The notes under the pieces were generated by a model that did not search any database, was not told the origin of the DNA, and saw only the letters and a program-made list of their open reading frames with translations. Positions 1 through 64,000 of a DNA stretch of 64,000 nt are shown here, piece by piece. Each line of letters opens with the position of its first letter. Position 1 is the stretch's first letter. Source of the DNA: Blastococcus saxobsidens (GTDB lineage: Bacteria > Actinomycetota > Actinomycetes > Mycobacteriales > Geodermatophilaceae); contig NZ_JAAGWG010000002.1 of NCBI RefSeq assembly GCF_010682065.1, positions 62,001-126,000 of the forward strand, in the 5' to 3' direction. The translations under genes were made by a program, and so were the position numbers.

Positions 1-1728
1 GCGCTGGACGACGTGGCCGGCGTCCACGACCAGCACCTCGTCGGCCCGCTCGGCGGTGGACAGCCGGTGGGCGATGGTGAGCGTCGTCCGGCCGGCGGTC
101 AGCGCGTCCAGGGCGCGGGTGAGCCGCTGCTCCGTGGCCGGGTCGACCGCGCTGGTCGCCTCGTCGAGCACCAGCAGGTGCGGGTCGGCGACGTAGGCCC
201 GGGCGACGGCGACCAGCTGCCGCTCCCCCGCCGACAGCGACTCGCCCCGCTGGTCGACCGGCGTCGAGACCCCGGCCGCCAGCCCCTGCACCCAGTCGGT
301 GAGCCCCAGCTCGTCGAACGCGGCGGCCACCTCCGCGTCGGTCATGCCCGGCCGCCCGTAGCGCACGTTCTCGGCCACCGAGGCGTCGAAGAGGAAACCG
401 TCCTGCGGGACCATCACCACCCGCGAGCGCAGCGAGGAGAAGGCGACGTCGGCCAGCGGCACCCAGCCGGCCGCGTCCGAACCCAGCAGCACCCGGCCCT
501 CGACCGGGTCCATCAGCCGGGTGACGAGCTTGGCGAAGGTCGTCTTGCCCGAACCGGTCTCGCCCACGATCGCCACCCGGCGGCGCGGCTCGATGGTCAG
601 GTCGACGGAGTCCAGGGCCGCACGGGCGCCCGGCGCGTACCGGAAGGTGACCGAGTCGAACCGGACGCCCAGCGGGCCGTCCGGCAGCTGCCGGGCGCGG
701 TCGGGGGTGGCGACGGCCGGGTCGCGGACGTCGGGCTCGGTGTCGAGCACGTCCAGCACCCGGCGGAACCCGGCGACGGCGTTCTGCGCCTCGTTGAGCA
801 CCTCGCTGGCGGTCTGCACCGGCGCGACGAACAGCGTGACGAGGAAGAGGAAGGCGACCAGCGTGCCCGGGGTGATGTCGCCGGCCAGGCCGAGCAGCAC
901 GCCGACCACGACGACGGCGGCGTTGGCCAGCGCCGCGACGAACTCCCCGCTCACGAACACCGCCGCGGTGACCCGCTGCGCCTGCACCTGGGCGCGGTAG
1001 TGCCGGTCGATCGCCGCGTCGATCCGGGCCGCGGTGCGGGCCCGGACCCCGTAGGCGCGCACCGTCGGGGCGCCGACGACGGACTCGGCGACGGCGGCCA
1101 GCACGTCACCGACCCGGACGCGGACGACGCCGTAGACGCGGACCAGCCGCCGCGCGAAGGCCTTGATGGCGATCGCCAGCGGCACGAAGCACAGCAGCAC
1201 CAGCAGGGTGAGCTGCCACGAGTAGACGGCCATGACGACGGTCGCGACGACGAGCTGGCCGACGCTGACCAGGCCGAGCACGCCGCCCCACTGCATGAAC
1301 ACCGACAGCTGGTCGACGTCGCTGGTCACCCGCGAGACGAGGGAACCGCGGCGCTCGCCCTGCTGGTGGAGCACCGACAGGTCGTGCACGTGCCGGAAGG
1401 CGCGCACCCGCAGGTTGGCCAGGGCGGTCTCGGTGGTCCGGAACAGCCGGACGTTCATCCGGTAGACGGCGACGGCGGTGAGCACGACGACGACCGCGCA
1501 CACCAGCACGAGGTTGCGGACCAGGTCGAGGTCGGCGCCCCCGTCGCTCAGGCCGCGGTCGATGACCTGCTGCACGGCGATCGGCACGACCACCCGGCCG
1601 GCCGTGGCCACCAGGGCGAGGGCGAAGGTTCCCGGGAGGCCGCGCCGGAACTCCGGCATCATCCGCAGCCCGCGCCGCAGCGTGGCGAAGCTGCCCTCGG
1701 TGCGCTCCCCGGTCGCCGCGAGGCTCAT
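1..1728 (-). CDS. ABC exporter half-transporter, catalytic partner (3' end cut by window)
   Basis: Fused membrane and ATPase half of a type IV ABC exporter; 576 codons are visible and the C-terminal tail runs off the left edge. The N-terminal ~330 residues carry about six hydrophobic segments. The ATPase domain shows Walker A GETGSGKTT (~387), an atypical signature LSAGE (~495), Walker B LLVLDEATS with the catalytic Glu (~518) and H-loop IAHRLS (~546). Its ATG overlaps the TGA of the upstream half-transporter (ATGA), so the two are translationally coupled. Intact Glu and His with a degraded signature is what is expected of the subunit that supplies the working Walker B of a heterodimer. The substrate cannot be told from sequence; drug or lipid export is usual for the family. 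Confidence 0.93.
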   Translation of the reverse strand, partial: MSLAATGERTEGSFATLRRGLRMMPEFRRGLPGTFALALVATAGRVVVPIAVQQVIDRGLSDGGADLDLVRNLVLVCAVVVVLTAVAVYRMNVRLFRTTETALANLRVRAFRHVHDLSVLHQQGERRGSLVSRVTSDVDQLSVFMQWGGVLGLVSVGQLVVATVVMAVYSWQLTLLVLLCFVPLAIAIKAFARRLVRVYGVVRVRVGDVLAAVAESVVGAPTVRAYGVRARTAARIDAAIDRHYRAQVQAQRVTAAVFVSGEFVAALANAAVVVVGVLLGLAGDITPGTLVAFLFLVTLFVAPVQTASEVLNEAQNAVAGFRRVLDVLDTEPDVRDPAVATPDRARQLPDGPLGVRFDSVTFRYAPGARAALDSVDLTIEPRRRVAIVGETGSGKTTFAKLVTRLMDPVEGRVLLGSDAAGWVPLADVAFSSLRSRVVMVPQDGFLFDASVAENVRYGRPGMTDAEVAAAFDELGLTDWVQGLAAGVSTPVDQRGESLSAGERQLVAVARAYVADPHLLVLDEATSAVDPATEQRLTRALDALTAGRTTLTIAHRLSTAERADEVLVVDAGHVVQR

Positions 1729-3500
1729 GCCGGCACCTCCTCGTGCGAGTAGGCCCGCACGAGCGCGGCGTAGCCGGGCACCTCGGCGAGCAGCTCGTCG
1801 TGGCTGCCGCGGGCGACGACCCGGCCGTCGGCCAGCCACACCACCTCGTCGGCCAGGGCGATGGTCGCCTGCCGGTAGGCGACCACCACGACCGTCGTCG
1901 GCGTCTCGCTGCCGCGCAGCGCGTCGAGGATCCTCGCCTCCACGGAGGGGTCGACGGCGCTGGTCGCGTCGTCCAGGACGAGCAGGCGGGGCCGCCGGAC
2001 GACGGCGCGGGCGAGTGCCAGCCGCTGCCGCTGCCCGCCCGAGAGCGAGGCCCCGCGCTCCCCCACCTGGGTGTCCAGCCCCGCGGGGAGGGCGGCGACG
2101 AACTCGTCGGCGGCGGCCACGCGGAGCGCCGCCCACACGTCGTCGTCGCCGTACGGACCGCCCAGGGTGACGTTGTCGCGGACGGTGTCGTCGAAGAGGA
2201 AGGCGCTCTGGGCGACGAACGCGGCCTGGCCGCTGACCTCGCCCTCGCGCAGCCGGCGGACGTCCACGCCGTCGAGCAGCACCTCCCCGCCGGTGGGGTC
2301 GACCAGGCGCACCAGCAGCCCGGCCAGCGTCGACTTGCCCGACCCGGTCGGGCCGACGACGGCGACGGTGCGCCCGGCCGCCACGTCGAAGGTGACCTCG
2401 TGCAGCGTCGGGCGCTCGGCGCCGTCGAAGGCGAAGCCGACGTCGCGCAGCGCCACGCCGGCGCCGGCGGCGTGCGCGACCGCGGCGTCGGGGCCGTGCG
2501 GCGTCTCGCCGGTGGCCTCCAGCACGGGGGTGACCCGGTCGAAGCCGGCCAGGGCGCGGGGCAGGTCGGCCAGCACCCAGCCGATGGCGCGGATCGGCAG
2601 CGCGAGCAGGGTGAACAGGTAGGCGACCGAGACCAGGCTGCCGGCGTCGGTGGCGCCGTCGGCGACCCGGCCGGCGCCGATGAGCAGCACCGCGAGGGTG
2701 CCCAGGTTGGGCAGCGCCTCCATCATCGGGTCGAACAGGCCGCGGACCCGGCCGACGGCGACCAGGCCGTCGCGCAGCTCCTCGGCCCGGGTGCCGAAGC
2801 GGGACGTCTCGCTGTCCTCGCGGCCGAGGGTCTTCACGACCAGCCCGGCGTCGAAGCTCTCGTGGGCGATCTCGCTGACCTCGGCCCGCAGCTGCTGGGC
2901 CCGCTGCATCCGCGGGCTCATGACCTGCGAGTACACGACGTTGGCCACGAAGACGAGCGGGAAGACGACGAGGCCGACCAGCGCCAGCATCGGGTCGGTG
3001 AGCACCAGCGCGACGCTGGTGATGGCGATCATGACCAGCGCCCCGCAGGCGAAGGGCAGCGGGGCGACGAAGAACCACGCCGCCTCGACGTCGGAGTTGG
3101 CGTTGGACAGCAGCTGGCCGGTGGGGTGCCGCTGGTGCCAGGACAGCGGCAGCCGCAGGTACTGGCCGGTGACCCGGCGCCGGTACTCCGCCTGGAGCCG
3201 GTAGCTCATGACCCCGGCGAACAGCCGGCGGCCGATGATGCCGACGATCTTGAGGACGGCGACGCCGAGGATGGCCAGCGCGGCGAGGGTGAGCGCGGCG
3301 GCGGTGGTGGCGCCGTCGGCGAAGGACGGCAGCAGCACCCGGTCGGTGATCTCGCCGATGACCCAGGCGCTGGCGACGGTCATGGCGCCGTAGAGGCTGC
3401 TGGCGGTCAGCGCCAGGGTGAACATGCCCGGCTGCTCGCGCACGGCCCGGCCGATGTGGCGGAGCCCGCGGCGCACGACGGCGTCTCGGCGGCGGGACAC
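1725..3500 (-). CDS. ABC exporter half-transporter with degenerate ATPase site
   Basis: 591-residue fused membrane/ATPase protein, first gene of a two-gene exporter operon. Walker A GPTGSGKST (~381) and signature LSGGQ (~485) are canonical. Walker B reads LLVLDDATS, with Asp replacing the catalytic Glu (~505), and the H-loop reads VAYRQAT, with Tyr replacing His (~540). Paired with the LSAGE signature of the partner, this forms one degenerate and one consensus ATP site, as known for heterodimeric exporters of the TM287/288 and BmrCD type. I chose the GTG at 3500 because GAGGAG lies four bases upstream; reading further upstream only enters sequence antisense to the gene at 3648. Substrate unknown. 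Confidence 0.93.
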   Translation of the reverse strand: MSRRRDAVVRRGLRHIGRAVREQPGMFTLALTASSLYGAMTVASAWVIGEITDRVLLPSFADGATTAAALTLAALAILGVAVLKIVGIIGRRLFAGVMSYRLQAEYRRRVTGQYLRLPLSWHQRHPTGQLLSNANSDVEAAWFFVAPLPFACGALVMIAITSVALVLTDPMLALVGLVVFPLVFVANVVYSQVMSPRMQRAQQLRAEVSEIAHESFDAGLVVKTLGREDSETSRFGTRAEELRDGLVAVGRVRGLFDPMMEALPNLGTLAVLLIGAGRVADGATDAGSLVSVAYLFTLLALPIRAIGWVLADLPRALAGFDRVTPVLEATGETPHGPDAAVAHAAGAGVALRDVGFAFDGAERPTLHEVTFDVAAGRTVAVVGPTGSGKSTLAGLLVRLVDPTGGEVLLDGVDVRRLREGEVSGQAAFVAQSAFLFDDTVRDNVTLGGPYGDDDVWAALRVAAADEFVAALPAGLDTQVGERGASLSGGQRQRLALARAVVRRPRLLVLDDATSAVDPSVEARILDALRGSETPTTVVVVAYRQATIALADEVVWLADGRVVARGSHDELLAEVPGYAALVRAYSHEEVPA

Positions 3501-3613
3501 GGAACTCCTCGGGGTCGGGGCCCGTCCAGCATGACCGTCGATCGTTAGACGCGCTAAGCGGGCCTGCGGACAAACATCGGCCGGCGCCCCCTTCTTCCCG
3601 CTCGCGGCCAGGT

Positions 3614-3647
3614 TTGGCCAGGTGGCGCTCCTCGGTAACTTCGGCCG
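3614..3647 (+). promoter_or_regulatory. Candidate leaderless promoter for the gene at 3648
   Basis: A -10-like TAACTT (3636-3641) lies six bases before the ATG, and TTGGCC (3614-3619) sits 16 bases further upstream as a possible -35. No Shine-Dalgarno precedes the ATG. A -10 ending 6-7 bases before the start codon is the usual geometry of leaderless actinobacterial transcripts. Confidence 0.4.
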
Positions 3648-4257
3648 ATGAGCGCCACGCCCCCGTCCCTGCCCGACCGCGAGCGATCGGCGCTGGCCGA
3701 TCTGCTGGAGGAGCTCGGGCCGGACGCGCCCACGTGCTGCGAGGGGTGGAGCACGGCGCACCTCGCCGCGCACCTCGCCGTCCGCGACCGGCGCCCCGAC
3801 GCCCTCCCGGGGTACGGGTTGGAGATGCTCCCCGGGGGTGAGCGGCTCGCGTGGTGGTCGCACCGGCTGGAGGACCGCCTCCGCACCTCCGCCTCCTACG
3901 CCGAGGTGGTGCAGCAGGTGCGCAACGGGCCGCCGTCGTGGTCCCCGATGGCGCTGCCGGCGGCGGCGAAGGCCTTCAACGTCGCGGAGTTCGCCATCCA
4001 CCACGAGGACGTCCGGCGCGCCCAGCCGGGCTGGGAGCCGCGCCGGCTCCCCCGGGAGGAGCAGGACCAGCTGTGGTCGGGCCTGGCGCTCCACGCCCGC
4101 CGCGCCGCCGGGCGCCGAGGCCTGGTGCTGCGCCGCAGCGACGTCCCCGGTGTCGAGAAGCGCGTCGGCGCGGGCGGCCGGACGGTCACCGGAGAGCCGC
4201 TGGAGCTGATGCTGTGGGCCTCCGGGCGCCGCGACGTGGCCCGGGTGGACGTCACCG

Positions 4258-4265
<8 letters not shown>
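3648..4265 (+). CDS. TIGR03085-type DinB/maleylpyruvate isomerase-like metal-binding protein
   Basis: 205 residues resembling the actinobacterial TIGR03085 group of the DinB/mycothiol-dependent maleylpyruvate isomerase superfamily. Near the N-terminus is [18 protein letters not shown], carrying the characteristic CEGW and a metal-ligand His. Mid-protein [15 protein letters not shown] supplies further His ligands, and [13 protein letters not shown] is the typical C-terminal motif. These are predicted four-helix metal proteins, some using mycothiol; the substrate of this one is unknown. The gene is convergent with hisF and the two 3' ends overlap by 8 bp. A second, divergent member of the superfamily lies at 7095. 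Confidence 0.85.
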
Positions 4266-5048
<783 letters not shown>

Positions 5049-5052
<4 letters not shown>

Positions 5053-5441
5053 GCTGCCGGCTCCCGCACCGCGTCGGCCTCGATCTCGACCAGCAGGTCC
5101 GGGTCGATCAGCGCCGACACCTCGACCATCGTGGCGGCCGGCCGGATGTCGCCGAAGAACTCCCCGTGCACCCGCCCGACCTCCTCCCAGCGGCCGATGT
5201 CGGTCACGTAGATCCGGGTCCGGACGACGTCGGCGAGGGTGAACCCGGCCCGCTCCAGCGACCGCTCGATGGTGGTCAGGACCTGGCGGGTCTGCGCCGC
5301 GGCGTCTCCCGGGTGGGCGACCGCGCCGTCGACCATCGACGTCGTCCCGCTGATCCAGGCGGTGTCGCCACGCACGACGATCCGGCTGTAGCCGACCACC
5401 GGCTCCCAGGGGTTGGCCGACCCCAGGTTGAGGACCGTCAC
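5049..5441 (-). CDS. RidA/YjgF/YER057c-family enamine/imine deaminase
   Basis: 130-residue small trimeric-fold protein of the Rid family. Visible motifs are [12 protein letters not shown] (beta strand/active cleft), [25 protein letters not shown] (family core, including the conserved Arg) and [33 protein letters not shown] at the C-terminus. Rid proteins hydrolyse reactive enamine/imine by-products of PLP enzymes. This one begins at GTG inside the priA stop (GTGA) and its own stop overlaps the hisF start. It occupies the slot that holds an inositol-monophosphatase-like gene in mycobacterial his operons. A metabolite-repair role in histidine synthesis is inferred from position only. Confidence 0.93.
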
Positions 5442-6169
5442 GCCAGCTCCTCGGTCACCCGCAGCGCCTCCGGCAGGGTGAACGCGCCCGCGTACAGCGC
5501 CTTGCCGACGATGGCGCCCTCGACGCCGATCGTGGTCAGCCCGGCCAGCGCCCGGATGTCGTCCAGGGAGCTGACGCCACCGGAGGCGATGACCGGCCGG
5601 GGCGTGGCGGCGCAGACCTCGCGCAGCAGCTCCAGGTTCGGGCCCTTGAGCGTGCCGTCCTTGGTGATGTCGGTGACGACGTAGCGGGCGCAGCCCTCGG
5701 CGTCGAGGCGGGCCAGGGTCTCGTAGAGCTCCCCGCCCTCCTGGGTCCAGCCGCGGGCGGCCAGCCGGGTGCCCCGCACGTCCAGGCCGACGGCGATCCG
5801 GTCGCCGTGCTCGGCGATCGCGCGGGCGCACCACTCCGGCGACTCCAGCGCGGCGGTGCCCAGGTTCACCCGGCGGCAGCCCGTCGCCAGGGCCGCGGCG
5901 AGGGACTCGTCGTCGCGGATGCCTCCGGAGAGCTCCACGTCGACGTCGAGCTCGCCGACGACGCGGGCCAGCAGCTCCCGGTTGCTGCCCCGGCCGAAGG
6001 CGGCGTCGAGGTCGACCAGATGCACCCACTCGGCACCGTCGCGCTGCCACTGCAACGCGGCCTCGAGGGGGTCGCCGTAGGAGGTCTCGCTCCCGGCCTC
6101 CCCCTGCACCAGGCGGACGGCCTGGCCGTCGGCGACGTCGACGGCGGGGAGCAGCTGCAGCTTCGGCAC
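5438..6169 (-). CDS. priA: PriA, bifunctional HisA/TrpF phosphoribosyl isomerase
   Basis: 243-residue (beta/alpha)8 isomerase of histidine biosynthesis. In actinobacteria the PriA form also performs the TrpF step of tryptophan synthesis. D11 ([10 protein letters not shown]) and D171 ([10 protein letters not shown]) match the catalytic pair. R19, R139 and W141 (AARGW) match the Arg and Trp residues that let mycobacterial PriA accept both substrates. Signature strings such as [11 protein letters not shown] and [20 protein letters not shown] are typical of PriA. The GTG at 6169 gives the standard family length. Whether the genome also has a separate trpF cannot be seen here. Confidence 0.96.
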
Positions 6170-6207
6170 GCCGGACAGCCTAGGGACCGGTCCTCCGGCG
6201 CCCGGCG

Positions 6208-7056
6208 TCAGCTCCCGGAGGCGTGCGTGGCGGCGAACCGGCCGGGGGTCATGGCGGTCGCCCGGGTGAAGTCGCGGCTGAAGTGGGCCTGGTCGGCGTA
6301 GCCGAGCAGTGCCGCGACCTCGCCGATGCTGGACGGGTTGCCGCGCAGCCGCTCGGCCGCCTCCTGGAGGCGGCGGCGCTGGATCAGCCACTTCGGCGTC
6401 AGCCCCAGCCGCCGGTGCACCAGCCGCTGCAGCGCCCGCTCGGACAGCCCGAAGCGCTCGCACACCTGCGCGACGCGGACGACGTCGCGGTCCGCCTCGA
6501 CGAAGGCCACCACCTCGTTGACCAACCGACCGTCGTCGTCGATCGGCAGGAAGGGCCGCAGCGCGTCGGTGAACGCGGTCATCGCCGCGCCCTGCGCCTC
6601 CGGGGAGTGCGGATCGGCCGCCATCGCGGCGCGGACGCGCGCGGTCAGCTCCTCCCCGGCGGCGCCCAGGACCTCGGGAAGGTCGACGTGCCGGTCGGTG
6701 AACGCGCTCATCGGCCCGCCGGCGACCAGGGCGCCCGCGGCGGGGGCGCACATCACGCCGACCGCCCAGCCGGATCCGGTCAGCGTGGTCGTCGACATGC
6801 CGGAGACCACGCCGTAGAAGCGGGCGTAGTCGGCGGCGACGACCACCAGCGCGACCGGGTACTGCAGGACCCGCTGCGGGGCCTCCTCGCCGGGGGGCAC
6901 CGTCCACACCGGGATCCAGAACCGCTGGAGCAGGCCGTCGAACCCGGCGTCGGCGGGGTACCGGTACATCACGTGCGAGGCGTCGCCGGGCTCCACGAGG
7001 TGCGCGCGCTCGATCAGGTCCATCGCGGCCGGCACCGGGCGGCTGTCGGGTTTCAT
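6208..7056 (-). CDS. AraC-family transcriptional regulator
   Basis: 282 residues with a C-terminal AraC/XylS double helix-turn-helix: [28 protein letters not shown] followed by [33 protein letters not shown]. The N-terminal ~190 residues look like the DUF6597-type sensory region that precedes such domains. The ATG at 7056 is preferred over the in-frame TTG just before it. It is divergent from the DinB-like gene at 7095 with only 38 bp between start codons, so it may control that gene and itself. It begins the block separating the two histidine segments. The effector is unknown. Confidence 0.9.
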
Positions 7057-7081
7057 CAAGACGGAGCCTGCCGCACCGGCC

Positions 7082-7094
7082 TACGTTCCGGTGC
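7082..7094 (+). promoter_or_regulatory. Candidate leaderless promoter for the gene at 7095
   Basis: TACGTT at 7082-7087 ends seven bases before the ATG in the 38-bp divergent gap with the AraC gene. There is no Shine-Dalgarno and no convincing -35. Confidence 0.35.
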
Positions 7095-7643
7095 ATGAAC
7101 GCTCCCGCCGCCAGCTTCGCCGCCACCGACCGACCGCTCACCGCGCTGCTCGACACCGTCCCCCCGGCCGGCTGGGCCGCCCCCTCCCCCTGCGAGGGGT
7201 GGACGGCCGCCGACGTCGTCGGGCACCTGCTCCAGACGCAACGGGACTTCCTCACCACGCACGGCGTGGACCTCGGCACGGCGCCGGACGTCGCCGCCGA
7301 CCCGGCCGCCGCCTGGCGCGCACACGCGCAGCGGGTGGCCGCCGCGCTGGCCGACGACGCGGTGCCGGCCCGGGAGTTCGACGGCTTCTTCGGTCCCACC
7401 ACGGTGGGCGCGGCCTTCGAGCAGTTCTACGTCTGGGACATGGTCGTGCACCGCTGGGACGTCGCCCGCGCCGTCGGTGCCGACCCCGGGCTCACCGACG
7501 CGGAACTGGACCGGATCGAAGCCGGTGCGGACAGCTTCGGGCCGGCCCTGCACATGGACGGCATCTGCCGTCCGGCCGTCGAGGTGCCCGCCGACGCCGA
7601 CCGGCAGACCCGCGCGCTGGCGAGGCTGGGCCGCGCCGCCTGA
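7095..7643 (+). CDS. TIGR03086-like DinB/maleylpyruvate isomerase-like protein
   Basis: 182 residues of the DinB/mycothiol-dependent enzyme superfamily. [18 protein letters not shown] carries the CEGW and first metal His, and [19 protein letters not shown] carries the second His-bearing helix. The C-terminus ([33 protein letters not shown]) is the ending typical of the TIGR03086 group. Function within the superfamily is not assigned. It is the likely first target of the divergent AraC regulator and precedes a nitroreductase by 28 bp, so the two may be co-transcribed. Confidence 0.85.
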
Positions 7644-7671
7644 GCCCGGCCGGGGTGACAGGCTGGAGGGC

Positions 7672-8271
7672 GTGGAGTTCGCCGACGTCGTCCGCCGCCG
7701 CCGCATGGTGCGCGACTACGACCCCGACCGCCCGGTGCCGCCGGAGGTCCGGGACCGCCTGCTCGAGCACGCGATCCGGGCGCCCTCGGCGGGGTTCAGC
7801 CAGGGCTGGGCGTTCCTCGTCCTGGAGACCGACGACGAGCGCGACCGCTTCTGGTCGGCCACCACCACCGACAGCGCTCCCGACGCCTGGCTCACCCGCA
7901 TGCGCCGGGCGCCGCTGTTGGTCGTGCCGCTCGCCAACAAGTCGGCCTACCTCGACCGCTACGCCGAGCCGGACAAGGGCTGGACCGACCGGGACGAGGC
8001 CCGCTGGCCGGTGCCCTACTGGGACGTCGACGCCGGCATGGCCAGCCTGCTGATGCTGCTCACTGCGGTCGACGAGGGCCTCGGCGCCTGCTTCTTCGGG
8101 GTCCCCGCCGAGCGGGTGGACGCCTTCCGGGCGGCGTTCGGCGTCCCTGACGAGTACCGGCCCGTCGGCTGCGTGTCGGTCGGCTACCCGGGGGACGAGG
8201 ACCGCCGCTCGCCGTCGCTGCGCCGCGGCCGGCGCGGCGTCGACGAGGTCGTCCACCGCGGCAGGTGGTGA
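7672..8271 (+). CDS. Nitroreductase-family FMN oxidoreductase
   Basis: 199-residue nitroreductase-fold flavoprotein. The N-terminal FMN-phosphate motif RRRRMVRDYDPDRPVP, the IRAPSAGFSQGWAFLVLE segment and the C-terminal GLGACFFGVPAERVDAFRAAFGVPDEYRPVGCVSVGYP are all characteristic. Such enzymes use NAD(P)H to reduce nitro compounds, quinones or enones; the native substrate is not predictable. The start is GTG at 7672, preceded by GGAGGG one base away. Genes upstream and downstream run in the same direction. Confidence 0.92.
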   Translation: MEFADVVRRRRMVRDYDPDRPVPPEVRDRLLEHAIRAPSAGFSQGWAFLVLETDDERDRFWSATTTDSAPDAWLTRMRRAPLLVVPLANKSAYLDRYAEPDKGWTDRDEARWPVPYWDVDAGMASLLMLLTAVDEGLGACFFGVPAERVDAFRAAFGVPDEYRPVGCVSVGYPGDEDRRSPSLRRGRRGVDEVVHRGRW

Positions 8272-8294
8272 GGCGGCCGTTCCGTGAGAGCCTG

Positions 8295-8327
8295 CTCATC
8301 CGGCTCTCACCGGCCGCTCACCCCGGG
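8295..8327 (+). promoter_or_regulatory. Operator-like array A: three 11-bp CTCAyC repeats
   Basis: CTCAyC cores at 8295, 8306 and 8317, exactly 11 bp apart (CTCATCCGG, CTCACCGG, CTCACCCC). The first two units match 21 of 22 bases with the array upstream of the two-component operon at 12716-12737. A 9-bp inverted repeat (GTGAGAGCC at 8284-8292, GGCTCTCAC at 8302-8310) overlaps it. Direct repeats at one-helical-turn spacing are the usual binding mode of OmpR-type regulators, one of which is encoded at 10094. Confidence 0.6.
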
Positions 8328-8343
8328 CCCGGACGCTGACGCG

Positions 8344-9567
8344 GTGGACACCGCCCGCTCCCTGCCCCACCGTCCGCCGGCGTGGCCGCCGTCGCTGCAG
8401 CTGCTGCTCGGCGAGTCCGCCGCCGAGCTGTGGGCCGCGGTCCTCGCTCCGCTGGCCGGCCGGCTGCGCAGCCTGACGGCGACCTCGGTGACCCTGCGCC
8501 CGGACTCGGCGGCCACGGTCCGCCACACCGCCGTCGTGGACTGGGCCGACGGACGCAGCACCCGGGAGTTCCTGGCCGCGACGACCGGCGCCGCGATCCC
8601 GGCCGGCGCGGCGGTGGTGGAGGGCTCGACCGCCGACGGACCGGTCGCCGTGGGGCTGTGGCGATGGCCGCTGGATCCCGCCCTCCCGGGGCTGGCCTGG
8701 GCGACGTCGGCCGCGGGGGTGTCCGGGCGGTTGACCTCCCTGGGCATCGACCCGGGCGCCGCCCGGCTGCGGCTGCGCGCCTACCGGCCGGGCCGGCGGG
8801 CGGTGGTGGAGGTCAGCTCGCCGGCCGGCCGGTGGTTCCTCAAGGTCGTGCGGCCGACGGCAGCGGCGGGCCTCGCGGCCCGGCACACCGCGATCGCGGC
8901 CGTCGTGCCCGCGCCCCCGGTGCTGGCCGCCACCGACGACGGCGTGCTCGTGCTGCCGGGGCTGCCGGGCACACCCATGCGGGTGGCGTTGAGCGGGGAC
9001 GCGCAGCAGCTGCCCGACCCGCTCGCCCTCGAGGCACTGCTGGACCGGTTGCCCGTGATCGGCGGCCCGGCGCGCCGGACCCGGCCGGGCGACCCGCTCC
9101 CTCCGATGCGGGCGCACAGCACCGTGCTCCGGATGGTGTGCCCGGACCTGGCACATCGGCTGGAGCGGCTCGACGCGGCCGTGGCGGCGTCGGCCGGCGA
9201 GCACCCGCTCGTCCCGGTGCACGGCGACTTCTACGAGTCGCAGCTGCTCGTGCGGGCGGGTGCCGTCACCGGCCTGCTGGACGTGGACACCGCCGGGCCG
9301 GGCGCACGGATCGACGACTGGGCGACCCTGGTGGCCCACCTCGCCCTGCTCGAGCGGCTCGTGGACGCGCCCGCGCCCGTCGCCGCCTACCGGCGCAGGG
9401 CGCTGGACCTCCTGGCCGGGCGCTGGCCGGCCGGACAGCTCGAGGCCCGGGTGGCCGGTGTGCTCGTCGGGCTCGCCACCGGCCCTTTCCGGGTCCAGCA
9501 GGCGGAGTGGGCGGTCGCGACGGAGGCCAGGGTGGCGCTCGCCGAGGAGTGGGCCGGGCTGCGATGA
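8344..9567 (+). CDS. Aminoglycoside phosphotransferase-like (APH/choline kinase fold) protein
   Basis: 407 residues from the GTG at 8344. The C-terminal half shows the kinase catalytic loop VHGDFYESQLLV, with Gln in the position usually held by the metal-binding Asn, followed by GLLDVDTAGPGARIDDWA as the DFG-equivalent. RWFLKVVR supplies the likely ATP-binding Lys. The substrate is unknown; the family includes sugar, choline and antibiotic kinases. An in-frame GTG at 8284 would add 20 residues, but that stretch is the 11-bp repeat array, so I treat it as regulatory. The next gene downstream (9679) has its own array. Confidence 0.8.
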   Translation: MDTARSLPHRPPAWPPSLQLLLGESAAELWAAVLAPLAGRLRSLTATSVTLRPDSAATVRHTAVVDWADGRSTREFLAATTGAAIPAGAAVVEGSTADGPVAVGLWRWPLDPALPGLAWATSAAGVSGRLTSLGIDPGAARLRLRAYRPGRRAVVEVSSPAGRWFLKVVRPTAAAGLAARHTAIAAVVPAPPVLAATDDGVLVLPGLPGTPMRVALSGDAQQLPDPLALEALLDRLPVIGGPARRTRPGDPLPPMRAHSTVLRMVCPDLAHRLERLDAAVAASAGEHPLVPVHGDFYESQLLVRAGAVTGLLDVDTAGPGARIDDWATLVAHLALLERLVDAPAPVAAYRRRALDLLAGRWPAGQLEARVAGVLVGLATGPFRVQQAEWAVATEARVALAEEWAGLR

Positions 9568-9572
9568 GGCGG

Positions 9573-9627
9573 CTCTCATGCGGATGAGAGGGGGCTCATC
9601 GCCTTCTCCCCGGGGCCTCACGGGCCG
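9573..9627 (+). promoter_or_regulatory. Operator-like array B upstream of the Asp/Pro-repeat protein
   Basis: A palindrome CTCTCAT-GCGG-ATGAGAG (9573-9590) is followed by three 11-bp units starting at 9595 (CTCATCG), 9606 (CTCCCCGG) and 9617 (CTCACGGG). Core and spacing match array A and the array at 12716. It ends 51 bases before the ATG at 9679, a normal distance for a promoter-proximal activator site. Confidence 0.55.
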
Positions 9628-9678
9628 TGGGGATGGTGGATCCCGACAGCGCAGGACCGACCACCCGAGGAGAAACCC

Positions 9679-10032
9679 ATGACCAGCACCCCGGCCACCT
9701 GGAAGATCGTCACCTTCGGTACCGCGCTCACCGGCCTCGGCATCGTCGGCGTCGGCGTGGCCACCGCCGACGACGGCCCCACGACCGCCCAGCCGGCGGG
9801 CATCTCCGTCGCCGTGGACGCCGACCGCGACGGCGGGTCCGACGCCTCCCCGGAGTCGGCCGACAGCCCGGCGGAGAGCGCGACCGACAGCCCCGACGTG
9901 CAGACGCCGGACGTCGACAGCCCGGACGTCCAGACCCCCGACGTCGACAGCCCCGACGTCCAGACCCCCGACGTCGACAGCCCCGACGTCCAGACCCCCG
10001 ACGTCGACAGCCCGGACCGCGACGACGACTGA
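9679..10032 (+). CDS. Secreted Asp/Pro-rich decapeptide-repeat protein
   Basis: 117 residues, not a recognised family. Residues ~8-30 form a signal peptide (hydrophobic run, likely cleavage after ATA). The rest is low-complexity: an acidic, Ser-rich linker, then four perfect copies of SPDVQTPDVD (residues 71-110) and a SPDRDDD end. The predicted mature protein is strongly acidic, so it could bind cations or cationic molecules in the envelope; this is inference. GAGGAG lies eight bases before the ATG. It has its own operator-like array and ends at a strong hairpin shared with the convergent response regulator gene. Its composition echoes the acidic tail of the protein at 12340. Confidence 0.85.
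   Translation: MTSTPATWKIVTFGTALTGLGIVGVGVATADDGPTTAQPAGISVAVDADRDGGSDASPESADSPAESATDSPDVQTPDVDSPDVQTPDVDSPDVQTPDVDSPDVQTPDVDSPDRDDD
9889..10008 (+). repeat. In-gene 30-bp tandem repeat, four copies
   Basis: Four head-to-tail 30-bp units encode SPDVQTPDVD. Units 2-4 are nearly identical in DNA; the first has several silent third-position changes. A high-identity array of this kind is liable to change copy number by slippage. Confidence 0.95.
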
Positions 10033-10040
10033 GGCGCGCG

Positions 10041-10088
10041 ACGGCCGGCGGCCCTGGTCCCCGCGCGGGGTCCGGGGCCGTCGGCCGT
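10041..10088. terminator. Bidirectional hairpin terminator
   Basis: A 22-bp stem (10041-10062 with 10067-10088) with one mismatch, two G-T pairs and a GCGC loop lies between the convergent genes ending at 10032 and 10094. There is no T-run, as is common for high-GC actinobacterial terminators. Confidence 0.8.
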
Positions 10089-10093
10089 TCCGG

Positions 10094-10756
10094 TCAGGCG
10101 GTGACGAGGCGGTAACCCATCCCGCGCACCGTCTCGATGCGGTCGGCTCCGAGCTTCTTGCGCAGGTAGCGCACGTAGACGTCGACGACGTTGGAGCCCG
10201 GGTCGAAGTCGTAGCCCCAGACGTGGCTGAGCAACTGCTCGCGCGCCAGCACCTGGCCCGGGTGCCGGAGGAAGGTCTCCGCGAGGGCGAACTCCCGGGC
10301 GGAGAGGTCCACGCTGCGGCCGCCGACGCTCGCCCGGCGGGTGCGGAGGTCCAGGGACAGGCCGCCGGCCGTCAGCACGGTCACCTCGCCGTCACGCGGC
10401 CCGGCCAAGCGCAGGCGCACCCGCGCCAGCAGCTCCTCGAACCGGAACGGCTTGGCCATGTAGTCGTCCGCGCCACCCTCCAGCCCGGCCACCGTGTCCT
10501 GCACGCTGTCACGGGCGGTCAGGACGATGACCGGCACCGGGCAGCGTTCCGCCCGCAGCCCGCGCAGGACCGCGAACCCGTCCAGGACCGGGAGCCCGAT
10601 GTCCAGCACCACCAGGTCGAAGTCGCCGCTGCGCGCCCGGTCCAGCGCGGACAGACCGTCACCCACGACGGCGGTGACGAAGCCGTTGGCCTTGAGGCCC
10701 TTCTCGATGAACGCCGCGATGCGCGGCTCGTCCTCGGCGATCAGGACCCGGCTCAC
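10094..10756 (-). CDS. OmpR/PhoB-family response regulator
   Basis: 220 residues. The receiver domain (1-~118) has acidic residues E8 D9 E10, phospho-acceptor D52 in LVVLDIGLP, T80 and K102 (KPF). The winged-helix DNA-binding domain (~125-220) has REFALAETFLRHPGQVLAREQLL, the WGYDFDPGSNVVDVYVRYLRKKLG recognition segment and ETVRGMGYRL. The GTG start overlaps the kinase stop (GTGA), making it the last gene of the operon 12687-10094. OmpR-type proteins bind tandem 10-11 bp repeats, matching the arrays at 8295, 9595 and 12716. Confidence 0.97.
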   Translation of the reverse strand: MSRVLIAEDEPRIAAFIEKGLKANGFVTAVVGDGLSALDRARSGDFDLVVLDIGLPVLDGFAVLRGLRAERCPVPVIVLTARDSVQDTVAGLEGGADDYMAKPFRFEELLARVRLRLAGPRDGEVTVLTAGGLSLDLRTRRASVGGRSVDLSAREFALAETFLRHPGQVLAREQLLSHVWGYDFDPGSNVVDVYVRYLRKKLGADRIETVRGMGYRLVTA

Positions 10757-12336
10757 CGGTCTCCTCCCTCGGTCGGTGCGGTGGCGGTCCCGGCCAGCAG
10801 GGACGGCGTCGACAGCGCGTCGTCGACGGTGTCGCCCGGGTCGGCTCGCAGGTCGTCCGGCACGGCGTCCGGCGGTGGCGCCGGCCGGGCGGGCAGCACC
10901 AGCGTGAAGGTCGCCCCCTCCCCCGGACGGCTGTGCAGCTCGACGTGCCCGCCGTGCCCCGCGGCGATGGCCTGGACGATGGACAGGCCCAGTCCGGCGC
11001 CGTCGCCGCGCCGGGCCCCGGAGCTGCCCCGGGCGAAACGCTCGAACACCCGCTCCTGGTCCCCGACCGGGATGCCCGTCCCGGTGTCGTCGACCCACAC
11101 GAGCAGGGAGTCCCCGCTGAGCCGGCTGCCGAGGACGATGCGGTCCCCGGGGCGGGTGTGCTGGACGGCGTTGTCGGCCAGCGCCACCACGGCCTGGGCC
11201 AGCCGCTGCGGATCGAGCAGCAGGTCCGCGCGGGCGACCGCCCCGAGCTGCCAGTCCCGGTCGCCCAGCCGCCGGACGTTGCCGAACACCTCGGCGGTCA
11301 GCGCGGCCACGTCGGCCGGCTGCAGGCGGACGAACTGCGGCTGCTCGGCGCGGGCGAGCAGCAGCAGCTCGGTGACCATGCGGTTCATCCGCTCCAGCTC
11401 GTCGTCCACGAGGGCGACGGTCTGCCGGACGTCGTCCGGATCGGCCGGATCGAGCACCTCGAGGTGGCCGCGCACGATCGTGATCGGGGTGCGCAGCTCG
11501 TGGCCGGCGTCGTCGAGGAAGCGGCGCTGGGCGGCGACCCCGCCCGCCACCCGGTCGAGCATCGCGTTGACCGCGACGGCCAGGTCGGTCAGTTCGTCGG
11601 CCGGGCGCCCCTCGACGGGGATCCGGCCGGACAGGTCGGTCTCGGTGATGCCCTGGGCGGTCGTCGCGACCGCCCGTACCGGCGCGAGGACCCGGCCGGC
11701 GACGACCCACGCGCCCGCGGCGGCGAGCAGGACGGTCACCGCGCCGACGCCCAGCATGAGCTGGGCCGTGTCGTCGGCGGCCTGCCGCTCCTGGTCGGCG
11801 AAGTAGGCGACGAGCGCGACGCCCGGGGTGGGGTCGCCCTCCAGGGTGACCGGCACCGCCAGGTAGCGGACCTCACCGGCACCGCTGTCGTAGCGGCCGG
11901 CCCGGGTGTCGGTCACCGACCCCACCAGCTCGGTGAACGCGGCGTCCTCGCTGAGCAGGACCGGCGCCTCGATGCGGCTCTGGAAGCGGTACTCGCCGTC
12001 GACGTAGCCGAGGAACTTCTCGTTGGGCCGGGCCAGGTTGTAGGTGATCACCGTCCGCAGCACGTCGTCGACCGAGGCGAACGGCTCGCCCGTGCCCGGG
12101 TCCACGTTGCCCTCGACGATCTGCGAGAACTCCTCCACCTCGGCCCGCAGCGCCAGGTCCATCCGCTCGTCGGTGGCCCGGATCAGCAGCCGCCAGGTGA
12201 CCAGGGTGACCAGCGCCAGGGCGAGGAGCACGAGCAGCAGGACCCAGCCGATGATCCGTGTCCGGGCAGCTCGCGGGACCAGGCGGCGCACGATGCGGTC
12301 GCGCCGGCTGGTCGTCGTGCCCATCTCGCTGCTCAC
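10753..12336 (-). CDS. Sensor histidine kinase
   Basis: 527 residues. TM1 is ~29-51, an extracytoplasmic sensor domain ~52-190 and TM2 ~193-215. A HAMP domain is followed by the HisKA box RRFLDDAGHELRTPITIVRG with phospho-acceptor H279. The ATPase domain has N-box ALADNAVQHT, G1 DDTGTGIP, F-box FERFARG and G2 GDGAGLGLSIVQAI, so all catalytic boxes are intact. A ~55-residue Pro/Asp tail follows the ATPase domain. GTG at 12336 is three bases after the stop of the acidic membrane protein gene; ATG at 12324 is an alternative start. The signal is unknown; the sensor domain is not one I recognise. Confidence 0.96.
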   Translation of the reverse strand: MSSEMGTTTSRRDRIVRRLVPRAARTRIIGWVLLLVLLALALVTLVTWRLLIRATDERMDLALRAEVEEFSQIVEGNVDPGTGEPFASVDDVLRTVITYNLARPNEKFLGYVDGEYRFQSRIEAPVLLSEDAAFTELVGSVTDTRAGRYDSGAGEVRYLAVPVTLEGDPTPGVALVAYFADQERQAADDTAQLMLGVGAVTVLLAAAGAWVVAGRVLAPVRAVATTAQGITETDLSGRIPVEGRPADELTDLAVAVNAMLDRVAGGVAAQRRFLDDAGHELRTPITIVRGHLEVLDPADPDDVRQTVALVDDELERMNRMVTELLLLARAEQPQFVRLQPADVAALTAEVFGNVRRLGDRDWQLGAVARADLLLDPQRLAQAVVALADNAVQHTRPGDRIVLGSRLSGDSLLVWVDDTGTGIPVGDQERVFERFARGSSGARRGDGAGLGLSIVQAIAAGHGGHVELHSRPGEGATFTLVLPARPAPPPDAVPDDLRADPGDTVDDALSTPSLLAGTATAPTEGGDR

Positions 12337-12339
12337 GGT

Positions 12340-12687
12340 TCAGTCGTCACCGTCGTCGTCAACGTCCGAGTCGTCGTCGCTGTCCCCGGGGTCGTCGTCG
12401 GCGTCCTCGTCGTCGTCCTCGTCGTCGGTGTCGTCGTCGGGCAGCGGGGGCGGCGGGACGACGTCCGTGGGCGCCACCTCCGGCGGCGGGACGACGGACG
12501 ACGGGGGCATCGGACCCGGATCCGGGGACGGACGCGGGGCGGGTTCGTCTCGGGCGGGGACGTCGATGGGCGCAGGCACCGGCCGGTCACCAGCGCCGGC
12601 GGGGCGCAGCAGGACCCACGCCGTCCCGCAGACGAGGAGGACGGCGACCAGCGCGGCGAGCACGGCGGGCGCGGGGCGCGGACGCAT
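12340..12687 (-). CDS. Membrane-anchored/secreted Pro-rich, Asp-rich protein co-transcribed with the two-component system
   Basis: 115 residues, no recognised family. An N-terminal hydrophobic helix (~8-27) acts as signal or anchor, then a Pro-rich stalk (~34-82), then a tail of about 33 residues made almost wholly of Asp with some Glu, Gly and Ser. It is the first gene of the operon with the histidine kinase (3 bp gap) and response regulator. An extracytoplasmic polyanionic tail next to a sensor kinase suggests binding of divalent cations or cationic peptides, or modulation of the sensor; this is inference. Array C lies immediately upstream. Confidence 0.85.
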   Translation of the reverse strand: MRPRPAPAVLAALVAVLLVCGTAWVLLRPAGAGDRPVPAPIDVPARDEPAPRPSPDPGPMPPSSVVPPPEVAPTDVVPPPPLPDDDTDDEDDDEDADDDPGDSDDDSDVDDDGDD

Positions 12688-12715
12688 GCGGACCAGCCTC
12701 CGGCACGCGCGTGGC

Positions 12716-12755
12716 CGGCCGGTGAGAGGCGGATGAGAGGCCTCTCATCCGCCTC
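12716..12755 (-). promoter_or_regulatory. Operator-like array C with 30-bp perfect palindrome
   Basis: On the minus strand two 11-bp units, CTCATCCGCCT and CTCACCGGCCG, occupy 12737-12716. They match 21 of 22 bases with array A at 8295-8316. The array is embedded in a perfect 15+15 bp inverted repeat with no spacer (12726-12740 with 12741-12755). It lies 29 bases upstream of the first gene of the kinase/regulator operon, implying autoregulation. The palindrome may also terminate the upstream peptidase gene. Confidence 0.65.
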
Positions 12756-12772
12756 CTGGGCGCCCCGCCCGT

Positions 12773-15115
12773 TCAGCCGAGGTCGGTGGTCTCCGTGACC
12801 AGCACCAGGTCCGCGCCGTGCACGCCGGCCACGTCGACCTCCTCGGGCCGCGGCTGGAAGCCCGGCAGCCCGGCGAGCCCGTCGACGGCGTCGGTCACCC
12901 GCAGCCGCACCGGGCCCTCGCCCTCCACGGTGAGGCCGACCTGCAGCCCATCGGCCGGCGGTGCGTGGAACGTGATCCGCAGCGAGTCCCCGCCCACGGC
13001 GGCGTCGGGCACCGGGCGCCCGCCCACGCGGGCCCGCACCACGGTGCCGCCGTCGACGGTGACGGTCAGGTCCACGAGGCGCACGTCGTCGCGCCGGGGC
13101 AGCACCCGCAGGCTGAGCTCCCGGCGCCCGCCGAGCTCCTCGTCGGACTGCACGGTGACCTCCGGGGCCGCCAGCGCCGCCGCCTCCGCCGGGCCCGTCT
13201 GCACGTCCCTCCCGGTCAGGTACGGGTAGTCGGCGCCCAGGCTGCCGGGGCCGTCGACGAAGCGGCCGGTCCACTCCCCCGGCGAGGACTCGGTGCTCAC
13301 CCAGCGGGCCTCGCCGCGGTCGGAGTCGAGCAGGTAGGCCAGCCGCGAGGGCACGGGGTGGGCGGCGTCGAACCGGTCGACACCCAGTCCGGCCACGGCG
13401 CAGGCGGCGGCCACTCCGACCGCCGTCGCGGGCACCGCCATCGCACCCAGCCGCGACCGGCCCGCCTCGGGGTCGGGGAACAGCAGCTCGAGGGCCGGCA
13501 GCAGGGCCAGGGCGGCGAGCACGACGACGACCGACGGCGCCGCCGCCTGCGACAGGCCGAGGGCCGGGAGGAACAGCGCCGCCGTCGGCGCCAGGACCAG
13601 TACGGCCGCCGCCCCCGTGACCGCCGCGCCGAGGACGTGCACGGCCCGCGACCGCGCCAGGACGCTCACCGTTCCGGTCAGCGCCCCCACCAGCGCCGGC
13701 CACGCCGCCAGGTAGGACCCGCCCGGCGCCACCGCGGCCAGGACAGCGGCGATCACGGCCAGCCAGCCCAGCGCGCCGGCCGCCAGCGGCGCCGGCCCCA
13801 CCCGGCGGCGGAGCAGCGCGTACCAGACCAGCACCACGGCGAGCACCGTCGCGACGGCGGCCACCCGGAACCAGCCCGGGCGCCAGGGGTCGAGCATGCC
13901 GGCGTAGCCGGGGCGCACCGCGACCAGCGCCGCCCACAGCCCCTGGGCGGCCAGCGGCGCCAGCGCGAGCGGGACCACGGCCAGCAGCGCGGCCGCACCG
14001 GTCCGGCGCAGCGAGCTCACCCCGCGGGACCGCAGCGCCAGGACCAGCCCGGCGACGGCGACCAGCGCGGCCCCCGCCAGCGGCCACACGAACGTGCCGG
14101 GATAGCGCACCAGGGACCCGGGCAGCGGGAAGTAGGTGGCGTCCCCGGCGGCCGGCTCGGCGAGAGCGGCCAGGTCCCGTCCGCCCAGCTCGCGGGCCAG
14201 GGCGAGGGCGTTGTCGCCGAGTGCCTGCAGCGTGCGCCGGTCCAGCCGCTCCGGGGTGTCCTGTGGCGAGTGGTACCCGGCGGCGCCGTCGATGAAGGCG
14301 GTGTTCATGCCGGTGAAGTCGCCGTCGTCGAGGAGCACGCTGAAGTCGGTGTCGTTGGGCAGCGCCCGGTAGACCTCGACGGCGAAGCTGCTGGCCACCG
14401 GGTGCGGTGCGGCGTCGGCGAAGGCGGCGGCGAGGTCGGCGTTCCCCAGCGACGTCTCGAACATGATCGGCGGCCCGCTGGTGCCCCGGGCCTCGAAGTT
14501 CAGCACCACTCCCCCGCCGGCCAGCGGGTGCGACGCGGCGAACGCCTCGGCGCCGCACAGGCACGCCTCCTCGGCGTCGGTGAGGACGACGACGACGTCG
14601 TTGCGCAGCGGCGGCCCCGCCGTCAGCGCGCGGACCGACTCCAGGAGCGCGGCCACCCCCGCGGCGTCGTCGGCGGCGCCCGGCCCGGCCTCGGCGGAGT
14701 CGTGGTGGGCCATCAGGTACAGCCGGCCGGTGGGGTCGGTGCCGGGCAGCACGCCGACGACGTTGCGCACCCGGGCCATGCGGACCTCACCGGCGCCGCC
14801 CTCGCGCACGCCGACGGCGTTCTGCACGCGGGTGTCGAGGCCCAGGCCGGTGAGCGTGCCGACCAGGTCCTCGACGACCCGGTCGTTCTCCGGGCTGCCG
14901 GCCACGTGCACGTCCGCGGCGGTCCGCTCGACGTGGGCGAAGGCCCGGGTGGCGCTGAACTCCCCGGCCGGGGCGTCGGCCGGCCGGGGGTCCGGGGGCT
15001 GCAGGCCGACCACGGTCCAGGCGGCCAGGCCCAGCAGCAGGACCACGACGACGAGGCCGAGGAGCCGACCGGGCCGGTCGGCGCGGCCGGTCCGGGGGGA
15101 ACGCTCGGCGGGCAC
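12773..15115 (-). CDS. Membrane-anchored M28-family metallopeptidase with C-terminal polytopic domain
   Basis: 780 residues. An N-terminal TM (~18-37) precedes an M28 di-zinc aminopeptidase domain (~50-315): MAHHDS (H137, D139), the bridging-Asp segment GAADDAAG, catalytic Glu in DAEEACLCGAEAF and a His in GYHSPQDTPERL. About seven or eight TMs follow (~330-580), then a soluble C-terminal domain (~590-780). This resembles the vacuolar/ER M28 peptidases (Pff1/ERMP1 type). GTG at 15115 has AGGAGG upstream. A TAGGGT -10-like element (15157-15152) and two copies of CCTGGGAAC (plus strand, 15124 and 15145) lie before it. The substrate is unknown; an extracellular active site is likely. Confidence 0.9.
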   Translation of the reverse strand: MPAERSPRTGRADRPGRLLGLVVVVLLLGLAAWTVVGLQPPDPRPADAPAGEFSATRAFAHVERTAADVHVAGSPENDRVVEDLVGTLTGLGLDTRVQNAVGVREGGAGEVRMARVRNVVGVLPGTDPTGRLYLMAHHDSAEAGPGAADDAAGVAALLESVRALTAGPPLRNDVVVVLTDAEEACLCGAEAFAASHPLAGGGVVLNFEARGTSGPPIMFETSLGNADLAAAFADAAPHPVASSFAVEVYRALPNDTDFSVLLDDGDFTGMNTAFIDGAAGYHSPQDTPERLDRRTLQALGDNALALARELGGRDLAALAEPAAGDATYFPLPGSLVRYPGTFVWPLAGAALVAVAGLVLALRSRGVSSLRRTGAAALLAVVPLALAPLAAQGLWAALVAVRPGYAGMLDPWRPGWFRVAAVATVLAVVLVWYALLRRRVGPAPLAAGALGWLAVIAAVLAAVAPGGSYLAAWPALVGALTGTVSVLARSRAVHVLGAAVTGAAAVLVLAPTAALFLPALGLSQAAAPSVVVVLAALALLPALELLFPDPEAGRSRLGAMAVPATAVGVAAACAVAGLGVDRFDAAHPVPSRLAYLLDSDRGEARWVSTESSPGEWTGRFVDGPGSLGADYPYLTGRDVQTGPAEAAALAAPEVTVQSDEELGGRRELSLRVLPRRDDVRLVDLTVTVDGGTVVRARVGGRPVPDAAVGGDSLRITFHAPPADGLQVGLTVEGEGPVRLRVTDAVDGLAGLPGFQPRPEEVDVAGVHGADLVLVTETTDLG

Positions 15116-15197
15116 GCCGACCTCCTGGGAACACCGGGACGGGACCTGGGAACCCTAGGTGGCGATCACTCCGGCGCCGGGCAGGCCGGCCGGACCG

Positions 15198-15836
15198 TCA
15201 GCGGAGGGTGCCCAGCCAGTTGGTCAGCAGCTGGGCGCCGGCGTCGCCGCTCTTCTCCGGGTGGAACTGGGTCGCCGACAGCGCGGCGTTCTCCACGCCG
15301 GCGACGAAGCGGTCGCCGTGCTCGGCCCAGGTGACCTTGGGTGGCGCCAGCGGCGTGTCCCCGCCCTCGGAGCCCAGCGGGAACTCCCGCACGCCGTAGG
15401 AGTGCACGAAGTAGAAGCGCTCGTCCTCCAGGCCGGCGAACAGCGTGCTGCCCGGGGCGGCCTGGACGGTGTTCCAGCCCATGTGCGGCAGGACCGGGGC
15501 CTCCAGCTGCTCGACGACGCCGGGCCACTCGCCGCAGCCCTCGGCGTCCACGCCGTGCTCCACGCCGCGCTCGAACAGGATCTGCATGCCGACGCAGATG
15601 CCGAGCACCGGGCGGCCGCCGGCCAGCCGCCGGCCGATGATGCGCCGCCCCTGGACGGCGTCCAGGCCCGCCATGCAGGCGGCGAACGCACCGACGCCGG
15701 GGACGACGAGCCCGTCGGCATCGAGCGCCACGTCCATGTCGGAGGTCACCGTCACGTCCGCGCCGACGCGGGACAGCGCCCGCTCGGCCGACCGCAGGTT
15801 GCCCGACCCGTAGTCGAGGACCGCCACCTTCTTCAC
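15198..15836 (-). CDS. hisH: Imidazole glycerol phosphate synthase, glutaminase subunit HisH
   Basis: 212-residue class I glutamine amidotransferase that feeds ammonia to HisF. The catalytic triad is visible: C81 in [12 protein letters not shown]192 and E194 in [10 protein letters not shown]. The N-terminal [13 protein letters not shown] and VVPGVGAF are family signatures. GTG at 15836 gives the standard length; another in-frame GTG lies four codons upstream. A 170-bp gap to the upstream nucleotidyltransferase, containing a hairpin, suggests hisH may have its own promoter. It is separated from priA by ~9 kb, unlike the contiguous hisB-hisH-priA order common in actinobacteria. Confidence 0.97.
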
Positions 15837-15965
15837 GCCTGCCACGCTACCGACCAGCACGGCAGCGCCCCGAAGTGTTCCCGGCGACCCGAGAGCGTGG
15901 GTGACCTGGACGACCCAGCAGCCGGCGGAGACCTGTGCCGCGAGTTCTACGAACCCGTGGCCGTC

Positions 15966-16008
15966 GACCGGTGATGACCACGAGTTGTAGCACTCGAGGT
16001 GGCCGGTC
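15966..16008 (-). terminator. Nested hairpin at the end of the hisDCB-nucleotidyltransferase unit
   Basis: GACCGG (15966-15971) pairs with CCGGTC (16003-16008), enclosing an imperfect CCACGAGT/ACTCG-GTGG hairpin. It overlaps the stop codon of the gene ending at 16007. It may terminate or attenuate before hisH. Confidence 0.4.
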
Positions 16009-16597
16009 AGCGGACGGCCTCGTCCGCCCACGGGAGGACGGTCAGCTCGGGCCACTGCTGCTGCCAGCGTTCGGTCTTGGCCTCGTAGACGTGCCGGGGC
16101 GCCAGGCGCCGGTTGGGCCGCACGACGAGGCCGAAGAGGTCGTCGTAGCCGTGCGGCGCGTACACCTCCAACGCCCCCGCCCCGTCCACCCGGACGCCGT
16201 AGCAGCAGCAGACCGCCGCGAAGGAGTCGATGGCATCGGCGCAGTCGCGGAACGGCGCGGCCGGCACCCCGAACTTCTGCTCGTACCAGAGGTGCACGCG
16301 CGCCTCGTTGCGGATCTCCACCGGCACCGGGAGATCGGCGAACAGCTGCTCGCCGGCCCGGATGACCGCGTCCTCCGCCGCCCACGAGGTGTCGGCATCG
16401 AAGTAGAAGAAGTCGGCGTCGCGGATGCCGGTGCCCGGTGACCGCCCGGTGAGGGAGTTCCACACGGTCTGGAACAGCACCCCGGCGGTGAGCCACCAGT
16501 CCGACAGGCCGAGGGCCGGCGCCCGCTCCAGCACCGCCCGCACCGTCGGGTCGGCGGTGACCAGCGCGAGGAAGCGCTCCTCGTCGGCCGCGCTCAC
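16007..16597 (-). CDS. Nucleotidyltransferase-family protein (DUF925/NTP_transf_6-like)
   Basis: 196 residues. The region [20 protein letters not shown] carries the paired aspartates of a nucleotidyltransferase-like active site. [14 protein letters not shown] and [11 protein letters not shown] followed by [17 protein letters not shown] are features of the DUF925 family; [21 protein letters not shown] closes the protein. Biochemical role unknown. GTG at 16597 overlaps the stop of the small membrane protein (GTGA), placing it in the his operon between hisB and hisH. Proximity alone does not show a role in histidine synthesis. Confidence 0.85.
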
Positions 16598-16770
16598 ACC
16601 AGGCGGAGGATGCCTGCCGCGCTGGCGAGCACGGCCGACAGCAGCAGGATGACCGCGAAGGCCACCTGCGGACCGGTGCGCCCGGCGGTGTCGGAGTCCG
16701 ACCGCCAGATGCTCCAGGCGCCGCCGAGGAGGAACCCGCCCAGCAGCAGCAGGGCCAGACCGAAGTTCAT
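16594..16770 (-). CDS. Small two-TM membrane protein
   Basis: 58 residues: TM1 ~3-20 ([17 protein letters not shown]), a short charged loop [13 protein letters not shown], and TM2 ~36-57. No recognised family. It lies five bases after hisB and overlaps the start of the nucleotidyltransferase, so it is expressed with the his genes if real. Coupling on both sides and a normal hydrophobic profile argue it is a true gene. Function unknown. Confidence 0.75.
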
Positions 16771-16775
16771 GCCGG

Positions 16776-17372
16776 TTACAGCGCGCCCTTGGTGGAGGGC
16801 ACGTCGGTGACCCGCGGGTCGATGGCCACGGCCTGGCGCAGGGCGCGGGCCAGCGCCTTGAACTGGCCCTCGACGATGTGGTGGGCGTCGCGGCCGGCGT
16901 AGAGCACCCGCACGTGCAGGCTGATCCGCGCGTTGAAGGCGAAGGACTCCAGCACGTGCTTGGTGAGGGACGTCGGGTAGTCCGGGCCGATCATCGGCGT
17001 CATGTTCTCGGGCTCGGCGTGCACGAAGTACGGCCGGCCGGAGAGGTCGACGGCGGCCTGGGCCAGCACCTCGTCCATCGGGATCGTCGCGTCGCCGTAG
17101 CGGGTGATGCCCCGCTTGTCCCCCAGCGCCTGCGCGAACGCCTGGCCCAGGGCGATCGCGACGTCCTCGACGGTGTGGTGGGCGTCGATGTGCAGGTCGC
17201 CGTCGGCCTGCACGGTGAGGTCGATCCCGCTGTGCTTGCTCAGCGCGGTGAGCATGTGGTCGTAGAAGCCCACGCCCGTGCTGATGGAGCTGGTGCCGGT
17301 GCCGTCGAGGTCCAGCTCGACCACGAGCTTGGTCTCGTTGGTCTGTCGCTCGACGCGTGCGGTGCGGGTCAT
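16776..17372 (-). CDS. hisB: Imidazoleglycerol-phosphate dehydratase HisB
   Basis: 198-residue monofunctional dehydratase (no N-terminal phosphatase domain, as usual in actinobacteria) converting imidazole glycerol phosphate to imidazole acetol phosphate. The manganese-binding motifs are intact: [14 protein letters not shown] near residue 70 and [19 protein letters not shown] near residue 165. GFYDHML and SGRPYFV are typical. The ATG at 17372 is 79 bp downstream of the hisC stop. Confidence 0.98.
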
Positions 17373-17451
17373 GTGCGTCAGTCTCCCAGAGTCCTGCGGT
17401 GGTCCGGCGCGATCTCACCCAGCGTGGTGGCCGGAGGCGAGTCGGGGGCCG

Positions 17452-18558
17452 TCAGAGCCGGCCTCCGGACTCGGCGACAACAGCCTCCAGGGCCGTGAGG
17501 AAAGCGCTCGTCTCCGCCGGCGTCCCGGCGGTCACCCGGAGCCAGCCGGGCAGGCCGACGTCGCGGACGAGCACCCCCCGGTCGAGCAGCGCCTGCCACA
17601 CGGCGGGGGCGTCGGCGAAGTGGCCGAAGAGCACGAAGTTGGCGTCGCTGGGCACGCTGGTCAGGCCCATGGCCGGCAGCGCGTCGACGATCCGGTCCCG
17701 CTGGGCCTTGACCGCGTCCACCGTGGCCAGCAGCGCGTCGGTGTGCGCCAGCGCCGCGCGCGCGGCGGCCTGGGTGAGCGAGCTGAGGTGGTAGGGCAGC
17801 CGCACCAGCTGGATCGCGTCGACGACGGCGGGATCTGCGGCCAGGTAGCCCAGCCGCAGCCCCGCCATGCCGAACGCCTTGCTCATGGTCCGGCTGACGA
17901 TCAGCCGCGGCCGGCCCGGCAGCAGGCCGAGCGCCGAGGGCGTGCCGCTGCGCGCGAACTCGGTGTAGGCCTCGTCGACCACGAGCACCCCGTCGGTGAC
18001 GTCGTACAGCTCGACGATCGTCTCCAGGTCGACCGCGGTGCCGGTGGGGTTGTTCGGGCTGGTCACGAAGACGACGTCGGGCGCCACCTCGCGCAGCTGC
18101 GCCACCGCCGCGGCGGGGTCGATGGTGAAGTCGGCGGACCGGTGCCCGTCGACCCAGGTCGTGCCGGTGCCGGCCGAGATGATCGGGTGCATCGAGTACG
18201 ACGGCGTGAAGCCCAGCGCCGTCCGGCCGGCCCCACCGAACACCTGCAGGACCTGCTGCAGCACCTCGTTGGACCCGTTGGCCGCCCACACCTGCTCCGG
18301 CCCGACCCGCTCCCCGCTGGTGCGGCTCAGGTAGCCGGCGAGGTCGGCCCGCAGGGCGACGGCGTCGCGGTCGGGGTACCGGTTGAGCTCCAGCGCCGCG
18401 GAGCCGAGCGCCGCACCGAGGTCGGCGAGGAGCTCGGCAGGCAGCGGGTGCGGGTTCTCGTTGGTGTTGAGCCGGTGCGTGGCCGGCACCTGCGGGGCGC
18501 CGTAGGGCGTGCGGCCGCGAAGCTCCGGCCGCAGCGGGAGGTCCTCCAGCGACGTCAT
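17452..18558 (-). CDS. hisC: Histidinol-phosphate aminotransferase HisC
   Basis: 368-residue class I/II PLP aminotransferase. The Schiff-base lysine is K227 in [17 protein letters not shown]. Other PLP contacts are visible: [18 protein letters not shown], and the N-terminal [11 protein letters not shown] substrate loop. It uses glutamate to make histidinol phosphate. The ATG overlaps the hisD stop (ATGA), so the two are translationally coupled. Confidence 0.98.
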
Positions 18559-19859
18559 CGTGTCTGCCGGATCCGCACCGCCGCCGCGTGCGCCGGCAGG
18601 TCCTCGGCCCCGGCGAGGGCGTCGATGTGCGGAGCGACCTCGGCCAGCGCCTGCTCGTCGTACTCCACGACGTGGATGCCGCGCAGGAAGGACTGCACCG
18701 ACAGGCCGCTCTGGTGCCGGGCGCAGCCACCGGTGGGCAGCACGTGGTTGGACCCGGCGGCGTAGTCGCCCAGCGAGACCGGCGACCAGGCACCGACGAA
18801 GATCGCCCCGGCGTTGCGCACCCGGTCGGCGATCGCGCGCGGGTTCCGGGTCTGGATCTCCAGGTGCTCGGCGGCGTAGGCGTCCACGACGCGCAGCCCG
18901 TCCTCCAGGTCGTCGACGAGCACGACCCCCGACTGGGTGCCGTCGAGCGCGGTGGTGATCCGGTCGGAGTGCTTGGTGGCCGCGACCTGGCCGGGCACGA
19001 GCGCCAGGACGGCGTCGGCGAGCTCCTCGCTGGTGGTGACCAGCACGGCGCCGGCCAGCGGGTCGTGCTCGGCCTGGCTGATCAGGTCGGCGGCGACGTG
19101 CGCGGGATCGGCGGTGTCGTCGGCGAGGATCGCGACCTCGGTGGGGCCGGCCTCGGAGTCGATGCCGATCATCCCGCGCAGCAGCCGCTTGGCGGCGGTG
19201 ACGTAGACGTTGCCCGGGCCGGTGACCATGTCGACCGGCTCGCAGGACCCGGCGCCGTAGCCGAAGACGGCGATCGCCTGGGCGCCACCGACGGCGTACA
19301 CCTCGGTGACGCCGAGCAGCGCGCAGGCGGCGAGCACGCCCGGGTCGGGCAGACCGCCGTGGTCGCGCTGCGGCGGCGAGGCGACGGCGATGGACTCCAC
19401 GCCGGCGATCTGCGCGGGCACGACGTTCATGACGACGCTGGACAGCAGCGGGGCCAAGCCGCCGGGCACGTAGAGGCCCACCCGGCGCACCGGCAGCCAG
19501 CGCTCGGTGACCGTGCCACCGGGGACCACCTGGGTGGTGACGTCGGTGCGGCGCTGGTCGGCGTGCACCTTCTGAACCCGGGAGATGGCCTCCTCCAGCG
19601 CCGCGCGGAGCGTGGGGGCGCACTCGGCCAGCGCGCGGTCGAGCGCCTCCTGCGGAACGGCGAAGTCCTGGGCGTCCACGCCGTCGAGCCGGGCGGTGAT
19701 CTCGCGGACCGCCTGGGCGCCGCGGACGCGCACGTCCTCGCAGAGCGGGCGGACCGTCGCCATGACCGAGTCGATGTCGGTGGCCGCACGCGGCAGCAGG
19801 CCGGTGAGCTCCCGGACGCCGGGCAGCGGGTTACCGCGCAGGTCGATGCGGGCGAGCAC
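18555..19859 (-). CDS. hisD: Histidinol dehydrogenase HisD
   Basis: 434-residue zinc enzyme catalysing the last two oxidations of histidine synthesis with NAD+. Family motifs in order: [70 protein letters not shown] (zinc ligands), [10 protein letters not shown] with the catalytic Glu-His, and [18 protein letters not shown] at 19859 has GGAGG seven bases upstream. It is the first gene of the his operon, with a -10-like TACGCT ~37 bases upstream. Confidence 0.98.
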
Positions 19860-19902
19860 GGGCTGCCTCCGGGGCTGGACGGGACTGGTGCGGCGGGTTC
19901 CC

Positions 19903-19908
19903 AGCGTA
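19903..19908 (-). promoter_or_regulatory. Candidate -10 of the his operon promoter
   Basis: TACGCT on the minus strand, 44 bases before the hisD GTG, in the 118-bp divergent gap with the LON-domain gene. No good -35 is visible. No His-rich leader peptide or attenuator hairpin could be recognised in the short leader. Confidence 0.3.
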
Positions 19909-19964
19909 GCCAGCGGCGCCGGTCACCCCCGGGGCGCCTGGGCGGCCCCGGTTCGCGGGGCCCG

Positions 19965-19977
19965 TACGCTTGCCGGG
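19965..19977 (+). promoter_or_regulatory. Candidate leaderless promoter for the gene at 19978
   Basis: TACGCT at 19965-19970 ends seven bases before the ATG; no Shine-Dalgarno is present. Confidence 0.35.
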
Positions 19978-20778
19978 ATGGGTGAGCTGATCCCGCTGTT
20001 CCCGCTGGGCCGGCCGCTGTTCCCCGGGGCGGTGCTGCCCCTGCAGATCTTCGAGCCGCGGTACCGCCGGCTGATGCGCGACCTGATGGTTCTGCCCGAG
20101 CACGGCGACCGCCGGTTCTTCGGCGTGGTCGCGATCCGGCAGGGCTGGGAGGTCGAGCGGGTGGCTCCCGCGGCGGCGCTCTACGACATCGGCTGCACCG
20201 CGCGACTGCGCCGGGTCCAGCCGCAGCCCGACGGCGGTTTCCGCGTCGTGACCGTCGGCGGTGAGCGGTTCCGGCTGCTCGACGTCGTCGTCGGGGACGA
20301 CCCGCCCTACCTCCAGGCCGAGGTCGAGTGGCTGGCCGAGGAGGAGGCGGCCGAGGAGGCCGCCGGGGACGCCGAGTCGGTCGCCGACGGGCCGGCCCGG
20401 GTGGTCCCGCCGGCCGACGACCTCGCCGCCGAGGTGGCCCGCGGTTCGCTGGACGTGCTGGCCCGCGGGGTGGGCGAGCTGTTCACCGAGTACGTCGCGG
20501 AGGTGGCGGAGCTCGGCGCCGGGGCTGCCGGGGACGAGGCGGAGGCCGCGGTGCGGCTGGCCGCGGCCGCGGACGACCCGTGCGCGCTGTCGTGGCTGGT
20601 GGCCTCCTCCGCGCTGCTCACCACGGAGGACCGGCAGGCGCTGCTGGCCGAGTCGGCGACCCGGCGGCGGCTGGCGGCCGAGTCCCGGTTGCTGCGCCGT
20701 GAGCTGACGCTGCTCCAGACGCTGGGCGCCGTGCCCGCTCCGCTGCAGCAGTTCACCACCCCCATGACGGTGAACTGA
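19978..20778 (+). CDS. LON peptidase substrate-binding (LON N-terminal) domain protein
   Basis: 266 residues with the LON N-domain only: IPLFPLGRPLFPGAVLPLQIFEPRYRRLMRDL, FFGVVAIRQGWEV, YDIGCTARLRRVQPQPDGGFRVVTVGGERFRLLDV. No AAA+ or protease domain is present. The middle is an acidic, Ala/Glu-rich linker and the C-terminus is helical. Stand-alone LON domains are common in actinobacteria; their role is not settled. It is divergent from hisD and convergent with the DUF2567 gene, with a shared terminator hairpin. Confidence 0.92.
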   Translation: MGELIPLFPLGRPLFPGAVLPLQIFEPRYRRLMRDLMVLPEHGDRRFFGVVAIRQGWEVERVAPAAALYDIGCTARLRRVQPQPDGGFRVVTVGGERFRLLDVVVGDDPPYLQAEVEWLAEEEAAEEAAGDAESVADGPARVVPPADDLAAEVARGSLDVLARGVGELFTEYVAEVAELGAGAAGDEAEAAVRLAAAADDPCALSWLVASSALLTTEDRQALLAESATRRRLAAESRLLRRELTLLQTLGAVPAPLQQFTTPMTVN

Positions 20779-20783
20779 AGAAG

Positions 20784-20836
20784 GACCCCGTCCCTCTCAC
20801 CCCTCGCCAGCTCGGGGCGAGCCTCCGGACGGGGCC
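20784..20836. terminator. Nested hairpin between convergent genes
   Basis: GACCCCGTCC-type arm at 20784-20793 pairs with 20827-20836, enclosing a second hairpin CTCGCC/GGCGAG. It starts six bases after the LON-domain stop and overlaps the end of the convergent gene. Confidence 0.6.
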
Positions 20837-21414
20837 ACCTCGCGACCCAGCCCGTCGTCGGCGGTGCCCAGCACGCAGGCGAGGTAGGCCAGCAGCGCGG
20901 CGAACGGGGCCGCGGCGAGCACCGGCAGCGCCCGCAGGGTGAGCCCGGTGGTCACCGTGGATCCGACGGCCGTGAGGTCGGCCTCGGTGGGCCCCTGCCC
21001 CAGGAGCGCACCGACCTGCCAGGCGCCGACCGCGGCCAGCGATGCGCCCAGGGCCAGGACGAGGAGCATCCCGACGCCGCGGGCACCGCGCCGCAGCCAG
21101 GCGAGGACCCCGGCGACCAGCCCCAGCCCGAGGAGCACCAGCAGCAGCACCGAGTCGTCGCCGACGGGCACCTCGGCGGCGGGCAGGCCGACGGCGACCG
21201 GCCCGTCCGCGGTGATCCGGTAGTCCGCGCGCGGGGCCAGCAGCCACCACAGGACGCCCGCGGGGATGCCGGCCAGGGCGAGGCCGGCCAGCACCCAGCG
21301 ACCGCGCTGCAGGTCCTGCTGGACCTCGGGCCATCCCCGCCAGAAGACGTCCCGGGACGGCGCGGGGCCGGGCGGGGCCTGCAGGGGCGGGGCAGGCGTC
21401 GGCGACGTGCTCAC
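20797..21414 (-). CDS. DUF2567-like four-TM membrane protein
   Basis: 205 residues: a Pro-rich N-terminus, then about four hydrophobic segments (RWVLAGLALAGIPAGVLWWL; SVLLLVLLGLGLVAGVLAWL; GVGMLLVLALGASLAAVGAW; ALPVLAAAPFAALLAYLACV) with the extracytoplasmic RADYRITADGPVAVGLPAAEV after TM1. This layout fits the actinobacterial DUF2567 family, which has no known function. I favour the GTG at 21414 because the alternative ATG at 21432 lies in the base of the dnaE terminator hairpin. Confidence 0.75.
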   Translation of the reverse strand: MSTSPTPAPPLQAPPGPAPSRDVFWRGWPEVQQDLQRGRWVLAGLALAGIPAGVLWWLLAPRADYRITADGPVAVGLPAAEVPVGDDSVLLLVLLGLGLVAGVLAWLRRGARGVGMLLVLALGASLAAVGAWQVGALLGQGPTEADLTAVGSTVTTGLTLRALPVLAAAPFAALLAYLACVLGTADDGLGREVAPSGGSPRAGEG

Positions 21415-21431
21415 CGGTCCAGTGAACCCCA

Positions 21432-21478
21432 TGGCCCCCGGCAGGGACCCGCCGCGAGCTCGCGATCGCCGGGGGCCA
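21432..21478 (-). terminator. Terminator hairpin after dnaE
   Basis: Perfect 11-bp stem (21432-21442 with 21468-21478) around an inner GCGAG-CTCGC palindrome, 12 bases downstream of the dnaE stop on the minus strand. Confidence 0.7.
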
Positions 21479-21490
21479 GGGGCTCCGCCG

Positions 21491-24400
21491 TCAGAGCAGC
21501 GCCACGCTGGTCGGGCCGAGCAGCGCCTTGATGTCACCCATGAGCGCGGTGCTGGGGCGCACCCGCAGCCCCTGGTCCAGCCGCAGCACCGTCTCCCGGC
21601 TGCCGTTGACCAGCTTGAGCTGGACCTCGGTGGTGCCCGGGTGGCTGCCGAGCACCTCGCGCAGCCGCTCGACCACCGGCGGGGTGCACCGGGCCGCGGC
21701 CATGGACACCAGCACCGGCCCGCGCGGGCCCTCGGTGAGCTCGGGGACGGTCACCTCGGAGCCGAACAGCGAGGGCTGGTCGTCCCGCCGACTGATCCGC
21801 CCCTTGACCACGACGATCTGGTCGCGGAGCACCTTCTCCGAGACCTCGATCCAGGTCTTGGGGAAGAACAGCACCTCGATGCCGGACTCGAGGTCTTCGA
21901 CCGTGGCGATCGCCCACGGGGCGCCCTGCTTGTTGGTGCGCGGTGACACCGAGGTGAGGATGCCGGCGATGGTGACGTTGGCGCCGTCCTCCACTCCTCC
22001 GGCGTTGATCTCCGCGATCGGGGTGTCGGCGTGCGAGGTCAGCACGTGCTCGACCCCGTGCAGCGGGTGGTCGGAGACGTAGAGGCCGAGCATGTCGCGC
22101 TCGAACATCAGCCGCTCGCTCTTCGACCAGTCCGCGGTGGGGATGGTGATGTCCAGCGCGCCGGCGAACGGGTCGTCCGCCGCGGCCTCGTCGCCGAAGC
22201 TGCCGAAGAGGTCGAACTGGCCCTCGGCCTCCTTGCGCTTGAGGCCCATCGCGGAGTCGACGGCCTGCGCGTGGATGGCGACGATGCCCTGCCGGGAGTG
22301 GCCGAGGGAGTCGAAGGCCCCGGCCTTGGCGAGGGACTCGATGACCTTCTTGTTGCAGGCCACCGTGTCGATCTTGCGCATGAAGTCGGCGAAGTCCTTG
22401 AACGCGCCCTTCTCCTCGCGCGCCTTGACGATCGACTCCACGACGTTGGTGCCGACGTTGCGCACCGACGCCAGCCCGAAGCGGATGTCGGTGCCGACGG
22501 CGGTGAAGTCCCAGGAGGACTCGTTGACGTCCGGCGGGAGCACCTTGATGCCCATGCGGCGGCACTCGGCCAGGTAGATCGGCCGGCGGTCCTTGTCGTC
22601 CTGGACGCTGGTGAGCAGGCCGGCCATGTACTCGGCCGGGTAGTTCGCCTTGAGGTAGGCGGTCCAGTAGGACACCAGGCCGTAGGCGGCGGAGTGCGCC
22701 TTGTTGAACGCGTAGTCGGCGAACGGGACGAGGATGTCCCACAGCGTCTTGATCGCGGCGGCGGAGAAGCCGTTGGCCTTCATGCCGGCCTCGAAGCCGA
22801 CGAACTCGGCGTCCAGGACGGACTTCTTCTTCTTGCCCATCGCGCGGCGCAGCAGGTCGGCCTTGCCGAGCGAGTACCCGGCGACCTTCTGCGCGATCGC
22901 CATGACCTGCTCCTGGTAGACGATCAGGCCGTAGGTCTGGCCGAGGATCTCCTCCAGCGGCTCGGCCAGCTCCGGGTGGATCGGCGTGATCTCCTGCTGG
23001 CCGTTCTTGCGGAGCGCGTAGTTGGTGTGCGAGTTCGCACCCATCGGGCCCGGTCGGTAGAGGGCACCGACGGCCGAGATGTCCTCGAAGTTGTCCGGCC
23101 GCATGAGCCGCAGCAGGGACCGCATCGGGCCGCCGTCGAACTGGAAGACGCCCAGGGTGTCGCCGCGGGAGAGCAGGGCGTACGTCGCCGGGTCGGTGAG
23201 GTCCTTGCTGATCTCGTCGAGGTCGACCGGCTCCTTGCCGTTGATCACGATGTTGCGCAGCGCGTCGTCGATGACCGTGAGGTTGCGCAGGCCCAGGAAG
23301 TCCATCTTGAGCAGGCCGAGCGTCTCGCAGGTCGGGTAGTCGAACTGCGTGATGATCGCGCCGTCGGCCTCGCGGCGCATGATCGGGATGGAGTCGATCA
23401 GCGGGTAGCGGCCGATGATGACGCCGGCGGCGTGCACGCCCCACTGGCGCTTCAGGCCCTCGAGCTTGCGCGCCTGGTCCACGACCTCGGCGGCGCCCGG
23501 GTCGGACTCGTAGCGGGCCCGGAACTCCGTGGCCTCCTTGTAGCGCGGGTGCGCCGGGTCGAACACCCCGGTCAGCGGGATGCCCTTGCCCATGACGTCC
23601 GGCGGCATCAGCTTGGTGAGCTCGTCGCCGACGGAGTAGGGGCGGTCGAGCACGCGGGCGGCGTCCTTGATCGCGGCCTTGGCCTTGATCGTGCCGTAGG
23701 TGACGATCTGGCTGACCCGCTCCTCGCCGTACTTCTGCGAGACGTACTGGATGACCTCGCCGCGGCGGCGGTCGTCGAAGTCGATGTCGACGTCGGGCAT
23801 CGAGACGCGCTCGGGGTTGAGGAACCGCTCGAAGATCAGCCCGTGCTGCAGTGGGTCGAGGTCGGTGATCCCCATGGCGAAGGCGGCCAGCGACCCGGCC
23901 GCCGAACCACGGCCCGGACCGACGCGGATGCCGTTGTCCTTGGCCCAGTTGATGAAGTCGGCGACCACGAGGAAGTACCCCGGGAAGCCCATCTGGCAGA
24001 TGATCCCGGTCTCGTAGTCGGCCTGCTTGCGCACGTGGTCGGGGATGCCGTTCGGGTACCGCTTGTGCAGGCCGCGCTCGACCTCCTTGATGAACCAGGA
24101 GGTCTCGTCCTCCCCCGGCGGCAGCGGGAAGCGCGGCATCAGGTCCGCGCCCTCGGTGAACTCCACCTCGCACTGCTCGGCGACGAGCAGGGTGTTGTCG
24201 CAGGCGACCGACAGGTCGCCGGAGAACAGCGCGCGCATCTCGGCGGCGGACTTCAGGTAGTAGCCGTCCCCGTTGAAGCGGAAGCGGTTGGTCTCGTTGA
24301 GCCGGGACCCGGTCTGGATGCACAGGAGCGCGTCGTGCGCGGCGGCGTCCTCCTTGTGCGTGTAGTGCAGGTCGTTGGTGGCCAGCAGCGGGATGCCGAG

Positions 24401-25057
24401 GTCCTTGGCGATGGACATCAGCGCCGGCCGGGTCTTCTTCTCGATCGAGAGCCCGTGGTCCATCAGCTCGGCGTAGAAGTTCTCCCGCCCGAAGATGTCC
24501 TGGAAGTCGGCCGCGGCCGCCCGCGCCTTGTCCTCCTTGCCGGCGCGCAGCCACATGTTCACCTCGCCCGACGGGCAGCCGGTGGTGGCGATGAGGCCCT
24601 TGCCGTACCTCTCCAGCAGGTCGCGGTCGAAGCGCGGCTTGCGGTACTGACCCTCGAGGCTGGCCAGCGAGGAGATGCGGAAGAGGTTGTGCATCCCCTC
24701 GGTGGTGCGGGCCAGCAGCGTCATGTGCGTGTACGCGGCCTTGCCCCGGTTGTTCCCGCCGTCGCCCTCCTCGTCGAGGAGCTTGTCGCCGAAGTCGAAC
24801 GGCGCGCGGTCGAACCGGGACCCCGGGGTGTAGTAGCCCTCCATGCCGATGATCGGCTTGACGCCGGCGTTCTTGGCCTGCTTGTAGAAGTCGTAGGCGC
24901 CGAACACGTTGCCGTGGTCGGTCATCGCCAGCGCCGGCATCCCCTGCGCCGCCGCCGCCGCGGTGACCTCCGGCAGCTTCGCCGCACCGTCCAGCATCGA
25001 GTACTCGGTGTGCACGTGCAGGTGCACGAAGTTCTCGTCACGGGACGGGCTGCTCAC
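21491..25057 (-). CDS. dnaE: DNA polymerase III alpha subunit DnaE1
   Basis: 1188 residues, full length for the replicative polymerase. The N-terminal PHP domain starts FVHLHVHTEYSMLDGAAKLPE. The C-family catalytic aspartates are in MPDVDIDFDDRRR (about residue 410). QWGVHAAGVII, YRPGPMGANSHTNYA and GLIVYQEQVMAIAQKVAGYSLG are palm/fingers motifs. The C-terminal OB-fold (~1000-1090) precedes the tau-binding tail. Retention of PHP metal ligands fits the intrinsic proofreading known for actinobacterial DnaE1. GTG at 25057; the 199-bp upstream gap should hold its promoter, but no clear element is visible. Confidence 0.99.
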   Translation of the reverse strand: MSSPSRDENFVHLHVHTEYSMLDGAAKLPEVTAAAAAQGMPALAMTDHGNVFGAYDFYKQAKNAGVKPIIGMEGYYTPGSRFDRAPFDFGDKLLDEEGDGGNNRGKAAYTHMTLLARTTEGMHNLFRISSLASLEGQYRKPRFDRDLLERYGKGLIATTGCPSGEVNMWLRAGKEDKARAAAADFQDIFGRENFYAELMDHGLSIEKKTRPALMSIAKDLGIPLLATNDLHYTHKEDAAAHDALLCIQTGSRLNETNRFRFNGDGYYLKSAAEMRALFSGDLSVACDNTLLVAEQCEVEFTEGADLMPRFPLPPGEDETSWFIKEVERGLHKRYPNGIPDHVRKQADYETGIICQMGFPGYFLVVADFINWAKDNGIRVGPGRGSAAGSLAAFAMGITDLDPLQHGLIFERFLNPERVSMPDVDIDFDDRRRGEVIQYVSQKYGEERVSQIVTYGTIKAKAAIKDAARVLDRPYSVGDELTKLMPPDVMGKGIPLTGVFDPAHPRYKEATEFRARYESDPGAAEVVDQARKLEGLKRQWGVHAAGVIIGRYPLIDSIPIMRREADGAIITQFDYPTCETLGLLKMDFLGLRNLTVIDDALRNIVINGKEPVDLDEISKDLTDPATYALLSRGDTLGVFQFDGGPMRSLLRLMRPDNFEDISAVGALYRPGPMGANSHTNYALRKNGQQEITPIHPELAEPLEEILGQTYGLIVYQEQVMAIAQKVAGYSLGKADLLRRAMGKKKKSVLDAEFVGFEAGMKANGFSAAAIKTLWDILVPFADYAFNKAHSAAYGLVSYWTAYLKANYPAEYMAGLLTSVQDDKDRRPIYLAECRRMGIKVLPPDVNESSWDFTAVGTDIRFGLASVRNVGTNVVESIVKAREEKGAFKDFADFMRKIDTVACNKKVIESLAKAGAFDSLGHSRQGIVAIHAQAVDSAMGLKRKEAEGQFDLFGSFGDEAAADDPFAGALDITIPTADWSKSERLMFERDMLGLYVSDHPLHGVEHVLTSHADTPIAEINAGGVEDGANVTIAGILTSVSPRTNKQGAPWAIATVEDLESGIEVLFFPKTWIEVSEKVLRDQIVVVKGRISRRDDQPSLFGSEVTVPELTEGPRGPVLVSMAAARCTPPVVERLREVLGSHPGTTEVQLKLVNGSRETVLRLDQGLRVRPSTALMGDIKALLGPTSVALL

Positions 25058-25256
25058 GGTGCGGGGTGCTCCTCACGGGTCTCGACGGCCCGGCCGGCGC
25101 GAGGCAGGCAGTGGCGACGGGGTGGTTCTCATGACCGGCGGGGAAGGCCGTTCGGCGGTGACGTTCCAGCGGTGACCGGTGGCCCGATCCTCGCACCTCG
25201 ACAGGTGTACCGGCGACCACCGACAGGTTCGTGTCTCGGCGATCCGGACCACTCCG

Positions 25257-25721
25257 TCACACGGTTCCCGCAGGCCCCTCGCCGAGCCGGCGCCGCATGG
25301 TGACGTGCGCGATACCGGCCTCCTCGTACACGTCGCCGACGGCCGCGTAGCCCTCGCGCTCGTAGAAGCGGCGGGCCGGCAGCTGCGCGTGCAGCTCCAC
25401 CTGCGTGGCGCCGAGGGCGACCGCCTGGCGGTGCAGCTCGGCGAGCACGGCGGCGCCATGGCCTCTCCCCCGCACCTCGGCTGCTGCCGCCATCCTTCCG
25501 ATCCGGGCCGTCGTCTCCTCCAGCAGCAGCCGCCCGGTGGCCACGACGCGGCCGCTGCCGTCCCGGCTCAGCACGTGGACGGCGGTCGCGTCGGCGGCGT
25601 CCTGCTCGATCTCCGGCGGGACGCCCTGCTCCGCGACGAACACGCCGGTGCGCAGGGCGGCGACCTCCGGCCAGTCCGCAGGGCCGGCGACGGAAGCGGT
25701 GGGACTCGGCACGGAGGACAT
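25257..25721 (-). CDS. GNAT-family N-acetyltransferase
   Basis: 154 residues. The acetyl-CoA binding motif is AAAAEVRGRGHGAAVLAELHRQAVALG (R/Q-x-x-G-x-G/A form). VELHAQLPARRFYEREGYAAVGDVYEEAGIAHVTM is the C-terminal GNAT core of the ElaA-like group. The substrate is unknown. It is the last gene of a likely operon lspA-rluD-CPBP-GNAT (18-bp gap to the gene before). Confidence 0.9.
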   Translation of the reverse strand: MSSVPSPTASVAGPADWPEVAALRTGVFVAEQGVPPEIEQDAADATAVHVLSRDGSGRVVATGRLLLEETTARIGRMAAAAEVRGRGHGAAVLAELHRQAVALGATQVELHAQLPARRFYEREGYAAVGDVYEEAGIAHVTMRRRLGEGPAGTV

Positions 25722-25739
25722 TCTCCGCGCGCCCTCCGC

Positions 25740-26543
25740 TCAGCCCTCCGGGGGCTCCTGCTCCCCCGGCGACGAGGCGGGCAGCGCGCTCGCCGGCACG
25801 AGGAGGAAGCGCAGGTCGATGACCGCGTGCAGCAGGACCGGCCACAGCAGCGAGCCGGTGTCCAGGTAGAGGGCGGCCATGATCCCGCCGAGCACGCCGG
25901 TGAGGACGATGCCCGCCCGCCCCTGGTACGCGTGCGCCAGCCCGAAGGCGACAGCCGCGACGACGACGAGCACGAACGACGGCGCGCCCCCGAGCACCGC
26001 GGCGACCACGGCGAGGAAGAAGCCGCGGTAGAGCCACTCCTCGCAGACGCCGGCGGTGATCCCGACGACGGTGAACAACCGCCGCTCGTCGTCGGTGCGC
26101 GGGAGCAGGGCCAGCGTCGACTGCCCGGGCGGCTCGGCGTGCCGGCCGTCCCCCGGGCGGCGCGTGGGCCGGACCATCTCCAGCAGCGCGCCGGCCCGCA
26201 GCTGGCGGGTGGAGGCGACGACGAACAGCAGCACGACCACGACGACGACCGCGGTGAACGGCCCCGGCCACTCCTGCGGCCAGCGCAGCCCCACGGCCCC
26301 GGCGGAGACGTCGGTGGCGAACAGCCAGACGACGAAGGCGAGCACGGCCAGCCCCCACTCGAGGACCAGCAGCCGCCGGTAGAAGGACCGCCGCGCCCCG
26401 GCGTCGGTGCGCAGCCGCCCCTCGAACCGCCGGTGCAGCACGTGCCCGGCCACCGGCTCCCCCACGACCAGGTAGGCCGCGACCACGACCGCCGCCAGCG
26501 CGGCGGGACCGAAGTCGGCGAGGGAGTCCGGCAGGCCGGTCAC
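25740..26543 (-). CDS. CPBP-family (Abi/CAAX-like) intramembrane metalloprotease
   Basis: 267 residues with about seven or eight TMs. The three family motifs are visible: VCEEWLYRGFF (EExxxR), AFGLAHAYQG (FxxxH) and LLHAVIDL (HxxxD). These Glu and His residues form the membrane-embedded active site. Actinobacterial members have no agreed substrate. GTG at 26543 is 11 bases after the rluD stop. Confidence 0.9.
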   Translation of the reverse strand: MTGLPDSLADFGPAALAAVVVAAYLVVGEPVAGHVLHRRFEGRLRTDAGARRSFYRRLLVLEWGLAVLAFVVWLFATDVSAGAVGLRWPQEWPGPFTAVVVVVVLLFVVASTRQLRAGALLEMVRPTRRPGDGRHAEPPGQSTLALLPRTDDERRLFTVVGITAGVCEEWLYRGFFLAVVAAVLGGAPSFVLVVVAAVAFGLAHAYQGRAGIVLTGVLGGIMAALYLDTGSLLWPVLLHAVIDLRFLLVPASALPASSPGEQEPPEG

Positions 26544-26554
26544 CGCAGGTGTGG

Positions 26555-27502
26555 TCAGGCCTCGGCGCGCAGGACGGCCAGCGCGCCGGCGAGGTCGGGC
26601 GGGTACTCGCTGGTGAACTCCACCCAGCTCCCGTCGGCGGGGTGCGGGAACCCGAGCCGCACCGCGTGCAGCCACTGGCGCGACACCCCCAGCCGGGCGG
26701 CCAGCGTGGGGTCGGCGCCGTAGGTCGTGTCACCGACGCAGGGGTGGCGCAGGGCGGAGAAGTGCACGCGGATCTGGTGGGTGCGTCCGGTCTCGAGCCT
26801 GATGTCGACCAGGCTGGCGGCGGCGAAGGCTTCCATCACCTCGTAGTGGGTCACCGAGGGACGGCCGCCCTGGACGACCGCGAACCGCCAGTCGTGCTTG
26901 GGGTGCCGGTCGATCGGGGCGTCGATGGTGCCGCGGGAGGGGTCGGGGTGGCCCTGGACGAGGGCGTTGTAGCCCTTCTCGACCGTGCGCTCCTTGAACG
27001 CGGCCTTGAGCGCGGTGTAGGCCCGCTCGCTCTTGGCCACCACCATCACCCCGGTGGTGGCGGCGTCCAGCCGGTGCACGACGCCCTGCCGCTCGGCGGC
27101 GCCGGAGGTGGAGATCCGGAAGCCGGCGGCGGCCAGCCCGCCGATCACCGTGGGCCCGTCCCAGCCTGGGCTGGGGTGGGCGGCGACGCCGACGGGCTTG
27201 TCGACGACGACCAGGTCGTCGTCGTCGTGCAGGACCGTCATGCCCTCGACCGGCTTCGGCGGGGCGGGCTCACCCGGCGGGGCCGGCAGCTCGACCTCCA
27301 ACCAGCTGCCGCCGGAGAGCCGGTCGCCCTTGCCGCGCACCCGGCCGTCGACGACCACGAGGCCGGCGTCGGCCACCTCGGCGGCGGCGGTGCGGGACAG
27401 CCCGAAGAGCCGGGTGAGCGCCTGGTCCACCCGCTGCCCCTCCAGCCCGTCGGGCACCGGAAGGGCCCGGTGGAGGCCGGGAGTGCTGGTCACGGGCTCC
27501 AT
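26555..27502 (-). CDS. rluD: RluA-family 23S rRNA pseudouridine synthase (RluD-like)
   Basis: 315 residues. An S4 RNA-binding domain (~20-75: [29 protein letters not shown]) is followed by the synthase domain with catalytic D146 in [43 protein letters not shown] and [10 protein letters not shown] are conserved RluA-family strings. Pairing with lspA is common in bacteria. Start ATG 27502; GTG 27493 is an alternative with GGAG three bases upstream. Confidence 0.95.
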
Positions 27503-27540
27503 TGTGCGGGTCGGGCCGGACAGGGGTGTGCAGCCGGACG

Positions 27541-28110
27541 TCAGGCGGTGTCGGCGGGGTCCTTGCCGGTGCTGCGGGTGCCGTCGAACTCGATGCCGCG
27601 CAGGGCGAGCACCACACCCAGGATCCCGCCGCAGACGATCGCCGAGTCGGCCACGTTGAAGACCGGCCAGATGCGACCGTCGGGGCCGAACACCGACAGG
27701 AAGTCGACGACGCCGCCGCGCAGGAACCCGGGGTCGCGGAAGATCCGGTCGATCAGGTTGCCCAGCGCCCCGCCGAGCACCAGTCCCAGCGCCACGGCCC
27801 AGCCGGTGGAGAACAGCCGGCGGGCGGTGCGCACGATCACCACGACCACGGCCAGCGCGACCAGGGTGAACACCACGGTGAAGCCCTCGGCGAAGGAGAA
27901 GGCGGCACCGGTGTTGCGCAGGTTCGTCAGGTAGAGGGCGCCACCGAGGACGCGGATGTCCTCCCCCGGCTCGATCGTGGCCACCACGATCAGCTTGGTG
28001 ACCAGGTCGGCCAGCAGCACGACAGAGGCCAGCGACAGCAGCAGCCGCGTCCGCGAGGGACCGCGCGGCGGCTCCGCCACGGCGGAGGCGCCGCCCGTCG
28101 GCTCGTCCAC
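27541..28110 (-). CDS. lspA: Signal peptidase II (prolipoprotein signal peptidase)
   Basis: 189 residues, four TMs. The catalytic aspartates are D121 ([13 protein letters not shown]) and D155 ([12 protein letters not shown]), both in canonical context; [13 protein letters not shown] is the conserved loop. It cleaves lipoprotein signal peptides after diacylglyceryl modification; the LpqY-like lipoprotein encoded nearby is a plausible client. First gene of the set ending with the GNAT gene. Confidence 0.97.
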
Positions 28111-28150
28111 CGGCTCGGCGTGCTCGGTCAGCGCGGGCTCCTCGATCGAT

Positions 28151-28181
28151 CGGCACCGGGGGCGGACGGCCCCCGGTGCCG
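28151..28181 (-). terminator. Terminator of the LpqY-SugABC-like operon
   Basis: Perfect 12-bp stem (28151-28162 with 28170-28181) with a 7-base loop, 33 bases after the stop of the ATPase gene on the minus strand. Confidence 0.75.
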
Positions 28182-28213
28182 ACGACGATAGCCGCGGTCC
28201 GGCACGGTGCCGA

Positions 28214-29491
28214 TCAGCCGACGCCGACGGCCGTCGCGCCCCCGCGTGCGTCGGTGTCCCGGCCGCCGGCCTCCTCCGCCTGCTCCAGCCGGTCCTGGGT
28301 GGCGAGCCGGGTCAGCTCCGCGCCGGCCTCGGCGTCCCGGGTGAGGTTCTCGCCCGACTGCGGGTCGAACACGTGGATCTTGCGGCTGTCCAGCCAGAAC
28401 TCGGCCTCGCGCCCCTCCCGGATCCGGCTGGTGGCGTCGATGGAGACGATCGCCTGGGTGCGCAGCTCCTCGGAGTCCAGCTCCTTGGACAGTTCGCGGA
28501 GCTGGCTGCGGATGGAGTCGGGGGCCTCGTAGGGGATGTAGGCGTACTGGGAGTCGCCGAGCCACTCGGTCACGTCGACCTTCGCCCGGAAGGTGGAGCC
28601 GAGCGGCCGCTTGGCCTCGTCGACGAGCGAGGCGTCGTCGAAGTACTCGGGGCGGATGCCGACCAGCAGGAGGTCGTGGCCGGCCACCGCGGCGGCCCGC
28701 TTCTCGTCCAGCTCGATCTCGCCGAACGGCGTCCTCAGCCGGTTGCCCTCCGGCGTCGCCGGCAGGAAGTTCATCGGCGGGGAGCCGATGAAGCCCGCGA
28801 CGAAGAGGTTGACCGGCTGCTCGTAGAGCTCCCGCGGGGAGGCGACCTGCTGGATCTTGCCCTTCCGGAGCACGCAGACCCGGTCGCCGAGGGTCATGGC
28901 CTCGGTCTGGTCGTGGGTGACGTAGACGGTCGTGATCCCCAGCCGGCGCTGCAGCCGGGAGATCTCGGTGCGCATCTGGCCGCGCAGCTTCGCGTCGAGG
29001 TTGGAGAGTGGCTCGTCGAAGAGGAACGCGTCGGCCTGCCGGACGATGGCCCGCCCCATGGCGACCCGCTGGCGCTGACCCCCGGAGAGATTGGCCGGCT
29101 TGCGCTCCAGGTGCTCCTTGAGCTCGAGCACGTCGGAGGCCTCGGTGACGCGGCGGCGGACCTCGTCGTCGGGGGTCTTGGACAGCCGCAACGGGAAGGC
29201 GATGTTCTCGTACACCGTCATGTGCGGGTACAGGGCGTAGTTCTGGAAGACCATCGACAGGTTCCGGTCGCGGGGCGCCAGGTCGTTGACCCGCTTGCCG
29301 CCGATGACCATGTCGCCGCTGGTGATGTCCTCCAGCCCGACGATCATCCGCAGCAGCGTCGACTTACCGCAGCCGGACGGCCCGACGAGGATCATGAACT
29401 CCCCGTCGGCGATGTCCAGGCTGACGTCGTTGACCGCCGGGAACCCGTCGCCGTACTTCTTGACGATGTTCTTCATGTCGATGGAGGCCAT
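28214..29491 (-). CDS. ABC importer ATPase, SugC/UgpC/MsiK type
   Basis: 425 residues. NBD: Walker A VGPSGCGKSTLLRM (~38-48), Q-loop MVFQNYALYPHMTV, signature ANLSGGQRQRVAMGRA, Walker B AFLFDEPLSNLDAKLR, H-loop VYVTHDQTEAMTLGD. The C-terminal MalK-like regulatory domain (~240-400) includes FVAGFIGSPPMNF and VGIRPEYFDD. The sequence and domain order closely resemble mycobacterial SugC. It lies 55 bp after the second permease gene, so it probably serves this importer; MsiK-type ATPases can also serve several importers. The last ~35 residues are polar and unconserved. Confidence 0.93.
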   Translation of the reverse strand: MASIDMKNIVKKYGDGFPAVNDVSLDIADGEFMILVGPSGCGKSTLLRMIVGLEDITSGDMVIGGKRVNDLAPRDRNLSMVFQNYALYPHMTVYENIAFPLRLSKTPDDEVRRRVTEASDVLELKEHLERKPANLSGGQRQRVAMGRAIVRQADAFLFDEPLSNLDAKLRGQMRTEISRLQRRLGITTVYVTHDQTEAMTLGDRVCVLRKGKIQQVASPRELYEQPVNLFVAGFIGSPPMNFLPATPEGNRLRTPFGEIELDEKRAAAVAGHDLLLVGIRPEYFDDASLVDEAKRPLGSTFRAKVDVTEWLGDSQYAYIPYEAPDSIRSQLRELSKELDSEELRTQAIVSIDATSRIREGREAEFWLDSRKIHVFDPQSGENLTRDAEAGAELTRLATQDRLEQAEEAGGRDTDARGGATAVGVG

Positions 29492-29546
29492 CAGTGTTCG
29501 TCCTCTCGGGAGGTCGATGAGGTGAGGCTGGTCGGCGTCATGGCGG

Positions 29547-30380
29547 TCAGCCCTTGACCGCGCCGTTGGTGAGGCCGGCGACGATGCGCCGCTGGAAGAG
29601 CAGGACGAGCACGACGACCGGGATCGTCACGATGACCGCCGCCGCCGAGATGGCGCCGGTGGGCTCCTCGAACTGCGAGGCGCCGGTGAACAGGCCGAGC
29701 GCCGCGGGCACCGGGCGGGCCGCCTCGGTGGAGGTCAGCGAGATCCCGTAGATGAAGTCGTTCCAGGCGATGAAGAAGGCGATGATCGCCGTGGTGAAGA
29801 CACCCGGCGCGGCCAGCGGCACGATCACCTTGCGGAACGCCTGCCAGGTGGTGGCGCCGTCCACCTGGGCGGCCTGCTCCATCTCCCAGGGGATCTCCCG
29901 GAAGAACGCCGACATGGTCCAGATCGAGATCGGCAGCGTCAGCGACAGGTACGGGATGATCAGGCCCGGCCAGGTGTCGTAGAGGCCGATGTTCCGCCAG
30001 AGGTTGAACAGCGGAGTCACGATCGAGATGACCGGGAAGATCGCCACCGCCAGGGCGGTGGACAGGATCAGCTTCTTGCCGGGGAAGTCAAGCCGCGCGA
30101 TGGCGTAGGCGGCGAACATGGCCAGCAGGCACGAGATCGCCGTGGCGATCAGGCAGATGCCGAAGGAGTTGACCAGCGCTGGCAGGAACAGGTCGCTCGC
30201 CCCGCCGAACAGGATCAGGTCGTAGTTCTGCCAGGTGAGCTCCGACGGCAGGAAACTGCCGTTGGCGAGGTCGCTCGGCGCCTTGAACGACACCGACACG
30301 ATCCAGGCGATCGGGAAGAGGCAGTAGACGACGATGAAGAACGCGCCGATGCCCCAGAGGATCTTCTTCCGCGTGGTCAT
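29547..30380 (-). CDS. Sugar ABC importer permease, SugB-like
   Basis: 277 residues, six TMs, MalG type. The EAA coupling loop is MEQAAQVDGATTWQAFRKVIVPLAAPG. The N-terminal VVYCLFPIAWIVSVSFKAPSDL and long first extracytoplasmic loop are standard. ATG at 30380 is three bases after the stop of the partner permease gene. Gene order matches lpqY-sugA-sugB-sugC of mycobacteria. Confidence 0.93.
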   Translation of the reverse strand: MTTRKKILWGIGAFFIVVYCLFPIAWIVSVSFKAPSDLANGSFLPSELTWQNYDLILFGGASDLFLPALVNSFGICLIATAISCLLAMFAAYAIARLDFPGKKLILSTALAVAIFPVISIVTPLFNLWRNIGLYDTWPGLIIPYLSLTLPISIWTMSAFFREIPWEMEQAAQVDGATTWQAFRKVIVPLAAPGVFTTAIIAFFIAWNDFIYGISLTSTEAARPVPAALGLFTGASQFEEPTGAISAAAVIVTIPVVVLVLLFQRRIVAGLTNGAVKG

Positions 30381-30383
30381 GGA

Positions 30384-31343
30384 CTACTCCCCCCGGGCCT
30401 GGGCCAGGTCGACCTTGAAGAGCTTGATGAAGGAGAAGGCGATCGCGACCACGCACAGGAAGAGCAGCACGGAGACGGCGGAGCCGAGCCCGATCTCCAG
30501 CCGCGCGATGGTCTGCCGGTAGGCGAGGAACGACACCGACTCGGTGCCGTTGGCCCCGTTGGTCATGATGAAGATGGTGTCGAAGACCCGGAACGCGTCG
30601 AGCGTGCGGAACAGCAGGGCGACCATGATCGCCGCCTTCATGTTGGGGATGGTCACCCGCCACATCCGCTGCCACCGGGTCGCGCCGTCGACCTTGGCCG
30701 CCTCCTGGAGCACCTCGGGCACCTGGGCCAGGCCGGCCAGCAGGAGCAGCGAGATGAAGGGCGTGGTCTTCCAGATCTCGGCCAGGCAGATGACCAGCAG
30801 CGCCGTCCACCGGTCGCCGAACCAGTCGGTGTTCTCCGAGACCCCGGGGAGCCAGGTGAACCACGAGTTCACGAACCCGGAGTTGATGTCGAAGGCGAAC
30901 TGCCAGGCGAAGGCCGACACCACGGTGATGACCGCGTACGGGATGAGGATCGCCGCCCGGAGCACCGGCCGCAGCGCCCGCAGGGCCTTGACCATCACCA
31001 GCGCGAGGCCGAAGCCGAGGACCAGCTCGACGGCGACGGTGACCACGGTGATGAACGCCGTCACGCCGATCGACTGCCACCACAGCGAGTCGGTGAGGAT
31101 GACCCAGTAGTTGGTCAGCCCGACGAAGGAGCGGTTCTCCGGGTCGGTGAGCCGGTAGTCGAACAGCGACTCGTAGGTGGCCTGCACGATCGGGTAGGCG
31201 GTGACCAGCAGCATCACCGCGAACGCCGGGCCGGCCAGCAGCCAGCCGAGCTTCCGCTCGCTGCGCGCGCGGTCGGTGATCCCGTTCTTGGGCGCGGAGA
31301 CCGGTTCGGTCTTCTTGCCCGGCGGGAGCGTCGTCGTCGTCAC
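30384..31343 (-). CDS. Sugar ABC importer permease, SugA-like
   Basis: 319 residues, six TMs, MalF type, with a ~30-residue polar N-terminus. The EAA loop is LQEAAKVDGATRWQRMWRVTIPNMK, matching the DGA/G motif that contacts the ATPase. GTG overlaps the stop of the solute-binding protein gene (GTGA), fixing both boundaries. Confidence 0.93.
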   Translation of the reverse strand: MTTTTLPPGKKTEPVSAPKNGITDRARSERKLGWLLAGPAFAVMLLVTAYPIVQATYESLFDYRLTDPENRSFVGLTNYWVILTDSLWWQSIGVTAFITVVTVAVELVLGFGLALVMVKALRALRPVLRAAILIPYAVITVVSAFAWQFAFDINSGFVNSWFTWLPGVSENTDWFGDRWTALLVICLAEIWKTTPFISLLLLAGLAQVPEVLQEAAKVDGATRWQRMWRVTIPNMKAAIMVALLFRTLDAFRVFDTIFIMTNGANGTESVSFLAYRQTIARLEIGLGSAVSVLLFLCVVAIAFSFIKLFKVDLAQARGE

Positions 31344-32701
31344 AGCAGGTCCTCCTTCGCCAGAACCGCCTTGATGAGCTCCGTGGCCGCCTCGCCGGTC
31401 TGCCCGGGATCGACGCCCGACGGCGGGTGGTAGGCGCGCTGGATGCCGACCGAGATCTCGTTGTAGTACGGCGTCTGCGGCCGCGGCGCGGCCAGTTCCA
31501 GGGACTCCTGGATGACCGGGGCCATCGGGAAGGCCTCCAGGACCTCCGGGTCGTCGTACACCGAGGTCGCCGACGCCGGGTTGCCGTTGGTCACGAAGTA
31601 GTACGCCTGGTTCTCGTCCGAGACGATGCACTCCGCGGCCTCGTAGGCCAGCTCGGGGCTCTCGCTGAAGGCGCCGACGCCGAGGTTGATCCCGCCGTAG
31701 GGCGGTGCGGCCGGCTCGTCCTCGTTCACCCGCGGGAAGATCGCCGCGGCGTAGTCCTCGGGCACGGAGGGGTCCATGGTCCCGGCCTCGACGGCGCCCA
31801 GCGCGCGGGGGTAGACGAACGGGTAGTTGACGTTGAAACCGCCGTTCTCGCTCTCCAGCCCGGTGGCGCTGGAGTCCTCGTTGGAGGTGGAGAACGCCGG
31901 CCCCGCGGCGTCGGACTCCGCGACCATCTTCATCACCTCGGCGGCCCGCCGGCCGGCCTCGGAGGTGAGCCCCAGCTCGATCTGGGCGGGGTCCTCGGGC
32001 GAGGCGTCGGTGATGATCGAGCCGCCGGCGGACTCGATGAGGGCGTTGAACCAGACGGTCAGCGACTCGGCGCGCGCTCCCTGGGCGCCGACCAGCGTGC
32101 CGGTCTCCTCGGCGGCCTGGACGATCTGCTCCCAGGTCACCGGCTCGTCCATGTTCAATCCCGCCGCCTCGGCGACGGACTTGCGGTACCAGAGCACCTG
32201 GGTGTTGGCCCAGAACGGGACCGCGACGAGCTCGCCGTCCCAGGTCGAGCCCTCGACGGCGCTCTCCACGACGTCCTCGGCGACGCGCTCGGCGACGTCC
32301 TCGGGCACCGGGGCCAGGAAGCCCGCCTGCGCGAACTCGGGGATGAACGGCGGGTCCAGGCTCATCAGGTCGATCGAGGCGTCGTTGGCCGCCAGGCGCC
32401 GGATGAGCTGCTCCCGCTGGGAGGCCGCGTCACGGGGCAGCAGCGCCGTCTCGATCGTGTATCGACCGTCGGCCGCCTCGGTGCACCGGGCGGCGATCTC
32501 GGCCTGCCCGCCCGCGTCGGGGTTGATGTACCAGGTGAGGGTCGAGGCTCCCCCGCCGTCGCCGCCGCACGCGGCGAGCGTCCCGGCGGTGACGAGGAGG
32601 GCGGCGGCCGCGGCGACCGGTCTGCCCGGCCTCCTCCGCGCGGCCGGTCGGATCGTGGTCGCCCGCGTCCCGGGCTCTGTTCTGCCAGCCGCGTAGGGCA
32701 C
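31340..32701 (-). CDS. Sugar-binding lipoprotein, LpqY-like
   Basis: 453 residues, family 1 extracellular solute-binding protein. An unusually long charged N-terminus precedes the signal hydrophobic core and lipobox LAAC (lipidated Cys ~45). Core strings such as SIDLMSLDPPFIPEFAQAGF, NTQVLWYRKS, WFNALIESAGGS and VNYPFVYPRA recall mycobacterial LpqY, which recycles trehalose. Operon order LpqY-SugA-SugB-SugC is conserved. Trehalose or a related alpha-glucoside is therefore the inferred ligand; the organism may lack trehalose mycolates, so the role would be osmolyte or nutrient uptake. The GTG start is not certain. Confidence 0.88.
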   Translation of the reverse strand: MPYAAGRTEPGTRATTIRPAARRRPGRPVAAAAALLVTAGTLAACGGDGGGASTLTWYINPDAGGQAEIAARCTEAADGRYTIETALLPRDAASQREQLIRRLAANDASIDLMSLDPPFIPEFAQAGFLAPVPEDVAERVAEDVVESAVEGSTWDGELVAVPFWANTQVLWYRKSVAEAAGLNMDEPVTWEQIVQAAEETGTLVGAQGARAESLTVWFNALIESAGGSIITDASPEDPAQIELGLTSEAGRRAAEVMKMVAESDAAGPAFSTSNEDSSATGLESENGGFNVNYPFVYPRALGAVEAGTMDPSVPEDYAAAIFPRVNEDEPAAPPYGGINLGVGAFSESPELAYEAAECIVSDENQAYYFVTNGNPASATSVYDDPEVLEAFPMAPVIQESLELAAPRPQTPYYNEISVGIQRAYHPPSGVDPGQTGEAATELIKAVLAKEDLL

Positions 32702-32869
32702 TGCGCATCGCCTCCGTTGGCGCGACGGCGACGGTTGATCGCCGTGATCTTCGCAGCGTGGTGCAGGTCACAGGGGGTGTCAATTCGAACCGGTGCCGGG
32801 CCGTGGATCGCGATCGGACCGAGACGTACCGCTGCGCTGCGGACCGCCGGGCGGACTCCCGGATGCGGC

Positions 32870-34099
32870 TCAGCCGCGGCCGGCGATGACCGACGGCGTG
32901 GTCAGTTCCTGTGGTGTCCGCGGCAGCACGGTGTCGAAGTAGGAGCGGGCGGCCTTCGTCGTCCCGACGTCCCGGCCGGCCTGCTCGGACAGGAACCAGC
33001 GGTGCTCGAGCACCTCGTGGAAGACCTCGGCCGGCTCCAGCCGGCCACGCAGGTCCTCCGGGATGGCGTCGACGACGGGCTGGTACACCTCGGCGAGCCA
33101 GCGGTGCCCGGCGATCGTCTCCGGGACCGGGCTGCCCGACTTCTGCTCCAGGTAGGCGCGGAATGCCCGGACGTCGTTGAGCAGCCGCTGGGCCTGCCGC
33201 TCCTGCACCTCCAGGCCGGTGAGGCGGAACAGCTCGTGCCGGTTCTGCCCGGGCCCGGCCACCCGGGTCTCCACCCGCAGCCGGGTGCCCGCGTCGGTAG
33301 TCCGGAGCTCCACCTCGCCGACGTCGAAGCCGAGGTCGTTGAGCCGCCGGAGCCGCTCGGCGACGCGGTAGCGCTGCTCGTCGGTGCGGAAGACCTCCTC
33401 GCGGGTGACCTCCTCCCACAGCGACTCGTAGCGCCGGGGCAGGCTCTCGGCGACCTCGATCGGGTCGATGTCGGCGGGCAGCAGCCCGCCGAACTGCAGG
33501 TCCAGCAGCTCCGCGCCGACCCGCTCGCGAGCGAGGTCGACGTCGTAGGCCCGCTGGCCCGGCGACAGGCTCGGGTGGCGCTCCACGGTCTCGGCGTCGA
33601 CCAGGTAGGCGGCGAAGGTGCCGGCGTCGAGCCGGAAGAGGGTGTTGGACAGCGAGCAGTCGCCCCAGAAGACGCCGGCCAGGTGCAGCCGGACCAGCAG
33701 CACGACCATCGTGTCCAGCAGCTGCTCGGCCGAGTGCGCCCCGCGTGGCCGGGAGAACAGCCAGCGGTAGGACATCGAGTACTCGAGGTAGCGGGTGACC
33801 AGGACCGCCGGCTGGTCGTCCGGGCGGTCGACGCAGATGCCGAGCACCGAGACCGCGGGCAGGCCCTCGCCCTCGAACTGGGCCAGCAGGGCGTACTCGT
33901 GCCGGGCCAGCCGCTCGTCGATCTCCTTGAGCGCGTAGACCCGGTCCTCGACGGCGACGAACCGGACGACGTGCCGGGAGATGCCCCGCGAGGGGACGTC
34001 GAGCAGCAGCTCGTCGTCCCACTCCTCGAGTGGCTGGTCCCACGGCAGGACCAGCAGGCCCGTCGCGTCCGCGGCCGGTGGCCGGAAGAGGTACCTCAT
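32870..34099 (-). CDS. DUF4032 protein with kinase-like N-terminal domain
   Basis: 409 residues. The N-terminal part resembles the LPS-kinase/RIO-like fold: VYALKEIDERLARHEYALLA supplies a possible ATP-binding Lys and Glu, and GVFWGDCSLSNTLFRLD with AAYLVDAETVE mimic the catalytic and DFG-like loops (Cys replaces the residue after GD). The C-terminal DUF4032 region follows (~240-395). Activity is unproven in the family. ATG at 34099. It is encoded just upstream of the importer, on the same strand but 168 bp away, so co-regulation is possible but not shown. Confidence 0.85.
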   Translation of the reverse strand: MRYLFRPPAADATGLLVLPWDQPLEEWDDELLLDVPSRGISRHVVRFVAVEDRVYALKEIDERLARHEYALLAQFEGEGLPAVSVLGICVDRPDDQPAVLVTRYLEYSMSYRWLFSRPRGAHSAEQLLDTMVVLLVRLHLAGVFWGDCSLSNTLFRLDAGTFAAYLVDAETVERHPSLSPGQRAYDVDLARERVGAELLDLQFGGLLPADIDPIEVAESLPRRYESLWEEVTREEVFRTDEQRYRVAERLRRLNDLGFDVGEVELRTTDAGTRLRVETRVAGPGQNRHELFRLTGLEVQERQAQRLLNDVRAFRAYLEQKSGSPVPETIAGHRWLAEVYQPVVDAIPEDLRGRLEPAEVFHEVLEHRWFLSEQAGRDVGTTKAARSYFDTVLPRTPQELTTPSVIAGRG

Positions 34100-34289
34100 G
34101 GCGCGCTCCCGGGGAGGCTGGATCTGCTCGTCACGATGCCACGCGAGGAGCGCCCGCGCCTGCAGGGCACACGCGGGCTGGCAGATCGCCGGAGAAGCGG
34201 AGGCGTTGTCCCGCCACCGGTCATCCCCGACTGCAGGATGTCCGTTCGCGGGCCAATGCTCACCCCCTCTCCGGTGGGCCCGACGGCGA

Positions 34290-34886
34290 TCACGCCTGAT
34301 TCAGCACCACGGTCACCGCGACCAGCAGCACTCCCGACAGGAGAGCAACCAGCATCTCGCCGCCTCGCAGCCCGACGGAGCACTCCGACCCTCCGCGACC
34401 GTTCCCGTCTGCCTCCATCCGGTGGCAGAACTCGGTGATCCGATCCGACGCCCTCCTGGACCGCGGACAGCCCGCCACCTCACCGATCAGCGACTGCCCG
34501 TAGGCGATGGAGCGGACACGGCGACCGGAGGCCGTGCGGATGGCCAGGGGTCCCCGCGGCGCCAGTTCCACGATCTCGTGGACGGGGACCCGATGCACCA
34601 CGAACAAGCCGATCACCACCACGTGTCCCGTCGAGCTCCCGACGATCCTGGCGGTGGCCAGGAGACCGAGGACGATCACTCCCAGCACCAGCGGCAGCAG
34701 CGTGACCAGCATGTCCCCCGGTGGGGTCGGGAGGTCGTCGGCGATCCAGCCCCAGGCGAACACGAACGAGCCCACGATCCCGAGGGCGGAGAACACGATC
34801 AGCGGCGTGCCGCACCGCCCCAGGAGCACCCGGACCTCACCCGGGACGGCCGGGGTGCCGTCCGTGGACGCCCGGCGATCCGTCAT
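34290..34886 (-). CDS. Membrane protein with PH-like domain
   Basis: 198 residues: TM1 ~28-48, TM2 ~60-80, then a short domain VVVIGLFVVHRVPVHEIVELAPRGPLAIRTASGRRVRSIAYG that resembles bacterial PH (bPH) membrane proteins, and TM3 at the C-terminus. Family assignment is tentative and function unknown. 37 bp upstream ends the antiporter gene, so the two may share a transcript. The 190-bp stretch on its downstream side (34100-34289) holds nothing I recognise. Confidence 0.65.
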   Translation of the reverse strand: MTDRRASTDGTPAVPGEVRVLLGRCGTPLIVFSALGIVGSFVFAWGWIADDLPTPPGDMLVTLLPLVLGVIVLGLLATARIVGSSTGHVVVIGLFVVHRVPVHEIVELAPRGPLAIRTASGRRVRSIAYGQSLIGEVAGCPRSRRASDRITEFCHRMEADGNGRGGSECSVGLRGGEMLVALLSGVLLVAVTVVLNQA

Positions 34887-34923
34887 CGGGACCTCGCCGC
34901 CGGTGGGCTGCCGCCGGCCACCC

Positions 34924-36435
34924 TCAGTCCTCGTCGTCGGGGCGGCCCGACTCGCCGCGCCACATCGCCAGCCGGCCGGCGCGGCTGACCGCGCGCAGCC
35001 GGCGCTCGGCCTCGGGGCGCGAGCGCCGCGCAGACACCAGCAGCGCCTGGTCCCCGCGCATGAGGCGGGTGGTCTCGTCGGGCACGAACGAGCGGCGGTG
35101 CCGCACGATCAGCACGACGGCAGCGTCCTCGGGCAGCCGCAGCTCGGGCAGGTAGACGCCGTGCAGCCGCGACCCGGCCGGCACCGTCATCTGCATGAGC
35201 TCGGCGTCCAGCTCCTCCAACGGCGCGGCCTCCACCTGGATCTCCCGCGGCGCCAGCGGCGCGGCGATGCCCAGCCGCCGCGCCACCCACGGCAGCGACC
35301 AGCCCTGCACCAGGGTGAAGACGAGGACCAGCACGAAGACGGTGTCGAACACCGTCGTGGCCCCGGGCACCTGCGCGGTCAGCGGGAAGGTGGCGACGAC
35401 GATCGGAACGGCGCCGCGCAGCCCGGCCCAGGCGATGAACACCTGCTGCCGCGCCGGGAAGCGGAACCACACCAGGCTGGCCAGCACCGACAGCGGCCGG
35501 GCGAGCAGCAGCAGCGCGCCGCCCACCACCAGCGCCGGACCGACCGCCTCGGGCAGCCGGGACGGCGAGACCAGCAGTCCCAGCATCACGAACAGGCCGA
35601 TCTGGGCGAGCGAGGCCATGCCCTCGGCGAACCCGATGCTGGCCGAGCGGTGCGGCAGCGTGGCGTTGCCCAGCACCAGCCCGCACAGGTAGACGGCGAC
35701 GAACCCGGAGGCGTGCAGCAGGTCGGCGCCGGCGAAGGCCAGGACGCACAGCGCCAGGGTGGCCAGCGGGTAGAAGCCCGACAGCGGCAGCGCGACCCGG
35801 CGGAGCAGCTCCGCGCCGCCGAAGCCGACGGCCAGCCCCAGGGCCGCTCCTCCGGCGAGCTCGGCGAGGACGACCACCGGAACCAGCCACCAGGGCCCGG
35901 AGGCCTCGCCGGTGAGGATGTCGGAGAGGACGACGACGAGCAGGATCACCGGGGCGTCGTTCAGCCCGCTCTCGGTCTCCAGCGAGGCGGCCAGGCGCCG
36001 GGGCAGCGGCAGCCGGCGCAGCGTCGCGAAGACGGCGGCGGCGTCGGTGGAGCTGATCACCGCGGCCACCAGGAAGGCGAACCCCCAGCTCCAGCCGAGC
36101 AGCCAGACGGTCACCGCCCCGGTGACGCCGATGCTCACCATGACGCCGACGGTCGCCAGGCTCAGCCCGGGCCCCAGCGCGCGGCGGACGTCGGCCCAGC
36201 GGGTGGTCAGCCCACCCTCGGCCAGGATCACCAGCAGCGCCGCGACACCCAGGGTCTGGGCGAGCGAGTAGTCCTCGAACTCCACGCCCAGACCGCTCTC
36301 GCCGAGGACGACCCCGATGGCGAGGTAGAGCAGCAGGCTGGGCAGGCCCAGCCGGTCGGCCAGGCGCAGCGCGATCGCGGCCAGGAGCACCACACCGGCG
36401 CCGATGGCCAGGGCGACGGTCACCGTGGTGTTCAC
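34924..36435 (-). CDS. Cation/proton antiporter (CPA1, NhaP2/CvrA-like) with RCK_C domain
   Basis: 503 residues. About 12-13 TMs (1-~385) include ISSTDAAAVFATLRRLPLP and the ND motif ESGLNDAPVILLVVV of the K+/H+ antiporters, plus AWAGLRGAVPIVVATFPL. A cytoplasmic TrkA-C/RCK_C domain (~410-475: EELDAELMQMTVPAGSRLHGVYLPELRLPEDAAVVLIVRH) suggests ligand or nucleotide gating. K+ or Na+ selectivity cannot be decided. GTG at 36435; divergent from ileS with 86 bp between. Confidence 0.92.
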   Translation of the reverse strand: MNTTVTVALAIGAGVVLLAAIALRLADRLGLPSLLLYLAIGVVLGESGLGVEFEDYSLAQTLGVAALLVILAEGGLTTRWADVRRALGPGLSLATVGVMVSIGVTGAVTVWLLGWSWGFAFLVAAVISSTDAAAVFATLRRLPLPRRLAASLETESGLNDAPVILLVVVLSDILTGEASGPWWLVPVVVLAELAGGAALGLAVGFGGAELLRRVALPLSGFYPLATLALCVLAFAGADLLHASGFVAVYLCGLVLGNATLPHRSASIGFAEGMASLAQIGLFVMLGLLVSPSRLPEAVGPALVVGGALLLLARPLSVLASLVWFRFPARQQVFIAWAGLRGAVPIVVATFPLTAQVPGATTVFDTVFVLVLVFTLVQGWSLPWVARRLGIAAPLAPREIQVEAAPLEELDAELMQMTVPAGSRLHGVYLPELRLPEDAAVVLIVRHRRSFVPDETTRLMRGDQALLVSARRSRPEAERRLRAVSRAGRLAMWRGESGRPDDED

Positions 36436-36491
36436 CGCGCCCCCGCCATGGGGGCAGTCTTCCGTACCGCCGCGCGGGCGCAGGGGACGCA

Positions 36492-36515
36492 CCGGCGAAC
36501 CCGTTTGCCGGTTCG
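36492..36515 (+). promoter_or_regulatory. Two mutually exclusive hairpins in the ileS leader
   Basis: CCGGCGAA (36492-36499) can pair with TTTGCCGG (36504-36511), or CGAACC (36496-36501) with GGTTCG (36510-36515). The second lies directly before GGGGAG. Whether this is regulatory is unknown; the 86-bp leader is too short for a T-box. Confidence 0.25.
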
Positions 36516-36521
36516 GGGAGA

Positions 36522-39500
36522 ATGGACGGCGTGAGCGCCCCCACCGGTCCCTTCGCCGCGCTGCCCCCGCAGGTCGACCTGCCCGCCCTCGAGCACCGCA
36601 TCCTCGAGCGCTGGGAGAGCGAGAAGGTCTTCGACCGGTCGCTGGAGGCCTCGCAGGGCCGGCCGCAGTGGAACTTCTACGAGGGCCCGCCCACCGCCAA
36701 CGGCCGCCCCGGCACCCACCACATCGAGGCGCGCGCGTTCAAGGACGTCTTCCCCCGGTTCAAGACGATGCAGGGCTGGCACGTGCCCCGCCGCGCCGGC
36801 TGGGACTGCCACGGCCTGCCGGTGGAGATCGCCGTGGAGAAGGAGCTGGGCTTCGCCGGCAAGCCCGACATCGAGCGCTACGGCATCGCCGAGTTCAACG
36901 ACCGCTGCCGGGAGTCGGTGCTCCGGCACGTCGACTCGTTCACCGAGCTCACGCAGCGGATGGGCTACTGGGTCGACATGTCCACCGCCTACTGGACGAT
37001 GGACCCCGCCTACATCGAGAGCGTCTGGTGGTCGCTCAAGCAGGTGTTCGACAAGGGCCTGCTGGTCGAGGACCACCGCGTGGCGCCCTACTGCCCGCGC
37101 TGCGGCACCGGCTTGAGCGACCACGAGGTCGCCCAGGGGTACGAGACCATCACCGACCCCTCGGTGTACGTCCGCCTGCCGATCACCGACGGGGAGTGGG
37201 CCGGCCGGGCCGACCTGCTGGTGTGGACGACGACGCCGTGGACGCTGCCCAGCAACACCGCCGTCGCCGTGAACCCCGAGGTGACCTACGTCGTCGCCCG
37301 GGCCGCCGGCACCGACGACGTCCCCGTGGTCGTGGCCGAGCCGCTGCTGGCCGCCGTCCTCGGGGAGGGCGCCGAGGTGCTCGGCAGCGCGCCGGGCCGC
37401 GACTGGGAGCGCACGCACTACCAGCGCCCGTTCGAGCTGGTCGAGTTCCCCGAGGGTGACGCGCACTTCGTCGTCCTCGCCGAGTACGTGACCGTCGACG
37501 ACGGCACCGGCCTGGTGCACCAGTCCCCCGCGTTCGGCGCCGACGACCTCGCCGTCTGCCGCGGCTACGGCCTGCCCGTGGTGAACCCCATCGACGGCAC
37601 CGGCCACTTCCTCGCCGAGGTGCCGCTCGTGGGCGGCCACTTCTTCAAGGCCGCCGACCCCGCGCTCGTGGAGGACCTGCTGGCGCGCGGCGTGCTCTTC
37701 CGGGAGATCCGGTACGAGCACAGCTATCCGCACTGCTGGCGCTGCCACACCCCGCTCATGTACTACGCGCAGCCGTCCTGGTACATCCGCACCAGCCAGA
37801 TCAAGGACCAGCTGCTCGCCGAGAACGAGAAGACCAACTGGTTCCCGGAGAGCATCAAGACCGGCCGCTACGGCGACTGGCTGACCAACAACATCGACTG
37901 GGCGCTCTCCCGTGACCGGTACTGGGGCACGCCGCTGCCGATCTGGCGCAACGACGCCGACCCGTCGAGGCTCGTCGCCGTCGGCTCGCTGGCCGAGCTC
38001 TCCGAGCTGACCGGCCGGGACCTGTCCGACCTGGACCCCCACCGGCCCTTCATCGACGACGTCACCTTCACCCGCCCCGGCGAGGAGGGCACCTACCGCC
38101 GGGTCCGCCAGGTCATCGACGCCTGGTACGACTCCGGGTCGATGCCCTTCGCCCAGTGGGGCGCGCCGCACCGCAACCAGGAGCAGTTCCAGGCCGCCTA
38201 CCCGGCGCAGTTCATCGCCGAGGCGATCGACCAGACGCGTGGCTGGTTCTACACGCTGATGGCCGTCGGCACGCTGGTGTTCGAGAAGAGTTCCTACGAG
38301 AACGTGCTCTGCCTGGGCCACATCCTGGCCGAGGACGGCCGGAAGATGAGCAAGCACCTGGGCAACATCCTCGAGCCCATCCCGCTGATGGACCGGCACG
38401 GCGCCGACGCCGTCCGCTGGTTCATGCTGGCCGGCGGTTCGCCCTGGTCGGCGCGCCGGGTGGGCCACGAGACGCTGTCGGAGGTCGTCCGCAAGGTCCT
38501 GCTGACCTACTGGAACACCGCGAGCTTCTTCACCCTGTACGCCGAGACCAACGGCTGGGACCCGGCCGCCTCCCCCGCCCCGGCGCGGGCCGAGCGGCCG
38601 CTGCTGGACCGCTGGGCCCTGGCGGAGCTCGCCGCGGTCACCCGCGACGTCACCGCGGCGCTGGAGGTGTTCGACACCCAGGGCGCCGGGCGGATGCTCG
38701 CCCAGTTCGTCGACGACCTGTCCAACTGGTACGTGCGACGGTCCCGGCGTCGCTTCTGGGACGGCGACGCCTCCGCCCTTGGCACGCTGCACGAGGTGCT
38801 CGACGGGCTGACCCGGCTCATGGCGCCGTTCACCCCGTTCGTCACCGACGAGGTGTGGTCCCGCGCGGTCGTCCCCGGCCTCGTCGGCGGCGACGCCCCC
38901 GACTCGGTGCACCTGGCGACGTGGCCGACGGTGGACGAGGCGGCGCTGGACGATCCGCTGGTCGAGCAGATGGCCCTGGTCCGCCGGCTGGTGGAGCTCG
39001 GCCGCTCCGCCCGCACGTCGTCGAAGATGCGCACCCGGCAGCCGCTGGCCCGCGCGGTCGTCGCGGCGGCGGGCTGGTCCACGCTCCCCCGCGACCTGGT
39101 GGGCGAGGTGGCCGACGAGCTCAACGTCACCGAGGTGCTGGAGCTCGCCGCGGTCGGCGGGGACCTGGTCGACGTCAGCGTGAAGATCGACTTCCGCGCG
39201 GTGGGCCGACGGATGGGCAAGCAGGTGCAGGCCGTCGCCAAGGCCGTCGCCGCCACCGACCCCGCGGCCCTGGTGAGCGCCTACCGGGCGGGCACCGCGA
39301 CCGTGGAGGTCGACGGCGCACCGGTCGTCCTGGAGGACGGCGATCTGATCGTCACCGAGACCCCGCGCGAGGGCTGGACCGTGGCCAGCACGGGTGGGCT
39401 CACCGTGGCGCTGGACCTGACCCTCACCCCGGAGCTGGAGCGTGCCGGGCTGGTGCGCGAGGTGGTCCGTCTGGTGCAGGAGGCCCGCAAGAACTCCGGC

Positions 39501-39686
39501 CTGGAGGTCAGCGACCGCATCGAGCTCCGCTGGACGGCCGGCGGACAGCTGGCGCAGGCGCTCGACGAGCACGCCGAGCAACTGGCCGGCGAGGTGCTCG
39601 CGGTGGCGGTGCACCCGGCGACCCCGGGCACCGGCGAGGGCGTCGAAGGACCCGAGGGCTCGCGGTTCTGGGTGACGAAGGCCTAG
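36522..39686 (+). CDS. ileS: Isoleucyl-tRNA synthetase (type 2, eukaryote-like)
   Basis: 1054 residues. The class I HIGH-equivalent lies in PPTANGRPGTHHIEARAFK (~57-73) and KMSKH at 608-612 replaces KMSKS, as is usual in actinobacteria. The editing domain (~200-400) includes the threonine-rich VWTTTPWTLPSNTA and LVHQSPAFGADD with the conserved Asp. The C-terminus lacks the zinc-binding extension of type 1 enzymes, placing it with the type 2 enzymes typical of mycobacteria, which are linked to mupirocin tolerance. ATG 36522 is one base after GGGGAG; GTG 36531 is an alternative with better spacing. Convergent with the next gene, overlapping 4 bp. Confidence 0.98.
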   Translation: MDGVSAPTGPFAALPPQVDLPALEHRILERWESEKVFDRSLEASQGRPQWNFYEGPPTANGRPGTHHIEARAFKDVFPRFKTMQGWHVPRRAGWDCHGLPVEIAVEKELGFAGKPDIERYGIAEFNDRCRESVLRHVDSFTELTQRMGYWVDMSTAYWTMDPAYIESVWWSLKQVFDKGLLVEDHRVAPYCPRCGTGLSDHEVAQGYETITDPSVYVRLPITDGEWAGRADLLVWTTTPWTLPSNTAVAVNPEVTYVVARAAGTDDVPVVVAEPLLAAVLGEGAEVLGSAPGRDWERTHYQRPFELVEFPEGDAHFVVLAEYVTVDDGTGLVHQSPAFGADDLAVCRGYGLPVVNPIDGTGHFLAEVPLVGGHFFKAADPALVEDLLARGVLFREIRYEHSYPHCWRCHTPLMYYAQPSWYIRTSQIKDQLLAENEKTNWFPESIKTGRYGDWLTNNIDWALSRDRYWGTPLPIWRNDADPSRLVAVGSLAELSELTGRDLSDLDPHRPFIDDVTFTRPGEEGTYRRVRQVIDAWYDSGSMPFAQWGAPHRNQEQFQAAYPAQFIAEAIDQTRGWFYTLMAVGTLVFEKSSYENVLCLGHILAEDGRKMSKHLGNILEPIPLMDRHGADAVRWFMLAGGSPWSARRVGHETLSEVVRKVLLTYWNTASFFTLYAETNGWDPAASPAPARAERPLLDRWALAELAAVTRDVTAALEVFDTQGAGRMLAQFVDDLSNWYVRRSRRRFWDGDASALGTLHEVLDGLTRLMAPFTPFVTDEVWSRAVVPGLVGGDAPDSVHLATWPTVDEAALDDPLVEQMALVRRLVELGRSARTSSKMRTRQPLARAVVAAAGWSTLPRDLVGEVADELNVTEVLELAAVGGDLVDVSVKIDFRAVGRRMGKQVQAVAKAVAATDPAALVSAYRAGTATVEVDGAPVVLEDGDLIVTETPREGWTVASTGGLTVALDLTLTPELERAGLVREVVRLVQEARKNSGLEVSDRIELRWTAGGQLAQALDEHAEQLAGEVLAVAVHPATPGTGEGVEGPEGSRFWVTKA

Positions 39687-40288
39687 CGGCGGGAGCGGGC
39701 CCGGTCGGCGAGCGTGCGGTCGGGCCGGCACACCGCGCAGGGCGTGAACCCGTCCCCGCGGGCCTCGTCCAGCGGGATCGGGATCGTCTCCCGGTCGCCG
39801 AGCCAGGCGCACCCGGCGACGTGGTAGCGCGGGTGCTCGTCGACGACGAGCACCTCGTCGGTGAGGTCGACGACCAGGAGCAGGTCGGTGACCTCCACCT
39901 CCTCGATCTCCGGGTCGGTCTCGTCCCGGGCGACCGCCCCGCCGCCCCCGGAGGGAACCTGCACCGTCGCTGGCCGGGCGTCGCGCGTCTCCGCGACGCT
40001 CGCTGCCGACGGTCCCTGCGCACCTGCAGCCGTGGCGCCACCCCGGGCGGCCGGGCCCGCGGGGACCGTGGCCGTGGGGGTGGAGGCCGCGGGGGTGGTG
40101 GTGCCGCCTCCGGCGCCCGCGGGTGATCCCGACCGCGCGCTCATGCCCCGGCGCGCCGCGACCAGCAGACCGGCGGCGAGCGCGCAGGCGGCCACGCAGC
40201 CCCAGTAGAGCGCGTCCACGCCGGTGAGCAGCGCGGCCACGAACAACCCGAGCCCGACCAGCACGAGCAGACCGGCACCGAGGATCAC
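39683..40288 (-). CDS. Two-TM membrane protein with Cys/His-containing C-terminus
   Basis: 201 residues: TM1 ~2-21 and TM2 ~27-46, an Ala/Thr/Pro/Gly-rich linker (~50-120), an acidic segment (DETDPEIEEVEVTD), then a C-terminal domain with RYHVAGCAWLG and DGFTPCAVCRPD. The His and three Cys could bind a metal, but I cannot name the family. GTG at 40288. The gene ends inside the ileS stop (CTAG overlap), convergent. Similar genes accompany ileS/divIVA in related actinobacteria, by recollection only. Confidence 0.8.
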   Translation of the reverse strand: MILGAGLLVLVGLGLFVAALLTGVDALYWGCVAACALAAGLLVAARRGMSARSGSPAGAGGGTTTPAASTPTATVPAGPAARGGATAAGAQGPSAASVAETRDARPATVQVPSGGGGAVARDETDPEIEEVEVTDLLLVVDLTDEVLVVDEHPRYHVAGCAWLGDRETIPIPLDEARGDGFTPCAVCRPDRTLADRARSRR

Positions 40289-40363
40289 GCCTGCACCTTA
40301 GGGCGGCGGGCGGCCGCGGCGCCCGTCGGACCGCCCGGGCGGTGATGCCCGGGGGCCCCGGAA

Positions 40364-40410
40364 CGGACGAGAGGGCCACCGGAGCGAACTCCGGTGACCC
40401 TCTCGGTCCG
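40364..40410 (-). terminator. Terminator after divIVA
   Basis: Long stem: 40369-40384 with 40389-40404 (15 of 16 pairs, CGAA tetraloop) extended by CGGAC/GTCCG outside, 38 bases downstream of the divIVA stop on the minus strand. Confidence 0.8.
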
Positions 40411-40447
40411 CCCCGCGCGGGGCGCGTGCTCTGGTGCCGTCGACCCG

Positions 40448-41179
40448 TCAGGCGGGGGCGTGCTGGTTCTGCCGACCGGCGGCAGCCGGCTCGGCGGAGC
40501 CGCGGCTGTCCAGGTCCCGCAGGTGCGACTCCAGGTAGGAGCGCAGCCGCGTGCGGTACTCCCGCTCGAAGGTGCGCAGCTCCTCGATCTTGCGGTCGAG
40601 GCTGTTGCGCTTCTCCTCCAGGGTGCCCATGACCTCGACGTGCCGGCGCTCGGCGTCCTGCTCCAGCGCGGCGGCCTTGGCGCGGGCCTCGCGCTCCACC
40701 GTCTCGGCCCGCGTGCGGGCGTCGCCGATCATCGAGTCGGCCCGGTGCTTGGCCTCGGTGACCATCTGCTCGCTCTTGGCGCGGGCGTCGGTCATGAGGC
40801 GCTCGCTGTTGGTCTTGGCGCTGCCGAGCATCTGCTCGGCCTGGGCCTTGGCCTCGTTGACGTACCGGTCGGCCGTCTCGGTGGCCAGTGCCAGCATCCG
40901 GGAGGCCCGCGCGCTGTCGTCCTCGCGCGGCTGCTGCACCGGCGGCGGCGCGGCGGCGACCGGGGCGGGTGCCGGGGCCGGGGGCTCCGGCCGCTCCTCG
41001 GCGCGGGCACCGGCCCGGCCGGCGCCGGCGCGCAGCTCGTTGTTCTCCTCGATCAAGCGGGCCAGCTCGGCCTCCACGACGTCGAGGAAGGCGTCCACCT
41101 CGTCCTCGTCGTAGCCCCGCTTGCCGATGGGCGGCTTCTTGAAGACGACGTTGTGCACGTCGGCAGGCGTGAGTGGCAT
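40448..41179 (-). CDS. divIVA: DivIVA/Wag31 polar growth protein
   Basis: 243 residues. The N-terminal membrane-curvature domain reads [39 protein letters not shown], the diagnostic DivIVA box. After a Pro/Ala linker (~65-85) comes a long coiled coil (~88-225) rich in Ala, Glu and Arg. In actinobacteria this protein (Wag31) marks cell poles and organises wall synthesis. ATG at 41179 with a candidate leaderless -10 (TAAGGT). It ends the dcw-linked minus-strand block. Confidence 0.97.
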
Positions 41180-41191
41180 CAGGTCACCTTA
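41180..41191 (-). promoter_or_regulatory. Candidate leaderless promoter for divIVA
   Basis: TAAGGT on the minus strand (41191-41186) ends six bases before the ATG; no Shine-Dalgarno is present. The 99-bp gap to yggT supports a separate promoter. Confidence 0.4.
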
Positions 41192-41278
41192 GAGGTACGG
41201 CGGGACTGGTGGACTGCGAGCGGTGAGCGGAGGACCGAGTCCCTGTCGCGGCCCGCCACCGGGGAAGTATCGCTCAAC

Positions 41279-41569
41279 CTAGTAGGCGAGGCTCTGCGCG
41301 ATCCCGCGGAGGATCACCACGGCGATCAGCAGCACCATGAACCCGAGGTCGAGTCGGATCGACCCCAGGTTCAAGGGCGGGATGACCTTGCGCACGGCCT
41401 TGAGCGGCGGGTCGGTCGTGGAGTACACGACCTCCAGGCCTGCGGCGACGAGACCGGAGGGGCGCCAGCTGCGCGCCAGCACCATCACCCAGTCCACGAC
41501 GAACCGCGCGAAGAGCAGCACGAGGAACACGAGCAGCACCGACGAGACGATCGACCAGAAGAGAGCCAC
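41279..41569 (-). CDS. YggT-family membrane protein
   Basis: 96 residues with two hydrophobic hairpins: FWSIVSSVLLVFLVLLFARFVVDWV and LGFMVLLIAVVILRGIAQSLAY, joined by STTDPPLKAVRKVIPPLNLGSIRLDL, the conserved YggT loop. Members sit between sepF and divIVA in most actinobacteria and are implicated in division or osmotic tolerance, but the mechanism is unknown. GTG at 41569 with GAGG four bases upstream. Confidence 0.93.
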   Translation of the reverse strand: MALFWSIVSSVLLVFLVLLFARFVVDWVMVLARSWRPSGLVAAGLEVVYSTTDPPLKAVRKVIPPLNLGSIRLDLGFMVLLIAVVILRGIAQSLAY

Positions 41570-41632
41570 AGTCCTCGTTCGTTCAGGGCACCTCTGGTGC
41601 CGCCTCCACCGGTGTCACCACTCCGCCACCGA

Positions 41633-42349
41633 TCAGGACTTGTCGGAGAACCCGCCCTCGCGGATCTTCGCCTTGTCCTCGGCGGTGACGGCGACGTCCT
41701 GCGGGCTGAGCAGGAACACCTTGGCCGTGACGCGCTCGATACTACCGCGCAGGCCGAAGCTCAGACCGGCGGCGAAGTCGACGAGCCGCTTCGCGTCGGC
41801 GTCGTCCATCTCGGTGAGGTTCATGATGACCGGCATGCCGTCGCGGAACCGCTCGCCGATGGTGCGCGCCTCGTTGTAGGTGCGCGGGTTCAGCGTCGTG
41901 ATCCGGTAGTTCTTCGACACGGGCGCGGCGGCCGGGGCCGGCTCGGGCTCCGGCTCGGCGACGGGCTCGCGCATGGCCAGCCCGGCCGCGGCCACGGGGC
42001 CGCTGCTCATGCTGCCCGCGCGGGCACCGATGGGGCCCGACGAGGACGCGCCGCTGGGTGCCAGACCCAGGGTGCGGGGTGCGACGCGGCGCACGGCGAG
42101 CGGCTCGGGGTCGCGCGCCGGCGTCGCGGCGGGCGCCGGCTCGTCCTCGGCGTACCCACCGCGGGAGTAGTCGTCGTCGGCGTAGCCGCGGTCGGCGTAG
42201 TCGTCGTCGTAGCGCTCGTCGCCGTACCGGCCGTACCGGTGGTCGTCGAGACCCTCGGACGCCCGGGGGTCGTAGCGCCCGTAGGCCCGGGTGTCGTCGT
42301 CCTCGACGAGCCCCAGGTAGATCCCCATTCTCCGCATGGCTCCAGCCAT
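41633..42349 (-). CDS. sepF: Cell division protein SepF
   Basis: 238 residues. The N-terminal amphipathic membrane-targeting helix ([15 protein letters not shown]) is followed by a long disordered Asp/Tyr/Arg-rich linker (~20-140), then the SepF domain: [59 protein letters not shown]. In bacteria without FtsA, SepF anchors FtsZ to the membrane. GGGGGAGG precedes the ATG at 42349. Confidence 0.96.
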
Positions 42350-42396
42350 CGGACCTCCCCCTCTGCCGGCGTCCTCAGCAACGCGTGTGCCCCGCG

Positions 42397-43131
42397 TTAC
42401 CGGTGTGACTCGCGTGGCTGGTGTTCCTCGAACTCACCGCAGGGTAGGGGGCGCGATCCGAACAACGCGGTACCGACACGCACCAGCGTGGCGCCGGCCG
42501 CGACGGCCGCCTCCAGGTCGCCGCTCATGCCGGCGGACACCCCGTCGGCCTCCGGGTGGTCGGCGCGCACCCGTTCGGCCAGCGCGGCCAGCCGGGCGAA
42601 GGCCGGGGCCGGCTCGGCACCGCGGGGTGCCACCGCCATGAGACCGCGCAGGCGCAGCCCCGCGGCCCCGGCGACCGCATCGGCCAGGGCGGGGACGTCG
42701 TCGGGTCGGGCGCCCCCCCGAGCCGCGGCCTCACCCTCGGGACCGCCCAGGTCGACCTGCACGTACACCTCGACGGGCGCCTCGGCCGACCGACCGGCCC
42801 GGTCCAGGGTGTCGACCAGGGCGAGCCGGTCCACGGAGTGCACGACGGCCCCGGTGCGGGCCACGGCGGCGGCCTTGTTGCGCTGCAGCTGGCCCACGAA
42901 GTGCCAGCGCAGCGCGACGTCGTCGAGCTCCGCGGCCTTGCCGAGGAGCTCCTGCACCCGGTTCTCGCCGAAGTCGACCTGGCCGAGGGCGGCCAGGGCC
43001 CGCACGTCCGCGGCGGGCCAGGTCTTGCTGACGGCGAGCAGCCGCACGGTCGCGGGGTCGCGCCCCGCCGCCCGGGCCGCCGCGTCGATCCGCGCGCGGA
43101 CGGCGCTCAGGTTCTCCTCGAGGCCAGCCAT
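42397..43131 (-). CDS. yggS: YggS/PLPBP-family PLP-binding protein
   Basis: 244 residues, alanine-racemase-like barrel of the PLP-homeostasis family. The PLP lysine is K36 in [29 protein letters not shown] and GLMAVAP are conserved, and [25 protein letters not shown] is the phosphate-binding end. I favour ATG 43131 (GGGAGG nine bases upstream) over ATG 43140, which abuts the ribosome-binding site. It lies 20 bp after pgeF. Confidence 0.95.
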
Positions 43132-43151
43132 GCTGCGCATCCTCCCGCGCG

Positions 43152-43910
43152 TCAGCGGGTGGGCGCGTCGGCGGCCCCCTCGTCCAGCCAGACCAGCCCG
43201 GCCTGCCGGCCCGTGACGCCCTCGCGGCGGTGGGAGAACAGCGTGGGGTCCTCGACGGTGCACCGCGGGTCCTGGACGACCTCCTGGATGCCCGCCTTGC
43301 GGAGGATCTCGGCGACGCCGGCCCGCAGGTCGAGGCCGGGCGTGCCGGCCCGGGTGCGCGCGACGGCGGCCGGCGCCACGCGGGCCACGTCGTCCTGCAT
43401 GTGCTGCGGCACCTCGTAGCACTCCCCGCACACCGCGGGGCCCAGCAGCGCCGTCACGTGCCGCGCGCGGGCGCCCAGGCTCGCCATGGCCGAGAGCGCG
43501 GCGGGCACCACCCCCGTCCGGACACCTTCCCGCCCGGCGTGCACGGCGGCGACGACCCCGGTCTCGTGGTCGGCGAGCAGGATCGGCACGCAGTCGGCCG
43601 CCAGCACCCCCAGGACCAAACCGGGGGTGGCGGTCACCAGCGCGTCGACCTCCGGGACGGGACCGTCGGAGGGGCCGTCGACGACCGCCACACCCGCGCC
43701 GTGCACCTGGTTCATCCAGACCAGGCGCCCCTCCCCCACGCCGAGCTCGCGGGCGACCCGCGCCCGGTTGGCGGCGACGTCGGCCGGGTCGTCGCCGACG
43801 TGGTCACCGAGGTTGAAGGAGTCGTACGGGGAACGGGAGCGGCCGCCCCGTCGGTCGGTGACGACCCGTCGGGGTCGCACCGCCGACGAGGCGGCCGGAT
43901 TCGTGCTCAT
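43152..43910 (-). CDS. pgeF: YfiH/PgeF family (LACC1-like) multicopper-fold enzyme
   Basis: 252 residues. Family motifs: SFNLGDHVGDDPADVAANR, WMNQVHGAGV with a metal His, AADCVPILLAD with the catalytic Cys, VAAVHAGREGVRTGVV with the second His, and GPAVCGECYEV. Related enzymes act on purine nucleosides, and in E. coli the YfiH protein has been linked to correct peptidoglycan precursor composition, which fits its place directly after ftsZ. ATG at 43910, 94 bp after the ftsZ stop. Confidence 0.93.
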   Translation of the reverse strand: MSTNPAASSAVRPRRVVTDRRGGRSRSPYDSFNLGDHVGDDPADVAANRARVARELGVGEGRLVWMNQVHGAGVAVVDGPSDGPVPEVDALVTATPGLVLGVLAADCVPILLADHETGVVAAVHAGREGVRTGVVPAALSAMASLGARARHVTALLGPAVCGECYEVPQHMQDDVARVAPAAVARTRAGTPGLDLRAGVAEILRKAGIQEVVQDPRCTVEDPTLFSHRREGVTGRQAGLVWLDEGAADAPTR

Positions 43911-43945
43911 GTAGGCGAAGCCTACGAGGTGAGGCGATGGAACGG

Positions 43946-43996
43946 CCCCCTCGCAGGGTCCCACGCCGAGCGTGCGAGGCGTGGGGGGCGAGGGGG
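43946..43996 (-). terminator. Hairpin after ftsZ
   Basis: CCCCCTCGC (43946-43954) pairs with GCGAGGGGG (43988-43996), enclosing an 8-bp CCCACGCC/GGCGTGGG hairpin, nine bases past the ftsZ stop. It may partly uncouple pgeF-yggS from ftsZ. Confidence 0.6.
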
Positions 43997-44004
43997 TCCT
44001 TCGA

Positions 44005-45300
44005 TCAGCCCTTGAGGAACTCCGGGATGTCGAGCTCTTCCTCGAAGTCCTCGTTCGACAGCGGGCGACGCCCGTTGGTCGACCCCTGGATCGGCGGCAG
44101 CGGAGGGACGGTGATCCCGCCGCCCTGCCGCGGCGGGGTGGACCCTCCGCCCGTGGCCGACGGGGCCAGCCGCTCCCCCGTGGCCACCGGCGCGGGAGCC
44201 GGCTGCGCGGGCTGCGGGGCCGGCGGCGGCGTGGTGGCCACCGGCGGCGCCGCGACCGGGCGGCGGCTCGGCGAGAACGGCGAGGCGCCCCCACCGGACA
44301 TGCCGCCCGGGCTGCCGGCCATCGTCGTCGCGCCGTCCTTGCGCGAGCTCGGCCGACCGCCGTCGAAGCCGGCCGCGATCACCGTGACCCGGACCTCGTC
44401 ACCCAGGGCGTCGTCGATGACGGCACCGAAGATGATGTTGGCGTCGGCGTGCGCGGCGTCGGAGACCAGCGAGGCGGCCTCGTTGATCTCGAACAGGCCG
44501 AGGTCCGACCCGCCGGAGATCGACAGCAGGACGCCGTGGGCGCCCTCCATCGAGGCCTCCAGCAGGGGCGAGGCGATGGCCTGCTCCGCGGCCAGCAGCG
44601 CCCGGTTGTCACCGCGTGCGCTGCCGATGCCCATCAGCGCCGAGCCCGCCCCGGACATGACCGACTTGACGTCGGCGAAGTCCAGGTTGATCAGGCCGGG
44701 CGTGGTGATCAGGTCGGTGATGCCCTGGACACCGGACAGCAGCACCTGGTCGGCGGTCCGGAACGCGTCCATGACGCTGACGTTCCGGTCGCCCAGCTGC
44801 AGCAGCCGGTCGTTCGGGATCACGATCAGCGTGTCGCACTCGTTGCGCAGCTCGTCGATGCCCGACTCGGCCTGCACCGCGCGCCGCTTCCCCTCGAAGG
44901 AGAACGGGCGGGTGACGACGCCGATGGTCAGCGCGCCCAGCTTGCGGGCGATCGAGGCGACGACGGGCGCGCCACCGGTACCGGTGCCACCGCCCTCGCC
45001 GGCCGTCACGAAGACCATGTCGGCCCCCTTGAGGACCTCCTCGATCTCCTCGCGGTGGTCCTCGGCGGCCTGGCGGCCCACGTCGGGCTGCGCGCCCGCG
45101 CCGAGCCCGCGCGTGAGCTCGCGCCCGACGTCGAGCTTGACGTCGGCGTCGCTCATGAGCAGCGCCTGGGCGTCGGTGTTGATCGCGATGAACTCGACCC
45201 CCTTGAGGCCGACTTCGATCATGCGGTTGACCGCGTTCACCCCGCCGCCGCCGATGCCGACGACCTTGATGACCGCTAGATAGTTGTGCGGAGGTGTCAT
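44005..45300 (-). CDS. ftsZ: Cell division protein FtsZ
   Basis: 431-residue tubulin-like GTPase. The signature GGGTGTG is in [19 protein letters not shown]-terminal [17 protein letters not shown] binds nucleotide, and the T7 loop [11 protein letters not shown] contains the catalytic aspartate. The Pro-rich linker (~320-400) ends in the conserved tail [11 protein letters not shown] that binds SepF and other partners. ATG at 45300 is preceded by a 381-bp regulatory region with four GACAC-core repeats. Confidence 0.99.
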
Positions 45301-45681
45301 GCGGCGCTCCCCAACTGGACCCTCATCCTCAAGTTCAGCCTTACAGTTATGTCAACTCGGTCGACGGGGATGAAGTTAGGTGGGGGCGGAGAGGCGTCAC
45401 AAGCACCACCGTCGGACCGGCGTGTCGGTGTGGCCGGATCGCACCAATCCCTGGCGACTCAGTGGTCACAACAGCACCACGAGCTGTGACGACTCGCGCC
45501 CGCGATCTCTCATCCCGGGCTTCAGCGACGGCTGACGCGCGAGCGGAGAAACATCCGAAGACGAGTTGCGTGTCGGGCGTGTCGGAACCCTCGGCGTGTC
45601 GGTCGACGTGCCGGCCGCAACCGGTGCGGAGCCGCCCGGCGACGGTGCGCCACCACGCCGGCCCGGGACCCGCTGCGGAGG
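45301..45681 (-). promoter_or_regulatory. ftsZ regulatory region, no gene seen
   Basis: 381 bp between ftsQ and ftsZ with no convincing ORF and visibly more A/T near ftsZ. A consensus -35-like TTGACA lies on the minus strand at 45355-45350, 50 bases before the ATG; no matching -10 at 17 bp is clear, and TAACTG immediately after it may instead be a -10. The repeats at 45420-45602 are described separately. Confidence 0.5.
45420..45602. repeat. Four GCGTGTCGG repeats (WhiA-type GACAC core) upstream of ftsZ
   Basis: GCGTGTCGG occurs at 45420-45428, 45568-45576, 45577-45585 (tandem with the previous) and 45594-45602. On the ftsZ sense strand it reads CCGACACGC. GACAC is the core bound by WhiA, which controls ftsZ in Streptomyces; application here is inference. 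Confidence 0.6.
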
Positions 45682-46485
45682 TCAGCGGAGGACGACGGCG
45701 TCCGGCGCGCTGACGTCGATGACCGCGGCCGGCTCCAGCGCGCCGTCGGCGATGCGGTCGAGCAGCGCGACCAGGACCTGCCCCTTCGTCGCCGACTCGT
45801 CGGGACCGCCCCACACCACGACGGTGCCGTCGGTCATGGTGAGCTCGACCCGCTCGGGACCGGGCACGGCCACCCGCTCGACGTCCTCCCGCAGACCGAC
45901 CGGCAGCGCGCGGATCGCGCCGAGCCCCGCCACCGTGGCGGCGTCGTCCGGGCCGGGGTCGGCCACCTCCAGCTCGACGACGCCGCGGGGTGGGTCCCCG
46001 GTGACCGTGTCGAACAGGATCCCCTCGGCGTCGACCAGCGAGCGCCGCCCGGGGGTGCCGACCACCGCGACGGGCACCCGCTCGGCGACGGTGACGACGA
46101 TGCGGTCGGGCCAGCCGCGGGCGGCCTGCACGGAGCGCACCTGCGGCAGCGTGGCGACCCGCTGCTCCACCGCGTCGACGTCGACGCGCAGCAGGGGGAC
46201 GTCGTCGGGGATGCGCGCCACCTCCCGCACCTGCTCGACGGTGAGCGTGTCCAGCCCGTCGACCTGGACGGTGCGGACGGCCAGGACCGGGCCCAGCCAC
46301 AGCAGCCAGCCGATCACGGCCAGCACGGTGAGCAGGACGGCGACCCGCAGCGACCAGCGCTGCCGCGGCCGCAGCGGTGGACGTCGCCGGCGGTTGGGCA
46401 GCGGCGCCGGCCGGGCGCCGCCGCGTTCGCGTGACCGCCGTCCGCCGCGCACCCGGTCCCGGGTGGTGCTGCCGGAACGGTTCAC
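45682..46485 (-). CDS. ftsQ: Cell division protein FtsQ
   Basis: 267 residues: a ~45-residue Arg/Pro-rich cytoplasmic tail, one TM (~48-68), a POTRA domain (LAVRTVQVDGLDTLTVEQVREVARIPDDVPLLRVD) and the FtsQ beta domain (RSVQAARGWPDRIVVTVAERVPVAVV with SLVDAEGILFD). GTG overlaps the murC stop (GTGA). It scaffolds the FtsQLB complex at the septum. Confidence 0.96.
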   Translation of the reverse strand: MNRSGSTTRDRVRGGRRSRERGGARPAPLPNRRRRPPLRPRQRWSLRVAVLLTVLAVIGWLLWLGPVLAVRTVQVDGLDTLTVEQVREVARIPDDVPLLRVDVDAVEQRVATLPQVRSVQAARGWPDRIVVTVAERVPVAVVGTPGRRSLVDAEGILFDTVTGDPPRGVVELEVADPGPDDAATVAGLGAIRALPVGLREDVERVAVPGPERVELTMTDGTVVVWGGPDESATKGQVLVALLDRIADGALEPAAVIDVSAPDAVVLR

Positions 46486-47936
46486 CTCCCGGCGTCCGCC
46501 GCGTCGTCCTCCCCGCCCGCCGCGGCGCGCAGGGCGTCGAGCACCTCCGGCCCCACCATCGAGACGTCGCCGGCGCCCATCGTCATGACCAGGTCACCGG
46601 GGCGCGCGCGGGCGGCCAGGGCGGGTCCGGCCGCCGACCACGAGGGCTCGAAGAGCACGCGGTCGGGTGGCAGGGGCACGGCATCGGCGACCATCGCACC
46701 GGTCACGCCGGGCACCGGGTCCTCCCGGGCGCCGTACACGTCCATCACCACGACGTCGTCGGCCAGACCGAGCGCGGCACCGAACGCCTGCGCGAACTCC
46801 TGGGTGCGGCTGTACAGGTGCGGCTGGAAGGCCACGACCAGGCGGCCCTCCCCCGCCACCGCGCGCGCCGCCCGCAACTGGGCGGAGACCTCGGTGGGGT
46901 GGTGGGCGTAGTCGTCGTAGACGCGGACGCCGCCGGCCACACCCTTGAGCTCGAACCGCCGGTGCACGCCGCCGAACCGGCCCAGCCCCTCGATCAGGGC
47001 CGCCGCCGGCAGCCCGAGCTCCAGCCCGGCCAGCAGCGCCGCCGCGCTGTTGCGGGCCATGTGCTCGCCGGGCACCTGGATGCGGACCCGCCCGAGGTCG
47101 ACGCCGTCGAGCACCGCGGTGTAGCTCGTCCCGTCCGCGGCGACCTCCAGCCCGGTCAGCCGGAGGTCGGCGTCGGCCGCCGTGCCGTAGGTGCGCAGCC
47201 GCGCCGGCGTGGGCACCGTCCGCAGCCGGGCGGCCCCCGGGTCGTCGACGCAGACGACGACGAAACCGGCCGGGTCGACGGTCTGCAGGAAGCGGTCGAA
47301 CGCGGCCTCGACCGCGGCCAGGTCGCCGTAGTTGTCCAGGTGGTCGGCCTCGACGTTGGTCACGATCGCGGCGAACGGGGCCAGGAGCAGGAAGGAGCGG
47401 TCGCTCTCGTCGGCCTCGGCGACGAAGACGTCGCCCTCGCCGGCGTGCGCGTTGCTGCCCGACTCGTTGAGCGTGCCGCCGATGGCGAACGACGGGTCCA
47501 CCCCGCAGGCCTGCACCGCGACGGTGAGCATCGAGGTGGTGGAGGTCTTCCCGTGCGTGCCGGCGACGGCGATGCTCCGCCGGCCGGCCATCACCGCGGC
47601 GAGCGCGACCGCCCGCGGCAGCACCCGCAGCCCGCGCCCGCGCGCCGCCACCAGCTCGGGGTTGTCGCCCCGGATCGCGGTCGAGACCACGGCCGTGTCG
47701 GCGTCGCCGAGGTGGGCGCCGTCGTGGCCCAGCTCGACCCGCGCGCCCAGCGCGCGCAGACCCAGCAGCGTGGGGCTGTCCCGTCGGTCGCTGCCCGACA
47801 CGCGCACGCCGCGGGCCAGCAGGATCCGGGCGATGCCGCTCATCCCGGCACCGCCGATGCCGATGAAGTGCACCGCGCCCAGCTCGGGCAGGGACGGCAC
47901 GGGGCCGCTCCAGGCGGCGACGTCGTCAGCGCTCAT
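46482..47936 (-). CDS. murC: UDP-N-acetylmuramate--L-alanine ligase MurC
   Basis: 484 residues. UDP-binding N-domain [25 protein letters not shown]-loop [25 protein letters not shown] and [11 protein letters not shown] in the central and C-terminal ligase domains. It adds L-Ala to UDP-MurNAc. ATG overlaps the murG stop (ATGA). Confidence 0.98.
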
Positions 47937-49045
47937 CGGCTCGCCACCTCGCAGACGATGTCGGCCAGCCGCTCGTCGGCATCGGGCACGCCGGCCGCCG
48001 CAGCGTGGCGGGCCAGCCCGGCGAGCGCCTGGGGGTCGGTCAGCAGAGGGAGGAGATTACCGGTGATCCACCCGGGGCCGAGGTCGGCGTCCTCCACGAG
48101 GAGCCCGCCGCCCGCCTCGATGACCGGCAGCGCGTTGCGGCGCTGCTCGCCGTTGCCGATGGGCAGCGGCACGAAGGCGCCCGGGAGCCCGACGGCCGAG
48201 AGCTCGGCCACGGTCACCGCGCCGGACCGGCACAGCGCCAGGTCGGCCGCGGCGTAGGCCAGGTCCATCCGCTCCAGGTAGTCGACGACGACGTAGGGCG
48301 CGCGCCCGGCCGGCCGCTCGGGCACCACGACGCCGGTGTTCTTGGGACCGCGGGCGTGCAGCACCTGGACCCCGGCGTCGGTGAGCGCGTCGGCGGCGGC
48401 GACGGCCGCCCGGTTGAGCGAGGCCGCGCCCTGCGAGCCGCCGAAGACCAGCAGCGTGGGGCGGTCGGCGTCCAGCCCGAACTCCGCGCGCGCCTCGGCC
48501 CGCACCGCGGCGCGGTCCAGCGAGGAGATGCTCCGGCGCAGCGGCATCCCGACGTGCTCACCGCGGTGCAGCGGCGTGCCGGGCACCGTCACGGCCACCC
48601 GCGCGGCGAGGCGCGCGCCGATCCGGTTGGCCAGTCCGGGCAGCGCGTTCTGCTCGTGCACGACGATCGGTGTCCCCGCCCGCCCCCACGACCTCCGGGC
48701 GGCCAGGTACGCCGGCAGGGCGACGTACCCGCCGAAGCCCACCACGACGTCGGCCTCGAGCTCGTCGAGCAGGGCGCGCGTCTCGCTCACCGAGCGGCGC
48801 ACGCGGCCGGGGACGCGGAGCAGCTCGGGGGTGGGCTTGCGCGGCAGCGGCACCGGCGGGATCAGCCGCAGGTCGTAGCCGCGGGCGGGCACGAGCCGGG
48901 TCTCCATGCCGCGGGCGGTGCCCAGGCAGGTGATCCGGAGGTCGTCGCCGCCACGGCGGCGCAGGGCGTCGGCGAGGGCGAGCATCGGCTCGATGTGCCC
49001 GCCGGTGCCGCCGCCGGCCAGGACGACCGAGCGCAGGCCGCTCAC
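47933..49045 (-). CDS. murG: UDP-GlcNAc transferase MurG
   Basis: 370 residues, GT28 family. [20 protein letters not shown] is the acceptor-binding G-loop and [11 protein letters not shown] the second G-loop; [24 protein letters not shown] is the donor-binding motif. It makes lipid II from lipid I at the inner membrane face. GTG overlaps the ftsW stop (GTGA). Confidence 0.98.
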
Positions 49046-50610
49046 CGGTCGTCCCGGGGACGACGGCGTGGCTCGGGCTCGCGTCGCAGCGGGGCGCCGG
49101 ACCGCGGCGCACCGGCCCGCGGCGCACCGGCCCGGGGGGCGCCGTCGGTGCGCGGGGCACGGTCGGGCCGCACGGCACGGTCGGGCCGGGGGGCGCGCGG
49201 CGTCCCGGTGCGCGCCGGCGTGCGCCGGGCCTCGGCCCCGCGGGCGTGCAGCAGGGTGCGGACGGCGCCGACGACGGGCAGCACCGGCTCCGCCGACCCG
49301 TCGAACCGGCGGGGGCGCACCGGGTCGACCGCCGTGGCCGGGGCGGGCAGCAGCAGCCGGGCCAGCCGGCCGCGCTCGACCGTGCGCAGGTGCTCGACGG
49401 CGGCGGGCTCGGAGCAGGCGAAGCGCACCAGCAGGCCGACGATGAACAGGGTGAGGATCAGCGACGTGCCACCCGCCGAGATCAGCGGCAGCGTCACGCC
49501 GGTCACCGGCAGCAGGCCCACCACGTAGCCCATGTTCATGGTCGCCTGGCCGATCAGCCACACCGTGATGGCCGCCGACGCCAGCTGCACGAAGCGGTCG
49601 GCCGAGCGACGGGCGATGCGGAAGCCCGCGTAGGCGAGCACGCCGTACAGGGTGACCACCACCAGGCAGCCCAGGAAACCCAGTTCCTCGCCGATGATCG
49701 CGAAGATGTAGTCGGACTCCGCCTCGGGCAGGATCTTCCACTTCATCTTGCTGTTGCCCAGGCCCACGCCCCACAGCCCGCCGGTGGCCAGCGCGTACAT
49801 GCCGCGGATGGCCTGGAACCCGGTGTTGGTCGGGTCGGCGAACGGGTCGAGGAAGGCGGTGATCCGCTCCATCCGGTACGGCGCCACCCAGACCATGAGG
49901 GCGACCAGCACCGCCGCGACGCCGGCGAAGGCGCCGAACCAGCGCATCGGCATGCCGCCGGCCCAGAGCAGCCCGACCAGCACCAGGCCCAGGCTGACGA
50001 CGCCGCCGAAGTCGGGCTCGGCGATCAGCAGCAGCGACAGCACGCCGAACACCGGCAGGACCGGCACCAGCAGCGACTGGGTGGTCAGGTAGCGCTCGCG
50101 CAGCGCCAGGACGTGCGCCCCCCACAGGGCGAACACCAGCTTGCCGAGCTCGGAGGGCTGGAAGTCGGTGACGCCCAGCGGGATCCACTGCCGGGCGCCG
50201 TTGCGCTCCTGGCCGATCCCCGGGATGAGCACGATCAGCAGCAGCCCGACGACGACGAGCAGGGCGACCGGTGCCCAGCGGCGGATCAGCCCGACCGGCA
50301 ACCGCATGGCGACGACCATCGCGCCCAGGCCGATGCAGGCCAGCACCAGCTGCTTCACGCCGGGCGCCCACGCCGGCTCGTCGTCCAGCGCCGCCTCGAT
50401 GGCGGACGCGGAGAAGACCATGGTCAGGCCGATGAGCAGCAGCAGCCCGGCGGAGCCGAGCACGAGGTGGCAGCTGGTCATCGGCCCGTCGAGCCACGCC
50501 GGGCCCGTCCAGCGGGGCGGGCGCCGGGCGGCGCTCGAGCCTCCCGGGCGGGCCCCGGCGCGGAGCCGGGCGGTCCGGGGTTGGCGCAGCGGTGTCCGGG
50601 TGCTGGTCAT
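49042..50610 (-). CDS. ftsW: SEDS peptidoglycan glycosyltransferase FtsW
   Basis: 522 residues, ~10 TMs between ~45 and 410. SEDS motifs: RWIPL-type [24 protein letters not shown] with the catalytic Asp, and [24 protein letters not shown]. The last ~110 residues are a disordered Arg/Pro/Ala tail with GAPRA repeats, longer than in most FtsW. It works with FtsI at the septum. ATG 50610, four bases after the murD stop. Confidence 0.97.
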
Positions 50611-50614
50611 CGGC

Positions 50615-52048
50615 TCACCCCAGGGCCCGCACGGCGTCGGCGAAGGCCTGGCCGCGGTGGCCGTAGTCGCGGAAGACGTCCATGGACGCAGCGGCCGGGG
50701 CCAGCAGCACCGTGTCGCCGGGCCGGGCCAGCGACGCGGCGGCGGTGACCACGCGGGTCATCGTCGTCGCGGCGTCCTCCCGGCCTGCGTCCATCCGGCC
50801 ATCGTTCCCGCTGGGGATGTCGACCACCGGGACCGACGGCGCGTGTCGGGCCAGGGAACGGGCGATCAGCTCCCGGTCGCGGCCGAGCAGGACCACCCCC
50901 GCCAGGCGCGGGGCGACGGCGGCGACCAGCGGGTCGACGTCCGCGCCCTTGAGCAGTCCGCCGGCGATCCAGACCACCCGCGGGTAGGCCGCCAGCGAGG
51001 CGCCGGCCGCGTGCGGGTTGGTCGCCTTGCTGTCGTCGACCCAGTCGACGCCGTCCCGCGTGGCCACGAGCACGTTGCGGTGCGCGCCGCCGGTGAACCC
51101 GGCCAGGCCGCGGGCGACCGACGACGCCGGCACGCCCAGCGCGCGGGCGAGGGCGGCGGCGGCCAGCGCGTTGACGGTGTTGTGCGGACCGGGCACCGGC
51201 AGGTCGGCGCGCTCCATGAGCACCTCACCGGCCGGGTCGTCGGCGAACGCGCGATCGAGCAGCGCGCCGGCCCGGACCCCCAGCTGACCGGGGCGGGGCT
51301 CGTCCAGCGTCACCGTCACCGCACCCGGGTGGCCCTCCACCAGCCGGGCCGCGACCGGGTCACCCGCGTCCCCGACCGCCACCGGCGAGCGCTCCAGGAT
51401 GCGCGCCTTGGCGTCGCGGTAGGCAGCGAACGAGCCGTGCCAGTCGGTGTGGTCGTCGGCGACGTTCAGGACGGCGGCCGCGGCGGGGGCCAGCGAGGAC
51501 GACCAGTGCAGCTGGAAGCTCGACAGCTCAACGGCGACGACGTCGAAGGCGGGGGTGCCGTCGTCGTCCTTCGCGGTGACCACCTCGACGAGGGGTCGGC
51601 CGACGTTCCCGGCCGCCACCGCCCGCCGTCCGTCGGCCAGCAGGATCGCCTCGAGCATCGTGACCGTGGTCGTCTTGCCGTTGGTGCCGGTGACCGCCAG
51701 CCAGGGGGCCGGCGTCCCGCCGGGGCCCGCGATGCGCATCCGCCAGGCCAGCTCCGGCTCGCCGACGACCTCCACGCCGCGCTCGGCGGCGTCGAGCAGC
51801 AGCGGCGAGTCGGGGCGCCAGCCCGGCGATGTGACCACCAGGTCCACGCCCGGCGGCACGGTGTCGGTGACCCCCAGCCAGGTGGCGCCGCCCGCGGTCA
51901 GCTCGGCGACGGCCGGCAGCTGGGCGGCGTCGGTGAGCAGCACACCCGCACCGTCGGCCAGCAGCGCCCGGGCGGCGGCGACGCCGGAGACGCCGAGCCC
52001 GGCGACGAGGACGGTGCGGCCGGCGAACGAGCTGCCTGCCCCGCTCAC
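50615..52048 (-). CDS. murD: UDP-MurNAc-L-Ala--D-Glu ligase MurD
   Basis: 477 residues. N-domain VLVAGLGVSGVAAARALL; P-loop AVTGTNGKTTTVTM; ELSSFQLHWSS, NVADDHTDWHG and DSKATNPHA are ligase signatures. It adds D-Glu. GTG at 52048, separated from mraY by a 152-bp spacer full of short direct repeats, the only large internal gap in the mur block besides murE-ftsI. Confidence 0.98.
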   Translation of the reverse strand: MSGAGSSFAGRTVLVAGLGVSGVAAARALLADGAGVLLTDAAQLPAVAELTAGGATWLGVTDTVPPGVDLVVTSPGWRPDSPLLLDAAERGVEVVGEPELAWRMRIAGPGGTPAPWLAVTGTNGKTTTVTMLEAILLADGRRAVAAGNVGRPLVEVVTAKDDDGTPAFDVVAVELSSFQLHWSSSLAPAAAAVLNVADDHTDWHGSFAAYRDAKARILERSPVAVGDAGDPVAARLVEGHPGAVTVTLDEPRPGQLGVRAGALLDRAFADDPAGEVLMERADLPVPGPHNTVNALAAAALARALGVPASSVARGLAGFTGGAHRNVLVATRDGVDWVDDSKATNPHAAGASLAAYPRVVWIAGGLLKGADVDPLVAAVAPRLAGVVLLGRDRELIARSLARHAPSVPVVDIPSGNDGRMDAGREDAATTMTRVVTAAASLARPGDTVLLAPAAASMDVFRDYGHRGQAFADAVRALG

Positions 52049-52075
52049 AGCACTGTCCGGTTCGCTCCCGCGGTG

Positions 52076-52186
52076 CGCTCCGCTCCTCGCTCGGACATCC
52101 AGGCCGACTCCGCGATCGCTCCGCTCCTCGCTCGTTCCTCGCTGCGATGCTCGCTCACTGTCGTCGGCCGCCTCGCTGCGATGCTC
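52076..52186. repeat. Direct repeats in the mraY-murD spacer
   Basis: A perfect 18-bp repeat (core CGCTCCGCTCCTCGCTCG) at 52076-52093 and 52117-52134, and a perfect 16-bp repeat CCTCGCTGCGATGCTC at 52137-52152 and 52171-52186. The remaining spacer is variations on CGCTC/CTCGC. It looks like a dispersed intergenic repeat rather than gene-specific control. Confidence 0.85.
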
Positions 52187-52200
52187 ACGCCCCTGTCCGC

Positions 52201-53277
52201 TCACAGGCCCACGAAGTTGAGCCAGTCGGCGTAGAACAGGCCGAGCCCGAAGGCGACCGCCATGCCGGTGACGAGCCAGAACCGGACGATGACGGTGTTC
52301 TCCGTCCAGCCGGCAAGCTCGAAGTGGTGGTGCAACGGGGCCATGCGGAAGACCCGGCGGCGGGTGGCCCGGAAGAAGGCCACCTGGATCACCACCGACA
52401 GGGTGACCGCGACGAACAGGCCACCGAGCACGACGAGCAGCAGCTCGGTGCGGGTGACGATCGCCAGCCCGGCGATCAGGCCGCCGAGCGCCAGCGAGCC
52501 GGTGTCGCCCATGAAGATCCGCGCCGGGCTGGTGTTCCACCACAGGAAGCCCAGGCAGGCCCCCATGCCGGCGGCCGCCACGAGCGTGACGTCCAGCGGG
52601 TCGCGCACGGTGTAGCAGCCCGTGATCAGCTCGTTGGCGCAGTCGTGGGTGAACTGCCAGAACGAGATGACGATGTAGGAGGCCAGCACCATGGCCGAGG
52701 AGCCGGCGGCCAGCCCGTCCAGGCCGTCGGTCAGGTTCACGGCGTTGGAGAACCCGGCGATGAAGAGGTAGGCCAGGATCACGAACGCGATCGGGCCCAG
52801 GGCCAGCGGCGCGATGTCGCGGACGTAGGAGACCACCGTGGACGCCGGGGTGATCCCGTCGTTGGGGAAGTTGATCGCCAGCACGGCGAAGGTCACGCCC
52901 ACCACCAGCTGACCGACCAGCTTGGCGGTCTTGTTCAGCCCGAGGCTGCGCCGGTGGCGGATCTTCAGGTAGTCGTCGAGGAAGCCGACGGTGCCCATGC
53001 CGACCATGAGGAACAGCAGCAGCAGCCCGGTGGCGGTGAACCCCCAGCCGGTCTGCCCGACGAAGACCAGGTGGGCGACGACGTACCCGACGACGGTGGC
53101 GCCGACGATCACCGTGCCGCCCATCGTGGGCGTGCCCTTCTTGGACAGGTGGCTCTCGGGGCCGTCGTCCCGGATCTCCTGGCCCAGGCCCTGCCGGCGG
53201 AAGGCGCGGATGGCCAGCGGCGTCAGCAGGATCGAGACGATCAGCCCGACGGCCGCCGCGATGAGGATGCTTCTCAC
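52201..53277 (-). CDS. mraY: Phospho-MurNAc-pentapeptide transferase MraY
   Basis: 358 residues, ten TMs. Catalytic and Mg-binding motifs: GFLDDYLKIRHRRSLGL, NAVNLTDGLDGLAAG, and the HHH loop MAPLHHHFELAGW. It transfers phospho-MurNAc-pentapeptide to undecaprenyl phosphate, giving lipid I. GTG overlaps the murF stop (GTGA). Confidence 0.98.
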   Translation of the reverse strand: MRSILIAAAVGLIVSILLTPLAIRAFRRQGLGQEIRDDGPESHLSKKGTPTMGGTVIVGATVVGYVVAHLVFVGQTGWGFTATGLLLLFLMVGMGTVGFLDDYLKIRHRRSLGLNKTAKLVGQLVVGVTFAVLAINFPNDGITPASTVVSYVRDIAPLALGPIAFVILAYLFIAGFSNAVNLTDGLDGLAAGSSAMVLASYIVISFWQFTHDCANELITGCYTVRDPLDVTLVAAAGMGACLGFLWWNTSPARIFMGDTGSLALGGLIAGLAIVTRTELLLVVLGGLFVAVTLSVVIQVAFFRATRRRVFRMAPLHHHFELAGWTENTVIVRFWLVTGMAVAFGLGLFYADWLNFVGL

Positions 53278-54662
53278 TCAGGCCCACCCAGCAGGTCGGC
53301 GGCGAGCAGCTCCAGGCCGTAGGAGCGGCTGGCCTTGACGAGGACGACGTCCCCCGGGCGCAGCAGCTCCGACAGGAGCTCGAGGCCAGCGGCCCGGTCC
53401 GGCACGTGCACCGACTCCTCTCCTGCGCGCCGCCCCGAAGCGGTCGCGCCCTCCGCTATGCCTACCGCATCCGGACCCACCGCGATGACCACGTCGACAC
53501 CAGCGGCCACGGCGTCGCGGCCGAGCCGCACGTGCTCGGCGTCGGCGTCGGGGCCGAGCTCGGCCATCGCGCCGAGGACGGCGATGCGCCGCGTGGCGGG
53601 CAACCCGGCGAGCGCGGCCAGGGCGGCGCGCATCGACTCGGGATTGGCGTTGTAGGCGTCGTTGACGACGATGACGCCGTCGTCCCGCCGGTCCACCTCC
53701 ATGCGCCAGCGGCTGCGCGGCTCCGCCGCGGACAGCGCGCCGGCGACCTGCTCCGGCGTCATCCCCGCCGCCAGGGCGGCGCCGGCGGCCGAGAGCGCGT
53801 TGGCGACCTGGTGCTCCCCGACGACGCGCAGCGCGACGGCGTGCCGCTCCCCCGCGGTCACCAGCGTGAACCGGGGGCGCGCCGACCCGTCCAGCGTCAC
53901 GTCGGTGGCGCGCACGACGGCCTCCTCGCCCCGGCCGGTCGTCACGACGCGGGCCCGGGTGCGGGGGGCCATGCCGAGCACGCGGGCGTCGTCGGCGTTC
54001 AGCACGGCCGTCCCGTCCTCGTCCAGCGCCTCGACGAGCTCGCCCTTGGCCTGCGCGATGCCGTCGGGGCTGCCGAACTCCCCGAGGTGCGCGGAGCCGA
54101 CGTTGAGCACCACGCCGACCTGCGGCCGGGCCACCCCGCACAGGCGGGCGATGTGGCCGGGCCCCCGGGCGCCCATCTCCAGCACGAGGAACTCGGTGCC
54201 CTCGTCGGCGGAGAGGACGGTCAGCGGCAGGCCGATGTCGTTGTTGTACGAGCCGGGCGGGCTGACGGTGGCACCGGCGGTGGCCAGCACCTGCCCGAGC
54301 AGGTCCTTGGTGGAGGTCTTCCCGGACGAGCCGGTGATCGCCAGCGTGCGCAGCCCGCCGGCGGTGAGCCGCCCGTGCACGAGGGCCGCCAGCCGGCCCA
54401 GCGCCACCACCGCGTCGTCGACGACGACGCACGTCAGCGCGGGGTCGGGCCGGGTGACCAGCGCGGCCACGGCACCGGAGCTGACAGCGGCGCCGAGGTA
54501 GTCGTGCCCGTCCACCCGCTCCCCCGCCACTGCGACGAACAGGTCGCCGGCCGCGACGGCTCGCGAGTCCAGGGTCACGGCGCCGGTCACGACGGTCGCG
54601 GGGTCGCCCTCGACCCGTCCCCCGGTCGCCTCGGCGATCTCGGCCACGGTCAGCGCGATCAT
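53274..54662 (-). CDS. murF: UDP-MurNAc-tripeptide--D-Ala-D-Ala ligase MurF
   Basis: 462 residues. P-loop AITGSSGKTSTKDLLGQVL; PGSYNNDIGLPLTVL; GSAHLGEFGS; and VVNDAYNANPESMRAAL, the D-Ala-D-Ala pocket motif. ATG overlaps the murE stop (ATGA). Confidence 0.98.
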   Translation of the reverse strand: MIALTVAEIAEATGGRVEGDPATVVTGAVTLDSRAVAAGDLFVAVAGERVDGHDYLGAAVSSGAVAALVTRPDPALTCVVVDDAVVALGRLAALVHGRLTAGGLRTLAITGSSGKTSTKDLLGQVLATAGATVSPPGSYNNDIGLPLTVLSADEGTEFLVLEMGARGPGHIARLCGVARPQVGVVLNVGSAHLGEFGSPDGIAQAKGELVEALDEDGTAVLNADDARVLGMAPRTRARVVTTGRGEEAVVRATDVTLDGSARPRFTLVTAGERHAVALRVVGEHQVANALSAAGAALAAGMTPEQVAGALSAAEPRSRWRMEVDRRDDGVIVVNDAYNANPESMRAALAALAGLPATRRIAVLGAMAELGPDADAEHVRLGRDAVAAGVDVVIAVGPDAVGIAEGATASGRRAGEESVHVPDRAAGLELLSELLRPGDVVLVKASRSYGLELLAADLLGGPE

Positions 54663-56212
54663 GCCGGCGTCCCGGCGAGCAGCTGCCGGAGGACCTCGCG
54701 GTCGTCGAACGGGTGCACCGTCCCCGCGACCTCCTGACCCGTCTCGTGCCCCTTGCCCGCCACCAGCACGGTGTCCCCCGCCCGGGCCAGGCGGACGGCC
54801 GCGGCGAGCGCGTCCCGGCGTCCGCCGACCTCGATGATCTCCGCCCGGGCCCCGTCCGGCACCTCGTGGGCACCGGCGAGCACGGCCGACCGGATCGCGG
54901 CCGGGTCCTCCGACCGCGGGTTGTCGTCGGTCACCACCAGCACGTCGCTGCCCTCGGCGGCCGCGGCGCCCATGTCGGGCCGCTTGCCCGGGTCGCGGTC
55001 CCCACCGCAGCCGAGCACCGTGATCAGCCGGCCGGGGGTGGCGGCCCGCAGGGCGGCGAGCGCGGTGCGCACCGCATCGGGGGTGTGCGCGTAGTCGACG
55101 ACGGCGACGAAGTCCTGCCCGGCGTCCACGGGCTCCATCCGACCGGGCACCACGGTGTCGGCAAGCCCGGCCAGCGCGTCCTCGACGGCCACGCCGACAC
55201 CGTCGAGCAGCGCGACGGCGAGCAGCGCGTTGGCCACGTTGAACCGGCCGGGCAGCCGCAGCCGCGCCGGCCAGCGCCGTCCGCCGGGGCCGTGCAGGGT
55301 GAAGGTGGACCCGCCGCCGGGCGCCGTCGCCACGTCGGAGGCGGTCCAGTCGGCGGTCGGCAGACCCGCGCTGGAGACGGTGACCGGGCGCCGGTCCGGC
55401 CGCTCGGCCAGCCGCCGACCGTAGGGGTCGTCGACGTCGACGACCTCGACGGCGGCCCGGCCGTCGAACAGCATCGCCTTGGCCTGGAAGTAGTCCTCCA
55501 TGTCGGCGTGGAAGTCCAGGTGGTCGCGGCCGAGGTTGGTGAAGCCGGCGGCGGCGAAGCGCACCCCACCGACCCGTCCCTGGACCAGGGCGTGGCTGGA
55601 GACCTCCATGACGACGGCGGACACCCCGGCGTCGGCCATTCCGGCCAGCAGCGCGTGCAGGGCCGGCGCCTCGGGGGTCGTCCGGACGCTCGGCAGCGCG
55701 GTGACGGCGCCGTCGGCGGTCCGGGTGCGGGTCTGCACGGTGCCGATCAGCCCGGTGGACCGGCCGGCCGCGGCGAGCCCGGCCTCGACCAGGTAGGCGG
55801 TGGTGGTCTTGCCGTTGGTCCCGGTGATGCCCAGGACGGTCATCCGCGAGCTGGGCTGCCCGTACACCCGGTCGGCGACGGCGCCGAGCACCGCGCGGGG
55901 GTCCTCGACGACGCACACCGGCAGCCCGGTGGCGACGGCGTCGTCGCGGCCGGTCGGGTCGGTCAGCAGGGCGACCGCGCCCCGGTCGACGGCGTCGGCG
56001 GCATAGCGGACCCCGTGCGTGCGCGCGCCCGGCAGCGCCGCGTACAGGTCACCGGGACGGACCTCGCCGGAGGCCAGGGTGACCCCGCTGATTCCGGGGG
56101 CGGCGCCTGCTGCGGGAACGACCGGGTCGCCCACCAGGTCGGCGAGATCGGCGAGAGGCAGCGGGCGGCTCCCCGCGGGCGGCGGGGTCGCCCCGGCGTC
56201 GGTCGGGGTCAC
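54659..56212 (-). CDS. murE: UDP-MurNAc-tripeptide synthetase MurE (meso-DAP adding)
   Basis: 517 residues. P-loop GITGTNGKTTTAYLV, SVRTTPEAP, MEVSSHAL, NLGRDHLDFH, and the amino-acid selectivity motif DNPR in TDDNPRSEDP, diagnostic of meso-diaminopimelate. I chose GTG at 56212 because GGAG lies five bases upstream; the ATG at 56245 has no ribosome-binding site. Confidence 0.97.
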   Translation of the reverse strand: MTPTDAGATPPPAGSRPLPLADLADLVGDPVVPAAGAAPGISGVTLASGEVRPGDLYAALPGARTHGVRYAADAVDRGAVALLTDPTGRDDAVATGLPVCVVEDPRAVLGAVADRVYGQPSSRMTVLGITGTNGKTTTAYLVEAGLAAAGRSTGLIGTVQTRTRTADGAVTALPSVRTTPEAPALHALLAGMADAGVSAVVMEVSSHALVQGRVGGVRFAAAGFTNLGRDHLDFHADMEDYFQAKAMLFDGRAAVEVVDVDDPYGRRLAERPDRRPVTVSSAGLPTADWTASDVATAPGGGSTFTLHGPGGRRWPARLRLPGRFNVANALLAVALLDGVGVAVEDALAGLADTVVPGRMEPVDAGQDFVAVVDYAHTPDAVRTALAALRAATPGRLITVLGCGGDRDPGKRPDMGAAAAEGSDVLVVTDDNPRSEDPAAIRSAVLAGAHEVPDGARAEIIEVGGRRDALAAAVRLARAGDTVLVAGKGHETGQEVAGTVHPFDDREVLRQLLAGTPA

Positions 56213-56293
56213 GGGGCTCCAATCTACCGGCGGGTGCCGGTGCATCCGGCATGCGCGCGCGCACGCCGCGTCGCGGCCGGGGAGGCGGGACGA

Positions 56294-56353
56294 GCGGTGC
56301 GGCCTCGGGCGGTGCGGCCTCGGGCGGTGCGGCTGCGGGCGGAGCGGCGGCTG
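56294..56353. repeat. 15-bp tandem repeat after the ftsI stop
   Basis: About 3.5 copies of a 15-bp unit (GCGGTGCGGCCTCGG on the plus strand; the first two copies are identical) between ftsI and murE. On the minus strand, in the ftsI frame, it reads PEAAP-type repeats past the ftsI stop. Confidence 0.85.
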
Positions 56354-56366
56354 CCGGGGTCGCGGC

Positions 56367-58220
56367 TCAGGGCGAACCGGTCAGGCGGAATTCGGGACGC
56401 GCGGTCCCCGAGGGCACCACGGCGTCGGCCGTGAGCGCGGCTCGCATGATGTCGGCGAACACCGGGGCGGCGACCTGGCCGCCCTCGGCGTTGCTGGTCG
56501 GCCGCTCGAGCTCGACGGCCACGACGTACTGCGGGTCGTCGGCCGGGGCGAACCCGACGAACGTGGTGACGTACCCGCCCCCCGCGTAGCCGCCGGTCTC
56601 GGGGTTGGCGCGCTGGGCGGTGCCGGTCTTGCCCGCGACCCGGAAGCCCTCGATCTGGCCCAGCGGCGCGGTCCCCCCGGGCCCGACGACCGCCTCCAGC
56701 ATGAAGGCCAGGTCGTCGGCGGTGGACTCGCTGATCACCCGGGTCCGCTCGCCCTCGGGGGCCGGCCGCACCGTGCCGTCGGCGCCGGTGACCGACCGGA
56801 CGATCCGCGGCTCGACGCGGACGCCGTCGTTGGCGATCGTCTGGTAGATCGACGCCATCTGCAGCGTGGTGACCGAGACGCCCTGGCCGATCGGGATGTT
56901 GGCCGCCCGGCTCTGCGTCCAGTCCGCGGAGCTCTCCAGGATGCCGCGGCTCTCACCGGGCAGCTCGATGCCGGTGGGCTCCCCCACGCCGAAGGCCCGC
57001 AGGTACTCCTCGAGCTTCTGGTCGCCGACCTCGCGGGCCAGCATGATCGTGCCGACGTTGCTGGACTTGGCGAGGATGCCGGTGACCGTCCAGTCGACCG
57101 GGGCGTGGTCGTGGGCGTCCCGCACCACGCGGTCACCCGCATCGATGTGGCCGTTCACCGACAGCACGCGGTCCGGCGTGGCGTGCCCCTCCTCCACGGC
57201 GGCGGCCAGCGTGACCGCCTTCATGATCGAGCCGGGCTCGAAGACGTCGGAGAGCACCGGGTTGCCCAGCAGGTCGGGGTCGGTGGTCCGGTAGGCGCCG
57301 GGGTCGTAGCCAGGGCATGAGCCCATGGCGACCACCTCGCCGGTGCGCACGTCCTGGACGACGGCGGAGGCCCGGGTGGTGGCGCCGTCCGCGCACGCCT
57401 CGCCCAGCCGCGTGTCGGTGACGAACTGCAAGTCCTGGTCGAGGGTCAGGGTGACGTCGTCGCCGTCGGTGGCCGGCGTGGACTCGTCGATGCCCGACGG
57501 GATGGGGTTGCCCCCGCTGCCCACCTCGACGGTGCGCTGCCCGTCGGTGCCCGAGAGCTGCTCCTCGTAGGCCTGCTCGATCCCGGCCAGGCCCGCGCCC
57601 TCGCGGCCGACGAACCCGACGATCTGCCCGCCCACCGCGCCGGCGGGGTACAGCCGGACGGGGTCGTCCTTCAGGAGGACGCCGGGGATCTCCAGCTCCT
57701 CCACCAGCTTCGCCGTCTCCGGCGGGACCTGGGTGGCGAGCTCGACGTAGCGACCCTCGCCCGAGAGCTTCTCGGTCAGCTCGGGCACGGGGACGTCGAG
57801 CAGCGTGGTCAGGGCCAGGGCGGCGCGCTTGGGGTCGCGCACCACCGTCGGGTCGGCGACGACGCGGGAGGCGTCGACGGTGTAGGCCAGCGGGTGGCCC
57901 TCGCGGTCGAGCACCTGGCCGCGGAGCGCCGCGACCGTGTAGGTGCGCAGCCGGTCCTGCTCGGCGGCGCTGGCGTACGCGGCCCCGTCGATGCCCTGCA
58001 GCACCACGAGCCGGCCGACCACGAGCACCAGCAGGGTGATGAGGAAGGCCAGCCCCCACCGGTTGCGCCGGCCGCGCTGCTCCACCGACAGGCCGGCGCC
58101 GCGGCTGTGCCGGGTTCCGGGCTCCCGGCGGGAGACGAAGGGGCCGGTCCCGCCGCGGACGGAGGACGACGGGCGGGCGGCGCGGGGACCGTCACCGGGT
58201 CCACGGACGCTGTTCGGCAC
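56367..58220 (-). CDS. ftsI: Septal peptidoglycan transpeptidase FtsI (PBP3)
   Basis: 617-residue class B penicillin-binding protein. Cytoplasmic tail (~1-52), one TM (~54-75), PBP dimerisation domain (~95-245) and transpeptidase domain with S331-I-M-K334, S386-S-N388 and K531-T-G-T. It crosslinks septal wall with FtsW. GTG three bases after the ftsL stop. After the TGA the same frame stays open with an Ala/Pro/Glu-rich sequence. Confidence 0.98.
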   Translation of the reverse strand: MPNSVRGPGDGPRAARPSSSVRGGTGPFVSRREPGTRHSRGAGLSVEQRGRRNRWGLAFLITLLVLVVGRLVVLQGIDGAAYASAAEQDRLRTYTVAALRGQVLDREGHPLAYTVDASRVVADPTVVRDPKRAALALTTLLDVPVPELTEKLSGEGRYVELATQVPPETAKLVEELEIPGVLLKDDPVRLYPAGAVGGQIVGFVGREGAGLAGIEQAYEEQLSGTDGQRTVEVGSGGNPIPSGIDESTPATDGDDVTLTLDQDLQFVTDTRLGEACADGATTRASAVVQDVRTGEVVAMGSCPGYDPGAYRTTDPDLLGNPVLSDVFEPGSIMKAVTLAAAVEEGHATPDRVLSVNGHIDAGDRVVRDAHDHAPVDWTVTGILAKSSNVGTIMLAREVGDQKLEEYLRAFGVGEPTGIELPGESRGILESSADWTQSRAANIPIGQGVSVTTLQMASIYQTIANDGVRVEPRIVRSVTGADGTVRPAPEGERTRVISESTADDLAFMLEAVVGPGGTAPLGQIEGFRVAGKTGTAQRANPETGGYAGGGYVTTFVGFAPADDPQYVVAVELERPTSNAEGGQVAAPVFADIMRAALTADAVVPSGTARPEFRLTGSP

Positions 58221-58223
58221 GGC

Positions 58224-58880
58224 TCAGTTCCCGCCCGGGGGTGCCGGGGCGGGCTCGGCGGCCGGGGCGGGCTCCGGGGCCGGCTCGGGCTCGGGAGCCG
58301 GCTCGGGCGTCCCGCGCATCGTCGTCGTGCCCTCCGGGCCGAGGACGAGGTAGCCGGCGATGCCGGCCGGCACCAGGCCGGCGGCCGCGGCGGCACGGGC
58401 GACCTCGACCGGGGTCTCGCCGGCAACCACCCGCTGCTCGAGGCCCTGCACGGTCTGGGCACGGGCGGCGTTCTCGGCCCGCATCTGGGTGGCCTTGAGC
58501 GAGTCGACGGCGATGGCGGTGTTGAGCACCAGCAGGCCGACGGTGGTCAGGGCCAGCAGCGCGACCACGATCAGGACGAAGGGCCCGCGACGGGAGAGCA
58601 GGCCGGCGCGGCTGCGGCGCCGGGGCGCCGTGGTGCCGGCGGGCACCAGGCGCAGGTCGGGCCGCAGGGCGGCACGGGGAGCACCGGACCGGGGCGCCGG
58701 AGTGCGCGGCGCGGACGCCCGGGCGGCCGGAGCGGCGTGGGCGGTGCGCGCGGTGCCGGTCCGCGCGGTGGCGGTCCGGGCGGCGGTGGAGGTCCGCGCG
58801 CTGCCGTGCGTGCGGGCGGCCGTCCCGCGGGTGGCCGTCTCGGAGGGCGCCGTGGCGCGCACGGCGGCGGCCCTGGTCAT
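58224..58880 (-). CDS. ftsL: FtsL-like bitopic division protein
   Basis: 218 residues. A long Ala/Thr/Arg-rich basic cytoplasmic region (1-~98), one TM (~100-122: [25 protein letters not shown]), a short coiled segment ([26 protein letters not shown]), then an extracytoplasmic region ending in a Pro/Glu/Ala tail. Sequence is weakly conserved; the FtsL call rests on topology and position between rsmH and ftsI. ATG overlaps the rsmH stop. Confidence 0.85.
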
Positions 58881-59872
58881 GCCGCCCGCCGGATGCGCTC
58901 GGCGGCCCGCACGCGGGCGGAGGCGGCGCGGGGGTTGACGGCGACCTCGTCGTCACCGGGGGCCTCTCCCCCGCGGGTGAGCAGGCGGAGCACCGGCCCG
59001 TACTCGGGCAGGGGCACCGGCAGCCCCGGTGGGGTCCGGTCGGCCGCGCCGGCGGCGAGGGTCTGCTTCACGATCCGGTCCTCCAAGGAGTGGAAGGTGA
59101 TGACCGCGACCCGGCCGCCCACGGCCAGGGCGTCGATCGCGGAGGGAAGGGCGCGCTCCAGCGCGCCGAGCTCGTCGTTGACCTCGATGCGCAGGGCCTG
59201 GAAGGTCCGCTTCGCGGGATGGCCGCCGGTGCGCCGGGTGGCGGCCGGGATGGACTCGCGGACGAGCTCGGCCAGCCGGGCCGTCCCGGTGAAGGGCTCG
59301 CGGACCCGCTCCCGGTCGATCGCCGCGGCGATGCGGGAGGCGAAGCGCTCCTCGCCGTACACGCGCAGCACGCGGGCCAGGTCCTTCGGCGGGTAGGTGT
59401 TGACGACCTCGGCCGCGGTGCGCCCGGTGCCCGGGTCCATCCGCATGTCGAGCGGGGCGTCGGTGGAGTAGCTGAAGCCGCGGTCGGGGCGGTCCAGCTG
59501 CAGCGAGGAGACGCCGAGGTCGAAGAGGACGCCCTGGACCTCGTCGACGCCGAGCCGGTCGAGCACCTCGGGCAGCTCGTCGAAGACGGCGGGGACCAGC
59601 GTGGTGCGGGCGGCGTGGCCGGCGGCCTCGATGCGGCGGGCTGCCTCGGCGCGCGCGTCCGGGTCGCGGTCCAGGCCGATGACGCGCAGGCCGGGGTGGG
59701 CGTCCAGCAGCGCGAGCGTGTGACCGGCCAGCCCGAGGGTGGCGTCGACGAGCACGGCGCCGTCGGCCGCGAGGGCCGGGCCGAGGAGCTCGGTCACGCG
59801 GTCGAGGAGGACCGAGACGTGCACCGGTGGCTGCGACGGGCCCGGGGCCGCGGCAGGTCCGGTGGTGCTCAT
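58877..59872 (-). CDS. rsmH: 16S rRNA (cytosine1402-N4)-methyltransferase RsmH
   Basis: 331 residues. SAM-binding [21 protein letters not shown], the [17 protein letters not shown] signature, and [13 protein letters not shown] near the C-terminus. Alternative name MraW. ATG at 59872 has AGAGG about ten bases upstream; it is preceded by an unusually long 422-bp gap to mraZ. Confidence 0.97.
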
Positions 59873-59965
59873 CGTCTGCTGCCTCTCGAACTGTCCGGGC
59901 GCTTCCCGCGATGGTGCCGCGCGGCTCGGGGTGGCGGGGGGATCCACCGGCGCGCGGGGTGCGGG

Positions 59966-60037
59966 ATCGGGCGGGTGGGGCGCAGGGGGGCGGTGGGGCG
60001 GGGTGGGGATCGTGGGGAGCAGTGGGGCGGGGGTGGG
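59966..60037 (+). other. G-tract cluster (quadruplex-prone) in the rsmH leader
   Basis: About eleven runs of three to six G separated by one to seven bases on the plus strand, which is the template strand for rsmH. The density satisfies the usual G3+ N1-7 rule several times over. Confidence 0.6.
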
Positions 60038-60183
60038 CCGATCGGGGATGTACCCGGCCCCGCGGGGTCCGCCTGGCGTCGGGGAAGAGCGTCAGGTGGC
60101 GCCCCGCGGGGCGGGTGGGGTCACCCACGCCGGTCTGGGCCGGCGCTACCCGATGTCCTGCGCGGTGCTCCGCTGCGTGGGAC

Positions 60184-60241
60184 CGAGCCGCGGGGAAGGC
60201 GGCTGGGGCCCGATTCCGGTCGAGCCGCGGGGAAGGCGGCT
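60184..60241. repeat. Duplicated 21-bp dyad between mraZ and rsmH
   Basis: Identical 21-bp units at 60184-60204 and 60221-60241 (37-bp period). Each carries an AGCCGC/GCGGCT inverted repeat around GGGGAAG; the second extends to a 9-bp stem (60220-60228 with 60236-60244), 50 bases after the mraZ stop. It could be an attenuator or terminator pair. Confidence 0.8.
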
Positions 60242-60294
60242 CGAACGGGGTGCGGCGCGGAGACCGGTGGGGGCGGGTGGGGTGCTCCCCGGGA

Positions 60295-60729
60295 TCACGA
60301 CAGCGTCGGCATCCCCTCGCTCTCCATGTCGGCGTACGCGGCCTCCAGTTCGGCCACGTAGGCCTCCCAGTTGGCGGCGTCCCAGATCTCGAAGCGGGTG
60401 TCGACACCGACGACGACGACGTCGCGGTCCAGCCCGGCGTACTCGCGCAGGCTCGCCGGGAGCGTGATGCGACCGGTCTTGTCGGGCTCGATCTCGACCA
60501 TCGACCCGAAGCTCATGCGGGCGGCCATGCGGGCGCGGGCGGTGTCCGAGGGCGCCATCGCGGCCATCGCGGCGCTCTGCTCGGCGACCCGGGCCATGGT
60601 GAGGCCGTAGACGCAGCGCTCCTGGCCCTTCTTGATCACCATGCCGTCGGCCACCTGCTCGCGGAAGCGGACGGGGAGGGCGAGCCGGCCCTTCTCGTCG
60701 AGACGCAGGGGGTAGCTGCCGACGAACAC
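60295..60729 (-). CDS. mraZ: Transcriptional regulator MraZ
   Basis: 144 residues, two SpoVT-AbrB-like halves: VFVGSYPLRLDEKGRLALPVRFRE and MVEIEPDKTGRITLPASLREYAGL, each with the DxxGR signature. It binds direct repeats upstream of its own gene and regulates dcw genes in E. coli. GTG at 60729 with AGGGGGTGA just upstream gives the standard length; extending upstream would run into the operator. Confidence 0.97.
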   Translation of the reverse strand: MFVGSYPLRLDEKGRLALPVRFREQVADGMVIKKGQERCVYGLTMARVAEQSAAMAAMAPSDTARARMAARMSFGSMVEIEPDKTGRITLPASLREYAGLDRDVVVVGVDTRFEIWDAANWEAYVAELEAAYADMESEGMPTLS

Positions 60730-60792
60730 CGGATCACCCCCTGCATCTGTCCTCCATTGGCTCCGCAGCGACCCCTGGACGGTCCCTGCCTC

Positions 60793-60837
60793 CCCACCGG
60801 ACGACACAGTAACCCACTGGCCCCCACTGGACGCCAC
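60793..60837 (-). promoter_or_regulatory. MraZ-box array upstream of mraZ
   Basis: On the plus strand CCCAC occurs at 60793, 60813 and 60823, with GACAC at 60803 and GCCAC at 60833: five positions at exact 10-bp spacing. On the mraZ sense strand this is GTGGG with five-base spacers, the published MraZ operator type. A -10-like TACTGT (60811-60806) lies inside it, so binding would overlap RNA polymerase. Confidence 0.8.
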
Positions 60838-60940
60838 CTGAGGCCGTGTCGTGACCCATCGGCCCCACTCCGGTCCGCGGGCCGTCCGCGCAGCGCTGAG
60901 CTGCGCGATCGCGACACCCCGTCACGACGCCGTGGCGACG

Positions 60941-60952
60941 TACGGTGGAGTG
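60941..60952 (+). promoter_or_regulatory. Candidate leaderless promoter for moxR
   Basis: TACGGT at 60941-60946 ends six bases before the GTG at 60953. GGAG is present but only two bases from the GTG, too close for normal initiation. Confidence 0.35.
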
Positions 60953-61936
60953 GTGACGGAGGCGACACGGGCCGCTGACGGGACGGCCGACGCGTCGGTC
61001 GATGTCGCTGCGGAGGGCGCGCGGATAGCGGCGAGCATCGCCCGCGTCGTGCAGGGCAAGGACGACGTCGTCCGGCTGGCGCTGGTCGTCCTGCTGGCCG
61101 AGGGCCACCTGCTGATCGAGGACGTGCCGGGGGTCGGGAAGACCACCCTGGCCAAGGCGCTGGCCGCCTCCGTCGACGCGAGCGTGCGACGGATCCAGTT
61201 CACCCCCGACCTGCTGCCCAGCGACGTCACCGGGGTCGCCGTCTACGACCAGGAGACCCGGGAGTTCGAGTTCAAGCCCGGCGCCGTGTTCGCCAACATC
61301 GTGGTGGCCGACGAGATCAACCGGGCCTCCCCCAAGACCCAGTCGGCGCTGCTGGAGTGCATGGAGGAGCGCCAGGTCACCGTCGACGGCGTCAGCTATG
61401 AGCTGGCCCGGCCGTTCATGGTCATGGCCACGCAGAACCCGCTGGAGATGGAGGGCACCTATCCCCTCCCCGAGGCGCAGCGGGACCGCTTCACCGCCCG
61501 GGTGTCGATGGGCTACCCGGATCCCGCCGCCGAGCTGGCGATGCTGGACGACCGCGCCACCACCGATCCGCTCGCCGGCCTGCGCCCGGTCGCCGACGCC
61601 GCGCTCGTCCGGTCGCTGGTCGCCGCCGTCGGCCGGCTGCACGTCTCGGAGGCGGTGCGGCGGTACGTCGTCGCCCTGGTCGAGGCCACCCGCCGCTCCC
61701 CCGACCTCCGGCTGGGCGCCTCCCCGCGGGCGGGGCTCCAGCTGCTCCGCGCCGCCCGCGCTTCGGCCGCCCTGCAGGGTCGTGACCACGTGCTGCCCGA
61801 CGACGTCCAGGCACTGGCCGTACCGGTGCTGGCCCACCGGCTGCTGCTCGGGAGCGAGGCCGCGGTCGGGCGGCGCAGCACCGAACACGTCGTCGCCCAG
61901 CTGCTGGCCTCGGTCCCCGTCCTCCGCGGACGCTGA
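60953..61936 (+). CDS. MoxR-family AAA+ ATPase
   Basis: 327 residues. Walker A EDVPGVGKTTLAKAL, Walker B VVADEINRASPKTQSALLECMEE, sensor 1 FMVMATQNPLEMEGTYPLPEAQRDRF, and a C-terminal lid domain. MoxR ATPases act as chaperones for VWA/DUF58 partners; the DUF58 gene follows by four bases. GTG 60950 is an adjacent alternative start. Confidence 0.95.
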   Translation: MTEATRAADGTADASVDVAAEGARIAASIARVVQGKDDVVRLALVVLLAEGHLLIEDVPGVGKTTLAKALAASVDASVRRIQFTPDLLPSDVTGVAVYDQETREFEFKPGAVFANIVVADEINRASPKTQSALLECMEERQVTVDGVSYELARPFMVMATQNPLEMEGTYPLPEAQRDRFTARVSMGYPDPAAELAMLDDRATTDPLAGLRPVADAALVRSLVAAVGRLHVSEAVRRYVVALVEATRRSPDLRLGASPRAGLQLLRAARASAALQGRDHVLPDDVQALAVPVLAHRLLLGSEAAVGRRSTEHVVAQLLASVPVLRGR

Positions 61937-61940
61937 GGCG

Positions 61941-63287
61941 GTGCGCGGAGCTCCCGGGCGGGCCCTGTCCGCCCTCACCGTCCGCGGCCGCTGCCTGGTC
62001 GGCGGCGGCCTCGCGCTGGCGCTGGCCGGCGCGGTCCTGGGCGAGCGGCCCCTCGTGCAGCTGGCCGTCTTCGTCCTCGCGCTGCCGCTGCTCGCCGCGC
62101 TCGGCGTCGTCCGCGGGCGGTTCCTGGTCACCACGCGGCGCAGCGCCACGCCTGCCCGGGTGCCGCGCGGGACGCCGGCGGAGGTCGTCCTGGAGCTGGG
62201 CAGCACCGACACCCGCCGCGGCGGGCTGTGGCTGCTGACCGAGCAGCTGCCCGCCGCCCTCGGGCGATCCCCCCGGTTCACCGTCTCGGGGCTCGCCGCC
62301 GGCGCCACCACACCGCTGCGGTACACCGTCACGGGCCGCTTCCGGGGCCGCTACGAGCTGGGACCGCTGAAGCTGCGGGTGGTCGACCCGTTCGGCCTGG
62401 TCGAGCGGACCGCCGTCGGCACCGGCACCGCCCCGCTCGTCGTCGTCCCCCGGGTGCGCCCGCTCGGCCCTGGCGGCCCCGGCGCCGGCTCCGGGCGCGG
62501 TGGCAACGGCTCGCACCGGGCGATCAGCGCGCAGGGCGACGACGACGTCAGCGTGCGGGACTACCGGCGCGGCGACGACCTGCGGAAGGTGCACTGGAAG
62601 GTCACCGCGCGCACCGGCGAGCTCATGGTGCGGCTGGAGGAACGCCCCTGGCGGGCCCAGGGCACCCTGCTTCTCGACACCCGCGCCCGCGCCCACCTCG
62701 TCGCGCCGCTGCGCCCGGACGCGGGCGCCGCCCCGGGCCCGGCCGGCGACGACTGCCCGCCCGCCGACAGCCTGGAGTGGCTGGTCGAGGCGGCGGCGAG
62801 CATCGGGGTCACCCTGGCCGGCCGCGGATCCGACGTCCGGGTGGTCACCGACGCCGGCGAGCTCGCCCCCGCCCCGGGCCGGGCCGGGCTGCGCGCCGAC
62901 GAGCTGCTCGACCGGCTGGCGACCGTGCGGCCCTCGCGGGTGGCCGGCCTGCACGACGCCGTCACCACCGCCTGCCGTGCCGCGGGTGACGGGCCGCTGA
63001 TCTGCCTGCTGGGCGCCGTCGGCCCCGACGACGTGGCCGAGCTGGTGCAGCTGCGGCCGGGGCCGGCGACCGACGTCGCCGTGCTCGTGGACGTCACCGG
63101 CTGGGCCGACCCCTCCTCGCGCGGCCGCCGCCCCGCGGGCGGGTCCGACGTGCTCCGGACGGCCCGGGAGGAGGCGGCCGCCCTGCTCACCGCCGCCGGC
63201 TGGCAGGTGGCGACGGCGACCGCGGACCGCGGCGTCGCCGACGTGTGGGCGGCGCTGGGCGGCGTTCCCCGCGGGGTGCCGGCGTGA
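61941..63287 (+). CDS. DUF58-domain membrane protein
   Basis: 448 residues. Two N-terminal TMs (~18-55), then a beta-rich region and the DUF58 core SVRDYRRGDDLRKVHWKVTARTGELMVRLEERPW, with a VWA-like C-terminal domain. GTG at 61941 with GAGG just upstream. Partner of the MoxR ATPase and the transglutaminase that follows. Confidence 0.94.
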   Translation: MRGAPGRALSALTVRGRCLVGGGLALALAGAVLGERPLVQLAVFVLALPLLAALGVVRGRFLVTTRRSATPARVPRGTPAEVVLELGSTDTRRGGLWLLTEQLPAALGRSPRFTVSGLAAGATTPLRYTVTGRFRGRYELGPLKLRVVDPFGLVERTAVGTGTAPLVVVPRVRPLGPGGPGAGSGRGGNGSHRAISAQGDDDVSVRDYRRGDDLRKVHWKVTARTGELMVRLEERPWRAQGTLLLDTRARAHLVAPLRPDAGAAPGPAGDDCPPADSLEWLVEAAASIGVTLAGRGSDVRVVTDAGELAPAPGRAGLRADELLDRLATVRPSRVAGLHDAVTTACRAAGDGPLICLLGAVGPDDVAELVQLRPGPATDVAVLVDVTGWADPSSRGRRPAGGSDVLRTAREEAAALLTAAGWQVATATADRGVADVWAALGGVPRGVPA

Positions 63288-64000
63288 CCCGCCCGGACGT
63301 GCCCTCGGCCCTCGCCGCGGCCACCGCCACCTTCCTGGGCGCGTTCGCCCTCACCCCGGTCTTCTCCTCCACCGCCTGGGTGCTGCCCGTGGCCGCCGTC
63401 GTCGCCGTCGTCCTGGCCGGCGGGCTGCTCCTGCGCGGCGCCGGGCAGGGGCTGTCGCAAGGCCGGGCGACCGCCTGGCCGGCCGAGCGGCTGGGCACGC
63501 TGCTGGTCCCCGTCGGGCAGGTGGCGCTCGTGCTCTGCGTCCTCACCGCCCTGTTCGCCCCCGACCGGGCGGTGGCGGGGCTCCTGCCCACGCCGGGCAG
63601 TGTCGGCGACCTCGTCGGCGTCCTCTCCGACGGCACGGCGGAGATGCAGGAGCAGGCCACCCCCGCGCTGCCGCTGACCGGGCTGCTCGCGCTGACCACG
63701 CTCTTCGTGGGGCTGGTGGCGGTCGTCGTCGACCTGGTCACCGTGGCGGGCCGTCGCGGGGCGCTGGCCGGCCTGGCGCTGCTGGTCCTGGTCTGCGTCC
63801 CGGTCGCCACCGTGACCGGCGCCGTGGGGTTGCCGGCCCTGGTGGCGCCCGCGATCGGGTTCGCGGTGCTCCTGCGCGCCGACCAGCGGCGCGTGCTCGG
63901 GGGGCTGCACGGCTGGACCGGCGGCACCGGCGCGGCGCTGCGCATAGGAGTGGCCGCCCTGGCCGCCGCCCTCGTGCTGGGCCCCCTGGTGCCGACCCTG
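63284..64000 (+). CDS. TgpA/DUF3488-transglutaminase-like membrane protein (5' part only)
   Basis: 239 codons before the right edge. GTG overlaps the DUF58 stop (GTGA). The visible part is about six TMs with one extracytoplasmic loop (LLPTPGSVGDLVGVLSDGTAEMQEQATPALPL). Position after moxR-DUF58 and this topology predict the N-terminal half of a DUF3488-transglutaminase protein; the catalytic domain lies outside the window, so the call is partly by context. Confidence 0.8.
   Translation, partial: MTRPDVPSALAAATATFLGAFALTPVFSSTAWVLPVAAVVAVVLAGGLLLRGAGQGLSQGRATAWPAERLGTLLVPVGQVALVLCVLTALFAPDRAVAGLLPTPGSVGDLVGVLSDGTAEMQEQATPALPLTGLLALTTLFVGLVAVVVDLVTVAGRRGALAGLALLVLVCVPVATVTGAVGLPALVAPAIGFAVLLRADQRRVLGGLHGWTGGTGAALRIGVAALAAALVLGPLVPTL

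Follow-up and report, generated by a model that had tools for sequence, protein, structure and literature searches.

An operator element shared by three promoters beside an OmpR-family two-component system in Blastococcus saxobsidens

At a single locus of Blastococcus saxobsidens, three promoters carry the same element of fixed geometry, in which the half-site TGAGAG is followed by two to three direct repeats at 11-bp spacing and then, at a fixed distance, by a -10-like hexamer; the element is conserved in relatives and tracks a neighbouring histidine kinase/response regulator pair. The adjacent OmpR-family regulator likely binds this element and is predicted to activate its own operon, the gene for an exported Asp-rich protein and the gene for an APH-fold kinase, a model that also includes leaderless mRNAs and a charge or cation role. 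As predicted from sequence, the parts of the module would be an acidic membrane protein, the kinase, the OmpR-type regulator, the exported protein and the APH-fold kinase. Systems of this type are known, the operator and the output are unusual, and the regulon is apparently undescribed: an earlier note on this DNA could match it to no described pathway, and our literature searches likewise found none that combines the element, the signalling pair, two acidic proteins and a kinase-like enzyme.

Architecture of the element and its promoters

The stretch of DNA that was analysed (the window) is 64,000 nt of the genome of this soil actinobacterium, positions 62,001-126,000 of the forward strand of contig NZ_JAAGWG010000002.1 in assembly GCF_010682065.1. 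The features concerned are as follows, in window coordinates; the scores come from a site model whose training set was 46 Geodermatophilaceae sites, the three operators among them.

8285..8322, plus strand: operator 1; TGAGAG 8285-8290, CTCATC 8295, CTCACC 8306, CTCACC 8317 (from sequence; 54.2 bits)
8332..8337, plus strand: predicted -10-like hexamer GACGCT of the phosphotransferase promoter, with A at +48 and T at +52 of the element
8344..9567, plus strand: APH-fold kinase (phosphotransferase), from GTG 8344 at the predicted transcription start (orthologue alignment, AlphaFold pLDDT 93.5, Foldseek)
9585..9622, plus strand: operator 2; TGAGAG 9585, CTCATC 9595, CTCCCC 9606, CTCACG 9617 (from sequence; 53.6 bits)
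9632..9637, plus strand: predicted -10-like hexamer GATGGT of the Asp-rich gene promoter (site columns, sequence)
9679..10032, plus strand: Asp/Pro-repeat protein with a signal-peptide-like N-terminus, predicted to be exported (relatives)
10094..10756, minus strand: OmpR-family response regulator (Response_reg and Trans_reg_C)
10753..12336, minus strand: sensor histidine kinase (HAMP, HisKA, HATPase_c)
12340..12687, minus strand: acidic protein with a hydrophobic N-terminal segment, a Pro-rich linker and a poly-Asp tail, from ATG 12687 at the predicted transcription start (relatives)
12695..12700, minus strand: predicted -10-like hexamer GAGGCT of the kinase operon promoter (site columns, sequence)
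12710..12747, minus strand: operator 3; TGAGAG from 12747, CTCATC from 12737, CTCACC from 12726, degenerate GCCACG 12715-12710 (from sequence; 57.2 bits)

The earlier note had placed CTCAYC repeats before all three transcription units. The trio before the phosphotransferase gene is exact, and both minus-strand repeats before the kinase operon are present, followed there by the degenerate third copy; before the Asp/Pro-repeat gene only the copy at 9595 is exact, those at 9606 and 9617 each departing from the motif. The C of CTCCCC at 9606 is common at that position among relatives (35/43 downstream sites). What had been described as inverted repeats overlapping all three sites proved to be the fixed half-site TGAGAG, which at 3/3 promoters starts exactly 10 bp ahead of the first direct repeat (from 8285, 9585 and, on the minus strand, 12747). 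The first and third elements do share 21 of 22 bases, an identity local to the window, since the spacers differ among relatives.

Among the 46 training sites, an A stands at +48 in 42 and a T at +52 in 43, about 10 bp beyond the end of the element, and both this -10 signal and the third repeat are visible in alignment columns that were left out of site picking. A conserved -35 was looked for in the site columns and none was found. The orthologue alignment also bears on the start of the phosphotransferase, which had been given as 8284, probably wrongly, the conserved start being GTG 8344. With GTG 8344 and ATG 12687 both at the predicted transcription start, these two genes would be expressed from leaderless mRNAs. 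Counted without choosing among possible starts, an ATG or GTG lies at +59 to +61 of the element at 40/40 sites outside the Geodermatophilaceae and 20/21 inside; as a control, the other single offsets from +50 to +71 at the same 40 sites carry 0-2 start codons, except +51 (13) and +58 (7). An earlier figure of 58/60 leans toward a fixed offset, because the script picked the start nearest +60 where several were possible.

Occurrence of the element and its association with the kinase/regulator pair

Taken by themselves, the direct repeats stand out only moderately: CTCAYC-N5-CTCAYC with at most one mismatch is matched 6 times in the window, where 1.5 matches are expected, and 1 of 100 shuffles also reached 6. 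The fuller pattern TGAGAG-N4-CTCAYC-N5-CTC, with at most two mismatches, occurs five times against 0.27 expected, the largest count in any shuffle being 1; three of the five are exact and the other two overlap or abut exact ones on the opposite strand. Nor is the fuller element scattered through the genome: the assembly (4.09 Mb, 91% complete) holds three exact copies, all at this locus. The exact 17-mer CTCAYC-N5-CTCAYC is found five times, three of them here; one of the two other matches, C14:201523, has neither the inverted half-site nor a module gene within 13 kb and was therefore taken as a chance match. The other lies at C30:22812, where the sequence alone was inspected.

Presence of the exact fuller pattern follows presence of the kinase, a test that the earlier note had proposed. 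In the genus it was found in 8/9 genomes with the kinase and 0/14 without it, and all 20 exact matches across the genus genomes sit at this locus. In the order sample, the strict pattern was present in 21/29 genomes with the kinase and 3/269 without; the genomes in both sets of counts are related and not independent, and for the order sample the kinase (1e-160) and phosphotransferase (1e-140) cut-offs were chosen after wide gaps appeared in the lists. One of the three kinase-less genomes holds a decayed copy of the locus, and among the eight kinase genomes in which the strict pattern was missed, G080 fails by one base, its site scoring 61 bits. Where the kinase operon lies 1.3 Mb from the target genes (G279), the element is still found at all three promoters, and in G023, which has kept the phosphotransferase gene, the pair and the element are both absent. 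In G328, a site scoring 36.6 bits has no gene of the module within 14 kb.

The module recurs in Geodermatophilaceae, Pseudonocardiaceae, Mycobacteriaceae and Rhodococcus, and the conservation of the element at orthologous promoters extends across families, as it stands ahead of the same genes in loci of Geodermatophilaceae, Pseudonocardia, Rhodococcus, Mycolicibacterium and Actinomycetospora. In other families, the site-model score upstream of the kinase operon beats that of every other place of the locus at 34 of 49 assessable loci; relatives keep the half-sites and the -10 and vary in the spacers, and a sister clade with similar genes has altered half-site letters. A search for conserved neighbours beyond the module in 52 loci of other families found sharing within lineages only. 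Three Pseudonocardia loci (L166-L168) have the pair but, in the locus stretch examined, neither the element nor an acidic gene nor a phosphotransferase gene. Ten loci lack both the acidic gene and the upstream operator, and four of them (L159, L169, L171, L179) have a downstream site above 19.7 bits; autoregulation is therefore not universal, and the autoregulated system proposed in the earlier note probably holds for the present operon and appears to be absent from some related loci.

The encoded proteins and known systems

The regulator (Response_reg and the winged-helix Trans_reg_C) and the kinase (HisKA and HATPase_c) have the domains of an OmpR/PhoB-family system, all above the Pfam cut-offs, and tandem direct repeats of the OmpR/PhoB type, about one helical turn apart, are present at the target promoters. 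The regulator at 10094 probably binds these elements, an assignment that is well supported by the comparisons between genomes, and some members of the family usually bind 11-bp direct repeats; in PMC9019756 the PHO box of S. coelicolor has 11-bp repeats with GTTCACC and the PhoP box of M. tuberculosis is TCACAGC-n4-TCACAGC. PhoP/PhoB-type regulators thus share with ours the receiver and Trans_reg_C domains, the 11-bp-spaced repeats and their promoter location, but here the half-site is CTCAYC, an inverted TGAGAG stands at a fixed position upstream, and three promoters at one locus take the place of a large regulon.

None of the known systems compared claimed the pair. The best-scoring NCBIfam models were TIGR01387 for the regulator and TIGR01386 for the kinase, a likeness to the heavy-metal systems CzcRS/SilRS/CopRS that falls below the curated cut-offs (204 vs 279.2 and 201.4 vs 292.55 bits), and the module, unlike those systems, has no metal-efflux gene. 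The phosphate system PhoB/PhoP (PhoB equivalog, 171.8 vs 296.2 bits) and MtrAB (MtrA 177.5 vs 300, MtrB 162.6 vs 450 bits, equivalog cut-offs) were rejected likewise. Streptomyces CutRS is similarly an actinobacterial pair with extracytoplasmic functions; in PMC12802291, CutR targets HtrA-type proteases and a cell-wall amidase through the motif TAWATAAA, which is unlike TGAGAG/CTCAYC. CrsRK was dropped because its regulator is NarL-type (PMC12623338), PdtaS is unrelated (PMC11537054), and MSMEG_0244/0246, called closest to PrrAB in PMC7516205, is set apart there by other neighbours (a heme-binding protein, a transmembrane protein and a peptidase).

The phosphotransferase belongs to the APH superfamily by its fold and HGD motif, with HGD and DxD invariant among orthologues; Pfam APH matches 15/31 orthologues and misses the one encoded in the window. 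It shares fold, HGD and DxD with maltokinase and APH(3'), and differs in an invariant Q five residues past the D of HGD and in its TM-score to maltokinase 4u94 (0.42/0.39, rmsd 14.2), which nevertheless ranked first by E-value (1.2e-9) in Foldseek. No maltokinase chain was found among its 11 sequence matches, and identity as an aminoglycoside phosphotransferase APH(3') was rejected (18.1 vs a cut-off of 400 for APH(3')-I, and 15.7 vs 205 bits). Both AlphaFold models, of this protein and of the kinase, derive from shallow alignments (31 and 40 sequences), and the first 50 Foldseek matches listed for the histidine kinase were almost all kinase cores, little informative on the sensor domain. As to the two proteins previously described as secreted and polyanionic, both are polyanionic, and for one of them the prediction is a membrane anchor, not secretion. 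An Asp-rich gene was recognised downstream at no fewer than 18 of 70 loci, a lower bound because the count relied on a single regular expression and always took the longest frame.

Regulation and function

In the mechanism that we favour, the 11-bp direct repeats would span the -35 region and hold phosphorylated regulator subunits in head-to-tail order, and these would recruit RNA polymerase to a -10-bearing promoter without a conserved -35; the inverted TGAGAG would seat a further subunit and add cooperativity. The operon for the acidic membrane protein, kinase and regulator would be autoregulated, and two of the three mRNAs would be leaderless. With less confidence, the kinase may sense a charge or cation disturbance on the outer side of the membrane, where the two polyanionic proteins may bind cations or cationic molecules and so damp the signal, the APH-fold kinase being the putative cytoplasmic arm. 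This extracytoplasmic charge or cation role is itself a guess from protein composition. A bolder version, in which an undescribed class of two-component system builds an extracytoplasmic polyaspartate layer, the tethered and exported poly-Asp proteins forming a tunable, protein-made polyanion that stands in for teichoic-acid-like charge, buffers surface cations and closes the loop through its own kinase, we regard as doubtful.

An activator that takes the place of the -35 would be expected to have its repeats at a fixed distance from the -10, with no conserved -35, and the site columns conform to this layout. This weighs against a regulator that binds the element and represses the three promoters, or switches with its phosphorylation state, the inverted half-site serving autorepression; such an arrangement is unlikely, but has in its favour that the element ends near enough to the -10 to block polymerase, and that CutR, in PMC12802291, is one OmpR-type regulator that does both, by position. 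Ownership of the element by another regulator of the same family would be more surprising still: the genome encodes further OmpR-type regulators (8 matches at E<=1e-30 in G000), and a G008 regulator of about 51% identity has similar CTCATC repeats nearby (L046), yet the element is present with the pair and absent without it in the genus and order counts, G023 retains a target gene and not the element, and the sister clade shows a shift in the letters of the half-sites. Chance or local duplication, suggested by the near-identity of the first and third copies, can hardly be credited, as shuffles fall short of the observed count, no other exact copy exists in the genome, and relatives retain half-sites and -10 though their spacers vary.

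A different role for the acidic proteins, as accessory signalling parts, is a possibility of some weight, if still the less probable one: a membrane-anchored poly-Asp tail would dock on the kinase sensor domain and tune it. The acidic gene leads the kinase operon at about 60-61 of 71 assessable loci, and basic residues of the sensor region (R103, K107, R121 and others) are invariant or near-invariant. However, at 10/71 loci no acidic gene was recognised with the kinase, the sensor also carries conserved acidic residues, and the exported Asp-rich protein, though of the same composition, is a separate unit.

Under the activator model, an anonymous kinase/regulator pair becomes a defined regulon whose operator can be read, and a reporter and a binding assay can therefore be built directly. 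Because the sister clade has shifted letters, the operator, with its inverted half-site, tandem repeats and putatively leaderless outputs, lends itself well to testing how half-sites are read by OmpR-type regulators. If the Asp-rich proteins set surface charge or cation binding, they would represent a protein-made route to a role usually credited to anionic polymers.

The element and its promoters

In the 4.09-Mb host genome (77 contigs), the module comprises three minus-strand genes, transcribed in the order acidic protein, kinase, regulator, and convergent to two plus-strand genes; the closest named relatives of its sensor kinase are those of Blastococcus and Geodermatophilus. From left to right, the genes are:

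8344..9567, plus strand, APH-fold kinase gene (kinase-like gene)
9679..10032, plus strand, Asp/Pro-repeat protein gene (Asp-rich gene)
10094..10756, minus strand, response regulator (Response_reg and Trans_reg_C domains)
10753..12336, minus strand, sensor kinase (HAMP, HisKA and HATPase_c domains)
beyond the sensor kinase, minus strand, small acidic protein gene

An M28 peptidase gene (12773-15115) adjoins the acidic gene but is a neighbour outside the module, as it occurs in six of 24 Geodermatophilaceae loci and in none of 52 others.

The earlier note had described CTCAYC repeats at 11-bp spacing before three transcription units, and all the trios are there, with CTCCCC at 9606 and CTCACG at 9617 as imperfect copies and a degenerate third copy, GCCACG, on the minus strand. 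Every trio is part of a longer element, consensus TGAGAG-N4-CTCATC-N5-CTC(A/C)C-N6-nTCACC. At each of the three promoters (8285, 9585 and 12747 minus) its inverted TGAGAG starts exactly 10 bp 5' of the leading direct repeat. With up to two mismatches allowed, the fuller pattern has five matches in the window, three of them exact, against 0.27 expected; none of 100 shuffles attained five.

The promoter geometry was read from 46 sites (three from the window, 43 from 24 Geodermatophilaceae loci) picked on the element's left-hand portion, up to +23 counted within it, so that the later columns are independent of that choice. In these unused columns the third repeat is visible (C at +34 in 44/46, A at +35 in 41/46), as is xAnnnT, which resembles a -10 (A at +48 in 42/46, T at +52 in 43/46); outside the Geodermatophilaceae, the +48 and +52 bases are each kept at 34 of 40 kinase-operon sites and 43 of 43 downstream sites. 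A start codon falls at +59 to +61 in 40/40 kinase-operon sites outside the family and 20/21 inside it, about 7 nt 3' of the -10 and hence at the expected transcription start; leaderless mRNAs are accordingly predicted. By the same offset the kinase-like gene would start at GTG 8344 and not at 8284, while the Asp-rich gene has a leader (start at +94 in the window, +88 to +97 in the relatives read).

Distribution of the element and the kinase

The earlier note had proposed these as sites of the linked regulator, and the element does follow the kinase/regulator orthologues. A scan of 23 genomes of the genus for TGAGAG-N4-CTCAYC-N5-CTC, with at most one mismatch, gave 33 matches. The 20 exact ones occurred in eight of nine kinase-bearing genomes, all at the module locus (one of them next to the acidic gene where a contig ends), and in none of 14 kinase-less genomes. 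Of the 13 with one mismatch, two were at the locus, one being in the ninth kinase genome; the other 11 were split between kinase-bearing (six) and kinase-less (five) genomes and therefore look like background. One kinase-less genome has two identical one-mismatch matches separated by 3 kb (G012:C2:348332 and 351353; L060, L070), perhaps in a duplicated unit.

In an order-wide sample of 298 genomes, a strict pattern for operon-type sites was found in 24 and the kinase (E<1e-160; next best match 1e-114) in 29, the pattern being present in 21/29 genomes with the kinase versus 3/269 without. Of the eight kinase genomes missed, one (G080) is off by a base, and its site scores 61 bits. As for the three genomes with the pattern and no kinase, L220 (G063:C1:3929000-3941000, 5852-6117) has two elements pointing towards each other across 265 bp, a kinase-like gene fragment, the nitroreductase and M28 peptidase genes as remaining flanks, and no kinase or regulator match; it is a decayed copy of the locus. 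In L221 (G273) two elements are separated by 242 bp and tblastn gave no module gene; L219 (G328:C6, 7150 minus) has a 36.6-bit element, again with no module gene by tblastn within 14 kb. The kinase-like gene (E<1e-140) was present in 25 of the 29 genomes with the kinase versus one of the 269 without, and the module parts therefore travel together.

Two genomes served as natural experiments. G279 has its kinase operon about 1.3 Mb from the kinase-like and Asp-rich genes on one contig and keeps the element at all three promoters (33.7 bits at the kinase operon, 41.3 and 25.3 at the others). G023 has the kinase-like gene next to a nitroreductase gene, the neighbour that it also has in the window; the search for the kinase found none, that for the regulator gave a 42% paralogue at best, and nothing within 13 kb scored above -16 bits.

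A public-genome scan for the kinase gave 78 loci, of which 76 (L108-L183) were used, similarity in L184 and L185 being confined to the kinase core; genera include Pseudonocardia (Pseudonocardiaceae), Mycolicibacterium (Mycobacteriaceae) and Rhodococcus. When a site model trained on Geodermatophilaceae was applied to the 52 loci outside that family, the top score away from the two expected places was 19.7 bits, and the kinase-operon upstream site exceeded it in 34 of 49 assessable loci (maximum 57.5). Of all 76 loci, 71 were assessable, the upstream stretch being too short in five: both the operator and an acidic gene were present in 52, an acidic gene with a sub-threshold score in eight, neither in ten, and an operator without a recognised acidic gene in one, L144, where the gene is visible on reading, its shorter tail having fallen below the cut. 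Four of the ten (L159, L169, L171, L179) keep a downstream site above 19.7 bits, though without operator or acidic gene upstream, which suggests that some loci lack autoregulation. Pseudonocardia L166-L168 have the pair, and the stretch examined lacks the element as well as the acidic and kinase-like genes; the targets may lie apart from the pair, as they do in G279. By tblastn, the kinase-like gene is near the pair in 20/24 Geodermatophilaceae loci and only 15/52 others. Mycobacterial L171 has two downstream elements (34.0 and 23.2 bits; 11297-11395 and 9908) and none at the kinase operon; a larger lipoprotein-like protein, the first frame read after the element at 9908, is a possible further target.

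In a sister clade (kinase identity 42-47%), the four kinase loci read (L224, L225, L226, L240) all have a small acidic-tailed gene 5' of the kinase. Altered sites (e.g., TGAAG, TGAGG) lie upstream in three (14.3, -1.4 and 6.4 bits), L225 having no such site. In one of these genomes the kinase-like and Asp-rich genes are found at another place, where their sites are altered too (L239). The recognition helix is VRYLR in 23 of 24 aligned main-clade regulators (LRYLR in L153), and that of the three sister regulators departs from it; such changes would be expected if regulator and site had co-evolved. The half-site may be common to a wider regulator group, since CTCAYC-type repeats also lie beside a regulator of about 51% identity with helix VKYLR (L046, G008:C1:4754000-4769000; 7201 minus, 7335 plus).

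Output proteins and sensor

The acidic proteins share a plan of basic N-terminus, hydrophobic segment, Pro-rich linker and Asp-rich tail. In the 48 found by automated count, the net charge of the last 45 residues ranges from -12 to -27, and in 45 proteins the mean hydropathy of a 19-residue stretch near the N-terminus is at least 1.8; by the positive-inside rule the tail is predicted to lie outside the membrane. The N-terminus of the Asp-rich protein (WKIVTFGTALTGLG in the window, 9679-9778) is signal-peptide-like, with a lipobox-like LSGC in Actinomycetospora loci L131 and L183. It is unusually conserved across families, above the remainder of the protein, and this suggests a role beyond export. 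The kinase-like protein was modelled with confidence (pLDDT 93.5) as a kinase of the APH type whose N-terminal part is rich in beta structure, its first Foldseek match being a mycobacterial maltokinase (TM 0.42). Across an alignment of 31 sequences there is no variation in HGD, in a Q five residues past its D, or in DxD. The modelled sensor part of the kinase has helices and strands between two long helices (pTM 0.48), and our reading is that it may be PAS/Cache-like.

A proposed regulatory circuit

Tests for membership of CzcRS/CopRS, PhoB, MtrAB and CutRS were negative. Homologue names among the best 120 of 3647 were generic, one being WalK, and in searches of open-access literature, seen mostly as titles and the starts of abstracts, no description of the module was recognised. 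OmpR/PhoB-type systems with tandem boxes are described in PMC9019756, and the module would work likewise.

A signal outside the membrane would pass through the kinase to the regulator, which would act at the element on the three promoters. Activation is preferred to repression, as the repeats cover the place of the -35, their distance to the -10 is fixed, and the sites show no conserved -35. That regulator, element and promoters belong together in this way is held with high confidence; the statement as a whole is considered probable, a judgement weighted to that regulatory part. What the circuit is for can be put forward only tentatively: judged from their composition, the two polyanions might control charge or cations, with negative feedback.
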